This document shows positions 1 through 64,000 of a stretch of 64,000 nt of DNA, one piece after another. The stretch covers positions 124,001 through 188,000 of the forward strand of contig CAIJVD010000023.1 of assembly GCA_903824045.1 (NCBI GenBank), in the 5' to 3' direction. The stretch is from an uncultured Chlorobiaceae bacterium. Its GTDB lineage: Bacteria > Bacteroidota > Chlorobiia > Chlorobiales > Chlorobiaceae. The first letter of the stretch is position 1; the number at the start of each line of letters is the position of its first letter. A model generated the notes under the pieces. It saw nothing but the letters and a program-made list of their open reading frames with translations. It was not told the DNA's origin and searched no databases. The translations under genes were made by a program, and so were the position numbers.

Positions 1-1635
1 GATATTGATGCTCTGGGGGAGCGTTTCCCGGTGGAGCACGGCTTCCATGGATTTTTTGACCAGTACTACAATCTCAACGAGATTTTTGCGGCGGCAGGGG
101 TACCCGCTGAGGCTTTTGATCTCTCCCCCGGATACCCTGTCATTTTCAGGAACTCTCCCAAAGAGGTCTTCGGCCGGACATCGAGGCTCTTTCCTCTCAA
201 TGTGCTCTCCGTTCTGGAGCAGTCGAAAAGGCTTGACCTTCGCTCGTTTCTGAACAACTCGAAAGGGTGGTTTTCAACTTCCGAGCTCTTCCGCTATGAG
301 TACGCCCATACCTTTCATCAGTTCGACGCTATCGATTTTCTGACCTACTGCCGCAAAGGAGAGACGCTTCCGGCATTTGTCGATACGGTGCTTCACCCCT
401 TTGCCGATGCCACCATGAACCGCATGGAGGTTCTTTCGGCGGCAGAGGCGCTTCGCTATTTCCATTTCTATTTCATGGGCAGCCCCGAGGGGCTCTCTTT
501 CAGGATTACCCGTCGTGACTGCATGACGGCGCTCATCAATCCTCTCGAGGCCCGGCTGAAGTCGCTCGGCGTCACGCTCCGCAAAGGGTGCAGCGCAATA
601 CGGCTCGAGACGGCTGGAGGAAAGGTTTCCGGGGTTCTTGTTGATGGCGGCGGCAGCGGGGGCTCAATTCTTCTCGATATCAATCCGGGCGATCTGCCGA
701 AAAAAGGATTTGCCTCTTTTTCGACTGCAGGAGGGATTCCGGTCATGCTCTCCAGAAAGGGCAGCTGGTATGTGGCTTACGACGGCCGTTGCACGCATAT
801 GGGATGCCCGGTCACTCCCGACGAGAGTGGCGGAGGCTTTAGCTGCCCCTGTCATGCAGGACGATTCGATGCTTCAGGCCGCCCGGTGGGCGGTCCGCCA
901 AAAGCTCCGCTGGCCCCGCTGTCGGTGGAGTTGAGGGGGTCGCGGCTTGTGGTGAGCAGTTTTGGAAGCAGCGGCAACGGTGAACTGCTGGAGTGTGATT
1001 ACTGTGTCGTGGCATCCAACGTAAGGGGCGTGCGTGAGCTGGTGAAATCTTCCAGCATCGGCCATCCGGAGTTCGAGTCCGCAGTTTCCTCGCTTGGAGA
1101 GGCCGATCCCTACGCGGTCTATCGTCTCTGGCTTGACCGGCCCTTCGACTCCGGCGGATTTCCGTTCTATACCGTGTCGGGCTATGCCTATACCGATTCA
1201 ATTACTCATTATTCCGATTTTCAGGAGCCCTTCAAGGGGTGGGCAAAAAAAAACGGAGGCTCTGTTGTTGAGCTGCATGCCTACGCCATCGCACCGGAGG
1301 ATCTCCGCGGGGAGAGTGAGCTCAAACGGGCAATGCTCGAGGAGCTGCATGCTGTTTTTCCAGAGACAAGAGGGGCAACGGTGCTCCATGAGCTCTTCAT
1401 GATGCAGTCAAATTTCACCAGGTGGGCGCCGGGCGATCATGCCCGCCGGCCCGGTGTGGAGACACCGCTCCCGAACCTTTTTCTTGCGGGAGACTGGGTA
1501 AAGGTCGATGCGCCGGTTTTTTTGATGGAAGCAGCCGCTTTTACCGGCCGCATGGCAGCCAATGCGATTTTCCGTCGTGAGTCGCTCCGCCAGATCCCGC
1601 TTCCGATTGTGCCCATGCACGGGCTTTTCGCCTGA
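1..1635 (+). CDS. crtU: Carotenoid aromatic-ring synthase CrtU (5' end outside window)
   Basis: The reading frame is open from base 1, so the N-terminus with the FAD-binding Rossmann motif lies upstream; about 544 residues are present. The protein resembles FAD-dependent phytoene desaturase/amine oxidases. In its middle sits a Rieske [2Fe-2S] domain: CTHMGC followed by CPCHAG (nt about 790-865), supplying the two Cys-His pairs. Near the C-terminus the segment FLAGDWVKVDAP is the usual FAD-contacting end of this fold. Rieske-containing desaturase/methyltransferases of green sulfur bacteria convert beta- or gamma-carotene end groups into the aromatic phi-ring of isorenieratene and chlorobactene. 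The assignment to CrtU rests on this domain combination and the green sulfur context. A related carotenoid desaturase of the CruE/CruH type is the alternative. It converges on the following gene with an 18-bp gap. Confidence 0.85.
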   Translation, partial: DIDALGERFPVEHGFHGFFDQYYNLNEIFAAAGVPAEAFDLSPGYPVIFRNSPKEVFGRTSRLFPLNVLSVLEQSKRLDLRSFLNNSKGWFSTSELFRYEYAHTFHQFDAIDFLTYCRKGETLPAFVDTVLHPFADATMNRMEVLSAAEALRYFHFYFMGSPEGLSFRITRRDCMTALINPLEARLKSLGVTLRKGCSAIRLETAGGKVSGVLVDGGGSGGSILLDINPGDLPKKGFASFSTAGGIPVMLSRKGSWYVAYDGRCTHMGCPVTPDESGGGFSCPCHAGRFDASGRPVGGPPKAPLAPLSVELRGSRLVVSSFGSSGNGELLECDYCVVASNVRGVRELVKSSSIGHPEFESAVSSLGEADPYAVYRLWLDRPFDSGGFPFYTVSGYAYTDSITHYSDFQEPFKGWAKKNGGSVVELHAYAIAPEDLRGESELKRAMLEELHAVFPETRGATVLHELFMMQSNFTRWAPGDHARRPGVETPLPNLFLAGDWVKVDAPVFLMEAAAFTGRMAANAIFRRESLRQIPLPIVPMHGLFA

Positions 1636-1653
1636 AAAGTCTCATGCCACCCA

Positions 1654-2763
1654 TCACTTCTGCCCATCCCTTTTCCCTGCCCCCATGCACTTGGCAACCG
1701 TGTCGTGCAAGAGGGGGCGGAAGGCCCTGATTCGGATGTTGTCGGGTGAGGGGTAGACCCTGTTGCTGAGCAGGATGACGGCCAGCTGCATCTCTGGATC
1801 GACCCAGATGCTTGTGCCTGTATAGCCGAGGTGGCCGTAGGAGGCGGCTGAAAAAAATGTTCCGGAGGAGGAGCTCCCTTCAGTCGGGCGCTTGTCCCAT
1901 CCAAGGGCTCTTTCCGAATGGTTGCGAGAGAGAAATTGACGGATGGTTGATTCCCGGAAATAGAGATGACTGTCTAGCGTTCCGCCACTCATCACCATCT
2001 TCATTATCCTTGCAAGATCTCCGGTTGTCGAATAGAGTCCGGCATGGCCTGCAACTCCGCCAAGAAGCGCGGCATTCTGGTCGTTGACCAGCGGGCGCAC
2101 CGTGCCGAGAGTCCAGAGCGTGTCGCGGTCCACCGGGGCAATGCGTTGCAAGAGTTCAGGTGGAGGGGTGAACATGGTTTGGGTCAGGCCGAGCGGTGAG
2201 GAGAACCGGGCATGAAAGTTCTCGGCAAGGGTTCTTCCTGTGATGGTCTCAATGATTCTTCCGAGAAGCATGAAGCCGAGGTCACTGTAAAGGGTTTTGG
2301 TGCCGGGTTCGGAGAGAAGGGGTTCGGTCTCGATGGCTATGAAGAGCTCTTCGGGTGTGCGGCAGCTTTTTGCAAAAAAGGTGTGGGCCCGCAGTCCGGA
2401 GGTATGGCGCAGAAGCTGTTCAATGGTGATTCTCTCCTTGCCGTTTCCTCTGAAACCGGGCAGCAGTGAGGATACTCGGGTATTGAGGTGGAGGGAGTCG
2501 CGTTCGACAAGCTGCATGAGAATGCTTGTGGTGGCGACGGCCTTGGTCAGGGAGGCGAGATCGTAGATTGTCGAGGTATCGGCCGGAGTGCTGGAGGGGT
2601 TGTAGGTCATTCTGCCGAAAGCCTTGTGAAAGACGATCCGGCCTCCGGAGATGACCGCAAGGCTTGCTCCAGGAAAGACCGTATCGCGTACAGCCTTCTG
2701 CATGAGCGCTTCAAGGGGTCTGAAGTCAGGCGTTTCCGCCCTTGCCGGGAGCGCAGAGCTCAA
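1654..2763 (-). CDS. Secreted beta-lactamase-fold serine hydrolase (class C / PBP-like)
   Basis: A serine hydrolase of the beta-lactamase/penicillin-binding protein class C superfamily (esterase, D-aminopeptidase or peptidoglycan hydrolase; substrate unknown). Counting from the TTG at 2763, the catalytic SLTK (SxxK) is at residues 71-74, YSD (the Tyr-x-Asn equivalent) at 159-161 and HLG (KTG-box equivalent) at 311-313. The TTG start would cut the signal peptide in half. The same frame continues upstream to about 2811 and reads PLRTLAALFIALATL before SSALPARA, an ideal signal peptide with an AxA cleavage site. No ATG, GTG or TTG exists at that point, but an AGGAGG lies 5 nt before an ATC codon at 2809-2811. 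The gene follows mlaD closely and is probably cotranscribed with the lipid transporter. Confidence 0.8.
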   Translation of the reverse strand: MSSALPARAETPDFRPLEALMQKAVRDTVFPGASLAVISGGRIVFHKAFGRMTYNPSSTPADTSTIYDLASLTKAVATTSILMQLVERDSLHLNTRVSSLLPGFRGNGKERITIEQLLRHTSGLRAHTFFAKSCRTPEELFIAIETEPLLSEPGTKTLYSDLGFMLLGRIIETITGRTLAENFHARFSSPLGLTQTMFTPPPELLQRIAPVDRDTLWTLGTVRPLVNDQNAALLGGVAGHAGLYSTTGDLARIMKMVMSGGTLDSHLYFRESTIRQFLSRNHSERALGWDKRPTEGSSSSGTFFSAASYGHLGYTGTSIWVDPEMQLAVILLSNRVYPSPDNIRIRAFRPLLHDTVAKCMGAGKRDGQK

Positions 2764-2805
2764 GGTGGCAAGGGCGATGAAGAGAGCAGCAAGAGTTCGA
2801 AGCGG

Positions 2806-2826
2806 TGAGATGACAGCCTCCTGTTC
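2806..2826 (-). promoter_or_regulatory. Strong ribosome binding site before a non-standard start
   Basis: Read on the minus strand, an AGGAGG stands directly after the mlaD stop codon and 5 nt upstream of an in-frame ATC (2811-2809). No standard initiator is in frame with the hydrolase at this distance. This suggests either initiation at ATC or a base change or error in an original ATG/GTG. Confidence 0.5.
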
Positions 2827-3705
2827 TTAAAAGAGCGAGAACTGAACGTAGCGTTTCGGATTCTTTTTCAGGTCGACAAGCACTGAGTCAAGCGAGGTGA
2901 GTGTCCTGGAGAGGTTGTTGTAGAGCGCCGGATTTGATGAGAGCTGCCCCAGGGTGCCCTTGTCGCTGTTGAGCTTCGCCATCAGGCTTTCGGTTTTGGC
3001 CGCAGCCTGGTTGAGCCGTTCGACCGTCTGCTCGGTGTTTTTTGCCAGAGCTTTGTCGTTGAGGAGCTTTGGAAGCAGTCCATCTCCTCGGGATGCCTTC
3101 TGGGAGAGCTTCGAGAGTTCGGCTGATGTGGTTTTCAGGCTACTTACGGTTTCGGCAAGCTCGCGGCCCATCTTTTCATCCGAGATCAGTCTTCCGGCCG
3201 GTCCCTTGCCGTTGTTGAGGCGGTCGAGAAGATCGTTGATCTTGCCAAACGCCTGGCTTGCCTTGCCGGTGAGGCTGGCCATCCCCTCCTCGGTTTCAAG
3301 GGCAATGTAATCACCGTTCTGGACCGCAGGGCCCTTTCCGGTTATGATATCGACATACTTGTCGCCAAGAACGCCGAGAGACTTGATTTCAGCTTTGGCA
3401 TCTTTTGTGACCAGAGGGGCAAACTCCTGCTTCAGCTTCAGCTCCGCGACAACATAGAGCGAACCGTCCCGGGTGACAAAATTCATTTTGGAGACGGTGC
3501 CTATTTTTTTGCCTGAAACGGAGACGAAGTTGTTTTCAGCAAGTCCCTGAACATCTCTCGACAGTATTTTTACGGTTGTCACACCGGAAAACATATTGGT
3601 GTTTTTGCCGATGAACAGGCCGAGATAGGCAGCAAAGCCGAGGCCGAAAATGAAAAATATTCCGGTTTTCAGATCGCTCCACTTCAAAGCGTTCGGGTTT
3701 CTCAT
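2827..3705 (-). CDS. mlaD: MlaD/MCE-domain lipid-binding protein
   Basis: A 292-residue MCE protein. One N-terminal transmembrane anchor (about residues 13-30, GIFFIFGLGFAAYLGLFIG) is followed by the MCE domain (about 40-125) with its typical G-x-V-x-G-KKIGTV strand pattern. A long helical C-terminal part (about 150-290) is rich in Leu, Lys and Ser. MlaD-type proteins form hexameric rings on the periplasmic face of the inner membrane and pass phospholipids to or from the MlaFE ABC transporter. The gene follows mlaE and mlaF in the same direction (mlaE-mlaF-mlaD) with a 21-bp gap to mlaF. No mlaB, mlaC or mlaA is present in this window. Confidence 0.9.
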   Translation of the reverse strand: MRNPNALKWSDLKTGIFFIFGLGFAAYLGLFIGKNTNMFSGVTTVKILSRDVQGLAENNFVSVSGKKIGTVSKMNFVTRDGSLYVVAELKLKQEFAPLVTKDAKAEIKSLGVLGDKYVDIITGKGPAVQNGDYIALETEEGMASLTGKASQAFGKINDLLDRLNNGKGPAGRLISDEKMGRELAETVSSLKTTSAELSKLSQKASRGDGLLPKLLNDKALAKNTEQTVERLNQAAAKTESLMAKLNSDKGTLGQLSSNPALYNNLSRTLTSLDSVLVDLKKNPKRYVQFSLF

Positions 3706-3726
3706 ACAGGTGAAAGTCTAAGGATG

Positions 3727-4461
3727 TTATAATTCAAGAATCTTGTCGGAGAGGATCGAACGAATGAACGGATGCTCTGCATTATGCAGCTTTTCGGTTA
3801 CATCGTCGAAAATAATCTCTCCCTGGTAGAGCACGGCCACGCAGTCGGCCACATTAAAGACGTCTTCAATGATATGGGTGACAATCACGGCCCCCAGATT
3901 GTTGTTGTGGCGGAGCGTGCTGATGAGTGAGAGTATCTTTTTGGAACTCACCGGGTCGAGCCCTGCCGTCGGCTCGTCGAACAGGATCATGTGCGGTTTG
4001 AAGATCATTGCCCTGCCGATAGCGACCCTTTTGCGCATGCCTCCGCTCAGGCTTTCAGGAAGCTGATTTTCATAGCCCTCGAGGCCGGCAAACTGGATCT
4101 GTTCGGTGACTCTCCTGATCACCTCATTTTCCGGAAGGTTCAGATTTTCACGGAGGAAGAACCCGAGGTTCTGGCTGATGGTCATCGAGTCGAACAGCGC
4201 GTTGCCCTGGAAGACCATGCCCATTTTCCTTCGGATGGTGTAGAGCTCACTCTCCTTCATGCGGGTAATGTCGGCGCCGTCAATGAGCACCCTGCCGCTG
4301 TTGGGTTTTATGAGGCCGAGCATCAGCTTGAGAATGGTGCTTTTTCCCACGCCGCTCGGGCCGAGTATGGCCTTGATGGTGTTGTCCCGCACGGTAAGGG
4401 ATACCTGCTTGAGGATCTCCTTTTCGCCGTACTTCAACGTTACTTTATCTAACTCGATCAT
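3727..4461 (-). CDS. mlaF: Mla-type ABC transporter ATP-binding protein
   Basis: ATPase of the phospholipid ABC transporter. From the start chosen here (MIELDKVTL, 4461) the Walker A GPSGVGKST is at residues 34-42. It is followed by the Q-loop (MGMVFQG), the signature LSGGM and the Walker B MILFDEP with the D-loop, then the switch His in VIVTHI. About 244 residues, normal for MlaF. An in-frame start 24 nt earlier (4485) would overlap mlaE. The chosen ATG lies 4 nt after the mlaE stop and fits the family N-terminus better. Cytoplasmic, partner of MlaE. Confidence 0.9.
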   Translation of the reverse strand: MIELDKVTLKYGEKEILKQVSLTVRDNTIKAILGPSGVGKSTILKLMLGLIKPNSGRVLIDGADITRMKESELYTIRRKMGMVFQGNALFDSMTISQNLGFFLRENLNLPENEVIRRVTEQIQFAGLEGYENQLPESLSGGMRKRVAIGRAMIFKPHMILFDEPTAGLDPVSSKKILSLISTLRHNNNLGAVIVTHIIEDVFNVADCVAVLYQGEIIFDDVTEKLHNAEHPFIRSILSDKILEL

Positions 4462-4465
4462 GCGC

Positions 4466-5260
4466 TCACATGTTTTCCAGTACAATCTTCGAGACGTAGA
4501 AGTTGGCGATCAGCACCAGCCCTGATGAAACGACAATTCCCTTGATGGTCGATCTTCCGACACCGGAGGTTCCCCCCCTTGCCGAAAATCCGTTAAAGCT
4601 GCTGACCAGCGTTATGATGACTGCAAATACCGGGGCTTTAAGGAATCCAACGACAAAATCCTTGGCCACAAGTCGAGGATAAACCGCGTTCCAGAATATA
4701 CCAGGGTCGATGCGGTGGTAGTGTTCCGCCATGTAGGCCGCGCTTTGAAGGCCTGCGAAGTCCGACAGCGCGGTAAGGGGGAGAAACATGATGAGCGCGG
4801 CCACAAGCCTCGGCATGACCAGTTTTGCAACCGGATCGGTGCCGAAGGCGCGAAGCGCATCGATCTGTTCAGATATCTGCATGGCACCAAGCTCCGCGCC
4901 ATTTCTTGATCCGAACCGGGCAGAGAGCATGAGGCCCATGAGCATCGGGCCGAGTTCGCGGATAATCGAGAGGGCGGTTGAGCGGCCAAGCATGGTTTTT
5001 GCTCCGAAGTCTTCGAGCAGGTTTCCGACCTCGATGGCCAGAAGTGCGCCGATGGAGATGGAACTCACCAGCACAATAGGGATTGAGTCAGTTCCGCAGA
5101 TGGTTGCCTGGTCGAGAAAGTCTCTCCAGTAACGCTTCAGTTTGGGAATGGAAGCGAAGGCCCGCACTGAAAAAAGAAAAAACTCCTGCATCGTGAAGAA
5201 GAAATCCTTGAGCTGCAGGGCTACTTTTTTTTCCAGGGATCGGATGGCGTTTACTGGCAT
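4466..5260 (-). CDS. mlaE: Mla-type ABC transporter permease
   Basis: A 264-residue MlaE/YrbE permease. It has an amphipathic N-terminal helix (about 1-50), then about five membrane segments, with the family region EVGNLLEDFGAKTML and the coupling-helix stretch RELGPMLMGLMLSARFGSRN (about 110-130). It forms the dimeric inner-membrane channel under the MlaD ring and is powered by MlaF. First gene of the mlaE-mlaF-mlaD-hydrolase cluster. The about 100 bp upstream separate it from the PHP gene and probably hold its promoter. Confidence 0.9.
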   Translation of the reverse strand: MPVNAIRSLEKKVALQLKDFFFTMQEFFLFSVRAFASIPKLKRYWRDFLDQATICGTDSIPIVLVSSISIGALLAIEVGNLLEDFGAKTMLGRSTALSIIRELGPMLMGLMLSARFGSRNGAELGAMQISEQIDALRAFGTDPVAKLVMPRLVAALIMFLPLTALSDFAGLQSAAYMAEHYHRIDPGIFWNAVYPRLVAKDFVVGFLKAPVFAVIITLVSSFNGFSARGGTSGVGRSTIKGIVVSSGLVLIANFYVSKIVLENM

Positions 5261-5359
5261 AAATCAGGGTGCGGTGAAATGCTTTGCCGGGGGCCACGTT
5301 ATAATGAAAACAGGGTTGAATAATAGCAAATATTCATCAATAGCCCAACCATCGGTTTT

Positions 5360-6220
5360 TCAAGAATTTACAAGCCGGCTTTTCATCTTCTCAACCCACT
5401 CGCAGGGGATGGTGACCTTGCCGAAGAGGTCTTCATCACGCTCTTTAAGCCCGTGGTAGTCGGAGCCTCCTGAAAAGAGCAGAAAATACTCGTTGGCGAT
5501 CTCCCGGTAGTAGTTCTGCTTGTAGGTATCGTGAGAGGGATGGACGATCTCTATGCCATCAAGTCCGAAGGTGATAAGCTGCTTGAGCGTCTCGTCAGGG
5601 ACGTTCTGGGCCGGATGCGCAAGGAATGAGAGTCCGGAGGCTTCGTTGATAAGCCTGATGACCTCCGCCGGGTGCGTCTCTATGCTTTTGACGTAGGCAG
5701 GGCTGTGTGAGCCAAGATACCGGCTGAACGCTTCGCTAAAGCTCTTGACGTAGCCCCCGTCCTGAAGCACTTGAGCAATATGCGGGCGCCCCACGCTGCC
5801 GTTCTGCGCTTTGACAATAATCTGCTCGATGCCGATTTTTACCCCCATTTTGGCGAGCTTGCTCACCATGCGCTCCGCTCTTTCGGTGCGCAGGTGCCGG
5901 CAGTGATCGAGATACTCTTTCAGCGCAGACTGCTGATAATCGAAAAAATAACCAAGGACATGAATATCATAGCCCTTGTAGGTTGAACTCATTTCCACCC
6001 CGGGAACAAGCTCAACGCCCCTCTCCAAGGCTAATGGCTTTGCTTTGTCAATACCAGAAACAGAGTCATGATCAGTAATGCTGATGGCCTTCAATCCGTT
6101 GAGTGCTGCTTTTTCAATGATTTCCTCAGGAGAGAAGATGCCGTCAGAACATTTCGTATGTATATGTAAGTCTGCTTTTTCAAAGCCATTATGCCCTACG
6201 CCGGATAAGCTGTATGGCAT
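5360..6220 (-). CDS. PHP-domain phosphoesterase (RNase AM / TrpH-like)
   Basis: A 286-residue PHP-domain protein. The metal-binding motif I is DLHIHTKCSDG (about residues 17-27), followed by ITDHDSVSG (about 49-57), PGVEMSS, AHP and a C-terminal GGSDYHG. This arrangement is typical of the YciV/TrpH group, whose E. coli member (RNase AM) is a 5'-3' exonuclease acting on short oligonucleotides and RNA 5' ends and which also hydrolyses 3',5'-bisphosphonucleotides. Cytosolic. The start may be at MPYSL or slightly downstream. It stands alone between mlaE and uppP, with a 250-bp gap to uppP. Confidence 0.85.
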   Translation of the reverse strand: MPYSLSGVGHNGFEKADLHIHTKCSDGIFSPEEIIEKAALNGLKAISITDHDSVSGIDKAKPLALERGVELVPGVEMSSTYKGYDIHVLGYFFDYQQSALKEYLDHCRHLRTERAERMVSKLAKMGVKIGIEQIIVKAQNGSVGRPHIAQVLQDGGYVKSFSEAFSRYLGSHSPAYVKSIETHPAEVIRLINEASGLSFLAHPAQNVPDETLKQLITFGLDGIEIVHPSHDTYKQNYYREIANEYFLLFSGGSDYHGLKERDEDLFGKVTIPCEWVEKMKSRLVNS

Positions 6221-6416
6221 GGCTGAATGATTATACGGTTAGCTTTAGATAGTTATATATAAGAAAAAATCCCCGCCTGCTTTACATAGAAAAGAGAATT
6301 ATTTTTTCGGGGTAAAAGTTGCCTCAAAAGAGCATTTGCCCGCCGCGCCAGCCATTATTGTCAAGCGGGAATCTTCAGCCACTGTTCTTTCGCCGGCGTA
6401 TAAGAGGAGGGAATTG

Positions 6417-6455
6417 GCCCCGATGCTTTCCTGAGCATAAGGAGAGCATCGGGGG
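6417..6455 (-). terminator. Stem-loop downstream of uppP
   Basis: CCCCCGATGCTTTCC (6417-6431) pairs with GGAGAGCATCGGGGG (6441-6455) over 15 bp with one G-T wobble and a 9-nt loop. It sits 16 bp after the uppP stop. There is no clear U-run, so it may act as a 3'-end stabiliser rather than a classical intrinsic terminator. The rest of the 6221-6470 gap shows nothing recognisable. Confidence 0.6.
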
Positions 6456-6470
6456 AGTGGTCTGAAGCGT

Positions 6471-7316
6471 TCAGGGCAGAAGCCTTCCTGTGGAGATGAA
6501 GAGAAGGACGCCGATTCCGGCCGCTATCCGATAGACGATGAAGATGCTGGTGGTGTGGCTTTTCAGATAGTTGAGCAGAAAGGCGATTGCCGCATACCCT
6601 ACAATACCTGCCGAGAGGGTCGCTACGGCTATGTTGAGGGTCTCATGTGAGGCCGCTATGATGTGCCATGTCTTGTAGAGTTCGAAAATTCCCGCAGCAA
6701 AGACCGCAGGCAGTGAGAGGAGGAATGAGAATCGCGCGGCGGCCTCGCGGGAGAGGTTCATGAAGAGTCCGCCCGTAATGGTGACGCCGGAACGGGATGA
6801 TCCGGGTATGAGGGCGATGCTCTGGGTGAGCCCAATCAGGAGCGCCTCTTTCCATCCGATCTCTTCCATTGATTTTTGACGCCGGCCGCTTTTCAGGCGC
6901 CGCTTTATTTTTTCCTCGGCAAGAGAGAGCACCAGACCGAGAGTTATAAGCGCGCCGCTTATCCAGTAGAGGGAGCGTAGGCTGGTCTCTATCTCGGACT
7001 TGAAGATAAGCCCGAACACAACGATTGGAATGGTTCCTGCAGCGATCATCCATCCCATTTTTGCTTCGGGGCTTTGCAGGGGTTTGCCCTGAAAAATCCC
7101 CCGGACCACTCCGCCGAGAATGGCAAAGATATCCTTCCTGAAATAGATGAAAACGGCAGCAAGGGTGCCAATCTGGATGATTGCTGTAAATGCTGCTCCG
7201 GGATCGCTCCATCCAAAGAGTGCCGGGATGATGCGCAGGTGTGCCGTGCTGCTGATCGGCAGGAACTCGGTAAGTCCCTGGATGACGCCGAGAATCGCTG
7301 CTTCGAAAAGTTTCAT
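6471..7316 (-). CDS. uppP: Undecaprenyl-diphosphatase UppP (BacA family)
   Basis: Integral membrane phosphatase that converts undecaprenyl diphosphate to the monophosphate, recycling the carrier for peptidoglycan and surface glycans. The 281 residues have about eight membrane segments. Motif 1, GLTEFLPISSTAHL, is at residues 14-27 and motif 2, PGSSRSGVTI, at 171-180; both are the family's catalytic motifs. It lies 6 bp downstream of the rdgB-like gene in an apparent operon (pdxJ-rdgB-uppP). Confidence 0.95.
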   Translation of the reverse strand: MKLFEAAILGVIQGLTEFLPISSTAHLRIIPALFGWSDPGAAFTAIIQIGTLAAVFIYFRKDIFAILGGVVRGIFQGKPLQSPEAKMGWMIAAGTIPIVVFGLIFKSEIETSLRSLYWISGALITLGLVLSLAEEKIKRRLKSGRRQKSMEEIGWKEALLIGLTQSIALIPGSSRSGVTITGGLFMNLSREAAARFSFLLSLPAVFAAGIFELYKTWHIIAASHETLNIAVATLSAGIVGYAAIAFLLNYLKSHTTSIFIVYRIAAGIGVLLFISTGRLLP

Positions 7317-7322
7317 TGGCTT

Positions 7323-8027
7323 CTATGGGGTATCGGTTAGGGGAGTCTGGTTCTCTCTGAGAATCTCTTCAAGCCGTTCGATCGCTTTTCGGACACCGAT
7401 CGAGCGGTGACTGATCGTGTTTTTTTCGGCAATACTCATCTCCGCATAGGTCATGCCGGTTTCACCAACAAGAAAAAGCGGATCGTATCCGAACCCTTCG
7501 CCGCCTCTTTTTTCCCTGGTGATGAACCCCTCGACAACTCCCTCTGCTACCTCCTCGAAAAGTGCGATTCCGCCATCTGGTGACGGGATTCTTCCCTTGA
7601 TGGCAATCACCGTTCTGAATCGGGCACTCCTCTCCATGCACCCCTCCATCTGCTGCAGGAGATGATTTACATTCTCTTCGTAGGTGGGCGACTCTCCTTC
7701 CGGGGTCGGCGCGAAGCGTGCAGAGTAGACGCCCGGAGCCCCGTCCAGCGCATCCACTTCAAGGCCGGTGTCGTCTGCAAGCGCTATGATGAAGGGGAGG
7801 CGCTCTGAAAGAAGGGTGTATATGGCCCTTGCCTTGAGCAGGGCATTTCCCTCGAGTGTCGGCTCACTCTCCTCCACCTCAACCTCGGCACCAAGCTCGC
7901 AAAGTGTCGCTACCCTGAATGCCGGGGAGATTCTCTTCAGCATGGGTCGGAGTTCGCGTACCTTGTCGCGGTTGCCGGTGGCAAGGACGATGGTGATTGT
8001 TCTGTCAGGAGTTTCCGCCATGACCAT
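7323..8027 (-). CDS. rdgB: XTP/dITP diphosphatase (RdgB/HAM1 family)
   Basis: House-cleaning pyrophosphatase that hydrolyses non-canonical purine triphosphates (XTP, dITP) to monophosphates. Signatures are LATGNRDKVREL near the N-terminus, the central ALADDTGLEVDALDGAPGVYSARFA region and the C-terminal FGYDPLF and HR. At 234 residues it is slightly longer than the E. coli protein (197), with a longer region between about residues 95 and 150. The start at 8027 is 1 nt after the pdxJ stop; an ATG two codons later is equally possible. Cotranscribed with pdxJ and uppP. Confidence 0.93.
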   Translation of the reverse strand: MVMAETPDRTITIVLATGNRDKVRELRPMLKRISPAFRVATLCELGAEVEVEESEPTLEGNALLKARAIYTLLSERLPFIIALADDTGLEVDALDGAPGVYSARFAPTPEGESPTYEENVNHLLQQMEGCMERSARFRTVIAIKGRIPSPDGGIALFEEVAEGVVEGFITREKRGGEGFGYDPLFLVGETGMTYAEMSIAEKNTISHRSIGVRKAIERLEEILRENQTPLTDTP

Positions 8028-8028
8028 T

Positions 8029-8739
8029 TTACGCTATGATGGCGAGCATTTCGCGAACGGCAGCCTCAAGACCGGTAAAGGCGGCGCGAGCAATTATGGC
8101 ATGGCCAATGCTGACCTCCTCGATCTCCCGGATAGCGGCGAACGGTGCGATGTTCCGGTAGTTGAGGCCGTGGCCGGCAACAACCTTCAGCCCCAGGCTT
8201 CTGGCGTAGGTTGCGGCTCTCCTGATTCTCTCAAGTTCAAGCGTTCTCTCCCGCTCATCTGCTTTGAGTGCATAAGCTCCGGTGTGCAGCTCCACCATGT
8301 CGGCGGAGGCTTTTGCGGCAAGCTCTATGGCGCTCTTTTCGGGTTCAATGAAGATGCTGCTCTCTATTCCGCCGGCTTTAAGCGGTTTGAGAAACTCAAC
8401 CAGTGTGTCGAAGTGGCGCGCGATGTCGAACCCTCCCTCGGTGGTGAGCTCCTCGCGTTTTTCAGGGACCAGGGTGATAAGCTCAGGCCGGGTTTTCAGG
8501 GCGATCTGCTGCATCTCTGCCGTCATGGCCATCTCGAGGTCGAGCTTGGAGGTTACAGCCTCGCGGAGTCGAGCGAGATCGAGATCCTTTATATGGCGGC
8601 GGTCTTCACGCAGATGGCAGACAATACCCGCTGCGCCGCATTTTTCAGCAATCAGTGCGGCTTCAACCGGATCAGGTTCATGCTCGCCACGGGCGTTACG
8701 CAGGGTGGCGATGTGATCAATATTGACGGCTAATCTCAT
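8029..8739 (-). CDS. pdxJ: Pyridoxine 5'-phosphate synthase PdxJ
   Basis: Condenses 3-amino-2-oxopropyl phosphate with 1-deoxy-xylulose 5-phosphate to form pyridoxine 5'-phosphate (DXP-dependent vitamin B6 pathway). The family start [18 protein letters not shown] is at 8739, so I prefer it to an upstream in-frame ATG at 8793. About 236 residues with the TIM-barrel landmarks [39 protein letters not shown] and SIGHAII. Its DXP substrate is made by Dxs, encoded at 13050-14981. Confidence 0.95.
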
Positions 8740-8871
8740 AGGGACATAGGCGGTGTCCGGCTGTCGGAAGCGTGTTATTTCCGCATGCCGCATGTTGTTA
8801 ATCTGTCAGATGAAGGTAACGAAAAAAAGAGAAAAGAGTGAAGGCTGCAAGAGGGTGGCGGAGAGCAAAAA

Positions 8872-8912
8872 TAAAAAAACCACCCTCTGCACAAAGAGCC
8901 GCAGAGGGTGGT
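8872..8912 (-). terminator. Rho-independent terminator of the chlorosome gene
   Basis: ACCACCCTCTGC (8879-8890) and GCAGAGGGTGGT (8901-8912) form a perfect 12-bp stem with a 10-nt loop. On the minus strand the stem is followed by TTTTTTTATTTTT. It lies 22 bp after the stop of the csm gene, so that gene is transcribed as its own unit. Confidence 0.93.
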
Positions 8913-8934
8913 AATAGCAAGTAGCGGTATTCCG

Positions 8935-9162
8935 TTACTTTTTCGGGGCGATAGCAGCTGCGACGCCTTCGATGGTCTGAGTAGCTGACTTGGTAACACC
9001 TTCAACAACTGAGACTGCGGTTTTGCCGAAAGTATCGACGACCTGGCTGGCAGTTCCGACTGCGCTGGATGCAGCACCTACAGCGAGATCCACGCCGCTC
9101 TGGACAAGGTTGCCGACGGAGATGAGAAGGTCGGTAAAGACGCCATTGTTTTCGTTTGCCAT
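8935..9162 (-). CDS. Chlorosome envelope protein, CsmB/CsmF family
   Basis: A 75-residue protein of low complexity, rich in Ala, Val, Ser and Thr. It has hydrophobic and amphipathic stretches throughout and ends in AAIAPKK. Size, composition and the IAPKK end match the CsmB/CsmF family of the chlorosome envelope, the monolayer that bounds the bacteriochlorophyll c/d/e antenna. I cannot separate CsmB from CsmF without alignment. It has its own terminator and a 293-bp upstream gap shared with the divergent mutS2, so it is probably monocistronic and highly expressed. Its surroundings are housekeeping genes, not other chlorosome genes. Confidence 0.8.
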   Translation of the reverse strand: MANENNGVFTDLLISVGNLVQSGVDLAVGAASSAVGTASQVVDTFGKTAVSVVEGVTKSATQTIEGVAAAIAPKK

Positions 9163-9455
9163 AGTAGTATTGATTTATTGGTTATTGGTAAGGACTGCTC
9201 AAAGAAAATGGTGCCAGCCGATCACCATCGCTCATTCAAGTGATCGCCATATTTTTATTAATATAACATATTAGATAATCTCGCACTAAACTTTGCCGCA
9301 GGAAATAGGTTGCACAGAATAAATTTTCAGCACTCTGTGGGGAGCGTTTTGTTTGGGTAAACAGGGTCGACTTCATGGAATTTTGCTAAGTTTGCTTTGC
9401 CTTTGATGCGGTTCGGCTGGCAGGCCATAAATGCTTATAGAATTATCAGGTAGAT
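9163..9455. promoter_or_regulatory. Divergent intergenic region between the chlorosome gene and mutS2
   Basis: This 293-bp gap has no plausible gene. An AT-rich block around 9245-9285 contains possible minus-strand elements (TTTAGT, 18 nt, TTATAT) that could serve the chlorosome gene. For mutS2 a TAGAAT near 9435 could be a -10 box. These are weak pattern matches only. Confidence 0.35.
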
Positions 9456-11837
9456 ATGAACAGTGTCACCATAAAAAAACTTGAGTTTGACCGGGTGGTC
9501 GCCTATGCCTCACGCTTCTGCATGTCGGCCATGGGGCGCGACAGGCTGCTTGGAGCCGAGCCGTTCGGCGAAAGAGAGTTGCTTGTCAGAGAGCTTGAAC
9601 GGGTGCTTGAGCTGCGCAATCTTCTGCAGGAGGAGATCCCGCTTCCGTTTTCATTCCTTCCTGATACCCGACCCCATCTGAAAAAGCTTGAGGTGCTCGA
9701 GAGCTCCCTGGAGCCGGAAGAGCTTCAGGATATCTACCATCTGCTTTTTTCCTCCGGAGCGCTTCGCAAGTTCATATTCACTCTGCGGGAGAGATACCCG
9801 CTGTTGAACGAGTGCACTCTTGCCATCTGGCTTGAAAAAAGCCTTCAGAGTGCCATCCGTCGGGTTTTGGACGAGCAGGGCAGGGTGAGAGATTCGGCCA
9901 GTGAGGGGTTGCAGATGATTCGCAGGGAGCTTGGCGAGAGTCGTGAGCTGCTGCGTCGCAAGATGGAACGTCATTTGAGGCGCTGCCAGGATGAAGGGTG
10001 GCTGATGGATGATACGATTGCCATCAAGAACGGACGCCTGACGCTCGGCTTGCGGGTGGAGTACAAGTACAAGCTTCCGGGCTACATCCAGGACTATTCG
10101 GGGAGCGGCCAGACTGTTTTCATCGAGCCGGCCGAGACCCTTGAGGTGAGCAACAGGATACAGGACATGGAGATTGGCGAGCGAAGGGAGATCGTTCGCA
10201 TCCTGAAGGAGCTCTCCGCCTTGATACGTCTCGAGCTCCAGAATCTTCGCCATAACGAAAGCGTTCTTGCTGAATTTGACGCCCTTTACGGTCGGGCACG
10301 CCTGGCTGTCGAAACCCGCTCTCTGCTTCCCGCTATTTCCGCCGCCCAGGAGCTTCGCATTGTCAGGGGGTTTCATCCGTGGCTTATGATTTCGCACCGA
10401 AACAGCGAGGTTATTCCCCTTGATTTGGAGCTGGCCGCAGATGAGCATGTGCTGGTGATTTCAGGGCCAAACGCCGGAGGCAAGTCGGTTGCCATGAAGA
10501 CCGCTGGTCTGCTTTCGGCCATGCTTGCTTACGGATATCTTCTGCCGTGCAGCGAGAGCTCGGTATTGCCGTTGTTCGGAGATATTTTTATCGAGATTGG
10601 CGACGACCAGTCCATAGAGAACGATCTCTCCACCTTCAGCTCCCATCTTGGCGAAATCCGCACGATTCTTGATTCGGCGACAGGCCGCGATCTGGTTCTG
10701 ATCGACGAGCTCTGTGCAGGGACGGACGTCGAGGAGGGAGGGGCGATTGCCCGTGCGGTGATCGAGGAGCTGCTTTCCCGCTCAACAAAGGCCATTATTA
10801 CGACCCATCTCGGCGAGCTGAAAGCCTACGGCCATGAGCGGGAGGGTGTGGTGAACGGCGCGATGGAGTTCGACCGGGTGAGGCTGCTGCCAACCTTCCG
10901 TTTTCTCAAGGGAGTTCCCGGCAGCAGTTTTGCCTTTGCCATGATGCAGCGCATGGGCTTTTCTGCCTCATTGATCGATCGGGCATCGAGCTTCATGAAG
11001 AGTGAACGTCTCGGTCTTGATCGCATGCTCGATGATCTCAGCCGGCAGCTTGAGGCGAGCAGGCTTCTTGGTGAAGCTCTCAGAGAGAAACTCTCAGCTC
11101 TCGAAGAGCGCGAGCTTGCCCTCTCTTCGGCGGAGGAGGCTCTTTGCCTGAAGAAGCGTGAAGAGAGAATCTCGGTTTCGAGGGATCTGCAGAAAGAGCT
11201 TGAACATGCACGAAAAGAGATCCGCGAGATTGTTCATGAGGCGAGGAGTGCCCCTTCAGATGAAAAAAGAGTGCAGGAGGCGCGGAAAAAACTGGGCATG
11301 AAAAAAGAGGCGGTTGAAAAAACCGGTTCACTGCTTCGTGCCGAAGCCGAGGCGACTCTCTCTGTGGATCGCACTATCCGCCAGGGCGATTTTGTGCGGA
11401 TTCTCGATACCAGCACCGCAGGTGAGGTCGAACGAGTGAACGGCGAAAGTGTTGTTGTGCTGTGCGGAAATTTCAGGTTGACCACGACCTTGAGAAATCT
11501 TGAGAAAAGCTCGAAAACAGAGCTGAAAAAAATGCAGAAGGAGCCGAAAGGGGCCGCCGGGAAGGGTGCATGGACGGCCGCTACGCTTGATTTTGAATCG
11601 ACAAGGCTTGACCTTCGTGGCCTCAGCGGTGACGAGGCCATCATGAAGATCGACCGGTTTATTGATGCCATGCGGATGCATCGCATCCATTCGGCGACCA
11701 TTATCCATGGCAAGGGCACGGGAGCTCTTCGGCAGAGGGCCGCGGAGCTCCTGCAGCAGCATCGCCATGTCAGGAGTTTTCGCCTCGGAGAGTGGGGCGA
11801 GGGAGGTGCAGGAGTGACCGTTATCGAGCTCGATTAG
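9456..11837 (+). CDS. mutS2: Endonuclease MutS2
   Basis: MutS2 family ATPase/endonuclease that binds branched DNA and suppresses recombination, or rescues collided ribosomes in some bacteria. The 793 residues have core and clamp helices (1-310), Walker A GPNAGGKS (337-344), Walker B LVLIDELCAGTD and TTHLGEL. A charged coiled coil follows (about 520-640), and the C-terminal Smr nuclease domain (about 710-793) carries LDLRG and HGKGTGALR. The MutS mismatch-recognition domain I is absent, as usual in MutS2. The start ATG at 9456 is the first in frame. Confidence 0.95.
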   Translation: MNSVTIKKLEFDRVVAYASRFCMSAMGRDRLLGAEPFGERELLVRELERVLELRNLLQEEIPLPFSFLPDTRPHLKKLEVLESSLEPEELQDIYHLLFSSGALRKFIFTLRERYPLLNECTLAIWLEKSLQSAIRRVLDEQGRVRDSASEGLQMIRRELGESRELLRRKMERHLRRCQDEGWLMDDTIAIKNGRLTLGLRVEYKYKLPGYIQDYSGSGQTVFIEPAETLEVSNRIQDMEIGERREIVRILKELSALIRLELQNLRHNESVLAEFDALYGRARLAVETRSLLPAISAAQELRIVRGFHPWLMISHRNSEVIPLDLELAADEHVLVISGPNAGGKSVAMKTAGLLSAMLAYGYLLPCSESSVLPLFGDIFIEIGDDQSIENDLSTFSSHLGEIRTILDSATGRDLVLIDELCAGTDVEEGGAIARAVIEELLSRSTKAIITTHLGELKAYGHEREGVVNGAMEFDRVRLLPTFRFLKGVPGSSFAFAMMQRMGFSASLIDRASSFMKSERLGLDRMLDDLSRQLEASRLLGEALREKLSALEERELALSSAEEALCLKKREERISVSRDLQKELEHARKEIREIVHEARSAPSDEKRVQEARKKLGMKKEAVEKTGSLLRAEAEATLSVDRTIRQGDFVRILDTSTAGEVERVNGESVVVLCGNFRLTTTLRNLEKSSKTELKKMQKEPKGAAGKGAWTAATLDFESTRLDLRGLSGDEAIMKIDRFIDAMRMHRIHSATIIHGKGTGALRQRAAELLQQHRHVRSFRLGEWGEGGAGVTVIELD

Positions 11838-11957
11838 TGGCTTCCTGAAAATACAATGGCAATGGCGAGTTCAGCAATTGAAAAACACCACGCAATACTG
11901 TATCTTGAGCCGATAAAGTCGCGGCCGTCTTTTTTTTACTGTTTGCGGCAGTTAACC

Positions 11958-12590
11958 ATGAGCCATACTGTGAAGGAACCTTACCAGACATATCTTACCA
12001 TCCCCAACCAGCTGACCGCGCTGAGGATACTGCTTGTGCCGGTTTTTGTGGTGCTGCTGGTTCAGGCTGACCCCTACATCAAGCTGCTTGGCGTGATTGT
12101 TTTTACCTTCGCATCTCTCACCGATCTTTATGACGGGTATCATGCCCGAAAATACGGCGTTACAACCCGTCTTGGCGCGTTTCTCGATCCGCTGGCCGAC
12201 AAGTTGCTCATTACCGCCGCCTTTCTGCTCTATGTCTGGATGGGATTTCTTGGTCTCTGGATGGTCGTACTCGTCATTATCCGCGATGTCGTCATTACGG
12301 CGCTCAGGGTTTACGCCGAATACAAGGACAGGCCGGTGGTGACAAGCATGGAGGCGAAGTACAAGACCCTGGTGCAGAACATCTTCGTCTATTTTGTGAT
12401 GCTGCTGATACTGATGAAGGAGTCCTCTTTTGCCGGAAAAGGGTTATCCGTTGTGGTCGGCACCTTTCTGGCCTCAGACTATCTCAACTATATCATGCTG
12501 GCTGTCACAGCATTTACCCTCTATACGGGAATCTCCTATCTGGTGAGCAACTGGAAGGTCTATCTGCAGAAGCCCCTTGAGGGAAGCTGA
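11958..12590 (+). CDS. pgsA: CDP-diacylglycerol-glycerol-3-phosphate phosphatidyltransferase
   Basis: Inner-membrane enzyme making phosphatidylglycerol phosphate. The CDP-alcohol phosphotransferase signature DG-x2-AR-x8-G-x3-D-x3-D is complete (DGYHAR starting at residue 59, then G, FLD and LAD). About 210 residues with about five membrane segments. I chose the ATG at 11958 (MSHTVKEPYQ), because the 34 residues encoded upstream of it do not look like a membrane protein N-terminus. It is followed 4 nt later by pgpA, the next enzyme of the pathway. Confidence 0.93.
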   Translation: MSHTVKEPYQTYLTIPNQLTALRILLVPVFVVLLVQADPYIKLLGVIVFTFASLTDLYDGYHARKYGVTTRLGAFLDPLADKLLITAAFLLYVWMGFLGLWMVVLVIIRDVVITALRVYAEYKDRPVVTSMEAKYKTLVQNIFVYFVMLLILMKESSFAGKGLSVVVGTFLASDYLNYIMLAVTAFTLYTGISYLVSNWKVYLQKPLEGS

Positions 12591-12594
12591 CCAG

Positions 12595-13071
12595 ATGAAG
12601 CGTTCCGCCGCCAAAATCCTTTCGACCTGCTTCGGGCTCGGCTATTTTCCCATAGCTCCAGGCACCGTTACAAGCATTGCCGCCGTTCTTCTCGCTGTTG
12701 CCCTTCCTGCTTTCAGGGGGCTTCCTCTTCTTCTTTTTTTTGTCACGCTCCTGACCGTTCTCGGTATATGGGCAGGTCCGATCATGGAACTCGAGTATGG
12801 AGAGGATCCCTCGGTGGTGACGATTGATGAGTTTGCCGGCCAGCTGCTGGCACTTGCCGCCCTTCCGGCCGGACTTCTGCCTGCTCTGCTCTCGCTCGCT
12901 TTTTTTCGCTTTTTTGATATTGCCAAACCAGGGCCCGTTGATGCTGCCCAGCAACTCCGCGGCGGATGGGGCATCATGGCCGACGATCTGCTTGCCGGCC
13001 TCTTTGCTAACCTTTCAGTGCGAGGTGTGCTTGCGCTCCTCGGGGTTTTTCACCTTTTCCCCTCTTTGTAG
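12595..13071 (+). CDS. pgpA: Phosphatidylglycerophosphatase A
   Basis: Dephosphorylates phosphatidylglycerol phosphate to phosphatidylglycerol. The family pattern is clear: FGLGYFPIAPGTVTS near the N-terminus, then VTIDEFAGQLLA, FRFFDIAKPGPVDAAQQL and GGWGIMADDLLAG. About 158 residues with four hydrophobic segments. The start MKRSAAK at 12595 is 4 nt after the pgsA stop. The last 22 bp overlap the 3' end of dxs on the other strand. Confidence 0.95.
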   Translation: MKRSAAKILSTCFGLGYFPIAPGTVTSIAAVLLAVALPAFRGLPLLLFFVTLLTVLGIWAGPIMELEYGEDPSVVTIDEFAGQLLALAALPAGLLPALLSLAFFRFFDIAKPGPVDAAQQLRGGWGIMADDLLAGLFANLSVRGVLALLGVFHLFPSL

Positions 13072-14981
13072 AAGCGAATTATCTTTTCCGTCAGCGAGGG
13101 GGTATCAAAGCCGATCTCCCGGTAGAGGTCGTTCATATGTCCGTGCGTCACGAATGCGTCGGGCAGGGAGACCTTGAGCACCGGGCGGTTGAGTCCTGCC
13201 TCATTGAGGTGGTCAATCACCGCGCTGCCGATTCCGCCGATTCCGCTGTTCTCCTCCAGCACAACAAAATGGGTTGATCGTGCGGCCATCTCTTCAATCA
13301 TGGCCGTATCGAGCGGCTTGAGGAATCGCATATTGACCACGGATGCGTCAATGCCTGCTTCCTTCAGGCCGTCGGCAACCTCAAGGGCCTTTTCGACCAT
13401 GTTTCCGATCCCGAGGAGCGCGATTCCGCTGCCCTCCCTCATGATTGCGGCCTTGCCGAGAGGGAGAGACTCAAAGCTCTTTCTGAGTGCCACACCGGTT
13501 CCGTTTCCTCTCGGATATCGAATAGCGACAGGCCCGTCTACCGAGTAGAGGGCGGTATAGAGCATGTCGCGAAGCTCCTGCTCATCGGCCGGCGCCATGA
13601 CGACAAGGTTCGGCACAGAGTGCAGATAGGAGAGGTCGAATGATCCATGGTGGGTAGGTCCGTCCTCACCGACCAGGCCTGCACGGTCGATGGCAAAGAT
13701 GACATGCTGGCGCTGAAGGGCAACGTCATGAATCAGCTGATCGTAGGCTCGCTGCAGGAAGGTTGAGTAGATGGCGCAAACCGGCTTGAACCCCTGCAGC
13801 GCCTGACCTGCGGCGAAGGTGACGGCATGGCCTTCGGCGATGCCTACATCGTAGAAGCGGTCCGGCAGGGCCTTCTGAAAGAGGTCGAGTGAGGTTCCGC
13901 TCGGCATGGCGGCGGTAATGGCGGTGATTTTAGGGTCTTTCAGGGCGAGCTCGACCAGTGCTTCTCCAAAAACTTCCTGGTATTTCGGAGGGAGGGAGGC
14001 GTCAGCTTTTTTGAGGTTTTCACCCGTTGTGATGTCGAATCCGCCGCTGTGGGCATGCCACTTGCTCTGGTTCTGTTCAGCGGGGATGAACCCCTTGCCC
14101 TTTGTTGTGACGATATGGAGGAGCTTCGGGTGAGGAAGCGATTGCATCTCCTTGAGCGCCTTGACGAGCTGCTCCATGTTATGGCCGTCAATCGGTCCGA
14201 AATAGCGCAGGCCGAGCGCCTCGAAAAAAGCCCCGGGAGTGAATGCTGCCTTGAAGCCGTCCTCCAGTTTGCGTACCGCATTTTTGGCCGTATCGCCAAG
14301 CTCGTTGTTGAGCAGGGAGATGGTGTTCCAGATAAATTTGCGCGCCTTGTTGTAGGTCTTGTTCAGGGTTATGTTGACCAGATGGGTTTTCAGTCCGCCC
14401 GTGCTCGGCGAAATGGCCATCTGGTTGTCGTTCAGGATGACCAGGACATCACTTTTCAGATCCCCCAGATGGTTCATGGCTTCAAACGCCATGCCGCCCG
14501 TCATGCTCCCGTCACCGATGACAGCAATCACCTTCTCGCTCCCGCCAGCAAGGTCTCTTGCGGCCGCCAGCCCTGCAGCAGCGGAGATTGAGGTCGAGGC
14601 GTGGCCCGTGCCGAATGCGTCATGAGGGCTCTCCGTTATTTTCGGGAACCCTGCAAGCCCGCCGTACTGACGGTTGGTCTGCATTCGTTCTCTCCGGCCG
14701 GTCAGGATTTTATGAACATAGGCCTGGTGGCCGACATCCCAGACGATTTTGTCATGTGGAGTGCTGTAGACATGATGAAGCGCGACCGTCAGCTCCACCA
14801 CACCGAGCGTTGATGCGAAATGTCCACCGTTCTCGGAGACAAGCTTGATGACCTCTGTACGGCACTCGTCTGCCACACCCTGAAGCTCCGCAATCGAAAG
14901 CTTTTTCAGGTCATCAGGCGATTTGATCTCTGAAAGACGCTCTGGCTGGTGTTGGAGGGTTACAGGCAGTGAATCGGGCAT
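13050..14981 (-). CDS. dxs: 1-deoxy-D-xylulose-5-phosphate synthase
   Basis: TPP-dependent enzyme that joins pyruvate and glyceraldehyde 3-phosphate into DXP, the entry to the MEP isoprenoid pathway and the precursor of vitamin B6 and thiamine. It has 643 residues. Landmarks: GHQAYVHKILTGRR, the TPP motif GDGSMTGG with the following LNDNQMAIS, YFGPIDGHN, the transketolase pyrimidine-domain EGHAVTFAAG, and DRAGLVGEDGPTHHG. In a green sulfur bacterium it feeds carotenoids, bacteriochlorophyll tails and quinones. Its stop lies inside pgpA (convergent 22-bp overlap). Confidence 0.97.
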   Translation of the reverse strand: MPDSLPVTLQHQPERLSEIKSPDDLKKLSIAELQGVADECRTEVIKLVSENGGHFASTLGVVELTVALHHVYSTPHDKIVWDVGHQAYVHKILTGRRERMQTNRQYGGLAGFPKITESPHDAFGTGHASTSISAAAGLAAARDLAGGSEKVIAVIGDGSMTGGMAFEAMNHLGDLKSDVLVILNDNQMAISPSTGGLKTHLVNITLNKTYNKARKFIWNTISLLNNELGDTAKNAVRKLEDGFKAAFTPGAFFEALGLRYFGPIDGHNMEQLVKALKEMQSLPHPKLLHIVTTKGKGFIPAEQNQSKWHAHSGGFDITTGENLKKADASLPPKYQEVFGEALVELALKDPKITAITAAMPSGTSLDLFQKALPDRFYDVGIAEGHAVTFAAGQALQGFKPVCAIYSTFLQRAYDQLIHDVALQRQHVIFAIDRAGLVGEDGPTHHGSFDLSYLHSVPNLVVMAPADEQELRDMLYTALYSVDGPVAIRYPRGNGTGVALRKSFESLPLGKAAIMREGSGIALLGIGNMVEKALEVADGLKEAGIDASVVNMRFLKPLDTAMIEEMAARSTHFVVLEENSGIGGIGSAVIDHLNEAGLNRPVLKVSLPDAFVTHGHMNDLYREIGFDTPSLTEKIIRFYKEGKR

Positions 14982-15086
14982 AATATTCTATGTCTTGGGG
15001 TTACAGCAACAGGTGGTATCTCTAACCAAGCGGAGTCCTTCAGGGTTCCACCTGCGCGTTATTTTACCTGGATTGAAGCAGCAGAG

Positions 15087-15512
15087 TTATATCCCTGCTA
15101 TCTGGATGAGCAGGTTTCTCTCTTTTCTCGGCCCGTCAAGTTCGATGAAGAAAATGGACTGCCACTCTCCGAGCAGCATCTTGCCGCCGGAGAAGGGAAT
15201 TGTTTCGGAGGCGTTCATGAAGAGCCCGAGAAGATGGGAGTGGGCGTTGTCCCGGCCGTCTATCGGGCTGATGTTGTGCTGGTAGTTTCCGTCGCGCGGC
15301 ACAAGGCGCTTGAGGAATGTCTCCATGTCCTCCTGCAGGCGCGGCTCTTTCTCGTTGATATTGACGAAAGCGGTCGTATGGCGGCTGATGATGGTCACCT
15401 GTCCGTTCTCAAACCCTGAGGTCGCAACCGCCGAGGCAATCTCTCCGGTCAGGTCGATGATCTCTATCGGCCGCCCGGTTTTCAGCGTAATGGTTGTTGT
15501 GATGAATTTCAT
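15087..15512 (-). CDS. YjbQ/UPF0047 family protein
   Basis: A 141-residue member of the UPF0047 (YjbQ) family, a small trimeric metal-binding fold. Family landmarks are ISRHTTAFVNINE (His and Thr region), DNAHSHLLGLFMNAS (conserved HxH) and LGEWQSIFFIELDGPR. Some members show weak thiamine-phosphate synthase activity in vitro, but the biological role is not settled. It lies alone, 105 bp before the dxs start and 65 bp after the start of the amylase transcript's end, on the same strand as both. Confidence 0.88.
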   Translation of the reverse strand: MKFITTTITLKTGRPIEIIDLTGEIASAVATSGFENGQVTIISRHTTAFVNINEKEPRLQEDMETFLKRLVPRDGNYQHNISPIDGRDNAHSHLLGLFMNASETIPFSGGKMLLGEWQSIFFIELDGPRKERNLLIQIAGI

Positions 15513-15577
15513 GCCTTCGATTCTGAATGGTATTGTGTGATGCCCCTCAAGGCCAGTCAGTCTGACGCTTTTACCTC

Positions 15578-17020
15578 TCAGCAGGTTATGACGACGCCTT
15601 CATGCGGGGCAAGCAGCACCTGAAGACCCTTTTCGGAAGTTCTGATATCCCCGATTTTGCTCTCGGTTGAGGAGCTGAGCACGCTGATCCTCTCAATGGC
15701 GATCCCTTCAAGAGCGGGGTGACGGAACTCTATGCCTATGCCGGTAGCGCTGAAGTTGGCCAGAATAAAGCCGTGCTGCTCATGGGTAAAGCGGTGAAAG
15801 CCGAAACAGTGCGAGTTGTTTGCCGCATTCAGGTTCAGCCACTCTATATGCCCCGACTGAAAGAGCGGCTGCTTCTGCAGGGCGAAGAGCTTTTTATAGA
15901 GTACGGCAAGTTCCTTGTCGCACGGTTCCGGAGCCTGCTTGACAAGCTGCACAGGAATCTTCCAGTGGAATCCGTCCATCTGGTCCTGATGGATGAGATG
16001 CATTCCTGGGGCAGTCAGGAGCACCAGTGCGGCCGCCCTGTTGTTAAGGCCGACCTTGTCTGCCGCCCTTGGTTCGTCATGGTTTTCCAGGAACCGGCAG
16101 AGCTTTTTCTGGTAGTCCCACTGGGCAAGGATATGGCCCGTAAGTTTTTCGGTGTTGACCGGTGCGCTAACAATGTAGTCATAGAAGGGCTTGTCGTAGG
16201 TGAAGTCAAAGCCCTGCTGCTGGAGCTCCCACTCCTTGTTCCAGTATGACTCCGCCAGAAAGAGAAACCCGGGGTGGCGCTTTTTGACTGCGGCGATAGC
16301 TCCTCCCCAGAACTCATCCTTCATGTGTCCGCTGAGATTGCTCCATGTGGTGTTGAAGACGCTTTTAAGGATCAGCATGGCAACGTCGCACCTGACGGCG
16401 TCACACTGGTCGCTGATCTTGAAGAGGTTTTCGGTCATCATCCGGTGTGTGGCCGGATTGGCGTAATCGAGCTGCAAGGTGTCGGTCCATGGGGCGAAGT
16501 AAGGGTCCTTGCCGTAAGCAAGGTACTTCCCCCTCGCATATTCAAAGGCCGATTCGGGGTCGTTGCTGTGTTCAGCACTTGAAACCGGGATAAAATACTC
16601 CGCATTCTCAGGCAGCCACTCATTGTCGAGAGCGAGGTGGTTCGGAACAAAATCGAGCATGAGCTTTATTCCGCATTCACGCAGCCTTTTGCGGAAGAGG
16701 CCAAGCTCTTTTTCACCGCCAAGGCTCTCATTAACGGTGTATGAGGCAATCGAATAGGGGGATGAGGCTATATCGTCGGGACGGACGGTGTCAAGGTGTT
16801 CAAGGAATGAAGTTCGAAGTCCTGCATGAGATGTGGCGATGGCCTTGCTGTGCTTGCTCGGCTGCCAGACGCCCATCAGCCATACCATATCGAAGCCGCA
16901 GGAAGAAAAAAACGCAAACTCCTCGTCGGGAATATTTCCGAGCGTAATCGGCCGGTTGTGGAGGCGGCTCAGTTTTTTCAGCCAGATTCTTGTGTTGATT
17001 TCGTAGACAAGAGGGAACAT
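15578..17020 (-). CDS. GH13 alpha-amylase family glycoside hydrolase
   Basis: About 480-residue (beta/alpha)8 protein of the alpha-amylase family. The conserved regions are all present: LMLDFVPNHLALD (region I), VRCDVAML with the nucleophile Asp, FLAESYWNKEWE with the acid/base Glu, and FLENHDEPRAA with the third catalytic Asp. No signal peptide is seen, so it is probably cytosolic and acts on glycogen, maltodextrin or a related glucan. The exact activity is unknown. I prefer the start MFPLVYEINTRIW at 17020; another ATG lies at 17065. Confidence 0.85.
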   Translation of the reverse strand: MFPLVYEINTRIWLKKLSRLHNRPITLGNIPDEEFAFFSSCGFDMVWLMGVWQPSKHSKAIATSHAGLRTSFLEHLDTVRPDDIASSPYSIASYTVNESLGGEKELGLFRKRLRECGIKLMLDFVPNHLALDNEWLPENAEYFIPVSSAEHSNDPESAFEYARGKYLAYGKDPYFAPWTDTLQLDYANPATHRMMTENLFKISDQCDAVRCDVAMLILKSVFNTTWSNLSGHMKDEFWGGAIAAVKKRHPGFLFLAESYWNKEWELQQQGFDFTYDKPFYDYIVSAPVNTEKLTGHILAQWDYQKKLCRFLENHDEPRAADKVGLNNRAAALVLLTAPGMHLIHQDQMDGFHWKIPVQLVKQAPEPCDKELAVLYKKLFALQKQPLFQSGHIEWLNLNAANNSHCFGFHRFTHEQHGFILANFSATGIGIEFRHPALEGIAIERISVLSSSTESKIGDIRTSEKGLQVLLAPHEGVVITC

Positions 17021-17268
17021 TGAACCAGTATTATAGGGTTTTTGGCCTGTACGCGAATATAGCAACTCCTTGAGCTAAAAGAGAGCGTGCGGGCGTAAAA
17101 AAAGGAAAAAGAATGGTTTCCGGTATCCTCAGATTGAGTGCTGCATTTGTTTTCAGGCCATTTGTAAAAGGAGGAAAGTTATACGAAATTCATCTGGAGG
17201 TCCCAGGGGTATTCATGGAGATGGCCAGGGCTTGATGGGCGTCGTAACTGTTAACAGGTATAAGGGTT

Positions 17269-19497
17269 TTGACCGATTTTTTAAACGATCTCAACGAAGT
17301 ACAGCGTGAGGCTGTGAGCGCAACTGAAGGCCCTGTCATGGTGCTGGCCGGTGCCGGTTCCGGCAAGACCAGGGTGATTACCTACAGGATTGCCTATCTC
17401 ATCAGAAACAAGGGGGTCCCCCCCGGCAATATTCTGGCTCTGACATTCACCAACAAGGCGGCAGGTGAGATGCGCCACCGCATTGACACGCTTCTCCACC
17501 GGGGAAGCTCGACAGGACTTTGGGTCGGTACCTTCCACTCGGTTTTTGCCAGGCTGCTGCGCAGCTATATCCATCTGATCGGCTACGATCGCAACTTTTC
17601 GATTTTTGATAGCGACGACAGCAAGAGCCTCATTCGCCAGTCGATGACGGAGCTTGGCATCTCTCATGAGTCAGTGCCGGTCAATACCGTGCAGAGCTTA
17701 ATCAGCCGGGCGAAGAACAGCTTTGTTATGCCGGCAGAGTTCCAGCGGAGCGCCGGGGACTACAATCAGCAGAAGGCCGCACAGATATACGAGCTTTACA
17801 CCAGAAAGCTCAGGGAGAACAATGCGCTCGATTTCGACGATCTGCTTATCAAGCCGCTCGAGCTTTTCAACGAGCATCCGGCGGTGCTCCAGGAGCTGCA
17901 GAACCTCTTCCGCTACATCATGATCGACGAGTACCAGGATACCAACAAGGTACAGTATCTCGTGGCCAAGATGCTCGGTGCCGCCCATCGCAACATTTTT
18001 GTCGTCGGTGACGATGCCCAGTCGATCTACTCCTGGCGCGGCGCCGACATCTCCAACATTCTGAATTTTCAGGATGACTATAAGGAGTCACAGACCTTCA
18101 AGCTTGTCGAGAACTACCGGAGCACCGGCAATATTCTCAAGGCTGCCAACAGTGTTATTCTGCGCAATGAGCGCCAGATCAAAAAAGAGCTTGTGTCGCA
18201 CAGGAGTGCCGGGGAACCTCTGACGCTGATTGAGGCCGTCAACGAGCGTCACGAGGCCGAAAAGGCAGGCGACTACATCCGCTCGATGCGCATGCGGGAT
18301 GGCTATGAATACAGGAGTTTTGCGATCTTCTACCGTACCAACGCCCAATCGAGGGTGATTGAGGATGTGATGCGCCAGAACCGGATCCCCTACAGGATTT
18401 TCGGCAGCGTCTCCTTCTACAAGCGGCGCGAAATCAAGGACGCGGTTGCCTATCTTCGTTTTATCATCAACGAGCGTGACAGCGAATCGCTCCTGAGGAT
18501 CATCAATTTTCCTCCACGCAAAATCGGTGATGTCAGCATCGGCAAGCTCAAGGATTTTGCCGAAGTCGAGGGCATCTCTCTCTATGACGCCATCCGGCGT
18601 GCCGAAGAGGGCGGTTTTCAGACGAGACTGGTCACGGCGCTCAACGCCTTCTCCAGCGTTATCGAAACGCTTCGGGAAGTTGCCTCCGCCGGCACAGTGT
18701 ACGATGTCCTTTCAGAGCTCTTCACCCTGACATCTATCCTTGTGCTGCTTCAGGCAGAAAACACTCCGGAATCGCTTGCCCGCCACGAGAATCTCCAGGA
18801 GCTGCTCTCGATGGCAAGGGATTTTTCTGACCATAACCCCGAGGCTGGCTCTCTGGGTGATTTTCTCGAGAATATATCTCTGGCGTCTGACTATGAGGAG
18901 ACCCAGGACAGCGACAACTATGTCTCTCTGATGACGGTGCATGCTGCCAAGGGACTCGAGTTTCCGGTTGTCTTTATCACCGGTCTCGAGGAGAGGCTCT
19001 TTCCGCTCAACACCTATGAGCCCGAGGAACTCGAGGAGGAGCGCAGGCTCTTTTATGTTGCGATGACCAGAGCCCAGGAGAAGATTTTCCTCTCATGGGC
19101 TCAGAGCCGTTACCACTACGGGCAGGCGCAATACTGCCTGAAATCGACCTTTATCAGCGAGATCGATCCGTCGATCGTCCGTACGGAAGGAGGCAGCCTC
19201 CTCTCTGAGCGATCGGCACAGCAGAAGCCACAGCCTCAATCGGCTCAATCTTCCTTTTCGAGAGGCTACCCGTCGAAAATACCGGCCCGTCCTTTGCAGC
19301 CGGGCCCCTCCTTCGCAGCGCCAAAGCCTGCCCGTTCAGGACTCAGAGAGGGAACAAAGGTGCATCATGCAGTTTTCGGACCCGGAACCGTCATCGATGT
19401 CCAGGGAACGGGTGCCAAAGAGAAGGCAAGGATCAGTTTCCGCAGCGCCGGGGAGAAGACGTTGATGGTGCAGTATGCCAATCTCAAAATCCAATAG
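17269..19497 (+). CDS. UvrD/PcrA/Rep-type 3'-5' DNA helicase
   Basis: A 742-residue SF1A helicase. Motif Q is LNEVQREAV and Walker A is AGAGSGKTR, near residues 25-33. The other motifs are LALTFTNKAAGEM (Ia), IDEYQDTN (II), GDDAQSIYSWRGAD (III), LVENYRST (IV), VSLMTVHAAKGLEFPVVFI (V) and RRLFYVAMTRA (VI). The C-terminal part has a linker and a small Tudor-like domain (REGTKVHHAVFGPGTVIDVQ), as in PcrA, where it contacts RNA polymerase. It acts in nucleotide-excision repair and replication-fork maintenance. The start is TTG, preceded by AAGGG; no in-frame ATG is close by. Confidence 0.93.
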   Translation: MTDFLNDLNEVQREAVSATEGPVMVLAGAGSGKTRVITYRIAYLIRNKGVPPGNILALTFTNKAAGEMRHRIDTLLHRGSSTGLWVGTFHSVFARLLRSYIHLIGYDRNFSIFDSDDSKSLIRQSMTELGISHESVPVNTVQSLISRAKNSFVMPAEFQRSAGDYNQQKAAQIYELYTRKLRENNALDFDDLLIKPLELFNEHPAVLQELQNLFRYIMIDEYQDTNKVQYLVAKMLGAAHRNIFVVGDDAQSIYSWRGADISNILNFQDDYKESQTFKLVENYRSTGNILKAANSVILRNERQIKKELVSHRSAGEPLTLIEAVNERHEAEKAGDYIRSMRMRDGYEYRSFAIFYRTNAQSRVIEDVMRQNRIPYRIFGSVSFYKRREIKDAVAYLRFIINERDSESLLRIINFPPRKIGDVSIGKLKDFAEVEGISLYDAIRRAEEGGFQTRLVTALNAFSSVIETLREVASAGTVYDVLSELFTLTSILVLLQAENTPESLARHENLQELLSMARDFSDHNPEAGSLGDFLENISLASDYEETQDSDNYVSLMTVHAAKGLEFPVVFITGLEERLFPLNTYEPEELEEERRLFYVAMTRAQEKIFLSWAQSRYHYGQAQYCLKSTFISEIDPSIVRTEGGSLLSERSAQQKPQPQSAQSSFSRGYPSKIPARPLQPGPSFAAPKPARSGLREGTKVHHAVFGPGTVIDVQGTGAKEKARISFRSAGEKTLMVQYANLKIQ

Positions 19498-19544
19498 CAT
19501 AACGTGATGGTTCAGTCACCTCACCCCCTAAATCAGTCAGCAGC

Positions 19545-20579
19545 ATGAGGATTCTCTTTGGTGTTCAGGGTACGGGGAACGGCCATATCAGCCGAAGCCG
19601 CGAGCTTGCCCGAAAGCTCAAGTCAGACGGTCATGATCTCCAGGTCATCATCAGCGGCAGAAAGGAGGAGGAGCTTAAGGAGATTGAGATTTTCGCTCCC
19701 TACAGGGTAATGAAGGGGCTTACGCTGATTACCTACAAGGGAAAGCTGAACTATGTCGATACGATGTTCCAGCTCGACCCTGTCCGTCTGATGGCCGATG
19801 TTCTGAGCCTCGATACAGCTGGCATCGACCTGATTATTACGGATTTTGACCCAATAACCTCGATGGCCGCCAGAATTCGCAACATCCCCTCGGTGGGATT
19901 CGGCCACCAGTATGCCTTCCCCTATCATATTCCGATTGCCAAAGGCAATGTGTTCGAAAAATTCACACTCATGAACTTTGCCCCGGCCCGATACAATGCG
20001 GGGCTTCACTGGCACCATTTCAACCAGCCGATCTTTCCTCCGGTCATTCCCTCGAGCCTCTATGAAGAGAGCGGACGGAGCCCCATCAAGGCAAAGATCC
20101 TTGTCTATCTCCCTTTTGAGGAGATAGAGGACGTTGAAGCCTTTTTGGCCCCTTTCGACGGCTATGAGTTTTACATCTACGGAAAGGTAACCGGTGATGG
20201 TGATGCAGGGCATCTGCACTTCAGGGGCTATTCACGGGAGGGATTCCTCGCCGATCTTCTTGAGAGTAACGGGGTTGTCTGCAATGCAGGTTTTGAGCTT
20301 CCTGGCGAGGCGCTGCATCTCGGCAAGAAGCTTCTGCTCAGGCCGCTCGACGGTCAAATCGAACAAGCCTCCAATGCGCTTGCCATGGAGCAGCTCGGCT
20401 ATGGCATGGCCATGCCCCGTCTCGATAGCGCCATTCTCACCGATTGGCTCCAGAGGCCATGCCGTGAGCCGTTGCGATATGCCAGAACGGTCGATTATAT
20501 TGCTGAGTGGATCAAGAGCGGCCGGTGGGAAGATCTTTCCAAATACTCCGCAGCTGCGTGGAGTGAAAACGGAGGATAA
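19545..20579 (+). CDS. Glycosyltransferase, MJ1255/GT28-like family
   Basis: A 344-residue GT-B-fold protein related to the MJ1255/VC2487 family. It has an N-terminal GVQGTGNGHISRSRELA, where GxGH is typical of MurG-like enzymes, and a C-terminal sugar-nucleotide region with CNAGFELPGEALHLGKKLL. Substrate unknown; a soluble or peripheral-membrane sugar transferase is likely. It starts 48 bp after the helicase stop and is followed 7 bp later by the nitroreductase gene. Confidence 0.75.
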   Translation: MRILFGVQGTGNGHISRSRELARKLKSDGHDLQVIISGRKEEELKEIEIFAPYRVMKGLTLITYKGKLNYVDTMFQLDPVRLMADVLSLDTAGIDLIITDFDPITSMAARIRNIPSVGFGHQYAFPYHIPIAKGNVFEKFTLMNFAPARYNAGLHWHHFNQPIFPPVIPSSLYEESGRSPIKAKILVYLPFEEIEDVEAFLAPFDGYEFYIYGKVTGDGDAGHLHFRGYSREGFLADLLESNGVVCNAGFELPGEALHLGKKLLLRPLDGQIEQASNALAMEQLGYGMAMPRLDSAILTDWLQRPCREPLRYARTVDYIAEWIKSGRWEDLSKYSAAAWSENGG

Positions 20580-20586
20580 TGCCATA

Positions 20587-21165
20587 ATGCTTTTCAGGGA
20601 TCTTGTTACCAAATGCCGGAGCTGCCGCCGCTTTGACGGGAGCCATCAGCTCGAAGGAGCCCTTCTTCGCGATCTTGTGGAGCTTGCCAGCTTTGCCCCC
20701 TCCGCAAAAAACCTCCAGCCCCTGAAATATATCGCCCTTTCCGATCCTGTTTCGGTTGCGGCGCTTTTTCCACTGCTTTCATGGGCCGGATATCTTGCCG
20801 ACTGGCCGGGCCCTCGCGAAGACGAGCGCCCGACGGCCTTTCTTGTCATGCTTGGTGACAGCCGCATAAGCCGGGATTTCGGCTGCGACAGTGGTATTGC
20901 CGCCCAGACCATCATGCTTGGGGCGACCTATGCCGGTCTTGGTGGATGCATGATCACCGCCATTGACCGCAAGAAAGCCAGAGCAGAGCTCAGGATTCCC
21001 GAGCATTTTGAAATTCTCATGGTCATCGCTCTCGGCCTGCCACGCGAGACGGTGGTTATCGACAGGATGGCCGGAGAGGATTCGGTTCGTTACTACCGCG
21101 ACCTTCACGCTATCCACCACGTCCCCAAAAGAACGGTGGACGAGATCCTTCTGGATTTCAACTGA
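20587..21165 (+). CDS. Nitroreductase family FMN protein
   Basis: About 192 residues of the nitroreductase fold. The N-terminus has the typical CRSCRRFD and FAPSAKNLQPLKYI, where the family usually has R-x-R and an FMN-contacting SxxN-Q-P motif. The middle has AAQTIMLGATYAGLGGCMITAI and the C-terminus MVIALGLP. It likely uses NAD(P)H to reduce an unknown acceptor. The chosen ATG at 20587 is 7 nt after the glycosyltransferase stop; the frame is open much further upstream but overlaps that gene. Confidence 0.87.
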   Translation: MLFRDLVTKCRSCRRFDGSHQLEGALLRDLVELASFAPSAKNLQPLKYIALSDPVSVAALFPLLSWAGYLADWPGPREDERPTAFLVMLGDSRISRDFGCDSGIAAQTIMLGATYAGLGGCMITAIDRKKARAELRIPEHFEILMVIALGLPRETVVIDRMAGEDSVRYYRDLHAIHHVPKRTVDEILLDFN

Positions 21166-21174
21166 AGTGCGCTG

Positions 21175-21759
21175 ATGATTGCCCTCGATCAACTGCTGAG
21201 AGCCTACCGCCAGGGCTTTTTTCCGATGTCAGACCCCGAAGACGGCAAGGTCTACTGGTGCCAGCCACACAACAGGGCGGTCATCTCCCTTGCTGCCTAC
21301 AAGCCATCCAGGGACGTTGCGCGCCTTCTGAGGAAAAAAGAGTTTATCGTGACGATTGACCGGGTTTTCGAAGAGGTGATCAGAGGGTGTGCGGCTCCGC
21401 GCAAAGATGATGATAAAACCTGGATTTCCGAAGAGATCATCGAGGCATACTGCACCCTGCAACGCCATGGAGTGGCTCACAGCTTTGAGTGCTGGCAGGG
21501 TGGCGAGCTGGCCGGGGGGCTCTACGGTTTGGCTATGGGCGGCGCTTTTTTCGGCGAGTCGATGTTTTCGCGGCGCTCCTACGCTTCGCAAATTGCCTTC
21601 GACCGTCTCGTGCACCATCTCCGCCTGAAGGGATATCTGCTGCTTGACGCTCAAATCATGAATCCCCACCTCGCCAAACTTGGTGCAGTGGAGATCAGCC
21701 ATGAGGAGTATATGCTGGAACTTGAGCAAGCCCTCCGGAAAAAAGCTGTTTTCAACTGA
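21175..21759 (+). CDS. aat: Leucyl/phenylalanyl-tRNA-protein transferase
   Basis: Cytosolic enzyme of the N-degron pathway that transfers Leu or Phe from tRNA to N-terminal Lys or Arg of proteins, marking them for ClpS/ClpAP. The 194 residues have the family start LLRAYRQGFFPM, then YWCQPHNRAVI, CWQGGELAGGLYGLAMGGAFFGESMFS and LLDAQIMNPHLAKLGA. Size is slightly below E. coli Aat (234), mainly through a short N-terminus. It follows the nitroreductase by 9 bp and converges with the kinase gene, 3 bp apart. Confidence 0.93.
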   Translation: MIALDQLLRAYRQGFFPMSDPEDGKVYWCQPHNRAVISLAAYKPSRDVARLLRKKEFIVTIDRVFEEVIRGCAAPRKDDDKTWISEEIIEAYCTLQRHGVAHSFECWQGGELAGGLYGLAMGGAFFGESMFSRRSYASQIAFDRLVHHLRLKGYLLLDAQIMNPHLAKLGAVEISHEEYMLELEQALRKKAVFN

Positions 21760-21762
21760 CTC

Positions 21763-24573
21763 TCAGTCGTTTCCCCCAAGTAATTCCTGAACCATAGTCG
21801 TCAGCGTCCTGATTCGGAAGGGTTTCTGAAGGATGTTGATTTGTTCATTCCGGGTCTGGTTTCCGCTCATTGCGTCGGAAGTGTAGCCGGACATAAAAAG
21901 CGTTTTCAGTTCGGGGTTGGTGGCTGTGAGCAGTGCGGAGAGCTCGTTTCCGTTCATTTCAGGCATGACGACGTCCGTCAGGAGCAGGTTGATGCTTCCG
22001 CTGTGCTCTTCTGCCAGGGCTACGGCTTTTGACGGAGAGTCGGCCTGAATGACCCTGTAGCCGGAATCCTTGAGCATGATCTTGCACACATTAAGGATCG
22101 CGGGGTCATCATCGACAACGAGAATTGTTTTGCCGTTTGTATTGATTGCCGGAACGGAGGCCGAATCCCTCTCTTGATGGCGCTTTTGATTGAAGCGGGG
22201 AAGATAGATTTTGAAGGATGTGCCCCGGTTGAGCAAGCTTTCGCAGTCGATATAGCCTTCATTTTGCTTGACGATACCGTAGACCATTGCGAGCCCGAGA
22301 CCGGTTCCTTTTCCCGATTTCTTGGTTGTAAAAAATGGCTCGAAAATATGGGGCAGATGCATTTCGTCGATCCCGCTCCCATTGTCGCTGACAGAGAGCA
22401 TCAGATAGTCATCCGGCGCGCCGCTTCCCGGGTGGCGATCGGCAAAATTTTTGTCCTGATCGAATGGGATACTGCGGGTCTCCAGGGTGATGGTGCCCTG
22501 ACTGGCTATGGCATCACGTGAATTGATGCAGAGGTTGACGAGGATCTGGTCGATCTGCGTAGGGTCAACCCTAACCAGAGAGGCGTGGCTTGCGGGCTTC
22601 CAGATTATGGAGATGGCTTCACCGATAACTCTTCTCAGCATTGGCAGGATCTCTTCGACAAGAGTGTTCAGTTCAAGGACTTTAGGGATAACCGTCTGCT
22701 TTCGGGCAAAAGCAAGAAGCTGGCGGGTCAGATCGGCGGAGCGCGAGGCGGCCTTGTGGATCGCCTCGAGGTCGGTACGCTGGGGATTCCCCTCGCTGAT
22801 CTGATTCATGATAATCTCTGTATGGCCGATAATGACCGCCAGCATGTTGTTGAAGTCGTGGGCGATGCCGCCGGCAAGCTGCCCTACAATCTCCATTTTC
22901 TGGGACTGGTTCAGGGCCTCCTGCATCTGAATCGTTGATTGCTCTGCCCGCTTTCGTGTGACAATGTCCCATGCTACCTGGGCAAGGGCCTCAACCCATT
23001 GCAGGTCATCGACATCGTAATCATGCAGCTTGTTGCCGACCCCGAGGATGGCGGTGACGGTGTTGCCGATGATGAGCGGGACAAGCAGTATTCGCTTGAT
23101 CACTACATGGTCTTCGGGCTGGTCATGACTTTTTTCCGGAGCATTGACGCTGTTGTTAAACAGGGCTTTTTTATCGCGTATGACATCATCCCAGAGCTGG
23201 GCTTTATAGAGTGACGGGTGTGGTGTCTTCTCTTTTGCGCTTTGGCCCCTCTGCTGCGGCATGCATGCGGATGTTATCTGCAGGAAGGAGGATGCTGGCC
23301 CGTCGCCGACGAAGTGGCAGAAGCCTATATTGCTCTCGGTCTGGCGCTCCGCTTCATTGAGTGTGGCCTCCAGCAGCTCATCTGTGGGTTGAGTCTCAGC
23401 AATCCTGACCAGGTTGAAGCGGAATGTTGAAAGATCCTCAAAGCGCTTTCGTTTGGTAATATCTTCGATAATGCAATAAATGAGCCCCCTGCCGGCAATT
23501 TCAATCAACTCGCCGGTTACGTTGACACTCCTGGTTATCCCGCTGGCCTTTCGGTGCTTGAGGGAGAAGCTCTTCTGGCCGGCAGATCTCCATGTTTCCA
23601 CTATCGGCCGCATCTCTTCGTCCGGAAGGGTGTTGATCTGGTTGAAGTGCATCTGCTGCAACACGTTGGGCGGCCATCCGTAAAAGGTTTCTGCGGCGTG
23701 ATTTGCGTCGACAATGTTGCCGGTTTCGGGATCGAGCAGCATTATTATGGCAGAGGAGTTTGCAAAGAGCAGCCGGAACCGCTCTTCGCTTTCAGCCAGC
23801 TCCTTTTCAGCCTGTTTCCGCTCGGTGATGTCAATGCCGAAGCCGATCATAAAGGGTTCTTCCGCAATCACAATCCTTCTGCCGGTCAGCAGGTACCATC
23901 GGAATTCAGGACCGCCATGAAGCAGCACCCGAACTGCCCCTGACTCCTCAACTCCTGTCGAGAGGATTTGCTCTATCGAGGCCTCTACCTTGGCCCTGTC
24001 ATCAGGATGAATGGTTGTTATCGCCTCGATTGAGCTGCATTCACTCTCCAGGCAGCCACCGATCTCATCCCGCTGACAACTGTTCCAGTCGACATACATC
24101 CCGTGGCGGTTGACCATGTAAAAGGTGCCGGGAATAGAGCCGGTAAAGGCGTTGCCGAGCAGTCGAGCCTCTTCAAGAGAGTGTTCCCGGCGTTTCTGGC
24201 TTGTACTGTCCTGTGCGATTATCAGGAGATGGGTGATGTTTTTTTTAGCCGAACGAACAGGATAAGCAGTGTGCAAGAGTCGCTTTCCCGCCTGTTCGTC
24301 TTGCCAGCTCAGAGGTTTCCCGGTACGCATTATTGTATCGGCTTTTTGGCGTCGGAGTGCGGCCAGCGCATCGGGGAGAAGAGAGTAGAGGTCTATGCCG
24401 ATGCACTCCCCGGGAAGCTTGTTAAATCGGGATGAGAATGCTTTGTTGGATTCGATTATCGTCCCTTCCGGGGTCATGAGCGTGACTGGCTCCCGCATGG
24501 AATCGAACAGGCTTGAGAACGGGAGGCTGAGCGGCTGCTGATCAGGGCTTTCCAGTTGTGTGTTTTCCGTCAT
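21763..24573 (-). CDS. PAS/GAF hybrid sensor histidine kinase with receiver domain
   Basis: A 936-residue hybrid kinase. It has three PAS-like segments (about 20-130, 135-260, 265-385), a GAF domain (about 395-550), a HisKA-type dimerisation region with the phospho-acceptor His572 in [14 protein letters not shown], and a HATPase domain (about 670-800; [17 protein letters not shown]). A C-terminal receiver (about 815-935) carries Asp867 in [13 protein letters not shown]. No transmembrane segment is evident, so it senses an intracellular signal. No response-regulator gene with an output domain lies nearby, so it is an orphan. The ligand is unknown; the second and third PAS regions are followed by [11 protein letters not shown] and [10 protein letters not shown] linkers. 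Confidence 0.92.
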
Positions 24574-24625
24574 GATCGCTTCTTTAGCCCATTGGGGGCT
24601 GGGTTACTGTTCCAGTATGGCGTAA

Positions 24626-24674
24626 CCCCCGTTCACAACGGCTGCATCATGCATCAGCCCGCTCTGAACGGGGG
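24626..24674. repeat. Inverted repeat upstream of the arsA-like gene
   Basis: CCCCCGTTCA (24626-24635) and TGAACGGGGG (24665-24674) are perfect 10-bp arms. The 29-nt loop contains the smaller palindromic stretch TGCATCATGCA. No U-run follows on either strand. It could be a structured leader, an operator or an old repeat. The remaining parts of the 400-bp gap (24574-24973) show no gene. A second weak stem, CCTCTC with GAGAGG, is seen near 24755-24780. Confidence 0.5.
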
Positions 24675-24973
24675 ACTCGGGCGCGTAAAAATTGTTTATT
24701 TCCAATGTAATATAGTGATTAATTTGATTCCAGCTTAATCGTGTCGCTTGCTCCTCTCTTCATCGGGCAGGGGAGAGGGGCGGTGCCGGCAAGAGTTCCT
24801 AAAAAAGAGATTTATTATTCAATAGGGTGAGATTGTCATTCTCTGGTTATCTTCTCTCTTCAGTGATGCTGTCGTCGTGTGAGCGGCGCTTGCCTGACAG
24901 CTTTTTCCGGCTCTTCCATTCAGCCAGGAGAGTGGCCTGACAGGCTTATCGATACTTTAACAGGGGATATTAT

Positions 24974-26275
24974 ATGTTGTCGAGGGATTTAGCGGAAAGT
25001 CAGTCGAAGCCAAGAGTTATCATCTATTCCGGAAAGGGGGGAACGGGAAAAACCACGATCTCCTCATCGACGGCCGTCGCACTTGCCAGGCAGAACAAGA
25101 AGGTTCTGATCATGTCGTCCGACCCCGCCCATTCGCTTTCTGACGTCTTCAATACCAAAATAAGCCGCAACGATCCGCAGAAGATCGAGGATAATCTTTA
25201 CGGACTCGAGGTTGATACGATCTACGAGCTCAAGAAGAATATGTCCGGGTTTCAGAAGTTTGTCTCCTCATCCTACAAAAGCAAGGGCATAGAGAGCGGT
25301 ATGGCTGCCGAGCTGACCACACAGCCCGGCCTTGACGAGATTTTTGCACTCAGCCGCTTGCTTGATGAAGCTCAGTCGGGCAAATGGGATGCGGTCGTGC
25401 TCGACACCTCCCCGACCGGCAATACGCTCCGCCTGCTTGCCTATCCGGAGATCATTATCGGCGGCAACATGGGCAAGCAGTTTTTCAAGCTCTACAAGAG
25501 CATGTCATCGCTTGCCCGCCCGCTCAGCGGCAACTCCATTCCCGATGACGAGTTTTTCAACGAAGTCAATGTTCTGCTCAAGCAGATGGAGGATATCAAC
25601 AAGTTTATCCTGAGCCCCGAGGTGACCTTCAGGCTGGTACTGAACCCTGAAAAGCTCTCCATTCTTGAAACCAAGCGGGCCTACACCTTTGTTCATCTCT
25701 ACGGGATCAACATTGACGGTATCGTGATCAACAAGATTCTTCCAACTACGAAAACCGTCGGCGAGTATTTCGAGTTCTGGGCCGATCTTCACAGCAAATA
25801 TCTGATGGAGATCGACAACTCTTTTTATCCGACACCGGTATTCCGCTGTCAGCTTCAGCGCACTGAGCCTATCGGTGCAGATGCGCTTTATGATATCAGT
25901 CGCCTGGTTTTTGGCGAGCAGATTCCCGACAAGATTTTTTATTCCGGAAAGAACTTCTGGATGGAGAGCAAGAAAAGCGCTCTGACAGAGGATCACAGGG
26001 AGATTCTCTGCATCAAGGTTCCTTTTCTCAAGGATGCCGAAGATGTTGGCGTGGAGCGGATGGGCACCGATATCGTGGTCACTGTGGACCGGGCCCAGAG
26101 GATCATCACGCTTCCAAGAGCGCTCTACAGTCTGGACATGGAGAAGTTTATCAGGGAGGATAACCTGCTGCGGGTTGTCTTCAAGGAGTGTGTTGTCGAG
26201 AAGGAGGCTTCAGAGTTGAACGTTAATAAAAATGTGCTCGACAAGCTCCGCTCGATGAGGCGATTGAAGATATAA
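24974..26275 (+). CDS. ArsA/Get3-like ATPase with C-terminal crystallin-like domain
   Basis: A 433-residue P-loop ATPase. The deviant Walker A is SGKGGTGKTT (residues 19-28), switch I is SSDPAHSLSDVF, and DTSPTGNTLRLL is the A-loop/switch II region. The C-terminal about 90 residues (CIKVPFLKDAEDVGVERMGTDIVVTV and RIITLPRAL) resemble the HSP20/alpha-crystallin-like domain attached to some bacterial ArsA homologs. Only one ATPase half is present, as in Get3. The classic CxC metal-binding pair of Get3 and the arsenite cysteines of ArsA are not evident, so arsenite efflux is unlikely. A role in handling hydrophobic or membrane proteins is inferred. The start has a good AGGGGAT site. Confidence 0.85.
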   Translation: MLSRDLAESQSKPRVIIYSGKGGTGKTTISSSTAVALARQNKKVLIMSSDPAHSLSDVFNTKISRNDPQKIEDNLYGLEVDTIYELKKNMSGFQKFVSSSYKSKGIESGMAAELTTQPGLDEIFALSRLLDEAQSGKWDAVVLDTSPTGNTLRLLAYPEIIIGGNMGKQFFKLYKSMSSLARPLSGNSIPDDEFFNEVNVLLKQMEDINKFILSPEVTFRLVLNPEKLSILETKRAYTFVHLYGINIDGIVINKILPTTKTVGEYFEFWADLHSKYLMEIDNSFYPTPVFRCQLQRTEPIGADALYDISRLVFGEQIPDKIFYSGKNFWMESKKSALTEDHREILCIKVPFLKDAEDVGVERMGTDIVVTVDRAQRIITLPRALYSLDMEKFIREDNLLRVVFKECVVEKEASELNVNKNVLDKLRSMRRLKI

Positions 26276-26415
26276 ACCCGCCTTTCATGGAGCCTGCCTG
26301 TAAAAATTACGGCCAAGAGTTTAGGTTTTCAAGGGAAACTTGTATCTTAAGTGTTTAAGATTTTGAATTAAAGGGAAATTATCCCCCAATCTTCGTTAAA
26401 GAATCAGCATATATC

Positions 26416-27282
26416 ATGTCCGAGAAAGCGCACTATGGATTATTGAAAGGGAAGAAAGGCATTATTTTCGGCCCGCTTGATGAGAGCAGCATCGGATGGC
26501 AGATCGCTGTGCATGCATACAACGAGGGCGCCCAGATCGCCATCTCGAATGTTGCGACAGCGTTGCGTTTCGGCAATATGGAGGAGCTTTCGGCACTATG
26601 CGGCAACGCTCCGATGATCGTTTGCGACGCCTCCAGGAACGAAGATGTTGATAACTGCTTCGTCGAGCTTAAGGAAAAGCTCGGTCAGGTAGATTTCATC
26701 GTTCACTCCATCGGAATGTCGCAGAATATCCGCAAGCAGCTTCCCTACGAGGACCTCAACTACGAGTGGTTCATCAAGACCCTCGACGTTTCAGGCCTTT
26801 CGCTGCACAGGATTGTCTCCTACGCACTGAAGAATGAAGCGATCAAGGACGGCGGCAGCATTCTTGCCCTCTCCTATATCGCCTCACAGAGGAATTACTG
26901 GACCTACTCCGATATGGGCGATGCCAAGTCACTGCTCGAATCGATTGTTCGCAGCTACGGACCGAGGCTTGCAAGACGTGCTATCCGCATCAACACCATA
27001 TCGCAGAGCCCTACCTATACAAAGGCCGGAAGCGGCATTCCCGGTTTCGAGAAGATGTATGAGTACAGCGACCTCATGTCCCCTCTTGGGAACGCATCCG
27101 CCGAGGAGTGTGCTGAATATTCGATGACCATGCTCAGCGACCTCACCCGCAAGGTGACCATGCAGAACCTTTTCCATGATGGCGGTTACAGTTCCATGGG
27201 GGCAACCATCCCCATGATCAAGCTTGCTCACGAGGTTCTCAATGACAAGGAACTTGCCGAACGAGTAGGCCTTAACGATTAG
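26416..27282 (+). CDS. fabI: Enoyl-[acyl-carrier-protein] reductase FabI
   Basis: NAD(P)H-dependent last step of fatty-acid elongation. The 288 residues have a Rossmann start GPLDESSIGWQIA (about 19-31), VCDAS for the adenine pocket and VHSIGMSQ. The catalytic YxxxxxxK pair is Tyr164 and Lys171 in WTYSDMGDAK. The substrate-loop/helix region and the C-terminal FHDGGYSSMG follow. The sequence differs from E. coli FabI in places (for example SYIASQRNYWTY), but the spacing is right. A 140-bp gap before it suggests its own promoter; a terminator follows. Confidence 0.88.
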   Translation: MSEKAHYGLLKGKKGIIFGPLDESSIGWQIAVHAYNEGAQIAISNVATALRFGNMEELSALCGNAPMIVCDASRNEDVDNCFVELKEKLGQVDFIVHSIGMSQNIRKQLPYEDLNYEWFIKTLDVSGLSLHRIVSYALKNEAIKDGGSILALSYIASQRNYWTYSDMGDAKSLLESIVRSYGPRLARRAIRINTISQSPTYTKAGSGIPGFEKMYEYSDLMSPLGNASAEECAEYSMTMLSDLTRKVTMQNLFHDGGYSSMGATIPMIKLAHEVLNDKELAERVGLND

Positions 27283-27354
27283 TTCACGCCCTCCAGGTGA
27301 GTACCCGGGGATAAGCTCGTAACAGGTACTCCGGTTTAATACAATACATTTCAG

Positions 27355-27395
27355 CCTGCTCCGGTCGGGTTTTGCCGGAAGCAGGTTTGTTTTGT
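27355..27395 (+). terminator. Probable terminator of fabI
   Basis: GCCTGCTCCGG (27355-27364) pairs with CCGGAAGCAGG (27375-27385) with one bulged base, followed by TTTGTTTTGTCTC. The remaining parts of the 330-bp fabI-icd gap (27283-27612) show no gene; it must also carry the icd promoter, which I cannot place. Confidence 0.7.
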
Positions 27396-27597
27396 CTCTC
27401 TTGAAGCGGGCCTCTTTATTGCGGCCTACTTCTCCGCCAGCGTGACGCTCTAATCGTTTGACGCAGGCCGGTTTCACAGTACCTTTATTTTATCACTGGC
27501 TTTGGCCTTGACCGGGCGGTACGCTGCCCCGGCAGATATTCTAAGCTTATTTTTTGACTCTCTTTTAGCTGGTTTTTTATTTACACACAATACTTAA

Positions 27598-29838
<2,241 letters not shown>

Positions 29839-29856
29839 TTGTTTCGTCAGTCAGCA

Positions 29857-29906
29857 CCATATAACGAGAGAAGCCCGGTTTGCGCCGGGCTTCTCTCGTT
29901 ATATGG
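29857..29906 (+). terminator. Perfect 22-bp stem-loop after icd
   Basis: Bases 29857-29878 and 29885-29906 are perfectly complementary with a 6-nt loop (TTTGCG). There is no long U-run on either side. Lying between two converging genes, it can end or stabilise transcripts from both strands. Confidence 0.85.
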
Positions 29907-30062
29907 GTTTGCGCCCATGGCTACCAACATTTCACCGCTACGCGGTTTGAAAATATGAGGGATTTGTGGACCATGGATGAGATCCCCGAGCCCCCTGGGG
30001 GCGACATGTCTGTAGCCAGGGATGGTAATCCCTGGGATCTCAATTCCCGGAGTGCCATGCAT
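29907..30062. repeat. Probable interspersed repeat element with nested palindromes
   Basis: This about 155-bp segment carries several short palindromes: ACCGC-TAC-GCGGT (29934-29946), CCCCCTGGGGG (29991-30001) and CCAGGGAT-GGTA-ATCCCTGG (30016-30035). It also has the phrases GCGCCCATGGCTAC and CGACATGTCTGTAGCC. From memory, similar phrases recur as dispersed intergenic repeats in several bacterial genomes; I cannot confirm copies elsewhere in this genome. It is readable as a short open frame on the minus strand, which I take as repeat, not gene. It runs into the 3' end of the L,D-transpeptidase gene. Confidence 0.6.
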
Positions 30063-30666
30063 AGATAAAGCCGCCATTGGCGAGTTTGTCGGCTACCTCG
30101 TCAATATCTCCGGCGGCGACGACAAAGCAGCCGTTGCTGCGCCCTATTCTCGGGCCGTTGAAGGTGATGAGGTTCCACAGGATGGTGCCCGCTCCGGCAT
30201 AACTGCCCTTGTGCAGCACGATGTCGCGCATGTTGGCGTTACTGTTCACCTCTGCGTCGAGCCCTTCGAGCCGTATCGCTTTTCCGTGGTCTCCATTGAA
30301 GGCTCCGAGAGAGCGGAAGAGGCCGAGGCTGCTCATGCTCGACTCCTGGGTGTTTGAAAAACGGAGGGCGTAGAGCTCCCCGGAATTTTTGCCATGCGCT
30401 ACCCGGTAAAAGAGCGATTTCCCTGTCGTCAGGTCGATGAGCACCATCCGCTTCAGCCATGAGGGTTTTGAGTAGTCCACCACAGCAAGAGCGCGTGGGA
30501 TCTCTTCCGGATGCGTCGAGAGGTAGTTGTCAAGAGCCGAATATGCCGCTCTGTATGCGCCAATAGAGACCTTCTCCTGACGTTCCAGAAAAGCCACGCC
30601 AAAACCCGCACCGAGGAGCAGCAGGGTTATCGAGAGGTAGATGAGGGGTTTTCGCTGAAACGGCAC
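30040..30666 (-). CDS. Murein L,D-transpeptidase catalytic-domain family protein
   Basis: A 208-residue exported protein. An N-terminal signal/anchor helix (about residues 8-26, IYLSITLLLLGAGFGVAFL) precedes a catalytic part of the PF13645-type L,D-transpeptidase-like family. His152 lies in DIVLHKGSY and the putative nucleophile Cys180 in GRSNGCFVV; this H...SxGC pattern is typical. It probably remodels peptidoglycan cross-links or is a carboxypeptidase in the periplasm. The last few codons (after GGFIYA) lie within the repeat element downstream, so the natural C-terminus may have been replaced. Confidence 0.85.
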   Translation of the reverse strand: MPFQRKPLIYLSITLLLLGAGFGVAFLERQEKVSIGAYRAAYSALDNYLSTHPEEIPRALAVVDYSKPSWLKRMVLIDLTTGKSLFYRVAHGKNSGELYALRFSNTQESSMSSLGLFRSLGAFNGDHGKAIRLEGLDAEVNSNANMRDIVLHKGSYAGAGTILWNLITFNGPRIGRSNGCFVVAAGDIDEVADKLANGGFIYAWHSGN

Positions 30667-30767
30667 CGCTTACGGGTTTAATTTACGCTCATATTTTGTG
30701 AATGTTCCTCTTGTGAAGTTCGTCAAATTCTGCCAGAATTCCATTGGTCGTTCCCGCCGGGCCACCC

Positions 30768-31628
30768 TCACTCTGCGTGCTTCAGGAAGGTTCCGTTGCG
30801 ATACTCTTCGAAAGCGGTTCGCAGCTCTTCATTGGTGTTCATGACGATCGGTCCCTGCCAGGCGACTTGTTCGTTGAGCGGCTTGCCTGAGATGAGCAGG
30901 AAGCGCAGCGGATCGCGCTCTGTCTTTACGCTCAGGCTGTCGCCGTTCGAAAAGAGGAGCAGCGTCCCGTTTTCGTGAAGCTGCTTCTCCTCCTCTCCGA
31001 ATGCACCGCTCCCTTCGATGACGTAGGCGAATGCCCTGTCGGTGCCTCTCTGGGGGTGAGTCCAGTATGTTTCAGCCGGTAAACTGACGTCGAGATAGGT
31101 CGGGTCGATGGCGATATCTTTCACTGGCCCCACGGTATCGCCAACGCGACCGCAGATGACGCGGATTTCAACGCCGTTTTCAAGCCGGAGCGTCGGGAGT
31201 TCTGCGGCGGAGATGTCGCGGTATCGGGGCATGCACATCTTTTCTGAGGCAGGCAGGTTTGCCCAGAGCTGAAATCCTGCAACTGCACCCGCCCTGTCAC
31301 CGGCGGGCATCTCCTGATGCACAATGCCACTCCCGGCGGTCATCCACTGCACTGCCCCAGGGGAGATCACCCCCCGGTTGCCCATGCTGTCGGCGTGTTC
31401 CACGCTCCCCTGCAGCACATAGGTTATGGTCTCTATTCCCCGGTGAGGGTGCCAGGGGAAGCCGGCCCGGTAGTCCCGAGGACGATCGGAGCGGATATCG
31501 TCGAGCAGAAGAAACGGGTCGAACATCGGAGCCTCAGCGAAGCCGAATGCCCGGTTGAGGCGGACGCCGGCGCCCTCCATGACCGGTGAGCTATGGAAAA
31601 TGTGACGGACGGTGCGGGGTGTTGTCAT
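30768..31628 (-). CDS. Pirin family bicupin protein
   Basis: About 286 residues with two cupin domains. The first has the pirin motif GFPWHPHRGIETITYVLQGSVEHAD (metal-binding His-x-His and Glu/His) and then MTAGSGIVHQEMP. The second, C-terminal cupin is less conserved. Bacterial pirins such as YhhW cleave quercetin in vitro, but their physiological role is unclear. The start MTTPRTVRHIF at 31628 matches family N-termini; a further upstream frame of 25 residues is unlikely. Single gene, same strand as the L,D-transpeptidase. Confidence 0.9.
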   Translation of the reverse strand: MTTPRTVRHIFHSSPVMEGAGVRLNRAFGFAEAPMFDPFLLLDDIRSDRPRDYRAGFPWHPHRGIETITYVLQGSVEHADSMGNRGVISPGAVQWMTAGSGIVHQEMPAGDRAGAVAGFQLWANLPASEKMCMPRYRDISAAELPTLRLENGVEIRVICGRVGDTVGPVKDIAIDPTYLDVSLPAETYWTHPQRGTDRAFAYVIEGSGAFGEEEKQLHENGTLLLFSNGDSLSVKTERDPLRFLLISGKPLNEQVAWQGPIVMNTNEELRTAFEEYRNGTFLKHAE

Positions 31629-31790
31629 GGTCGCGGGATGAAGGTGAGAAAAACTTTCAAATAACAACGCCACAACGCTGTCAGGAAGTTCATTACTTCT
31701 CAAAACCCTTAAATAGGGCTGTTCAAACTGGGCGGTAATGTGTAACTTCCCGACAGGTATTTCAAACGTTTATAACGGCAGGGGAAAGGT

Positions 31791-32618
31791 ATGGCGCAGA
31801 AAAGTGTGAAGGTATTGTTTATCGGTGATGTTGTCGGCACTCCTGGACAGAAGATGGTTCAGATGATGCTGAAGAACTTTATCAAGAAGTATGATATCGA
31901 TTTTGTGGTCTGCAACGGGGAGAACGCCCATAATGGCAAGGGGATGAGCCTTGAGGCGCTCAACCTGCTACTTGAGGCCGGTGTGAATGTTGTTACGGGT
32001 GGAAACCATACCTGGAGCAACTTCAACTTTTTCGACACCTTGAAGACCCACCCCCAGGTACTCCGCCCGCTGAACTATCCCAAGGGCACCTACGGCAAAG
32101 GCTACGGCGTCTTCAAGCTGCCGGACGCTCTTGGCGACATTGCTGTCGTCAACCTGCAGGGTCGGACCTTCATGTACTCGATCGACTGCCCCTTCCGCAC
32201 AGCGGACTGGGTTATCAAGCAGATCAAGGAGCAGCACAAGGATAAAGTCCGCTTTATTTTTGTTGACATCCATGCCGAGGCCACGGCTGAAAAGATCGCT
32301 CTTGGCTGGTATCTTGACGGCAGGGTCTCGGCCGTTATCGGCACCCATACCCATGTGCCCACCGCCGACGAGCGCATTCTGCCGAAAGGGACCGGCTACT
32401 GCACCGACGCAGGTATGACCGGTCCGCATAACTCGGTCATCGGCATGCAGATCAAATCGGCGACTGACCGGATGCTCTATCAGACTCCCCACAAGTATGA
32501 GTGCGCCGAGGACGATGTCCACTTCTCCGCAGTTCTTCTCGCTCTCGACCCCTCAAGTGGAAAAACCGTCGGTATCGAGCGCATCTTCTACCCCGAGTTC
32601 GACCGGGGAGTGCTATAA
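31791..32618 (+). CDS. ymdB: YmdB-family metallophosphoesterase
   Basis: A 275-residue dinuclear-metal phosphodiesterase of the TIGR00282/YmdB family, which hydrolyses 2',3'-cyclic nucleotides (and cAMP in B. subtilis, where it affects RNA turnover and biofilm choice). Metal ligands are Asp13 in IGDVVGTPG, Glu44 and Asn45 in NGENAHNGKG, Asn72 and His73 in GGNHTW, His in VDIHAEATAEK, and GTHTHVPTAD. A strong AGGGGAAAGG site precedes the ATG. It is closed by a stem-loop that begins within its stop codon. Confidence 0.92.
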   Translation: MAQKSVKVLFIGDVVGTPGQKMVQMMLKNFIKKYDIDFVVCNGENAHNGKGMSLEALNLLLEAGVNVVTGGNHTWSNFNFFDTLKTHPQVLRPLNYPKGTYGKGYGVFKLPDALGDIAVVNLQGRTFMYSIDCPFRTADWVIKQIKEQHKDKVRFIFVDIHAEATAEKIALGWYLDGRVSAVIGTHTHVPTADERILPKGTGYCTDAGMTGPHNSVIGMQIKSATDRMLYQTPHKYECAEDDVHFSAVLLALDPSSGKTVGIERIFYPEFDRGVL

Positions 32619-32655
32619 AAGAGAGAGCCCGGCTTGCCGGGCTCTCTCTTTTATA
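32614..32655 (+). terminator. Stem-loop terminator of ymdB
   Basis: TATAAAAGAGAGAGCCCGG (32614-32632) pairs perfectly with CCGGGCTCTCTCTTTTATA (32637-32655) around a 4-nt loop. The A- and T-rich outer ends give U-runs in both directions. It overlaps the ymdB stop codon. Confidence 0.88.
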
Positions 32656-32676
32656 GGATGTTGTCCTTACGCTCTT

Positions 32677-32723
32677 GTCATCTCGAACGAACGAGAGAGA
32701 TCTTTCCTTTCAGTCGAGATGAC
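32677..32723. repeat. Short intergenic repeat with inverted ends
   Basis: GTCATCTCGA (32677-32686) and TCGAGATGAC (32714-32723) are perfect 10-bp inverted arms enclosing ACGAACGAGAGAGATCTTTC. From memory, the motif GTCAT-TCGA-CGAA-GAGAGATCT resembles a dispersed intergenic repeat found in many bacteria. A similar imperfect stem, GCATCTCGA with TCGAAATGC, occurs at 61960-61981. It lies between ymdB and fbp, which converge. Confidence 0.6.
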
Positions 32724-32753
32724 TACGGGCTCCATCCAAAATCCGGAATCTCT

Positions 32754-33755
32754 TCAACGAATGCCCTGCTCGAACTCTTCGGCTACGATGACGTCATCCG
32801 TGCTGCCGATGTAGAGCGGTGTGCGCTGGTGGAGTTCGGTTGGCTGGATGTCGAGTATCCGCTCTCTTCCGTTTGTTGCCCGTCCGCCGGCCTGTTCGCA
32901 GATGAAGGCGAGCGGGTTGGCTTCATACATGAGCCGGAGCTTCCCGTTGGCATGTTTTGATGTTGGCGGATAGATGAAGACGCCGCCGACGAGGAGGTTG
33001 CGGTGGAAGTCAGCAACGAGTGAGCCGATGTAACGGGTGCTGTATGGCCGTCCGGTTGCCGGGTCCTCCTTTTTGATATAGTCGAGGTATTTTTTCGTGC
33101 CCTCGTTGAACTGCTCATAGGATCCTTCGTTGATGGAGTAGTATTTGCCGCTCTTCGGGGTGACGATGTTCTCATGGGAGAGCAGGAACTCTCCGATGGT
33201 CGGATCGTAGGTAAAGCCGTGGACGCCGTGGCCTGTGGTGTAGACCATGACGACCGAGGAGCCGTAGATGACGTATCCGGCCGCAACCTGCTCGTAGCCG
33301 TGCTGGAGGCAGTCGGAGATGCTTGCTTTCGAGGGGTCGTCTCCCTTGATGCGGTAGATGGAGAAGATGGTGCCAACGCTGACGTTGACATCGATGTTCG
33401 AGGAGCCGTCGAGCGGATCGAAGAGCAGCACATAGCTGCCGCTGTCATTTTTGGGGGGGATGATGATTCCCTCGTTCTCCTCGGAACCCATGACGGCAAA
33501 CCGCCCGTGCTGGCCGATGGCGTTGATGATCTTTTCGTTGGCAAACAGGTCAAGCTTTTTGACCTCCTCGCCCTGAACGTTGGTGCTGCCCGCAAAGCCG
33601 AGAATATCGACCAGTCCTGCGCGGACAACCTCCCGCCTTACCAGTTTGGCGGCAAAGGCGACATCGTTGAGAAGCTCGGTAAGCTCACCGTGCGCTTCCG
33701 GAAAATACTTCTGTTGTTCGAGAATGTGGCGTTCAATGGTGATCAGCTGGCTCAT
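32754..33755 (-). CDS. fbp: Fructose-1,6-bisphosphatase class 1
   Basis: Gluconeogenic phosphatase giving fructose 6-phosphate; in an autotroph it draws fixed carbon from the reductive TCA cycle into hexoses and glycogen. It has 333 residues from the preferred start [15 protein letters not shown] (33755), which matches family N-termini. Another ATG lies at 33794. Diagnostic regions: GSEENEG, the metal-binding [37 protein letters not shown] and [19 protein letters not shown]. Confidence 0.95.
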
Positions 33756-33933
33756 GCTCTCTGTTCCTGGTGGATTGTTAATGAGGGACTCCATCTTTCC
33801 TTAACATTCAATGTACGTAATATCCGGCGCTTCTTACAACTGATCCGGGGTGCAGGATCTGCGTTGTTTGTTTAGAAATGGTGAAGAGTTATATAACTTG
33901 ACACGTTTCTTTCAAGCCTTTTCCACTTGTTCA

Positions 33934-35640
33934 ATGAAGCGATACCGCTGGAACATTCTCTCTCCTGACGAAGAGAGCGTCCTTGCCCTTTCGGGAGCGA
34001 TCAATGTCAGTGAGCCTCTTTCGCGCGCACTCTGTAACCGGGGTGTCACCACCTTTGAGGGTGCAAAGGGGTATTTCCGCTCCTCCATAGAGGATCTTCC
34101 CTCTCCGTTTCTCATGGAGGATATGCCGAAATCAGTTGACCGGCTCCTCAGGGCCATTCGGAACCATGAGAAAATCATGCTCTATGGCGATTATGATGTT
34201 GACGGCACCACCGGCACGGCCATGCTTTTCCTTTTTCTCAAGGAGCTTGGCGCCGAGCTTTCCTGCTATGTCAACGACCGGTTCAGCGAAGGGTACGGCA
34301 TCTCAGCGGAAGGTATCGATTCAGCCATCAGGGAGGGAGTCACTCTTCTCGTTACTATCGATTGCGGCATCAGGGCAAACGAAGCCATAACGCGGTGTGC
34401 GGGGCAGGGTATCGATGTAATTATCTGTGACCATCACGAGCCGGAGGAGCTGCCCGAGGCATTTGCCATACTCAACCCGAAGGTTCAGGGCAGCAGCTAC
34501 CCATTCCGGGAGCTCTGCGGCTGCGCTGTCGCCTTCAAGCTCCTGCAGGCCATATCGAGCAAGGTGCACGCCAAGGAAGAGTGCTGGCGGGAGTATCTCG
34601 ATTTTGTCGCTATCGCCACGGCGGCCGACATGGTGTCGCTGGAGGGGGAAAACCGCACGCTGCTGCGGGAGGGGCTGGAGCGGATGAGGACAAAGCCGAG
34701 GGCAAGCCTGAAGGCGATGTTTTCGCTCATGAATGTTGCTCCCGCTGAGGCGGGAATGTACCATATCGCCTTTGGAATCGCTCCGCGCATCAATGCAGCA
34801 GGCCGGATGCACTCGGCCCGTCTTGCCCTTGAGTGGCTCATTTCGGATAGCCTTCCCGAGGCCCGCCGACTTGCCGATGAGCTCGACGCTTTGAATATTC
34901 GCCGTCGTGAGGTTGACCTTGATATCATGACGAGGGCGGAAAAAATGCTGGAGGGCCACTTCGCCTCCTTCTGTTCTTCGATTGTGCTCTACGACGAATC
35001 GTGGCACCTTGGTGTGCTCGGCATTGTGGCCTCCAGGATGATCGAAAAGCACTATCTGCCGACCGTGATCCTCGGCAGCATGAACGGGCTTGTCAAGGGA
35101 TCAGTCCGCAGTGTCGAGGGGTTGAACATCTATGATGCCTTGCAGCATTGCAACGAATTTCTTGAGCAGTTTGGCGGGCACCACCAGGCGGCAGGGGTGA
35201 CCCTCCGGCCCGAGAATCTCGAGGGGTTCCGCAAGAGGTTCGACGAGGTCTGCACGACTCTTCTGCCGATCGCCGAGCGCCAGAAGGAGCTGACGGTTGA
35301 TGCGCACCTTCCGCTCGATGCCATTACCTCGCGTTTCATCAAGGTCCTCGAGCAGTTCGCCCCTTATGGATTCGGTAATCGCGAACCGCTCTTTATCACC
35401 AGCGGCATGTTGATGTTCGGTTCACCGAGGCTCCTGCGCGAGCGGCATGTGAAGTTTTCCGTCAAAGATGGCAGCGGACGGGTCTTCGAGGTCATCGGCT
35501 TCGACCGGGCGGATATCCATGCTGATCTCCTGGCAACCCCCCGAAAACCATTCAGCATGGTCTATTCGGTAGAAAAAAATCTGTGGAACGGCAAAGAGCA
35601 GTGGCAGCTCAAGCTGAAAGATGTTGAACTCATGCAATAG
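33934..35640 (+). CDS. recJ: Single-stranded-DNA-specific exonuclease RecJ
   Basis: 5'-3' exonuclease for recombination and mismatch repair. About 568 residues from the start MKRYRWNILSP (33934), a typical RecJ N-terminus. Motifs of the DHH phosphoesterase superfamily: DYDVDGTTG from Asp86, TIDCGIRANEA and CDHHEPEELP. The DHHA1 domain has APRINAAGRM and FGGHHQAAGVTLR, followed by the C-terminal OB fold (EQFAPYGFGNREPLF). It is transcribed away from fbp, with about 180 bp between start codons. Confidence 0.95.
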   Translation: MKRYRWNILSPDEESVLALSGAINVSEPLSRALCNRGVTTFEGAKGYFRSSIEDLPSPFLMEDMPKSVDRLLRAIRNHEKIMLYGDYDVDGTTGTAMLFLFLKELGAELSCYVNDRFSEGYGISAEGIDSAIREGVTLLVTIDCGIRANEAITRCAGQGIDVIICDHHEPEELPEAFAILNPKVQGSSYPFRELCGCAVAFKLLQAISSKVHAKEECWREYLDFVAIATAADMVSLEGENRTLLREGLERMRTKPRASLKAMFSLMNVAPAEAGMYHIAFGIAPRINAAGRMHSARLALEWLISDSLPEARRLADELDALNIRRREVDLDIMTRAEKMLEGHFASFCSSIVLYDESWHLGVLGIVASRMIEKHYLPTVILGSMNGLVKGSVRSVEGLNIYDALQHCNEFLEQFGGHHQAAGVTLRPENLEGFRKRFDEVCTTLLPIAERQKELTVDAHLPLDAITSRFIKVLEQFAPYGFGNREPLFITSGMLMFGSPRLLRERHVKFSVKDGSGRVFEVIGFDRADIHADLLATPRKPFSMVYSVEKNLWNGKEQWQLKLKDVELMQ

Positions 35641-35642
35641 AT

Positions 35643-36533
35643 CTACTGAGCTTCAGCACTGCTTTTTTCGTGGCGGATCCTCAGGAGGACTCCTGCAAGT
35701 GAGGAGAGGGCGGAGATGACGAAGAAGATGAGCGAGAGGGCGACGCCGGCGCTTATTTCAAGCTGCATGGCGCCGAGCATATAGAAGAAGGTGACCTCTC
35801 TTGCCCCCGCGCCGCCGATGGTGAGCGGCAGGATTGTGGCGAAGGAGGATACCAGAAAGATCTCCAGATAGTCGATGGTGTTGGTGTGGTGCGAAAGCGC
35901 CGCCAGAATGAAATAGGCTGAAATCACCTGGGCAATCTGCACCAGCAGCGATTCGAGGGCTGTTATGGTGAACAGTCCGATGAACTGGCGGTAAAAGAAT
36001 TTGTTAATGAGGAAGGCGACCGGGTAGATGGCCACAAGCGCCGCCCATGCCCAGGGGAGCAGCATCGGGAACTTTACGGCAAACCCGCTCGGCAGCAGCA
36101 TGATGACCGAGAGAAAGAAGAGGGCGAAGACTCCGCATATCCGGTCCCAGAGCACGGCGTGAAAGACGTTGATCATTTTCATGCCGTGGTTCTTCTGCAG
36201 CAGGTAGATCTTGTAGCCGTCCCCGCCGATCCCCCCTGGAAGAAAGAGGTTGTAGAACATGCCAAGATAGTAGAGCTTGATGTTGTAGATGGCCGAAAGT
36301 TCTATGCCTATCGCCTTGAAGAAGCGGTTCAGGCGGACGGCATTGAAGAGTTTTGAGATGTTGAAGAAGATGAATGAGAGCAGCAGATACCAGGGGTTGG
36401 CGTTCCTGATAAAGCCGGAAAGCTTTGCGATATCGGTCTTTTTCAGCACCAGATAGAGTGCCAGTGCGGTTACTGCGAGCTGCAGAGTGGTCTTGAGCAG
36501 CTTTTTGAGGCTGCTTTTACTGTTTGCCGACAA
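35643..36533 (-). CDS. UPF0104 / LPG-synthase-type membrane protein
   Basis: An integral membrane protein of about 296 residues with seven or eight hydrophobic segments, including ARKEAT-like positions typical of the YbhN/AglD family: LYYLGMFYNLFLPGGIGGDGYK, LWDRICGVFALFFLS, and near the C-terminus TIGGAGAREVTFFYMLG. Members include the flippase half of MprF and the archaeal AglD. The role here is unknown. The start is not ATG: TTG at 36533 (overlapping the GT2 stop by 17 nt) is preferred over TTG at 36599. It is the last gene of the glycosylation operon. Confidence 0.82.
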   Translation of the reverse strand: MSANSKSSLKKLLKTTLQLAVTALALYLVLKKTDIAKLSGFIRNANPWYLLLSFIFFNISKLFNAVRLNRFFKAIGIELSAIYNIKLYYLGMFYNLFLPGGIGGDGYKIYLLQKNHGMKMINVFHAVLWDRICGVFALFFLSVIMLLPSGFAVKFPMLLPWAWAALVAIYPVAFLINKFFYRQFIGLFTITALESLLVQIAQVISAYFILAALSHHTNTIDYLEIFLVSSFATILPLTIGGAGAREVTFFYMLGAMQLEISAGVALSLIFFVISALSSLAGVLLRIRHEKSSAEAQ

Positions 36534-37464
36534 TCTTTCTGATGATATAGGGTTTCTTGTTCTGCGACTCGTAGTAGGTGCGCATGATGAATTCGGCAAT
36601 GAACCCGGTTGTGATAAGCTGGATGCCGATGAAGGTCAGAATGATGCCGAGGGTGAGCAGCGGGCGGCCGCCGATATCCTGGCCAAGAATTTTTAAGGCC
36701 AGCAGGTAGAGGTTGAGGGCGAGTCCAAGAAAAAAGGAGAGGAAGCCCAGCGTTCCGAAGAGGTGCATCGGCTTCTGGCTGTATTTCTGGAAGAATACCA
36801 TGAAGAGCAGGTCGCTCATCACCTTGAAGGTCCTTCCAATGCCGTATTTGGACTTGCCGAACTGGCGTGGATGATGCTTCACGTCAACCTCCTCCATTTT
36901 TGCGCCGTAGAGCTGCACAAGCACGGGGATGAACCGGTGGAGTTCGCCGTAGAGGCCGAGATTTTTGGCCACCTCCTTCTTGAAGACCTTCAGGGTGCAG
37001 CCATAGTCACGGATATGCACATCGGTCATCGAGCGGATGAGGGCGTTGGCGATCTTGCTGGGAATTTTGCGTAGCAGCATGCCGTCCTGACGTCCCGCGC
37101 GCCGTCCTGCAACAACGTCGAGATCGCGGGCATGAAGGTACTCCATCATCATGGGAATGTCCGAAGGGTCGTTCTGCAGGTCACCATCCATCGTGGCGAT
37201 CAGTTCACCCCTCGCATGATCGATCCCGGCGGCCATTGCGGTCGTCTGGCCGTAGTTCTTGTTGAGCACCACAAGCTGGAGGTTTGCCGGGGCATTTGCC
37301 TGGATTTCGGCGACAGTGCCGTCGGTCGAGCCGTCATCAACGAGCACAATCTCATGCTCTACTCCCGCAAGCGATGATGCCAGTGCGGCAAACAGAGGCT
37401 TGATGTTCTCCGCCTCATTCATGACCGGTATGACGACAGAAAGCTTCATGGGTGTCGGGTTCAT
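36517..37464 (-). CDS. Polyprenyl-phosphate glycosyltransferase (GT2, ArnC/GtrB/DPM1-like)
   Basis: A 315-residue GT2 enzyme. The catalytic domain has VIPVMNEAENI, VDDGSTDGT, the metal-binding MDGDLQNDPSDIP and VAGRRAGRQD. Two C-terminal membrane helices (about 230-295) follow, the layout of ArnC and GtrB, which load a sugar onto undecaprenyl phosphate on the cytoplasmic side. Its ATG overlaps the TGA of the GT39 gene (ATGA), indicating translational coupling. It would supply the lipid-linked sugar donor for the two GT39 transferases. Confidence 0.88.
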   Translation of the reverse strand: MNPTPMKLSVVIPVMNEAENIKPLFAALASSLAGVEHEIVLVDDGSTDGTVAEIQANAPANLQLVVLNKNYGQTTAMAAGIDHARGELIATMDGDLQNDPSDIPMMMEYLHARDLDVVAGRRAGRQDGMLLRKIPSKIANALIRSMTDVHIRDYGCTLKVFKKEVAKNLGLYGELHRFIPVLVQLYGAKMEEVDVKHHPRQFGKSKYGIGRTFKVMSDLLFMVFFQKYSQKPMHLFGTLGFLSFFLGLALNLYLLALKILGQDIGGRPLLTLGIILTFIGIQLITTGFIAEFIMRTYYESQNKKPYIIRKIVGKQ

Positions 37465-39008
37465 GGCATTAGTTTGGCCAGCACAATGCCGTATTTCTGG
37501 TAGAGGACGTCAGGGTTTTCAAGCGTGTTGAGCTCTCTGATGGTCGTCAGTACGGTTTCGCCCGGCCGGGGAGCACGTTTTTCTACAAAAGATTCCGAAT
37601 ATACTAAAAAAGAGGGGTTGTAGAGTTTCCACATCACGATTTTGAGCCCCTCTTTTTTTGCCATCAGGGCGGCATCCTTGACTGGCTGCTGGAGGAGTCT
37701 TCCTGCGACGGGCATGAGGTGGAGATTGATGAGCAGTGCAAAAATCACCCCGGCTCCAACCAGCTTGTCGGAAGGAGAAAAACGGGGGATAAACTGAATG
37801 GCTGTCAGCCCGAGAAGCGCAAGCGTGACGATGACCATGTGGGTTGGCCCGGTCAGCTCGATGGCTCCGGCAAGGAGGGCGAGGATGTAGGGGTCGGTGA
37901 AGTTTGGCATGAGTGTTTTCACGATCTGCGGCAGAAAGATCAGCAGAGCGAGCAAAACTCCCGGCCAGAGTGCCAGCCGTTCGGGGTGTTTGCTCTCGGG
38001 CAGCGCCCGGGCCATGAGCAGAAAGAGGGGCGTGTAGCCGTAGATCATGTAGTGTGGCAGCTTCGTGCCGGAGAGTGAGAAAAAGAGGAAGACAAAAACA
38101 ACCCAGATGGCAAGGAAGCGGTTTGTTCTGTCCGGGAGGAGCTTTTTCAGATTGAAGAGCACACTGAAGAGAAGGCCGGTGAAGGGCATGAGTCCGATGA
38201 TGATGACCGGGATGTAGTAGAAGAGTGAGCCCGAGTGCCCTTCAAAGGAGGTGCTGAAGCGGTTGACATTGTGTTTGAGAAAAAATCCTTCGATAAAGGC
38301 CATGCCCTGGTCGCGGTACTCCAGCAGGTACCAGGGCAGCGCGATCAGGAGAAAAATAGCGATGCCGATCGGGTTGACAATGCGTTTCAGCCATATTTTC
38401 AGTGTGCCGTCCTGCAGGGCGAAGAGTGTGCAGACAGCGAGCGGAATAATGATGGCTATCGGCCCCTTTGCGAGCATGCCGAAGCCGGCTGCGCCAAAGG
38501 CGAGAAGCATCGAGTGTTTGGAGCCTGTCCGGAAGTGGTGAAGGACGGCCAACATGGTTATGGCAAGGAAGCAGTTCAGAAGCGCGTCGGCGATGGCCGC
38601 TTTGGCAATGACCGTAACCTGAAGCGAGAGCACCAGCATCGCCGTGGCAAGAAAAGCCTGGCGATTGCCTGAAAGCTTGCGTGCAAAGATGAACATCGCC
38701 GATGCCCATAAGCTCCCGGCAAGGGCTGAGGGGAGCCGGAAGGCGAATTCGGAGAGTCCGAATCCCCGGACCGAGAGCGCCTGCAGCCAGTAGATGAGAA
38801 TGGGCTTGTCGAAGCGGGGTGCTCCGTTGAGATAGGTCGTCAGATAGTTCTTGCCGACAATCATCTCCCGTGTGGCTTCGCTGAATGCCCCCTCATCGAC
38901 ATCGAAGAGCGGAGCGGAGCCGAGGCCCAGAAAGAAGCTCAGCAGAACAATGATGCCAAGCGCTAAGAGAAACCGCCAGGTTTCAGACTTTGGAGGGTTC
39001 GATGGCAT
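37461..39008 (-). CDS. GT39/ArnT-like membrane glycosyltransferase (DE motif intact)
   Basis: About 515 residues with 12 or so membrane segments and a C-terminal soluble portion. The first periplasmic loop contains FDVDEGAFSEATREMI and PRFDKPILIYW, the acidic DE motif and K-P-x-x-Y-W of ArnT/PMT-type transferases. These enzymes move a sugar from a polyprenyl phosphate carrier to lipid A, protein or another acceptor. The preferred start MPSNPPKSE at 39008 overlaps the PAP2 gene by 26 nt; a longer frame begins at 39125. Acceptor and sugar are unknown. Confidence 0.85.
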   Translation of the reverse strand: MPSNPPKSETWRFLLALGIIVLLSFFLGLGSAPLFDVDEGAFSEATREMIVGKNYLTTYLNGAPRFDKPILIYWLQALSVRGFGLSEFAFRLPSALAGSLWASAMFIFARKLSGNRQAFLATAMLVLSLQVTVIAKAAIADALLNCFLAITMLAVLHHFRTGSKHSMLLAFGAAGFGMLAKGPIAIIIPLAVCTLFALQDGTLKIWLKRIVNPIGIAIFLLIALPWYLLEYRDQGMAFIEGFFLKHNVNRFSTSFEGHSGSLFYYIPVIIIGLMPFTGLLFSVLFNLKKLLPDRTNRFLAIWVVFVFLFFSLSGTKLPHYMIYGYTPLFLLMARALPESKHPERLALWPGVLLALLIFLPQIVKTLMPNFTDPYILALLAGAIELTGPTHMVIVTLALLGLTAIQFIPRFSPSDKLVGAGVIFALLINLHLMPVAGRLLQQPVKDAALMAKKEGLKIVMWKLYNPSFLVYSESFVEKRAPRPGETVLTTIRELNTLENPDVLYQKYGIVLAKLMP

Positions 39009-39606
39009 GGTCTTTCGGCTTGAAATATCGGTTATAGAGCAGCAGCGTGGAAGCGATGCCGAGAAACGATCCGGCAATGACGTCGCTGATGTAGTGCTGT
39101 GCAAGGTAGAGGCGGCTGAATGCAATCAGCACCGCCGCCCCGAAGAGGATAATGCGCCATCGGGGAAAGAGCGTGGAGAGCACAAAGGCAGCCGTGAAGG
39201 CGGTTGCGGCGTGGCCGGAGGGAAAGGAGATCCATGCGGGTTCATACCGGAAAAAGCTGAACCCGTAGAGATGATCGTTGAAGTAGAGCCTGGGTCTTGC
39301 CCTGCCGGCGATGAACTTGATGGTGTCGGCAGCAAGGCCCGACACCGCTACGGCAACGAAAAGAAATCGCCCGCCTTCGGCAAGATGAGGCTTTCCGGTG
39401 CGAAAGAGCAGATAGAGGAGCAGCCCCGGCACAAGGTAGCAGAGAGAGTCGCCAAAGAGGGTTATGCGGCTGAAGAGTCCGTAGATGGCGGCATTGTCAA
39501 GTGAATGAAACCAGAGCGCCGCAGGGATATCGCCATATGCGAAGCAGAGACTGCCGAGCAGTATGAGGGCCGAGGTGGCGATGCTCCATTGAACAGGTCT
39601 CTTCAT
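38983..39606 (-). CDS. PAP2-family membrane phosphatase
   Basis: A 207-residue phosphatidic-acid phosphatase type 2 protein with five or six membrane segments. The three active-site motifs are complete: KFIAGRARPR, PSGHAAT and SRLYLAQHYISDV. Such enzymes remove phosphate from undecaprenyl diphosphate, lipid A or phosphatidylglycerol phosphate. Standing between two GT39 genes, it may recycle the polyprenyl carrier or prepare the lipid acceptor. It starts 15 bp after the stop of the upstream GT39 gene. Confidence 0.9.
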   Translation of the reverse strand: MKRPVQWSIATSALILLGSLCFAYGDIPAALWFHSLDNAAIYGLFSRITLFGDSLCYLVPGLLLYLLFRTGKPHLAEGGRFLFVAVAVSGLAADTIKFIAGRARPRLYFNDHLYGFSFFRYEPAWISFPSGHAATAFTAAFVLSTLFPRWRIILFGAAVLIAFSRLYLAQHYISDVIAGSFLGIASTLLLYNRYFKPKDHAIEPSKV

Positions 39607-39621
39607 GATGATGCGGCGCGG

Positions 39622-41292
39622 CTATTTCTTGTAAACAAGGGTGTAATTGGTGAACCCGCTCATGTTTCCCTTCCGTGCCTTCAGATGGCTTTCGATAAAG
39701 AGCAGAAGGCGGGACTCGCTGGTCCTTCTCCGGTAGATTTCACCCTTCCAGATGACCGAGGCGCGCAGGGAGTCGGGCAGATCTTTCGACTGGATCAGTG
39801 CGAGGAGCGGCCCCTGTTTCTTGAGGAGCTCGCCGGGTATGGCCTCGGCAATAACCTTCCGCTCTGCATAATAGGGAAGATTGAGCGGCAGGCCGTCCTG
39901 AATGTAGAGCGGAATCGATTTTGGTATATGGCGGTTGCCATTGATCGCGCTGCCGATAGTGTCCATCGGACGGTGTTCTTCCAGCTGGGGCAGAACCCCT
40001 GCGCTGAAAATCAGGAGCGCGGCGAAGGTTGCAATAAAGGGGTGGAGGGTGCGCATTGTCGATCGTCCTTCGGCCCATCGCTCTATCGGGAGCCAGCCGA
40101 TGATGATCAGCACCAGAGCGGAAGCCGTTATCAGGTGGAAGAGGGCCGGAAGCTCAAAGATGATTATCATCGCTGTGCCGAGCACAATCCCGGCCACAGC
40201 GGGGAGTGTGAAGGTGAGGTTCCAGAGAGCCGCCGAAACTTTGCTGCCGGGAGTGTAGCGGGAGACGAAGCTGGCCGAGATAAGCGCAAGAGCGGGATGC
40301 GCCTGAATGAAATAGGTCGGTATCTTCCCTTTGGCAGCGGTGAAAATGCAGAGCATCACCATCAGCCATGAAAAGGCGAAGGCGATCTCCCTGATGCTGC
40401 GGATTTTGAAGATGGAGTAAAAGAGCGCATAGACAAACACAAGGGAGTAGGGGAAAAAGCTCCACAAGGAGACCTCCGGGTAGAAAAAGAGATCCCTCCA
40501 TCCGTTTGACTCTCGCGAAAGTGCCCGTTCGAGGGTTTCACGGTTGAGGACCGAAAGAAAACTGTCGCCGTAGCGGAGGTACATCATGATAACCCAGCTC
40601 AGCCCGATAACCGAGGCGATCAGGATGAAGGATATGGGCTTGAGTTCCATCACTCTCCGGAAGAGTTCCTTCGGGCGAAACTCCGCCTCGATAAGCAGGA
40701 AGAGCGCGATGATGGCGGTGATGACGATGATATAGGGATACCCTTTGGTCAGTACCGTCAGGCCGAGGGCGACGGCCGAAAGGCGGTAGTATAGGCTTTT
40801 GCCGCTCAGGTGCCCTTTCAGGAAGAAATAGAGCGTGAGGGTAAAGAAAAATGCCAGGGGTATTTCCGGGGATGCGTACTGTTTTCCGGCTATGAACTGT
40901 ATGCTTATCGCCTGCATGGCGAATGCCAGAAGGGCGGTTTTTTCATCGTAGAGCATTCGGGCCATAGAGAAGACCAGAAGCGTTGTTGCGAATGCAAGGA
41001 TGATGGTAGGGAGGCGCACGGCAAGCTCACTCGGGCCGAGCAGTGCGGTCGACGCGGCGATCATCCAGTAGGTAAGGGGCGGCTTATTGAAGCGGGGCTC
41101 GTAGTTGTAGCTGATATCGAGGAAGTTGTGCTGCTCACTCATCTCCCGGGCGGACTCGGCATAGAAGCTCTCGTTTTCCGTCCAGATGTCGTTGACATGA
41201 AAGTTTATGACATAGAGCAGCGCGGTCATTGCGAGCATGATCCAGAGGATCACTGTTTTTCTGCTGCGACCAGTTAAAATAGCGCTCATCAA
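39622..41292 (-). CDS. GT39/ArnT-like membrane glycosyltransferase (Asp of DE motif replaced)
   Basis: A 556-residue multi-membrane protein, paralogous in layout to the GT39 gene downstream. The loop 1 region reads WTENESFYAESAREM and PRFNKPPLTYWMI. The Asp-Glu pair of ArnT-like enzymes is Asn-Glu here, and the K-P-P-x-x-Y-W motif is kept. It may be an altered-specificity or partly impaired transferase. First gene of the five-gene operon; a 135-bp gap separates its start from divergent purU. Confidence 0.83.
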   Translation of the reverse strand: MMSAILTGRSRKTVILWIMLAMTALLYVINFHVNDIWTENESFYAESAREMSEQHNFLDISYNYEPRFNKPPLTYWMIAASTALLGPSELAVRLPTIILAFATTLLVFSMARMLYDEKTALLAFAMQAISIQFIAGKQYASPEIPLAFFFTLTLYFFLKGHLSGKSLYYRLSAVALGLTVLTKGYPYIIVITAIIALFLLIEAEFRPKELFRRVMELKPISFILIASVIGLSWVIMMYLRYGDSFLSVLNRETLERALSRESNGWRDLFFYPEVSLWSFFPYSLVFVYALFYSIFKIRSIREIAFAFSWLMVMLCIFTAAKGKIPTYFIQAHPALALISASFVSRYTPGSKVSAALWNLTFTLPAVAGIVLGTAMIIIFELPALFHLITASALVLIIIGWLPIERWAEGRSTMRTLHPFIATFAALLIFSAGVLPQLEEHRPMDTIGSAINGNRHIPKSIPLYIQDGLPLNLPYYAERKVIAEAIPGELLKKQGPLLALIQSKDLPDSLRASVIWKGEIYRRRTSESRLLLFIESHLKARKGNMSGFTNYTLVYKK

Positions 41293-41427
41293 TTGGGTGG
41301 TTTGGCACTTATTTCTTCATAACTATCGATTCCTCATGAAAATACATTAAATTTTTTTCAGCATCATCGCTTTGGCCGCTTTTTGGAGGGGTGGGTGCTC
41401 TTTGCATCAATAAACAACAGTATTGTA

Positions 41428-42291
41428 ATGACAACTGCCGAACAGGGTGTTATTCTCCTCTTGTCCTGCCCCGATCGCTCCGGCCTCGTCTCGCGGATCG
41501 CTCATTTTATCTTCGAACGGGGGGGCAATATCCTTGATCTTGATGAACATGTCGATCCCGTCGACCGGACTTTTTTTATAAGGGTTGCATGGAGCACCGA
41601 CAGCTTCTCGATTCCGGTTTCCGAGCTTGAGGCGGCATTCACCCCTCTTGCCAGAGAGTTCGCTGCCTCATGGAGCCTCCGCTTCAGCGGTCGCCGGACG
41701 CGTCTGGCGATCTTTGTCTCCCGATACGACCACTGCCTTCAGGAACTGCTCTGGCGCAACAGTATCGGAGAGTTCCCGGTAGATATTTCGCTGATTGTCT
41801 CCAACCATCCCGACCTTGCTCCCCTTGCCGAGCGTTACGACATCCCTTTTCATGTTGTTGCGGTGAGCGGCGAAAACCGGGCAGAGGCGGAGCGTCAGCA
41901 GATAGAGCTGCTCGAGCAGCACTCGATTGATACCGTTGTCCTTGCCCGCTACATGCAGGTGCTCTCCGGGCAGTTTGTGGAGCGCTATCCCGGCAGGATT
42001 ATCAATATCCACCACTCATTTCTTCCGGCATTCGTCGGCGGCAGCCCATACCGGCAGGCATACGAGCGGGGCGTAAAAATTATCGGTGCCACCAGTCACT
42101 TCGTTACCGAAGAGCTCGATCAGGGTCCGATCATTGAGCAGGATATCGTGCGGGTAAGCCATAAGGACACTCTCGACGACCTGGTCAGAAAAGGGCGCGA
42201 TCTCGAGCGTCTTGTGTTGGCAAAGGCGGTGCGCCTGCACTCCCAGCACAGGATTCTGGTGAACGGGAAGAAAACGGTGGTTTTTGAGTGA
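41428..42291 (+). CDS. purU: Formyltetrahydrofolate deformylase
   Basis: Hydrolyses 10-formyl-THF to THF and formate, balancing one-carbon pools and providing formate for PurT-type purine synthesis. An N-terminal ACT domain (LLLSCPDRSGLVSRIAHFIFERGGNI, residues 9-34) is followed by the formyltransferase domain: LAIFVSRYDHCLQELLWR, LIVSNHPDL, VVLARYMQVLS, INIHHSFLPAF and GATSHFVTEELDQGPIIEQ with the catalytic Asp. About 287 residues from ATG 41428, normal for PurU. Confidence 0.94.
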   Translation: MTTAEQGVILLLSCPDRSGLVSRIAHFIFERGGNILDLDEHVDPVDRTFFIRVAWSTDSFSIPVSELEAAFTPLAREFAASWSLRFSGRRTRLAIFVSRYDHCLQELLWRNSIGEFPVDISLIVSNHPDLAPLAERYDIPFHVVAVSGENRAEAERQQIELLEQHSIDTVVLARYMQVLSGQFVERYPGRIINIHHSFLPAFVGGSPYRQAYERGVKIIGATSHFVTEELDQGPIIEQDIVRVSHKDTLDDLVRKGRDLERLVLAKAVRLHSQHRILVNGKKTVVFE

Positions 42292-42349
42292 GCAATTTTC
42301 GTTATTGAAGCCTGAGCCTGACAATAATATTTAAACAAAGAGGTTAACC

Positions 42350-42640
42350 ATGTCGGAATTGATTCTTGTTGCAAAAGTGGTGGCAAAAAAGGAGTCTGTG
42401 GAACTGGTAAAAAGTGAACTGCTCAAGCTTGTTGCTCATGCCAAAGAGGATGAGGGGTGCCTCACCTACTCCTGTCACGAAGACAAGAGTGATCCTGCGG
42501 TTTTTATTTTTTATGAAATATGGGAGAGCGCGGCTCTGCTTGAGAAGCACATGCTTACAGAGGGGTTCAAGGCCTATCAAAAAGCTGTGGATGGTCATAT
42601 TGCCGAGCGGGCAATCAACAAGCTGACACTGCTTGCTTAA
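42350..42640 (+). CDS. Putative quinol monooxygenase (YgiN/ABM family)
   Basis: A 96-residue single-domain antibiotic-biosynthesis-monooxygenase (dimeric ferredoxin-like) protein. Landmarks are LILVAKVVAKKES, LVAHAKEDEGCLTYSCHED, FIFYEIWESAALLEKHM and a C-terminal VDGHIAERAINKL. YgiN-type members act on quinols, but substrates are rarely proven. An AGAGG site stands before the ATG. Convergent with cydC, about 100 bp away. Confidence 0.87.
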   Translation: MSELILVAKVVAKKESVELVKSELLKLVAHAKEDEGCLTYSCHEDKSDPAVFIFYEIWESAALLEKHMLTEGFKAYQKAVDGHIAERAINKLTLLA

Positions 42641-42669
42641 AGCGCAGCCTTTTCAGGCAGTGCGGCTTT
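42639..42669 (+). terminator. Possible stem-loop after the YgiN-like gene
   Basis: AAAGCGCA (42639-42646) can pair with TGCGGCTTT (42661-42669) with one bulge, with an inner GCC/GGC pair. It begins at the stop codon. The pairing is imperfect. Confidence 0.4.
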
Positions 42670-42743
42670 AGCAATCTGCTTGCGGGGTTTTATTGTTGAG
42701 CATGCCGAAACCTGAAACCTTTAGCGGTTTGATTCCGCAGCAT

Positions 42744-44459
42744 TCAGGCAGCGGCATGCTGCAACTTCCACATTCTTTCATAGAGCCCGTTGAGGCGCAT
42801 CAGGTCTTCATGACGCCCCTCTTCGACGATGCGGCCCTTGTCGAGGACGATGATGGAGTCGTACCGCTCCATTGCCGCAAGGCGGTGGGTGATGGCGATG
42901 AGGGTTTTTCCCGCTGTAACAGCCTCGAGGGTTTCGTTGACATCCCGCTCGGTTACGCCGTCAAGGTTGGCGGTCGCTTCGTCGAGGATGACCAGCGGCG
43001 CGTTCTGAAGAAGAACTCTCGCAATGGCGATACGCTGTCTCTCCCCTCCGCTGAGCAACATGCCGTGCTGGCCTGTCCACTCGTCGAGTTTGGTTCCGAA
43101 ACTGCCGAGTCCGGCTGCGGCGAGCGCCCGCTTGAGCTCCTCATTGGTCGCCTCAGGCCGGGCAAGCAGCAGGTTTTGGCGGATGGTTTCGGCGAAGAGG
43201 AATGTGCGCTGTGAAACGAGCGCGATATTGCGTCGGAGCACCTCCGGATCGAAAAGCGTGATAGTGCTTCCCCCGATCAAGACATCCCCTTCCGAGGGGT
43301 TCCAGAAGCGCATGAAGAGAGCGGTCAGGGTTGATTTCCCGGCGCCGCTCGGCCCGACAATGGCGATATGCTTTCCGGCCGGAACGGTGAATGAGATGCG
43401 GTTGAGCGTTTTGGACTCTGTTCCTGGATAGCTGAAGCTCAAGTTTTCCACACGGATAGAGTGGTCCTCCGGAAAAGGAAGCGGATTTTCGGGGGCTTTG
43501 GTTTCCGGTTTTGCGTCGAGAATTTCAAAGAGTCGCCGGCCGGCATGGGTATCGGCTTCAAGATGCTTGATTGCGCCCGGCAGGGGGAGAAAGGGTTCAA
43601 ACGATGCCATGACGGCCAGGGTAATGATCGCCAGCGACATCCCATTGACCCCTCCGGTCGAGACTGCGGGAACCATCACCCAGAGAATGGCGATAACTGC
43701 GCCGTTCATAAGCACTCCGGTCAGCGATTCCTGCAGCCCTTCGACGATGGCGTTCTTTCTCTGGAGGCGGAGTTTCTTCTCCTCAGTCATAGAGAGCTCG
43801 TCGAGATGGCCAGTTAATTTCCCATAGATCTGCAGTTCCCCGACACCCTGGAAGAGATCGAGCGCCAGAAGCTGCTGCGCAGTCTTCTGCTCCATGATTC
43901 CGACGGCTACTCCCCGGTTCAACTGCACGACAAGGAGCGGTACGCCGATTCCGGCCAGCAGGTGGAAGGTGAGGACGAGCAGCGCCGCCGGAAGGGAGTA
44001 GATCCCCACAAGAAACCACATCAGCAGGGCTACAAGCAGCGCGGTCACCGGTGGGGCGAGGACTCTGGTATAGATGTTTTCGAGGCTCTGGATGTCATCG
44101 ACCACCCGCTGCAGGAGGTCGCCGCTTCGGAAGTGCATGAGGCGCGCTGGTGCCAGCGGCTCGATGGCGTCATAGAACCAGAGTCGCAGTTCGGCAAGAA
44201 TCCTGAAGGTTGTGCTGTGGGATACCAGCCGTTCAAGGTAGCGGAGCACGCCACGGGCAAGACCGAAGAACCGTACACCCACAATGCCGAGCTGCAGTGC
44301 GCCCAGCGGTGGCAGGAGTGCGGCTTTTGCGATGATATAGGCGGAGGTCATCAAGAGACCGATGCTGCTTCCGGTCGTGGCGAAGCCGATCAGTGCGGCC
44401 AGAGCCATCCACCAGAAGTAGGGACGGACGAGCGAGCTCAGGCGAAGGAATGTTTTCAT
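42744..44459 (-). CDS. cydC: Heterodimeric thiol/heme ABC exporter subunit CydC
   Basis: A 571-residue half-transporter: about six membrane helices (1-310), then the nucleotide-binding domain with Walker A GPSGAGKST, signature LSGGERQRIAIARVLL, Walker B LVILDEATANLD and the H-loop AITHR. With CydD it forms the exporter needed for cytochrome bd assembly (heme and/or glutathione/cysteine). Its ATG overlaps the cydD stop by 4 nt (ATGA). CydC and CydD differ little in sequence class; I follow gene order and the N-terminus in naming them. Confidence 0.9.
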   Translation of the reverse strand: MKTFLRLSSLVRPYFWWMALAALIGFATTGSSIGLLMTSAYIIAKAALLPPLGALQLGIVGVRFFGLARGVLRYLERLVSHSTTFRILAELRLWFYDAIEPLAPARLMHFRSGDLLQRVVDDIQSLENIYTRVLAPPVTALLVALLMWFLVGIYSLPAALLVLTFHLLAGIGVPLLVVQLNRGVAVGIMEQKTAQQLLALDLFQGVGELQIYGKLTGHLDELSMTEEKKLRLQRKNAIVEGLQESLTGVLMNGAVIAILWVMVPAVSTGGVNGMSLAIITLAVMASFEPFLPLPGAIKHLEADTHAGRRLFEILDAKPETKAPENPLPFPEDHSIRVENLSFSYPGTESKTLNRISFTVPAGKHIAIVGPSGAGKSTLTALFMRFWNPSEGDVLIGGSTITLFDPEVLRRNIALVSQRTFLFAETIRQNLLLARPEATNEELKRALAAAGLGSFGTKLDEWTGQHGMLLSGGERQRIAIARVLLQNAPLVILDEATANLDGVTERDVNETLEAVTAGKTLIAITHRLAAMERYDSIIVLDKGRIVEEGRHEDLMRLNGLYERMWKLQHAAA

Positions 44460-46195
44460 GTCACTATCTCCTGTTGCAGGCGCAGGGCCTCAAGGTAGAA
44501 GCCGCCTTCAGCGAGTAGCTCCTCGTGTGTTCCGCATCCGGTGATCTTTCCCTCGCTGATAACGATGATCCGGTCGGCGGAGCGTATCGTTTCAAGCCGG
44601 TGTGCGATGATGACGGTTGTGCGCCCCTTCATCAGCTCACTGATGGAGCTTCGCAGGGCATCTTCAAGTTCAGGGTCGGTGTGTGAGGTGGGCTCATCGA
44701 GCACAAGGAGTGGGGCGTTTTTCAGGAAGGCCCTGGCAAGCGCCACCCGCTGGCTCTCTCCGCCGCTCAGACGGGCACCCTGTTCACCGATCACGGTCTC
44801 AATGCCCTCCGGGAGCGAGGCTACAAATGCAGTAAGCCCCGTCTGGTGGAGGGCAGTTTGCAGCTCATGGGGGGTTGCATCGGGACGTCCGATGAGGATG
44901 TTCTCCTTCAGAGAGGTATTGAACATGGTGGGGTGCTGCGGAACCCATGAGATGTTTCTGTGCCAGAGCTCAAGAGGAGTGTCGTGGATGGGCTTGCCGT
45001 TCAGGGTGATCCTTCCCTTTTCCGGTTCCTGGAATCGGAGCAGGAGGTTCAGTACCGTGCTTTTTCCCGATCCGCTCGGGCCGATGAGTGCTGTAGTGCG
45101 GCCAGGAAGAATCGAGGCGTTGATTCCATCAAGCGCTGGTCGTTCAGCGCCGGGATAGGTGTAGGAGAGGTTTTCAAACACAATGGGGTGCAGGCCGAAG
45201 GGTTCCTCTTTCGAGGGGGCTTCTCTGTGTTCATGGAGAGCTTCCGGCTGCTCGAGAATCTCGAAAATCTCTTTTGAGGCGCTGACCCCCTCCATTCCGG
45301 CATGGAATTTTATGCCGAGCTGACGCAGGGGGAGATAGAAGTCTGGCGTGAGCAGGAGCACAAAGAGTGCGGGCTGAAAGGCGATCTCGCCCTTCATGAT
45401 GCGCAGCCCTATGCCGACCGCGATAAAAGCTGTACCGAGAGTGCCGACGAGTTCCAGGGTGAGTGAGGAGAGAAAGGCGATTTTGAGTACCCGCAGTGTG
45501 GCGTGGCGGAAGGATTCACCCGACTCTTCGATCATGCGGCGCTGCCTTTTGCTCTGGGCAAAGAGCTTGAGTGTGGGGAGCCCCTGCAGGACATCAAGGA
45601 AATAGCCGCTCATCCTGCTCATCGTTTTCCACTGCTTTTGGGTCATGGCGCTCGCCGATTTCCCGATCAAAATCATGAAGAGCGGGATGAGGGGAGCGGA
45701 AACCAGCAGAATTACTCCCGAGACCGCATCGCCCGGAAAGATGGTGCAGAGAATCAGAACCGGGGTGAAAAGGGCAAAAAAGATCTGGGGAATATACTGG
45801 CTGAAGTAGGCATCGAGGGCTTCGACCCCCTTGATCAGGGTTGTGCTGAGCCGGCCACTCTGTACCGAGCGGGTATAGACCGGGCCGAGGGCACCGACTT
45901 TGGCGCTGAGGCGGAGGAAGATGGTCTTGCGGATCTTTATTGTACCCCTATTTGCCTCGGTATGGCTCGCCCAGCTCAGGAGCATGCGCATCAGGCTGAA
46001 GAGCGCGAAAAAGCCGATGAGCGGCACAAGCTCCCCAATGGTGCTCTTCTGCATGAATGCCCCGTCAATGATCCGGCTCAGATACCATGCCTGGGCAATC
46101 AGCATTGTGGAGGCTAAACACCCGGATATGATCGAAAGGATAAACGGCGTACGTTCTTCCTTGAGAAGCCGGAAAAGACGCCGGTCAATATTCAT
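44456..46195 (-). CDS. cydD: Heterodimeric thiol/heme ABC exporter subunit CydD
   Basis: A 579-residue half-transporter. The membrane domain is at about 1-320. The ATPase domain has Walker A GPSGSGKST, Q-loop VPQHPTMF, signature LSGGESQRVALARAFL, Walker B LLVLDEPTSHTD and the H-loop IIAHR. Partner of CydC in cytochrome bd maturation. It follows cydB after about 120 bp containing a G/C-rich inverted tract. Third gene of cydABDC. Confidence 0.9.
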   Translation of the reverse strand: MNIDRRLFRLLKEERTPFILSIISGCLASTMLIAQAWYLSRIIDGAFMQKSTIGELVPLIGFFALFSLMRMLLSWASHTEANRGTIKIRKTIFLRLSAKVGALGPVYTRSVQSGRLSTTLIKGVEALDAYFSQYIPQIFFALFTPVLILCTIFPGDAVSGVILLVSAPLIPLFMILIGKSASAMTQKQWKTMSRMSGYFLDVLQGLPTLKLFAQSKRQRRMIEESGESFRHATLRVLKIAFLSSLTLELVGTLGTAFIAVGIGLRIMKGEIAFQPALFVLLLTPDFYLPLRQLGIKFHAGMEGVSASKEIFEILEQPEALHEHREAPSKEEPFGLHPIVFENLSYTYPGAERPALDGINASILPGRTTALIGPSGSGKSTVLNLLLRFQEPEKGRITLNGKPIHDTPLELWHRNISWVPQHPTMFNTSLKENILIGRPDATPHELQTALHQTGLTAFVASLPEGIETVIGEQGARLSGGESQRVALARAFLKNAPLLVLDEPTSHTDPELEDALRSSISELMKGRTTVIIAHRLETIRSADRIIVISEGKITGCGTHEELLAEGGFYLEALRLQQEIVT

Positions 46196-46282
46196 GGTTC
46201 ATGGGGCGGTTACTTATTCTTCGCTTTGTGCCTGGCGAGTGCAATTTTACACAATTATACATTTTCATGCAATCGGTTTTCC

Positions 46283-46305
46283 GGGGGGTGCAAAAATCCC
46301 CCCCC
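46283..46305 (-). other. G/C homopolymer inverted tract between cydB and cydD
   Basis: GGGGGG (46283-46288) and CCCCCCCC (46298-46305) flank TGCAAAAAT, so a strong but slippage-prone hairpin can form just after the cydB stop on the minus strand. It might attenuate cydDC relative to cydAB. Homopolymer length may vary between strains or assemblies. Confidence 0.4.
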
Positions 46306-46314
46306 ACCCAACGC

Positions 46315-47328
46315 TCAATACTCAACTTCAGAGTCAACACTTGTTCGCTGTCTGAAAATCCAGTAGCTCCACCCCTGGCTGAGAAAGATCACCGGCAGGA
46401 AAATCAGGGCGACGATACTCAGGATACCGAGCGTATAGCTTGAGGATGCAGCGTTGTAGATGGTCAGGCTCCATTTCGGATTCAGGCTTGAGACAAGCAC
46501 TCTCGGAAAAAGCCCTCTGAAGATGGTGAAGGTAGAAAATGCTATGGCGATGGAACTCATGGCAAATGCCCATCCGGCTGCGTTTTTATTGAGCATGAAG
46601 CGCACCGAAATCAGGGCCAGGACACTGAAGACGGGTACAATGCCGGGATTGATGCCGAGTCGCTGAAAGAGGTCTGTTTGCAGAAAGGTGCAGACGATAA
46701 AGATAGCTGAGAGCATCATGGCCGCACTCCACGCTCTTTTTGCAAGCACCATCGCTCTCGCATTAAGTGCTGCGGTTGTTTTCATGGTCAGAAAAACAGC
46801 GCCGTGCAGCGTAAAGATGCAGCACGAGGTCAGCCCGCAGAGCAGTGCGTAAGGGTTGAAGAGGTCGAAAAATCCTCCGGTATAGTTCATTGAGGCATCG
46901 ATGGGAATACCCCGGATGATGTTTGCCAGGGCAACGCCCCAGAGAATGGCCGGCACGGCACTTCCGCCGAAAATGCTCCAGTCCCAGATGCTGCGCCAGG
47001 CAGGGTTCTCCTGCTTGCTGCGAAACTCGAAAGCAACACCCCTGAACATCAGCGCCACAATCATGCAGAGCATCAGCGGATAAAATCCGCTGAAGAGGGT
47101 CGCATACCAGTGGGGGAATGCGCCAAACATCGCACTCCCGACAGAGATCAGCCAGACTTCGTTGCCATCCCAGAAGGGGCCGATGGTATTGATGACCGCG
47201 CGCCGATCCCGGTCGCCGGGGCTCATGAAGGGAAGCAGTATGCCGACCCCGAAATCAAACCCTTCAAGCAGAAAGAAGCCGGTGAAAAGGATGGTTATCA
47301 GGATAAACCAGATTGTTTGCAGATCCAT
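46315..47328 (-). CDS. cydB: Cytochrome bd ubiquinol/menaquinol oxidase subunit II
   Basis: About 337 residues, eight or nine membrane segments. It starts with MDLQTIWFILITILFTGFFLLEGFDFGVG, the classical CydB N-terminus, so the ATG at 47328 is chosen over an upstream one at 47376. GPFWDGNEVWLI is the other family hallmark. CydB pairs with CydA to reduce oxygen with quinol. It begins 16 bp after the cydA stop. Confidence 0.95.
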   Translation of the reverse strand: MDLQTIWFILITILFTGFFLLEGFDFGVGILLPFMSPGDRDRRAVINTIGPFWDGNEVWLISVGSAMFGAFPHWYATLFSGFYPLMLCMIVALMFRGVAFEFRSKQENPAWRSIWDWSIFGGSAVPAILWGVALANIIRGIPIDASMNYTGGFFDLFNPYALLCGLTSCCIFTLHGAVFLTMKTTAALNARAMVLAKRAWSAAMMLSAIFIVCTFLQTDLFQRLGINPGIVPVFSVLALISVRFMLNKNAAGWAFAMSSIAIAFSTFTIFRGLFPRVLVSSLNPKWSLTIYNAASSSYTLGILSIVALIFLPVIFLSQGWSYWIFRQRTSVDSEVEY

Positions 47329-47344
47329 TGTCTTCCTTGATCGT

Positions 47345-48700
47345 TTATTCGGCGCCCTCAAGGCCAGCCGCAGCATATTTTTTTATCAGGACTATCTCGG
47401 TTACGGTCAGCAGAAGATAGAGTCCAAGAAAGAGCGTCAGTGAGAGGAAGAGCGCATTCTGGCCGACAACCGATGCTGGTGATACGCCCGCCTCTGTTTT
47501 CAGGAGCCCGAATACGACCCAGGGCTGACGTCCCGTTTCGGCCAGAATCCAGCCCGAAGAGTTTGCAATCCAGGGCAGAATGCATGACCATAACAGTACC
47601 CTGCCGGCCGGGCGGGAGAAGCTGTAGTTCTCCCGAATAACCCGGTAGAGCGCAAAGAGCGAGATGGCGAGCATCGCCGTTCCAGCTCCGACCATAAACC
47701 GGAAGCTCCAGTATGCGGTCACAACGGATGGGATGTAGTTGCCCGGTCCGAATCGGGCAGTGTACTCCCGCTGCAGCTCCCTGATCCCCTTGACCTCACC
47801 CTCGAAGGAGTTATAGGCCAGAACCGAGAGCAGTCGGGGAACCCTTATGGCAAAAACATCGCGGAGCTCTTTTTCGTCACCAATGGTGAGAATCGAAAAG
47901 CTCGCGGGGTTTTCCGAGTTCCAGAGCGCTTCGGCGGCAGCAACTTTCATCGGCTGGGTTTTCAGCAGCTCCTGCATCTGCGCATGTCCGGCAAGAACGA
48001 CAAGCATGGATCCTATAAAAGCGTAAATGGCCCCGAACTTCAGGGAGGTTTCAAACGCACGCCGCTCTTTGGTGCCGTTCACCAGATGCCACGAACTGAT
48101 GGCGATGACCAGAAACCCTGCGGTGACAATGCCCCCGGCAAGGACATGGGGAAACTGCTTCCACAGATGCGGATTGAAGAAGAGTGCCGAAAAGTCGATC
48201 ATTTCAGCCCGCAGGCCGTTGACGGCCATCCGGTATCCTGCAGGGGACTGCATGAAGGAGTTTGCAACCAGTATCCAGAGGGCCGACATGGTCGAGCCGA
48301 GTGCGACTATCCAGATTGAGGCCGCATGGAGCGCTTTGGGGAGGATGTTCCATCCGAACATCCAGATGCCGAGGAAGGTCGATTCGATGAAGAAGGCAAA
48401 GAGCGCCTCGATTGCCAGCGGCACACCGAACACGTCACCGACGAAGCGTGAGAATTGCGACCAGTTCATGCCGAACTGGAACTCCATGACGATGCCGGTC
48501 ACCACGCCGACCGCAAAGTTGATCAGAAAAAGCCTGCCCCAGAATTTCGTAAGCTGCTTATAGCGCTCCTGGCCGGTCTTGACATAGGCAGTTTCGAGAA
48601 TGGCCGTAAAGATGGAGAGCCCCAGCGTGAGCGGCACAAAAATGAAGTGGAACACAGCCGTAACGGCAAACTGTGCCCGGGCGAGGAAAAGCGTATCCAT
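47345..48700 (-). CDS. cydA: Cytochrome bd ubiquinol/menaquinol oxidase subunit I
   Basis: A 451-residue heme-bearing subunit. The N-terminal RAQFAVTAVFHFIFVPLTLG holds the heme b595 ligand His18. GRQPWVVFGLLKTEAG is the GRxPW quinol-oxidation signature, and IFGW/FEFQFGMNW regions are normal. The length points to a short Q-loop type (E. coli CydA has 522 residues). In the mainly anaerobic green sulfur bacteria it removes oxygen rather than conserving much energy. First gene of cydABDC; the upstream gap (48701-49047) shows no gene and should contain the promoter. Confidence 0.96.
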   Translation of the reverse strand: MDTLFLARAQFAVTAVFHFIFVPLTLGLSIFTAILETAYVKTGQERYKQLTKFWGRLFLINFAVGVVTGIVMEFQFGMNWSQFSRFVGDVFGVPLAIEALFAFFIESTFLGIWMFGWNILPKALHAASIWIVALGSTMSALWILVANSFMQSPAGYRMAVNGLRAEMIDFSALFFNPHLWKQFPHVLAGGIVTAGFLVIAISSWHLVNGTKERRAFETSLKFGAIYAFIGSMLVVLAGHAQMQELLKTQPMKVAAAEALWNSENPASFSILTIGDEKELRDVFAIRVPRLLSVLAYNSFEGEVKGIRELQREYTARFGPGNYIPSVVTAYWSFRFMVGAGTAMLAISLFALYRVIRENYSFSRPAGRVLLWSCILPWIANSSGWILAETGRQPWVVFGLLKTEAGVSPASVVGQNALFLSLTLFLGLYLLLTVTEIVLIKKYAAAGLEGAE

Positions 48701-49047
48701 AATCAGCGTCTTTCAGTAGACTTTGACAAGTATGAGAGTCTGAAGGAGTCACCACTCACGGGTTTATCTCCCGACAGAAAACAGGCTTAAAGTAGTCCTT
48801 TTTTCTGTAAAATACACGAGCTTTTTTAGGTGATTGTCAATGAAAAGCCTTGCATCAGATTTCTGGTGTTCCAGATGAACGTTGCAGTCTGAGGGTGCGT
48901 TTGCGTTGGGGTGAGTTGAGATTTTGTGGTTTTGCAAGATGTTTTGGTGTCCTGAGGACGGGCAGTGACGGGGTAGCTGATGAACAAGCTTGAGCAGTAT
49001 ATGGATCCGCAATAAGCGCTACCCTCACAGTAGAGTTTACACTGTGT

Positions 49048-49664
49048 TCAGGTTAGCTTTTCTTTTTCCAGGGAGGCATAGATGTTTTTTGCCCATAGGG
49101 GCAGTTCGGAATATGTTTTTTCAATTTTTCCGGCATTTACTCTGAACAGAAGCAGGGGATCTCTATTTGTTTCAGTGTTGTCATAGAAATAGGCTCGTTC
49201 AGCCCGACCCATAGCTTTCAGGCTATTTGCAATAGATCGATAATATCGGCTGATGATTTTTGGAATTGGGACATCATGTCCGCCTTCCATAACTCGTTGG
49301 GCTTCTCGCTGAGCATTAATTGACGGGTCGTTGGTGCACACAAAGAAGAAGCGAATAAAATATCCTGCATCTTTTGCCCGCATGAGAAAATCCGGTTTTT
49401 CCTGGGTGGAAAATACCGTTTCAAAGGCCAGCTGATGTTATGAGTCAAGCAATGTTCTCTGCTCGCCTTTGCTTTTTTTGCGGCTTGAATCACAGCAACA
49501 GGGGAGTTCCAGTCTCCAAATTCCTGCTGTGCAATTACATCCGGATTGCTGTATTGACATCCGTCCATCCATTCATGGCGCAACAGTTTTTCGGTAATGG
49601 TTGTTTTGCCTGAACCATTCGGCCCTGCTACAACAATTAATCTTGGTTTTTGAGCATCGTACAT
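49048..49664 (-). pseudogene. Frameshifted zeta-toxin-like P-loop kinase
   Basis: Two overlapping frames together make one zeta-toxin/UDP-GlcNAc-kinase-like ATPase. The upstream part (from 49664) has Walker A VVAGPNGSGKTTITEKLL and stays correct through EHCLTHNIS. It then runs into a wrong frame at about 49430. The downstream part (from the ATG at 49383 to the stop at 49048) continues as MRAKDAGYFIRFFFVCTNDP and VMEGGHDVPIPKIISRYYRS, which carries the conserved GGHxVP motif. Restoring one C at 49430-49432 would join them with reading LAFETVFSTQEKPDFLMRAKD. Real decay or a sequence error are both possible. Base composition is AT-richer than the neighbours. Confidence 0.8.
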
Positions 49665-49709
49665 GCCGGGAGGTTTTCTTTTTGGGAAGAGAGCGCCTCA
49701 GCAATCATG

Positions 49710-49847
49710 TCAGTTAGTTTTGAAATGTTCATCAATCATTTTTTTCCTTCGAACTCTTGCATCATCTCCTGCTTGATGGATTAAGAGTGCGAGTTGTTTT
49801 TCGGCTTCATCCTCGACTTTGGATTTGTATGTCGCGTCTCTGTTCAT
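49710..49847 (-). CDS. Small hypothetical protein upstream of the toxin-like gene
   Basis: A 45-residue charged peptide from the ATG at 49847 (MNRDATYKSKVEDEAEKQ...). An AAGGAT ribosome site lies 7 nt upstream of the start. It is rich in Lys, Glu, Asp and Arg and predicted helical. It stands 45 bp before the zeta-like gene, in the position of an antitoxin, but I do not recognise it. An upstream in-frame start at 49913 would give 67 residues. Confidence 0.45.
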   Translation of the reverse strand: MNRDATYKSKVEDEAEKQLALLIHQAGDDARVRRKKMIDEHFKTN

Positions 49848-49913
49848 GTAGGTATCCTTATCGTTAAATGAGGTGTTAGCCAGGCGTTTGTTTGTCGATC
49901 GATATCGTTGCAA

Positions 49914-50220
49914 TTGCGGATTTGCTCATGCCTCAATCGCCAATAGAGAGAAAGTCATTGCAACAAGGCAATGATTGAACGGACCGAGTCAGGTTCACTT
50001 GGCAGTTTCGAGCTCAAAGCTGGCAACCTGTAGCGGCATATTTATCAGTAAAGAGCACTCGTGTAACCCAAGAGTATCGGAATCGCGTACGATTTATAAT
50101 ACGCAAATTTCAGACCTCGTAAAACTCGCCATCACCACTCACTCCATAGGCTTATTGCAATCATAATCAGGGGGGAGTCAGGTCTACCCGGAAACCCCGA
50201 ATTACTCTGCGCTGAAATGA
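49914..50220. other. Gene-free region next to the toxin island
   Basis: No convincing coding frame, RNA or repeat is seen in these about 300 bases. The stretch is AT-rich with irregular composition and could be decayed mobile DNA, together with the toxin-like pseudogene. Confidence 0.3.
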
Positions 50221-50249
50221 AAAATCCGGATCGGTGAGATCCGGATTTT
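50221..50249 (-). terminator. Terminator of mtnP-mtnA
   Basis: AAAATCCGGATC (50221-50232) and GATCCGGATTTT (50238-50249) form a perfect 12-bp stem with a 5-nt loop, giving a short U-run on the minus strand about 40 bp after the mtnA stop. Confidence 0.85.
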
Positions 50250-50289
50250 CAGGCCATAACTTCGGTTAGTGCAAAGAGTAGTGCGGAGT

Positions 50290-51348
50290 TCAGAAAAGCG
50301 TTTTCAGCTCACGCTCGTAGTTGCCGACGACCGCTCTCTGGTCGGTGATGATCCCTCGCAGGAACTTTCCGGGAGTGACATCGAAGGCGTAGTTGAGCAC
50401 GGGTGTGGTCGGTGTGGCTACCTGTGTGCCGAAGATGGTTCTCAGTTCGTCGGCGCTGCGCTCCTCGATTGGGATGTGTGTTCCGTCGGGAATGGTGATG
50501 TCGATGGTTGACACCGGCGCGGCTATGTAGAAGGGCAGGTTGTGATGGTATGCGCTTATGGCGTGAGCGCAGGTGCCGATCTTGTTTGCGGTGTCGCCGT
50601 TTGCCGCAATGCGGTCGGCGCCGACGATGCCGAAGTCGATCATCCCTCGCTGCATCAGGAAGGCCGATGAGGAGTCGGAGATGGAGACGAAGGGGATTCC
50701 ATCATGCTGAAGTTCCCATGCGGTGAGGCGGAGCCCCTGGAGCAGCGGGCGGCTTTCGGAGGTGATGACGCGCTCGATCAGCCCCTCCTGCCATGCAAGC
50801 CTGATGACGCCAAGCGCGGATCCTGTACCGCAGCAGGCAAGAGTGCCGGTGTTGCAGTGGGTCAGGACGTTGAGCTTGCGCGTTTTGAGGATGTCGGCAA
50901 GGTCTATTTTGATCTGGTCGACGCCATGACGCGACATGAGATCACAGTTGAGGATCTCGTCCGAGTGAATTTTTTTTGCAGCCTCGTCCATTTTTGCAAA
51001 AAGCAGCTCAAGGGAGTCAGCAGCAAAGTTTTCATCGTAGACCTTTTTCAAGCGTGCCGATGCGAAAAAGAGGTTGACCGCTGTCGGGCGCGATGCCTCG
51101 ACGTCGGCAATCAGCGTTTTGAAATAGGCGGGGAACTCCTCTTTTGTGCCCTTGAAGCTGTTAATGCCGAGAATGATGGTATAGGCTGCGGCAACGCCAA
51201 TCAGCGGTGCGCCGCGTACGGCAAGGGTCTTGATGGCCTCAATGGCATCCTGATGGCTTTTTGTGGATACATACTCCTCCCTGAGCGGCAGATAGCGCTG
51301 GTCGAGGTAGCGAAGTGTGTTGTCATTAAACGAGATGGCGTCAATCAT
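50290..51348 (-). CDS. mtnA: S-methyl-5-thioribose-1-phosphate isomerase
   Basis: Converts methylthioribose 1-phosphate to methylthioribulose 1-phosphate in 5'-methylthioadenosine salvage. About 352 residues with eIF2B-like fold. Family landmarks are RGAPLIGVAAAYTI, LTHCNTGTLACCGTGSALGV with the catalytic Cys, ESRPLLQGLRLTAWEL and IVGADRIAANGDTANKIGT with the catalytic Asp. The start MIDAISFND at 51348 is preferred over 51381. It follows mtnP by 16 bp, which provides its substrate. Confidence 0.94.
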   Translation of the reverse strand: MIDAISFNDNTLRYLDQRYLPLREEYVSTKSHQDAIEAIKTLAVRGAPLIGVAAAYTIILGINSFKGTKEEFPAYFKTLIADVEASRPTAVNLFFASARLKKVYDENFAADSLELLFAKMDEAAKKIHSDEILNCDLMSRHGVDQIKIDLADILKTRKLNVLTHCNTGTLACCGTGSALGVIRLAWQEGLIERVITSESRPLLQGLRLTAWELQHDGIPFVSISDSSSAFLMQRGMIDFGIVGADRIAANGDTANKIGTCAHAISAYHHNLPFYIAAPVSTIDITIPDGTHIPIEERSADELRTIFGTQVATPTTPVLNYAFDVTPGKFLRGIITDQRAVVGNYERELKTLF

Positions 51349-51364
51349 ACTGATGTGTTGGCGA

Positions 51365-52186
51365 TTAAAGGTTTTCAACAACTGACTTGAAGATTGCGGT
51401 CATTTTCGGCTCGGCCTTGTTGGAGACGGCGATGATCTCCTCGATGCCTACAGACTCGAGGCAGTCAGGGAAACATTCGTCGGTGATAATCGACATGCCG
51501 AAGACCTCTGTGCCCTGGTGCACTGCGGCGATCACCTCGGGTACTGTGGACATGCCGACCACATCGGCGCCGAGAAGCCGGAGCATGCGGTATTCAGCAC
51601 GGGTTTCGAGGCAGGGGCCGGAAAGTGCGACATAGACGCCACGCTGAACCTTGATTTTGTGTTCCAGGGCGACCTTTTCGGCAAGCGCAAGGAGGCGCAT
51701 GGAGTAAGGTGCGCACATGTCAGGAAAGCGGGAGCCGATTTCGGGATCGTTTGGTCCGATGAGGGGGTTGCCCGGGAGCATGTTGATGTGGTCGTCGATC
51801 AGCATGATTTCGCCCTTGCGGTAGCCGGGGTTGAGTCCTCCACAGGCGTTGGTGATGCCGAGTGTCTTGACGCCGAGGTGCTTCATGACCCTGACCGGAA
51901 AGACGATCTGCTGCATCGAGTACCCTTCGTAGAAATGGAAGCGGCCCTGCATTGCAACGACCTTTTTGCCTGCAAGCGTACCGAAAATGAGCTTTCCGTG
52001 GTGGGTTTCAACGGTTGATACCGGAAAATTGGGGATATCGCTGTAGTCAAGCGAGAGCTCGACCTTGATCTCTTTGGCAAGCGCACCGAGCCCTGTCCCA
52101 AGAACGATACCTACGGGATAGTTCTCCTGCGTTTTTTGTCTGATGAAGGTGACGGCCTCCTGGATTTTCGCCTGCTGTGCGATCAT
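51365..52186 (-). CDS. Purine-nucleoside / methylthioadenosine phosphorylase
   Basis: A 273-residue trimeric-type nucleoside phosphorylase: VGIVLGTGLGALA at the phosphate site, ETHHGKL, GRFHFYEGYS, TNACGGLNPGY, YVALSGPCLETRAEYR and VVGMSTVPEV. At the base-specificity position it reads IITDECFPD, with Asp where hypoxanthine/guanine phosphorylases have Asn. Asp at that place is found in MTA phosphorylases. Together with the cotranscribed mtnA this suggests use of 5'-methylthioadenosine, though a general purine role is possible. Confidence 0.88.
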   Translation of the reverse strand: MIAQQAKIQEAVTFIRQKTQENYPVGIVLGTGLGALAKEIKVELSLDYSDIPNFPVSTVETHHGKLIFGTLAGKKVVAMQGRFHFYEGYSMQQIVFPVRVMKHLGVKTLGITNACGGLNPGYRKGEIMLIDDHINMLPGNPLIGPNDPEIGSRFPDMCAPYSMRLLALAEKVALEHKIKVQRGVYVALSGPCLETRAEYRMLRLLGADVVGMSTVPEVIAAVHQGTEVFGMSIITDECFPDCLESVGIEEIIAVSNKAEPKMTAIFKSVVENL

Positions 52187-52329
52187 GGTCTGCTTTTTTT
52201 TGGGTTGATAACGAATGTCAAGAAGCTATTGCTGCAGAGTAAGGGTCTGCAACCCCGAAAAATCAATCTTCCAATATAATCGCTTCGCCCCTCAGATGAA
52301 AATGGAGCGGTGCTCCTTTGTCAAGGCAT

Positions 52330-53019
52330 TCAGCGCCAGCCGAAGATGGCTGTTCCTACCCGGATCATGGTCGCCCCTTCCTCGATAGCCTCATGAAAAT
52401 CACCGCTCATGCCCATGGAGAGTTCCGTTAGCTTTGATGGGTCCGGAGCTGCCAGTTTCAGCGATTCAAGCAGGAGACGAAGGGAGCGGAACTCCTTGCG
52501 AGCGCGTTGGGGGTCGGGCGAAGCAATGGTCATAAGTCCCCGGAGGGTGACGTTTGGCAGCCGGAAGAGCGACTCGGCAACCCCGAGCACCTCCTCGGGC
52601 TGCATGCCGTACTTCGATGATTCAGCGGAGGTATTGACCTCAAGAAGATAGTCTGCATTGATATTGTGCTGGACGGCGCGCTTCGAGAGTTCCTCTGCGG
52701 TCGAGAGCTTGTCGATGCCGTGAATCAGCGAAACCCTGCCAATGACAGAGCGCACCTTGTTCGACTGCAGGTGGCCGATAAAGTGCCAGGAGAGCGGGAG
52801 TTTTTCAAGTTGGGGATCCTGCTGCTTTTCAAGAAACTCCTGAACATAGCTCTCCCCGAAATCGAGCTGTCCGGCTTCAAAAGCCTCTCTGACAAGTCCT
52901 GCCGGCTTGGTTTTTGTTACGGCGATCAGCCGTACCTCTTCAGCACTTCTGCCGGCGGCGATGCAGGCCGCTTTTATCTCTTCACGAATTGCACCAAGAT
53001 TTGACGCAATGCTCTCCAT
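52330..53019 (-). CDS. YggS-family PLP homeostasis protein
   Basis: About 229-residue PLP-binding protein (PLPBP/YggS) with a single alanine-racemase-like TIM barrel and no racemase partner domain. Landmarks are LIAVTKTKPAG (PLP Lys), FGESYVQEFLEK, WHFIGHLQSNKVR, LLEVNTSAESSKYG, GLMTIASP, LSMGMSGDFHEAIEEGATMIRVGTAIFG. It buffers pyridoxal phosphate and amino-acid pools. The ATG at 53019 follows an AAGGAAG site and lies 10 bp after the cyclophilin stop. Confidence 0.93.
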   Translation of the reverse strand: MESIASNLGAIREEIKAACIAAGRSAEEVRLIAVTKTKPAGLVREAFEAGQLDFGESYVQEFLEKQQDPQLEKLPLSWHFIGHLQSNKVRSVIGRVSLIHGIDKLSTAEELSKRAVQHNINADYLLEVNTSAESSKYGMQPEEVLGVAESLFRLPNVTLRGLMTIASPDPQRARKEFRSLRLLLESLKLAAPDPSKLTELSMGMSGDFHEAIEEGATMIRVGTAIFGWR

Positions 53020-53029
53020 TCGACTTCCT

Positions 53030-53521
53030 TCAGGATTTAGCCACTGAAACAATGGTCTCTATGATGACCGGAACGAGGGGGTTGTCGTTAGGGTCGGTGC
53101 GCACGGCTGCGATTTTTTCCACTACATCCATGCCTGCATCCACAACGCCGAAAACTGTATACTGGCCGTCAAGAAAAGCATTATCCGCCTGGTTGATGTA
53201 GAACTGGCTGCCAGATGAGGCTTTCTGCGGATTGTTGTCCCTTGCCGCGGCAAGCGTCCCTTTTTTGTTGGGGTTGAGGATCTCGGCCGCAATGCGCTCA
53301 GAAGGACCGCCTGTGCCGTGCATGGCGCGTTTCTCCTCAAAGCGTGAGAGCGGATCGCCCGTCTGGATCATGAATCCTTCGATAACCCGGTGAAAGCGGA
53401 TGCCGTCGTAGTATTTCTCCCCGACAAGCTTGATGAAGTTGTCGCGGTGAAGCGGGGTGTTGTCGTAGAGCGAGATGGTGATCTCTCCAAGGCTGGTCTT
53501 GATAATGATCTGTTCGGGCAT
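53030..53521 (-). CDS. Peptidyl-prolyl cis-trans isomerase, cyclophilin type
   Basis: A 163-residue cytosolic cyclophilin without signal peptide. It has YDGIRFHRVIEGFMIQTGDP (catalytic Arg, Phe), ASSGSQFYIN and FGVVDAGMDVVEKIA, all standard. It assists folding of proline-containing proteins. Transcribed from the same unit as the TPR gene upstream (30-bp gap) and yggS downstream (10-bp gap). Confidence 0.95.
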   Translation of the reverse strand: MPEQIIIKTSLGEITISLYDNTPLHRDNFIKLVGEKYYDGIRFHRVIEGFMIQTGDPLSRFEEKRAMHGTGGPSERIAAEILNPNKKGTLAAARDNNPQKASSGSQFYINQADNAFLDGQYTVFGVVDAGMDVVEKIAAVRTDPNDNPLVPVIIETIVSVAKS

Positions 53522-53551
53522 GGCAAAAGGTGTTTGGATCGATGAAGGTGA

Positions 53552-54232
53552 TTACAGTTTTCCGGAAATCTGCCAGAGAGAGCGCTGCGCAATGGCTGCT
53601 GCAGTGGTGCCGGGATAGTCGGCGATAATCTTGTTGTAAAGCTCGGCGGCCTTTTTCAGCTGGCTGGTTATCTGGCAGCTTTCGGCGGCCTTGACGAGGT
53701 ACTGGGCCTTCAGCACGGTATTTTCAGCCTTTTTGGAGGCATCTTCATAGTTTTCCGTTGCCTGGGCTGGCTGGTTTTTGTTGATGTAGCAGTCGCCCGC
53801 TCCGGCAAGTGCGGCTGCGGCAAGGTCGCTGTTGCCGATGGAGACGCTCTTGAACGTCCTGAGTGCGGAATCGAAATCGCCCATGGAGTAGTAGGCGTTG
53901 GCAAGCAGCAGGTTTGCCATCTTGCCGCTCGGTGTGCCGCTGTAGGTGTCGGCGATGTTTTTCAGTCCCGGAAGCTTTCCGTCACCCTCAATGGCTGTTC
54001 TGAAATCCCCGCGGTCAATCAGAGGGGCACTCTTTGAGAGAAGAACAGCCGCATCAAGTTCACGGCTATCTTGATACCGGAGCCAGAAGAAAGTGCCTGC
54101 TGCGAGAGCAAGAATGAGCACAGCGGCGGTGATCAGCGTTTTCTTGTATTTAATGGCGATAAAGAGCAGGTTCTCATCGGTCGTCGGTGCTGTGTACTGC
54201 TGGACGGGCTCGGATTTCTGTATGTCGGTCAT
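53552..54232 (-). CDS. Membrane-anchored TPR protein (YfgM/BamD-like layout)
   Basis: About 226 residues from MTDIQKSEP (54232). A soluble N-terminal about 30 residues leads into one membrane helix (LITAAVLILALAAGTFFWL), then four or so TPR-like helical pairs in the periplasm, the last being AAELYNKIIADYPGTTAAAIAQRS. YfgM-type proteins attach to the SecYEG translocon and pass clients to periplasmic chaperones. Directly upstream of the cyclophilin, which supports a protein-folding context. An in-frame start at 54286 is possible. Confidence 0.78.
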   Translation of the reverse strand: MTDIQKSEPVQQYTAPTTDENLLFIAIKYKKTLITAAVLILALAAGTFFWLRYQDSRELDAAVLLSKSAPLIDRGDFRTAIEGDGKLPGLKNIADTYSGTPSGKMANLLLANAYYSMGDFDSALRTFKSVSIGNSDLAAAALAGAGDCYINKNQPAQATENYEDASKKAENTVLKAQYLVKAAESCQITSQLKKAAELYNKIIADYPGTTAAAIAQRSLWQISGKL

Positions 54233-54354
54233 GGCTGATGGTTCAGGTTGCTTCGTTGGCTGCTGCCTCGGGTTCGATTCCGGCATGCAACCTAATCAAG
54301 TTTGCAGGAATTTCAAAATATTTGCACCGGCCGAACCGCGGTGAGTGCAGAGTT

Positions 54355-55128
54355 TCAGGGTGCCGGCAGTCTGAACAGTTCGGCGGTATTGCGGGCAATT
54401 CCTTCACTGGCCTCCTCGAGGGAGATCCCCCTTGCGGCGGCGATGGCTTCGGTGACGAAACGCACATGGGCGGGCTCGTTTCTCTTTCCCCTGAACGGGA
54501 CGGGCGAGAGGTAGGGGGCATCGGTTTCGGTGATGAGGTCGTCAAGCGAGAGGCTTCTGATAACCTCCGCCAGGATTGAGCGCTTGTAGGTTACCGTGCC
54601 GGGAATCGAGAGCTTGAACCCTCTTTTGATGCACTGTCGGGCTATTTCGGTGTCGCCGGAAAAGCAGTGCAACATGCCGCGCATCCCGGAATGGCACTCC
54701 TCCCCAAGAATGCGGAGCATATCTTCCCATGCGTCCCGGCAGTGGATCACCACAGGGAGGTCAAGAGTGGCTGCCATCCGGAGCATCACACGGAATGCCT
54801 CCTGCTGAAGAGGGCGGTCGCTCTCTGGATAGTGGTAGTCGAGACCGATCTCTCCGATGGCAACGACTTTCGGAGAGTGTGCCAGAGCTTCGAGCTCTTC
54901 GTAAACCTCCGCTCCGATCGCGCCCCTGGCTTCGTGGGGATGAAGCCCGACATTGGCGTAGATGAAGTCGAACGCACTGGCCAGTTCGATGGATTTTCGG
55001 CTTGTCCGGGCGTCAATACCCGGGTCGATCAGGATGCCGACACCCGCACCCCGGAGACGGTCGATTACCTCCTGGCGGTCAAGGTCAAAGTCTGGAAAGG
55101 AGAGATGGCAGTGAGCGTCAACGAACAT
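54355..55128 (-). CDS. tatD: TatD-family metal-dependent deoxyribonuclease
   Basis: A 257-residue TIM-barrel hydrolase. Metal ligands lie in [12 protein letters not shown] (HxH), [30 protein letters not shown] and [22 protein letters not shown]. TatD proteins trim DNA 3' ends and may clear D-aminoacyl or damaged nucleic acid. The ATG overlaps the lspA stop by 11 nt, indicating translational coupling. Product is cytosolic. Confidence 0.94.
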
Positions 55129-55627
55129 TGTTCAGCGAGCTTGCCGGCGCATCGGGAAAGAGCCGGTTGTGGAAAAGGATCAGCATGCAGGCCCCGATGG
55201 TGATGGCCGAGTCAGCGACGTTGAAAATCGGCCAGAGGTCCAGAGAGATGCCCAGTATTCTGCCGTGATAGAGGTTGAAATAGATGAAGTCAACAACACG
55301 CCCGATGGTGATGCGATCGATCATGTTGCCTGCCCCGCCTCCAACGATGAGGGCGAACGGGACAAGAAAGAGCGGGGTGCGGTTTTTGGAGGTAACGACA
55401 TAGCCGATGACGACGGCTGTAATGAGTCCGGTTAAGAGCAGCAGGACGGCCGGAGGGGCGAATTCAACACCGAAGGCTACCCCGCGGTTTTCCGCATAGG
55501 TCATGGAGAGCAGGTTGGGTATGATGGTGAAGCTTCCTGTGCCGTCGCGGAGCAGAGAGATTGCGATTTTTTTCGTCAGCTGGTCGGTGGTGATGACAAG
55601 GAGAATAAGGGAGAAAAACAGTTTCAT
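55118..55627 (-). CDS. lspA: Lipoprotein signal peptidase (signal peptidase II)
   Basis: A 169-residue inner-membrane aspartyl protease with four membrane helices. It has [17 protein letters not shown], the catalytic-Asp motifs [20 protein letters not shown] and [11 protein letters not shown]. It removes the signal peptide of prolipoproteins after diacylglycerol attachment. Between aroE (upstream) and tatD (downstream), same strand. Confidence 0.96.
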
Positions 55628-55664
55628 TGTTCCGTCGGATAATCGTGTTTATTGACTTCAGGCG

Positions 55665-56534
55665 TCAGGTTGTCGGCTGAATCTCTCCCTTCAGCACCTT
55701 CCTGACTGCGTCGACAGGCATCTGCATGCCGGTCCAGAGCCTGAAGGCACGTTCGGCCTGTCCGATCAGCATCTCTATGCCCGGAACGGCTATCGCCCCG
55801 CTGCACGCTGCGGCTCTGAGCAGCGGAGTGGCTGGCGGATTGTAGACCATGTCATAGACGATCTGGCCTGGAAGAATCAGATTTCCGTCAAGCGGGATGA
55901 CCGACTGGTATCCCCCGTCATCGCGCCCGCTGGTACCAATGGGTGTGGCATTGACAACAACCCGGCACTCCCTGACCCGTTCGGGGTCGTCCAGAAGCGC
56001 GATGGTGACCGGAGCGGTTTTGTGGTGGCCGCTCTCCTCGAGCAGGGTGCGGGCCTTCCGGGTGTCGCGGACAAAGAGCAGTATCTCTTCGGGAGCGAAG
56101 AACCTCCTGAACGCTTCGATAGCCGCAAGCGCGGCGCCGCCACATCCGAAAATGGCAATTTTGCGGCCTCTTATGCTCTCGGCATGTTGCTGCAGCGGAG
56201 CGGCAAAGCCGGCGATATCGGTATTGTGTCCTGTAAGTCGCCCGTTTTCTATGACAATGGTATTGACCGCCTTGATCGCAGCTGCTTCAGGCGAAAGTTC
56301 ATCGAGAAAGGGGACAACCGTTTTCTTGTAGGGAATGGTGACGCTGAAGCCTCCCATACCGAGCGCCCGTGCTCCGAAAAGCGCATCCTGGATCAGTTCA
56401 TGCGAAGCGACGTTGAAAATGGTATAGTGGCTGTCAAGGCCGAGGATATCGAAAGCCGTGTTATGAATAAGCGGGGAGTAGGAATAATCAACGGCCCGGC
56501 CGATGAGACCGTAGATTTTCTTTGCTTTCTTCAT
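55665..56534 (-). CDS. aroE: Shikimate dehydrogenase (NADP)
   Basis: Reduces 3-dehydroshikimate to shikimate in aromatic amino-acid and quinone synthesis. It has 289 residues: GLIGRAVDYSYSPLIHN (shikimate Ser-x-Ser), GGFSVTIPYKKTVVPFLDE with catalytic Lys, VNTIVIENGRLTGHNTDIAGF with catalytic Asp, the NADP fold IFGCGGAALAAIEAF, VVNATPIGTSG and VYDMVYNPPATPLL. Following the TPR gene by 25 bp. Confidence 0.95.
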   Translation of the reverse strand: MKKAKKIYGLIGRAVDYSYSPLIHNTAFDILGLDSHYTIFNVASHELIQDALFGARALGMGGFSVTIPYKKTVVPFLDELSPEAAAIKAVNTIVIENGRLTGHNTDIAGFAAPLQQHAESIRGRKIAIFGCGGAALAAIEAFRRFFAPEEILLFVRDTRKARTLLEESGHHKTAPVTIALLDDPERVRECRVVVNATPIGTSGRDDGGYQSVIPLDGNLILPGQIVYDMVYNPPATPLLRAAACSGAIAVPGIEMLIGQAERAFRLWTGMQMPVDAVRKVLKGEIQPTT

Positions 56535-56559
56535 TCAGGTTTTTCCGCTCTCGTTGTGA

Positions 56560-57957
56560 TCATGAAATGCCGAGCATCCGTCTGACGGAATCCTGCTGGT
56601 AGAGTTCCGGAAAGGTACTCTGGAAGAGCATTTTCTTGTCCGGATCGATCTTGAACGCCTTGCTCAGGGCTTTAAGGGTACTGAGTTTGTCTCCCATGGC
56701 AAAATATGCCGCGGCAATCTCGAAATGGGCATCGGCCGACAGGGGCTGAAGCTTCAGCGAGTGCTGCAGGGCGTCAATTGATGCAGTAACATGACCGGCC
56801 TCCCGGAGCACCATGGCAAAATCAACCCATATCTGCGGACTTTCCGCATCCAGATCGATAATCTCCCGGTAGGTCACCAGTGAGTTTTCAAGATCATTGA
56901 GGTTGTACTCGATCTCGGCTTTCAGCAGAAGGAACTCAATGCTGTCTGGCAGGGCGATGAGAGCCTGGCCTATTGCGGCAATGGCCTCTTCATACTCCTC
57001 AAGAGCCTCATGGCAACAGGCGAGCGCAAACCAGGCATCGGTAAAGTCACTGCTGATCTCTATGCAGCGACGGTAACAGTGGGTCGCCTCACTGTACTCT
57101 TCGAGCTCTTCATAGGCTATGCCGAGGTTATAGAGCGCGTTAATGTCATCCGGCTCGTACTCGATGGTTTTGATATAGCTTTCGGCAGCCTCCTCGATGC
57201 GTCCGGTTATGGCGAGGACGTTGGCACGGTTGTACCAGGCCGAGCTGAAGTCATCGGAGATCGCCAGGGCCATGTCGTAGCTGTCGAGCGCCTCGTCGTA
57301 GCGCTTCATCTTGCTCAGTACCAGGCCGTTATTGTACCAGGCGTTGATATTATAGGGGTCAAGATCGAAAGTTTTGCGGTAGCAGGAGGTGCTCTCCTCA
57401 AGCTTTCCAAGCACATCCTTGCAGTAGGCAAGTTCATACCATGCGTCGGAAAATTCCACATCAAGCTCCAGGGCGCGCTCAAAGTTCGACTCCGCTTCGG
57501 TGAACTGCTCCATGCGCTGCAGGACGATTCCCCGATAGTAGTGATACTCCTTTTCAATCGATGAGTCGACAATGACCGTATCGAGCTCTTCCATCGCCTC
57601 ATCAAGATTTCCGGTATTGAAGTATGCGAGCGCAAGGTTCAGCGTCATTTCGCTGTCAGCAGGGCTGAGCAGAACAGCTCGCTTGAAGGATTCGAGTGCC
57701 TCTTCGAACGATCCGTTCAGTGTCAGGCAGTTGCCAAGGTGGAACCACGTTTCGGTGTTAAAGGGGGCGATCTCTTCAAGACGACGTGCGACGGCAAGCG
57801 CATCGATAAGGAATCCGTCCTCATTGTACTGGTTGATCCGGTCGACAAGCTCATCGGCATCAAACATCGCGTCGAGACCCTCAAGGTCAGGCAGATCCTT
57901 TCCTGACGGCCGCGGAGGGAGCTCCTGGTGATCGTCAAAGAAGTCGGATAGATTCAT
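56560..57957 (-). CDS. Tetratricopeptide-repeat protein
   Basis: A 465-residue soluble protein made almost wholly of TPR units (about 11 or 12 copies of 34 residues), for example [26 protein letters not shown]. An acidic N-terminus ([23 protein letters not shown]) carries no signal peptide. The repeats are strongly acidic overall. It probably acts as a scaffold; no partner can be named. First gene of a run that leads into aroE, lspA and tatD. Confidence 0.88.
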
Positions 57958-58078
57958 AAAGAGTCATAAGGGGTTTCTCGAGTCACTATCATCGGTCGCT
58001 GAACATATCGGTAAATATAACAGAATTTTCTTAAGAAAAATAGATGAAGGGTCGAGAACAGTGTGACCCAGAGGCCAT

Positions 58079-59971
58079 TCACGGGTGGTAAAATTGCCGG
58101 ATAGCCCCGGCTGTTCGGGCTCCCGCAGCATCCTTAAGCTCCTCGAATGTGGCCCGTGATACAGCGTCGGCGGAGCCGAACTTTTCCAGAAGCCTGAATG
58201 CCGTTTTCTCCCCGATCCCGGGGATGGAGGTGAGCTCGGTCTGCAACGTGCGCTCCCGGCGGAGCTTGCGGTGATAGGTGATTGCAAAGCGGTGGGCTTC
58301 GTCGCGCAGCTGCTGCAGCAGCTTGAGCGCGGGAGAAGTTTTAGCCAGATTGAACGGGTCGGGCGCATGCGGGGTAAAAATCTCCTCAATCCGTTTTGCC
58401 AGTCCGATGACAGGGATGGTGAGCCCAAGCGATTCGAGTACCCGGTAAGCGGTGTTGACCTGTCCTTTTCCTCCGTCTACGACAATGAGGTCGGGCAGCG
58501 GAAGCTCTCCGGAGAGTGAGCCGCTGTACCGGCGGCGGACGACCTCCTCCATTGCGGCATAGTCGTCCGAGCCTTCGAAGCTCCGGAGGCGGAACATCCT
58601 GTAGTCCGATTTTTTCGGTCGTCCTTTTTCGAAGCAGACCATCGAGCTGACGTAGTCGGTGCCCTGCAGGTGCGAGTTGTCGAAACACTCGATTCTTTCG
58701 GGCAGTGAAGGCAGCCGCAGCACATCCCTGAGCGCCGAAAGACCGTAGTGCTCGCGGGCCGCCTCGCCGCGCTTCTGTTTTTGTATGAGGAACTCTTCAA
58801 GATGGTGGCGAGCGTTCTGACGGCACATTTCAAGCAGATGAGCCTTTTCGCCTATCAGCGGCACAATAATCCGGACATTTTTCCTCTCACGCTGCTCCTC
58901 CATCAATTTCGTTTTCAACAGTGCTCGCAGTGCGTGCTCTTCATCTCCCTCAAGCGCTTCATGGAGCAGGATCTCGTCGGGAATTGACTCGATGGTGTCG
59001 AGATAGTACTTTTCGAGCACCTTTGTCTGCAGGGCAGCGGGGCTCTCTCCTTCGGTATTGTTCATGTATATTCGCTGCGAACCGAGGAGCTTGCCCTCGC
59101 GAATTTTGAAAACGACCCCGCAGGCATCATCCTCACCCATCGCAACCGCAAAGACATCCCGGTCGAGCCCGTCGCCGGCCACAACCTTCTGGCGCTCCGC
59201 ATAGCGCTTCAGGCTCTCCAGCTGCGCCTTTATCTCGGACGCCTGTTCAAAGCGCAGCTCGGCCGCATGGTGCTGCATCCGCTCGGTAAGCATCCGTATC
59301 ATTGCGGATGTCTTTCCCTTGAGGAGCCGGACGATCTCATCAATCATGGCAAGGTACTCACCCTCTGGCTGCAGTCCGGCACAGGGTCCCTTGCACTTCT
59401 CTATGTGATAGTCGAGACAGAGCTTGATCTTGCCAGAGGCGATTGTTTCCGGAGTCAGCCTGTGGCGGCAGCTTCGTACGGGAAAGAGTGTGCCGATGAG
59501 ATCCAGAATCGAACGGAGCTGGCCCGCTTCAGTATAGGGGCCAAAAAAGGTGGAGCCGTCTCTTCTCAGCTGGCGGGTAAGGAAGATGCGCGGAAAGGGT
59601 TCACTGGTGATGACCAGGTAGGGGTATGTCTTGTCATCCTTCAGATTGATGTTATAGCGCGGCTTCAGCTCCTTGATCAGATTGTTCTCAAGGATCAGGG
59701 CTTCAACCTCGGACGAGGTGATGATGACTTCCAGGTCGTCAATATGGTTGACAAGCACAAGGGTCTTGCCCGACATCTGCTGGCGATTTCTGAAATAGGA
59801 GCGCACCCGGTTGCGGAGGTTTTTTGCCTTGCCGACATAGATGACCCTCCCCTTTTCGTTTCTGAACTGGTAGACTCCCGGGGAGGTGGGGAGTGTTGAG
59901 AGCTTCTCATCGAGAGCCTGGCTACTTCCGCCGGTTCCTTGCGGCTCATCATGACGGTCTAATTCTGCCAT
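58079..59971 (-). CDS. uvrC: UvrABC system protein C
   Basis: Dual-incision nuclease of nucleotide excision repair. The 630 residues have an N-terminal GIY-YIG domain (LPTSPGVYQFRNEKGRVIYVGKAKNLRNRVRSYF), a Cys-rich segment (CLDYHIEKCKGPCAG), the UvrB-binding UVR region near residue 210-245, the RNase H-like endonuclease domain (IECFDNSHLQGTDYVSSMVCFE, DLIVVDGGKGQ) and C-terminal helix-hairpin-helix motifs (LTSIPGIGEKTAFRLLEKFGS). All domains intact. Confidence 0.97.
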   Translation of the reverse strand: MAELDRHDEPQGTGGSSQALDEKLSTLPTSPGVYQFRNEKGRVIYVGKAKNLRNRVRSYFRNRQQMSGKTLVLVNHIDDLEVIITSSEVEALILENNLIKELKPRYNINLKDDKTYPYLVITSEPFPRIFLTRQLRRDGSTFFGPYTEAGQLRSILDLIGTLFPVRSCRHRLTPETIASGKIKLCLDYHIEKCKGPCAGLQPEGEYLAMIDEIVRLLKGKTSAMIRMLTERMQHHAAELRFEQASEIKAQLESLKRYAERQKVVAGDGLDRDVFAVAMGEDDACGVVFKIREGKLLGSQRIYMNNTEGESPAALQTKVLEKYYLDTIESIPDEILLHEALEGDEEHALRALLKTKLMEEQRERKNVRIIVPLIGEKAHLLEMCRQNARHHLEEFLIQKQKRGEAAREHYGLSALRDVLRLPSLPERIECFDNSHLQGTDYVSSMVCFEKGRPKKSDYRMFRLRSFEGSDDYAAMEEVVRRRYSGSLSGELPLPDLIVVDGGKGQVNTAYRVLESLGLTIPVIGLAKRIEEIFTPHAPDPFNLAKTSPALKLLQQLRDEAHRFAITYHRKLRRERTLQTELTSIPGIGEKTAFRLLEKFGSADAVSRATFEELKDAAGARTAGAIRQFYHP

Positions 59972-60012
59972 ACAGGGGGGACTGGGTCTTGGTTCAATAA
60001 AGCACGCTACCC

Positions 60013-60060
60013 ATAAAAAACGAAAAGCCGCAAGAAAGTTGCGGCTTTTCGTTAAAAAAA
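60013..60060. terminator. Bidirectional stem-loop terminator
   Basis: AACGAAAAGCCGCAA (60019-60033) and TTGCGGCTTTTCGTT (60039-60053) form a perfect 15-bp stem with a 5-nt loop and A/T runs on both sides. It ends the transporter unit on the minus strand and lies upstream of uvrC. Confidence 0.92.
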
Positions 60061-60084
60061 GAGAGAAAACGTGGTCAGAGACTC

Positions 60085-60309
60085 TTACTCAATGACATCA
60101 TATTCACCCTTCAGGGCAAAGATACCGAAGGTAATGAGGCTGAACGCGATGATCGGCATGAGCACGACGATCACGATTGACCAGAAAATCCAGTTCTCTT
60201 CACTGGGTTTTGCGGCAATCTCTTTCATTGCCTGCTTGATGACCAGAGGGATAATCCCCACTCCCATGAGCGCCCAGAGAATCCCGAAAATCCTTTTAAT
60301 TGCTGACAT
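60085..60309 (-). CDS. Small two-helix inner-membrane protein
   Basis: About 74 residues from MSAIKRIFGILW (60309), with two hydrophobic helices (about 5-20 and 38-62) and polar ends. It starts 26 bp after the transporter stop and ends at the terminator, so it is cotranscribed with the transporter. The pairing of an integral transporter with a tiny membrane protein suggests an accessory subunit. I do not recognise the family with certainty. Confidence 0.72.
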   Translation of the reverse strand: MSAIKRIFGILWALMGVGIIPLVIKQAMKEIAAKPSEENWIFWSIVIVVLMPIIAFSLITFGIFALKGEYDVIE

Positions 60310-60335
60310 AATCGATTGATTTTTAAGGTTCTTGG

Positions 60336-61910
60336 TTACTCGACGTCCATGTTGTTGGTCTTGTTTGAAATGTAGAGCGAGCCGATCACAAAGCTGACGC
60401 TTGCAATCAGGATCGGGTACCACAGACCAGCAAGCGGATCGGCCGGCGGAAGATCTGCTGCCGGACGGGTAGCTTCAACAAGACGGGTTGAGATGAGCGG
60501 TACCAGACCGCCGAATACACCGTTGCCGATATGGTATGGCAGCGACATCGAGGTGTAGCGGATGCGGGTCGGGAAGAGCTCGACAAGGAATGCGGCGATA
60601 GGGCCGTAGACCATGGTGACGAAGATCACCTGAATCAGTACCAGGCCTATCATCTTGTAGAAGATGTCCTGAGGCAGGGTGACTTCCTTCTTGGTCTCAG
60701 GTTTCATCTTGTCTTTTGCCAAAGCGGCTTTTGCCACTGGATCGATCGGGAACTTCTTCTTGACAGTCTCCTTGAAGGTTGTTCCGTCGGTGAATGACTT
60801 GATAGTAACTGTGGTGATGAGCGAGTCTGCACCCTTGACATCAGCCTTTACCTTCACCTCTTTTTTCTCGACGACTTCGACCTTGTTTTTCAGGTTTGCA
60901 TCGCTGTACATGATGGTGTAGATCGGCCTGTAGGCGAGAACGGCGATAAGCATGCCAGCCATCATGATGTACTTGCGTCCGATTTTGTCGGAGAGCGAAC
61001 CGAAGAGGATGAAGAATGGTGTGCCGATAACCAGCGCAACCGAGATGATCAGGTTGCTCTGAACAAACTCGACGTTACAGGCATTCTGCAGGAAGGAGAG
61101 CGCGTAGAACTGTCCGGTGTACCAGACAACACCCTGACCGGCGGTTGCACCGAGCAGCGCGATAAGCACCATCTTCAGGTTACCCTTCTGCTTGAAGCTC
61201 TCAGCAAGCGGGTTGGCAGAGGTTTTGCCCTCTTTCTTCATCTTTGCGAAGAGCGGAGACTCCGACATCTTCATGCGGATGTAGATCGAGATGCCTACAA
61301 GAAATGCGGAAAGGATAAACGGAATACGCCATCCCCAGTCGGTGAAGGCCTCAACGCCGATCGTCTGACGGATGATGAGGATAATGCCGAGGGCAAGGAA
61401 GAGACCGACCGTAGCTGTCGTCTGGATCCAGCTGGTCCAGAAGCCGCGCTTGCCTACAGGCGAGTGTTCAGCTACATAGGTCGCCGCACCGCCGTACTCA
61501 CCGCCAAGCGCAAGACCCTGCAGCAGTCTGAGCAGGAAGACGATTGCCGGGGCAACAAATCCGATGGTCTTGTAGCCCGGAACAAGTCCGATGGCGAAGG
61601 TTGATCCGCCCATGATGACGAGGGTGACAAGGAAGGTGTACTTCCTGCCGATAAGATCGCCAAGGCGACCGAAGAAGAGTGCGCCGAAAGGTCTGACAAC
61701 GAAACCTGCAGCAAAGGTTGCCAGTGTGGCAAGCAGTGCAGCGGTCGGATTGTCTTTCGGGAAGAACTGCTCGGAGATGATTTTCGCGAGCGTACCGAAG
61801 ATATAAAAGTCATACCACTCGATAAGGGTACCGACCGACGAAGCGGCGATAACCCTCCGGGTGCTGCTCACCTCTTCGGTCTGTGAAACGTTTGTGACAT
61901 TTTGTGCCAT
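60336..61910 (-). CDS. MHS-type MFS transporter with hydrophilic insert
   Basis: A 524-residue, 12-helix major facilitator of the metabolite:H+ symporter type. The two cytoplasmic signatures are GRLGDLIGRKY and GSLSDKIGRKY; LLRLLQGLALGGEYGGAATYVAEH is typical of ProP/ShiA-like carriers. Substrate unknown (organic acid, compatible solute or proline-like). It contains a Lys-rich hydrophilic insert of about 85 residues (about 330-415) between two membrane segments, which is unusual. It forms a unit with the small membrane protein downstream. Confidence 0.88.
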   Translation of the reverse strand: MAQNVTNVSQTEEVSSTRRVIAASSVGTLIEWYDFYIFGTLAKIISEQFFPKDNPTAALLATLATFAAGFVVRPFGALFFGRLGDLIGRKYTFLVTLVIMGGSTFAIGLVPGYKTIGFVAPAIVFLLRLLQGLALGGEYGGAATYVAEHSPVGKRGFWTSWIQTTATVGLFLALGIILIIRQTIGVEAFTDWGWRIPFILSAFLVGISIYIRMKMSESPLFAKMKKEGKTSANPLAESFKQKGNLKMVLIALLGATAGQGVVWYTGQFYALSFLQNACNVEFVQSNLIISVALVIGTPFFILFGSLSDKIGRKYIMMAGMLIAVLAYRPIYTIMYSDANLKNKVEVVEKKEVKVKADVKGADSLITTVTIKSFTDGTTFKETVKKKFPIDPVAKAALAKDKMKPETKKEVTLPQDIFYKMIGLVLIQVIFVTMVYGPIAAFLVELFPTRIRYTSMSLPYHIGNGVFGGLVPLISTRLVEATRPAADLPPADPLAGLWYPILIASVSFVIGSLYISNKTNNMDVE

Positions 61911-61993
61911 AAAAGTCTGCGTTGAATTGTTGAACTAAAATTTAGGTCTTTTTTTTTCTGCATCTCGAATGGTCGAAATGCAACCGGGTCTAC

Positions 61994-62431
61994 TTACTTG
62001 ATGAACTCATGCTCGGTTGACTTGACGACCAGTACCGGGCATGGTGCGCGGCGGATGACGTGCTCAGCGACGCTTCCAAGGAAAAGGCGCTTCAGGCCAC
62101 GGCGGCCGTGTGAGCCCATAATGATGACATCAGCTTCCTTGCGTCTTGCGTAGTCGATGATGCACTCTTCGGCAAAGCCTTCGTAGATGACATAGTCGGC
62201 CACGATGCCTGCGATCTTCTCTTCCTCGATCAGCGCGGCAAGCTTTTTCTCCGCCTCCGCACGTTCAGCTTCCAGACCGTGAGAGTAGTTGATGGTCGGG
62301 TCGTTCTCGACAACGCCGACCAGAAAGATCTCGCCACCAGAGAGTTTCGCAAATTCGTTCGCGTATTGCAGCGATTTGCGTGACAGCTCGGAGAAATCAA
62401 TCGGGCAGATGATTTTTTTGATGCTAATCAT
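61994..62431 (-). CDS. Universal stress protein (UspA family)
   Basis: A 145-residue single Usp domain. It starts ISIKKIICPIDFSELSRKSL. The ATP-binding motif at the C-terminus is GSHGRRGLKRLFLGSVAEHVIRRAPCPVLVV (G-2x-G-9x-G(S)), so this is an ATP-binding member. It lies upstream of the transporter gene with an 83-bp gap. Confidence 0.93.
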   Translation of the reverse strand: MISIKKIICPIDFSELSRKSLQYANEFAKLSGGEIFLVGVVENDPTINYSHGLEAERAEAEKKLAALIEEEKIAGIVADYVIYEGFAEECIIDYARRKEADVIIMGSHGRRGLKRLFLGSVAEHVIRRAPCPVLVVKSTEHEFIK

Positions 62432-62832
62432 AGTACCGTTGTTCTGTTTTGGTTATGGAAATAATCCGGTTTAATGGTGATGTATCGAATAACAGTCATG
62501 CATTCCCCCATTGAGGGTTGTGTAACAATCGAAAAAAAACGCACCTCGAGCATCTATGGCACAGAGGTATTCGGTGTCGAAGGACAAAAAGATATCTGCC
62601 GGAGCAAGGCTATCTCTCTTGGTCGCAAAAAAATACAAACGGGAAAAACTGTTGGTGCTCATCGGTCGAGAGGTTCGGAGCACGCATCATAAACAGCTGG
62701 TTACCATAATATCAGAAAAAAAACAGGGTATCACAATTGTTTATTTCATCTGGCGATACAAGGCGCCGGGCAGATCTGGCGTGAAAAAAAAGCCGCAGTT
62801 GCCTGCGGCTTTTTGTAGGGTTATGCCGCAGC
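62432..62832. other. Gene-free region upstream of the universal stress protein gene
   Basis: About 400 bp. Apart from the porin terminator at its right end I see no supported gene; the open frames here are short, overlap one another and lack family features. Confidence 0.35.
62786..62815 (-). terminator. Terminator of the porin gene
   Basis: AGCCGCAG (62791-62798) and CTGCGGCT (62803-62810) form an 8-bp stem with a 4-nt loop. The A-run before it and T-run after it extend the stem and supply U-tracts on either strand. It lies about 20 bp downstream of the porin stop. Confidence 0.9.
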
Positions 62833-63936
62833 TTAGAAGGTCACCGTTGCATAGAGCTCTGTGCGGAGCTGGTCCTGGTCTGCCTTAGCTGCGCCGACAG
62901 CCTGGCTGCTGCTTGCTCGGTAGCGAAGGGTCGGGGTCAGGCTGAAGGTTCCAGATGCTGACTCGTGGACATTGACCTTGTACTGGGCCCATACAAAGGT
63001 GTTTGTATAATCTACGGCTGCAGGACGTGTGGCTGAGGTCTTGTTGTAATCGACCCATGCCATGACCGGGCCGGACTCACCCTTTGCGCGCAGAAGGTAG
63101 CCGGTGTATTTAACCGATGTGCCTGCTGGCAGTGCACCAGTTACTCCGGTCGGGACGGTGTCGTTATTGATGGTATAGAAGCCGCTGAGGGTGACCTTTG
63201 ACTTGCTCACCGGGATGGTTGCATTGGCACCGAAGGTGTTCGGAGAGGTAAAGTACGCTGCTGCAGCATTGGTCAGTACCACTACGGCCTGCGGCTCGAC
63301 TGTGACGTCACCGAGTGTAGTTTTGTAGGTCAGGTGCACAGCGTAGCCGTCGTTGAAGAGGCCGTTGCCCACGCCAGTCTTGTTGTCAGTAGCAGCATTG
63401 TCAAGCACAACGAGGGTTGCGTTGAGGTCACCACTGCCGACCTTTGTGCCGTAGTTGATACCCATCACACGGTCGAAGTAGTTGATGTAGACCGGAACGT
63501 CGACTGGTCTTGTCGGAACAAGGGCAAGATCGAAGATCGGGTTGTTGAAGCTGTTCAGCGGAAGGCGGCCCATCATGTAATGGCTCTCCTTCATCATGCG
63601 GCCGAAGTAGAAGTTTGAGGGCTCAAGGTAGTAGCGCTCAAGGTTTGCTGTGCCGGTAGATGAACCAAGGCTTGTCCAGACACCAGGAACCTGTTCGCTT
63701 TGCAGCAGGGACTTGAAGAAGTATCCGCTGCCGAGGTCAGCTGCAACGTTCAGCCGAACCCTGTACTGAAGGTAGAGATCGTCCGTATTGTCCTTGGCAC
63801 CGCTAACTGCCTTGTCTTTGGTGAAGGAGCCTCTCAGGCGCAGGCCGGCGTCACCACCGATGTTCAGCGCCGCAGATGCGGGGGATGCGTATGACAGTGC
63901 CGCAAGGACTGCAGCAAAGGATAGCATTTTTTTCAT
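62833..63936 (-). CDS. Outer-membrane beta-barrel porin
   Basis: A 367-residue exported protein. The signal peptide is MKKMLSFAAVLAALSYASPASA, with cleavage after ASA. The mature chain is full of alternating hydrophobic/polar strands (for example LYLQYRVRLNVAADLGSGYFF and TLTPTLRYRAS) and ends in ATVTF, the C-terminal Phe that signals Bam-mediated insertion. No exact porin family can be named. It has its own terminator and its start lies close to the window's right edge, so the promoter is partly outside. Confidence 0.85.
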   Translation of the reverse strand: MKKMLSFAAVLAALSYASPASAALNIGGDAGLRLRGSFTKDKAVSGAKDNTDDLYLQYRVRLNVAADLGSGYFFKSLLQSEQVPGVWTSLGSSTGTANLERYYLEPSNFYFGRMMKESHYMMGRLPLNSFNNPIFDLALVPTRPVDVPVYINYFDRVMGINYGTKVGSGDLNATLVVLDNAATDNKTGVGNGLFNDGYAVHLTYKTTLGDVTVEPQAVVVLTNAAAAYFTSPNTFGANATIPVSKSKVTLSGFYTINNDTVPTGVTGALPAGTSVKYTGYLLRAKGESGPVMAWVDYNKTSATRPAAVDYTNTFVWAQYKVNVHESASGTFSLTPTLRYRASSSQAVGAAKADQDQLRTELYATVTF

Positions 63937-64000
63937 AGTGTTCTCCGTTAGGTTGTGTGTGTGTTAACAGAAAAATGTTCCGTGCCTTGTTGTCTGTCGG

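Follow-up and report, generated by a model that had tools for sequence, protein, structure and literature searches.

The spacer between the convergent genes icd and ldt in a genome of the family Chlorobiaceae (a 2.09-Mb draft) carries an inverted, tail-to-tail dimer of GTAG-tagged REP units, which was most likely moved by a TnpAY1 transposase of the subclass 1.2 type; we put the probability of this reading at about 85%. A REP dimer at the ends of convergent genes is an ordinary case when viewed locally, and the main interest lies in the repeat family to which it belongs and in the probable transposase of that family.

Results

The icd-ldt spacer and its older hairpin

The window is the whole 64,000-nt stretch of DNA that was analysed. 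In it, an ORF at 27613–29838 on the plus strand (stop codon at 29836–29838) encodes the monomeric isocitrate dehydrogenase Icd (PF03971, 1323.8 bits), and its 3' end points toward that of a minus-strand ORF at 30040–30666, here named ldt, which encodes an L,D-transpeptidase (LDT) of 208 aa with a YkuD_2 domain (PF13645, 152 bits). A scan of genome contigs with the LDT protein as query returned no match.

Directly after icd lies a perfect 22-bp hairpin with a 6-nt loop (29857–29906), as had been noticed from the sequence alone; its arms, 29857–29878 and 29885–29906, are 100% complementary and constitute the sole inverted pair reported within 29700–30200. Because a similar hairpin, based on CCCGG, is the best inverted repeat in 25 of the 28 orthologous icd-ldt spacers (the exceptions being L035, L038 and L039), this structure is old; it is a feature separate from the repeat described below and predates it, and the two overlap only at positions 29903–29906, where the right arm of the 22-bp hairpin coincides with the outer arm of the body hairpin of unit A. 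The 22-bp hairpin is probably a bidirectional terminator shared by icd and ldt, a role that we infer, since it was not among the hairpins returned by a pattern scan for GC-rich stems with a T run behind them. The Rfam family LOOT was considered and set aside: its match, which spans the 22-bp hairpin and the first repeat unit, scored 30.3 bits, below the cut-off of 46.4, and represents a generic-hairpin fit.

Two REP units in inverted orientation

The sequence-only reading had described a palindrome-rich element of about 155 bp after icd. Its view of the element as a repeat holds, but the borders do not: recognisable repeat spans 29901–30035, not 29907–30062, and excludes the 22-bp hairpin as a distinct feature. 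The repeat comprises unit A (29901–29946, minus strand) and unit B (29990–30035, plus strand), which are inverted relative to each other, are separated by a 43-nt spacer (29947–29989) and have their GTAG tags pointing inward. Units of the family are 46 nt long and begin with a small hairpin (5 bp, 3-nt loop). A linker of 13 nt follows, whose last bases are GGTAG or TGTAG, which places GTAG at the 5' foot of a second, or body, hairpin that measures 7–8 bp across the aligned units of the same genome. In unit B, the small hairpin occupies 29990–30002, the tag 30012–30015 and the body hairpin 30016–30035 (8 pairs, 4-nt loop). Unit A has its 5-bp hairpin at 29934–29946 and its tag at 29921–29924 on the minus strand; its body hairpin (arms 29903–29907 and 29914–29918) has just 5 pairs around a 6-nt loop, and the outer end is merged with the 22-bp hairpin.

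Because the seven-unit set included the window's own copies, the covariance model R2 was trained on six units, none of them from the window. Scored with R2, unit A reached 42.5 bits (E 9e-10) and unit B 56.2 bits (E 1.9e-13), and a search of the 64 kb at E ≤ 1 returned these two units and nothing else. When the 156-nt stretch was folded as RNA, it was moderately more stable than shuffled sequences (z −2.25 for the plus strand and −1.78 for the minus strand). Unit B is additionally enclosed by a 9-bp outer stem (29978–30042; arms 29978–29986 and 30034–30042), the right arm of which holds the LDT stop codon; no counterpart of this stem was noticed in the other own-genome copies inspected.

A dispersed family with covarying hairpins

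A search of the genome for copies of 29907–30062, which the sequence-only reading had proposed, showed that the element is multi-copy. BLAST gave five rows at E ≤ 1e-3, representing four distinct places including the query itself; the matches were partial and mosaic, and their alignment revealed one unit. The covariance model R1 detected 25 units in the genome at E ≤ 0.01, the window's two included, a count that is a lower bound because scoring covered 150 of the 360 first-look candidates. The copies are dispersed and adjoin different genes. In the seven-unit alignment, 98.8% of cells are paired and 6 of 12 pairs have changed on both sides; the covariation score is 0.452, compared with 0.195 in shuffles (none of 500 reaching the observed value) and 0.07–0.09 when the alignment was slid. 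Covariation is present on four of five measures, the fifth being further pair types, which did not rise above shuffles (398/500).

Across 86 family genomes, R1 matched in 46 at E ≤ 0.1, with ten or more matches in 17 and at least 71 units in the richest; these counts are lower bounds, as part of the candidates were scored. A search with the consensus motif RCATKTYKGTAGCY found five matches in the own genome as against none for the reversed control, and one of the five (L055) is a chance match that lacks hairpins; over the 86 genomes, the motif gave 37 matches versus 47 for the control and was therefore replaced by the covariance models. At five own-genome units (L002, L152, L154, L156 and L159), a longer 3' flank, CCACGCCAACCAAACA, is shared, from which it follows that a composite sub-element exists there; the window copies do not have it.

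Orthologous spacers and the C-terminus of LDT

The 31 ortholog loci examined (L019–L047, L057 and L058) include 28 that contain icd in the same convergent layout and the whole spacer; the other three (L023, L026 and L042) stop short of icd, L026 having only 16 nt past the gene. No repeat unit was found in these 31 loci, and the spacer measures at most 130 nt in 23 of the 28 orthologs versus 201 nt in the window. As no copy of this multi-copy element was found in the 31 ortholog loci, the simplest reading is that it was gained in the lineage of the window. Five of the 28 orthologous spacers exceed 130 nt. By eye, those of 775 and 632 nt (L019 and L031, in G056 and G049) apparently hold the same toxin-antitoxin-type gene pair, and those of 1153 and 1213 nt (L022 and L030, in G013 and G027) hold one exported-protein gene each; the icd-ldt spacer seems tolerant of insertions.

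It had also been proposed that the stop codon and last residues of LDT lie inside the element and that the insertion replaced the protein's natural end. The first claim disagrees with the corrected borders, and the second is not supported by the orthologs. Unit B ends at 30035, and beyond it, in the minus-strand stretch 30036–30054, follow 4 nt, the LDT stop codon (30040–30042) and the four codons of the tail HSGN (30043–30054), all of them outside the unit. The YkuD_2 domain is complete (profile positions 2–169 of 169, reaching aa 204 of 208), and the conserved codons for Y, A and W occupy 30055–30063 in the minus-strand reading. A YAW-type end is kept in the window protein and in all 31 orthologs, and only the tail past YAW varies, with 4–10 aa (median 5) in the orthologs and 4 aa in the window. 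The element is not single-copy, and the C-terminal residues are not conserved either, since nothing past YAW is conserved in any ortholog; a meaningful change of the protein is unsupported. As the YAW-type end is retained and the tails beyond it vary, no conserved part of LDT was lost, and the enzyme is nearly untouched, with no visible effect. The stop codon and at most four variable residues may nevertheless have come with the insertion. The sequence beside the body hairpin differs in the other own-genome units inspected; the window (30035–30045) and L083 (G065) both have GGATCTCAATT a few bases past the body hairpin of a unit, which is the only hint of an element-borne LDT stop and may be due to chance.

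Units adjoin short Y1 transposase genes in relatives

In relatives, a short Y1 transposase (about 153 aa) was found in association with the repeat, and units adjoin all four of its close Chlorobiaceae homologues. At L175 (G065), 109 nt separate the transposase from the nearest full unit, on its upstream side, and 64 nt from a further unit downstream; R1 matches occur on both sides of the gene at L176 (G044) and L178 (G028) and upstream of it at L177 (G005), the transposase-adjacent units of L176 and L177 scoring just about 20–27 bits. Eight more distant homologues were searched, with weak R1 matches in two (L179 and L180) and none in six. Clustered arrays of units were observed at L178 and L176, where stretches of about 3.45 kb contained 8 and 17 R1 matches, respectively, at E ≤ 0.05. 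All four close homologues carry the TnpAY1 subclass 1.2 signature (DH[IV]H, WQ, Y---Q--HH, about 148 aa), and it is by these signature motifs that we assign the short Y1 transposases to this subclass.

The association was examined further in named genomes, where the best 80 of 503 confirmed transposase loci, nearly all from Bacteroidota, were scanned (one of them, L203, is the G028 locus again). A unit composed of a hairpin and GGTAG occurs within 400 nt in 61 of these best 80 of 503 loci, and on both sides in 22. An initial unit rule that admitted only 3-nt loops had given 26 of the same 80; it was widened to loops of 3–5 nt after 14 flanks had been read, and the shuffle and distant-flank controls were redone under the widened rule. 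With it, 62,629 nt near the transposases of the best 80 of 503 loci contained 137 units, compared with 3 units in 86,741 nt taken from distant flanks; shuffled flanks gave a mean of 1.36 loci with a unit and a maximum of 4, as against the 61 observed. R2 finds units at E ≤ 0.05 in just 21 of these 80. The subclass 1.2 signature is present in 73 of the best 80 of 503; in the other seven, the Y motif differs or a stop occurs. As a control, 27 Y1 loci of the genus were used that were classed as "other" simply by not belonging to the short subclass-1.2-like group and whose gene borders are approximate; a unit within about 1000 nt was found in one.

The genome of the window has three Y1 transposases (L049–L051), with frames of 286–327 aa; none has a unit within 400 nt, and for this reason they were rejected as mobilisers. 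Around the gene with the 286-aa frame (L049, G000:C35:68001-71327), inverted copies of another repeat, GGGGTCAGGTCTTGTATTTTGAC, were observed, and this repeat is also present in L010; at one end of the long Y1 genes L050 and L051 (G000:C13 and C24) lie short direct repeats that have AGGGGACG motifs in common with the other side of the gene. A close homologue of the short transposase is absent from the genome at E ≤ 1e-10, and the own-genome copies therefore look like orphans today. One of them (G000, C3:876) lies between an endonuclease-III-like (HhH-GPD, nth-like) gene and nusB; in G065, the transposase and its units lie beside the same nth-like and nusB genes, nusB there being preceded by a metallophosphatase gene. 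Among genomes that lack a close transposase homologue, some are rich in units, with at least 71 in G064, at least 69 in G015 and at least 53 in G001. A comparison of unit copy number in 4 versus 82 genomes gave a p value of 0.0047, with kinship ignored.

Related units match the Rfam family Acido-Lenti-1

Several units, when read as their reverse complement, match Rfam RF01687 (Acido-Lenti-1) over all 46 positions. Nine sources of units were tried against this family, of which four matched and one exceeded the gathering score (39 versus 37 bits); the latter is the own-genome unit G000:C13:64015-64061, at 39.0 bits. The window's own units (29895–30045) gave no match to RF01687 at E ≤ 10, and hence none at the gathering score of 37 bits. 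Over the 86 genomes, 41 have a match at E ≤ 0.1 and nine have one above the cut-off, compared with none above it in 14 control genomes. Among 20 listed RF01687 rows above the cut-off, at least eight coincide with R1 units on the opposite strand; three rows above the cut-off are in G076, a genome in which R1 found no match. RF01687 matches (E ≤ 0.1) lie within 700 nt of at least 5 of 17 subclass-1.2-type genes, where 0.056 would be expected, and one match beside these 17 genes is above the cut-off among the matches listed. Of the best 80 of 503 transposase loci, 20 were compared with RF01687, and none of these 20 matched.

Discussion

The event at the icd-ldt spacer most likely went as follows. 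An HUH/Y1 transposase specific for single strands, similar to TnpAY1 subclass 1.2, recognised the tag and the hairpin in trans and moved the dimer as single-stranded DNA into the spacer, beside the older hairpin. Such an insertion would have lengthened the spacer, and LDT may owe its stop codon and its last four residues to it.

What moved the repeat is the part of this picture that admits the most credible competitor. The dimer might have been placed by another agent, such as the genome's own long Y1 transposases, replication slippage or recombination, in which case the subclass 1.2 transposases elsewhere would simply insert into or beside REPs. This would suit a genome whose Y1 genes have frames of 286–327 aa only, and it would also suit the many unit-rich genomes that have no close subclass 1.2 homologue. 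We nevertheless consider it unlikely: the three own Y1 genes have no unit within 400 nt, and proximity to units differs between the two groups of Y1 loci, with 1 of 27 for the others at about 1000 nt against 61 of the best 80 of 503 at 400 nt. Mobilisation by a subclass 1.2 transposase is the reading that we favour.

Readings that dispense with a mobile repeat fare much worse. A dedicated structured RNA, either Acido-Lenti-1 or a similar sRNA or 3'-UTR element acting on the mRNA of icd or ldt, would be expected to have a conserved two-hairpin structure with covariation, would account for the RF01687 matches of related units (one own-genome copy being above the cut-off) and would suit a position where two genes end. 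It is very improbable, however, given 25 dispersed copies by different genes, ortholog loci in which no unit was found, window copies without an RF01687 match, related units that adjoin transposase genes and the result that no sigma-70-type promoter was found in 29750–30150, although promoters of Chlorobi may differ. We attach almost no credence to an ordinary convergent-gene spacer with locally arisen hairpins, in effect an extended terminator without any repeat; the position between convergent 3' ends, joined to a hairpin present in most orthologs, is consistent with it, but both units match a 25-copy family by a model built without them, and such an origin fits the 22-bp hairpin alone. We retain a REP dimer, probably transposed, as the best explanation of the element.

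For the family as a whole, a broader proposal can be made. RF01687 resembles the reverse complement of the related units in having an 8-bp hairpin with a 4-nt loop, GGCUA, a linker and a 5-bp hairpin with a 3-nt loop; it differs in being listed as an sRNA gene of unknown function, and the window's two units do not match it. On balance, and with some reserve, we favour the view that Acido-Lenti-1, rather than being a dedicated RNA, represents a single strand of a bipartite GTAG repeat that TnpAY1 subclass 1.2 has spread. Each clade of the subclass would then have its own variant, in Bacteroidota as well as in Chlorobiota, and the element in the window would be an orphan copy. Acido-Lenti-1 is named in PMC2864571 (Weinberg 2010), PMC13298647, PMC10059132 and PMC7682815; the accessible portions of the first three do not tie it to REPs or transposases, and the 2026 paper PMC13298647, in the portion available, suggests that it may regulate proteases. 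No report of the repeat or of a link between REPs, the transposase and Acido-Lenti-1 was found among the titles and abstracts covered, most subscription journals and supplements lying outside their scope. A curated "sRNA" family that is still read as a possible regulator has hallmarks of mobile repeat DNA in Chlorobiaceae, and the functions of this "sRNA" family and of the transposase class become directly testable.

Among known systems, the GTAG REPs and their BIME/REPIN arrangements, as described in the available text of Di Nocera 2013 (PMC3733652) and Quentin 2018 (PMC6006769), are the closest to the element. As in those repeats, a short GC-rich hairpin has GTAG at its 5' foot; the defining tag, GTAG or GTGG within 0–2 nt of that foot, is present as GTAG in both window units. 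The pair resembles a BIME/REPIN in being an inverted dimer with its tags inside (TT type), located between convergent 3' ends and near a stop codon; REPs close to convergent 3' ends and REPs that supply stop codons have been reported previously (PMC3733652, which in its accessible text mentions Chlorobi once, for CGTC repeats). The window family likewise has dispersed copies, which in such families are often inverted dimers 20–100 bp apart, as is the window pair with its distance of 43 nt. Of the short-hairpin rule given in the accessible part of PMC6006769, namely a fully paired basal stem of 7–20 pairs with a loop of 2–5 nt, unit B is an example, whereas unit A falls outside it. Unlike the GTAG REPs as they are described there, the window unit is bipartite, with an extra 5-bp hairpin and a linker before the tag, and the own genome has just 25 copies (a lower bound) and lacks a partner transposase flanked by the repeat. 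REP families usually exceed 100 copies per genome according to the available text of PMC2817692, compared with 25 in this genome and 71 at most in the 86 family genomes, both lower bounds.

The enzymes of the relatives share with TnpAY1 subclass 1.2 a length of about 150 aa and the motifs DHxH, WQ and YxxxQxxHH. In the accessible text of PMC6006769, this subclass generally lacks the typical terminal structures of IS200, and Table 1 gives "no" for REP; in contrast to that entry, most of the subclass-1.2-type genes studied here lie near hairpin+GGTAG units, so that a TnpAY1 subclass tabulated without a partner repeat gains a candidate one.
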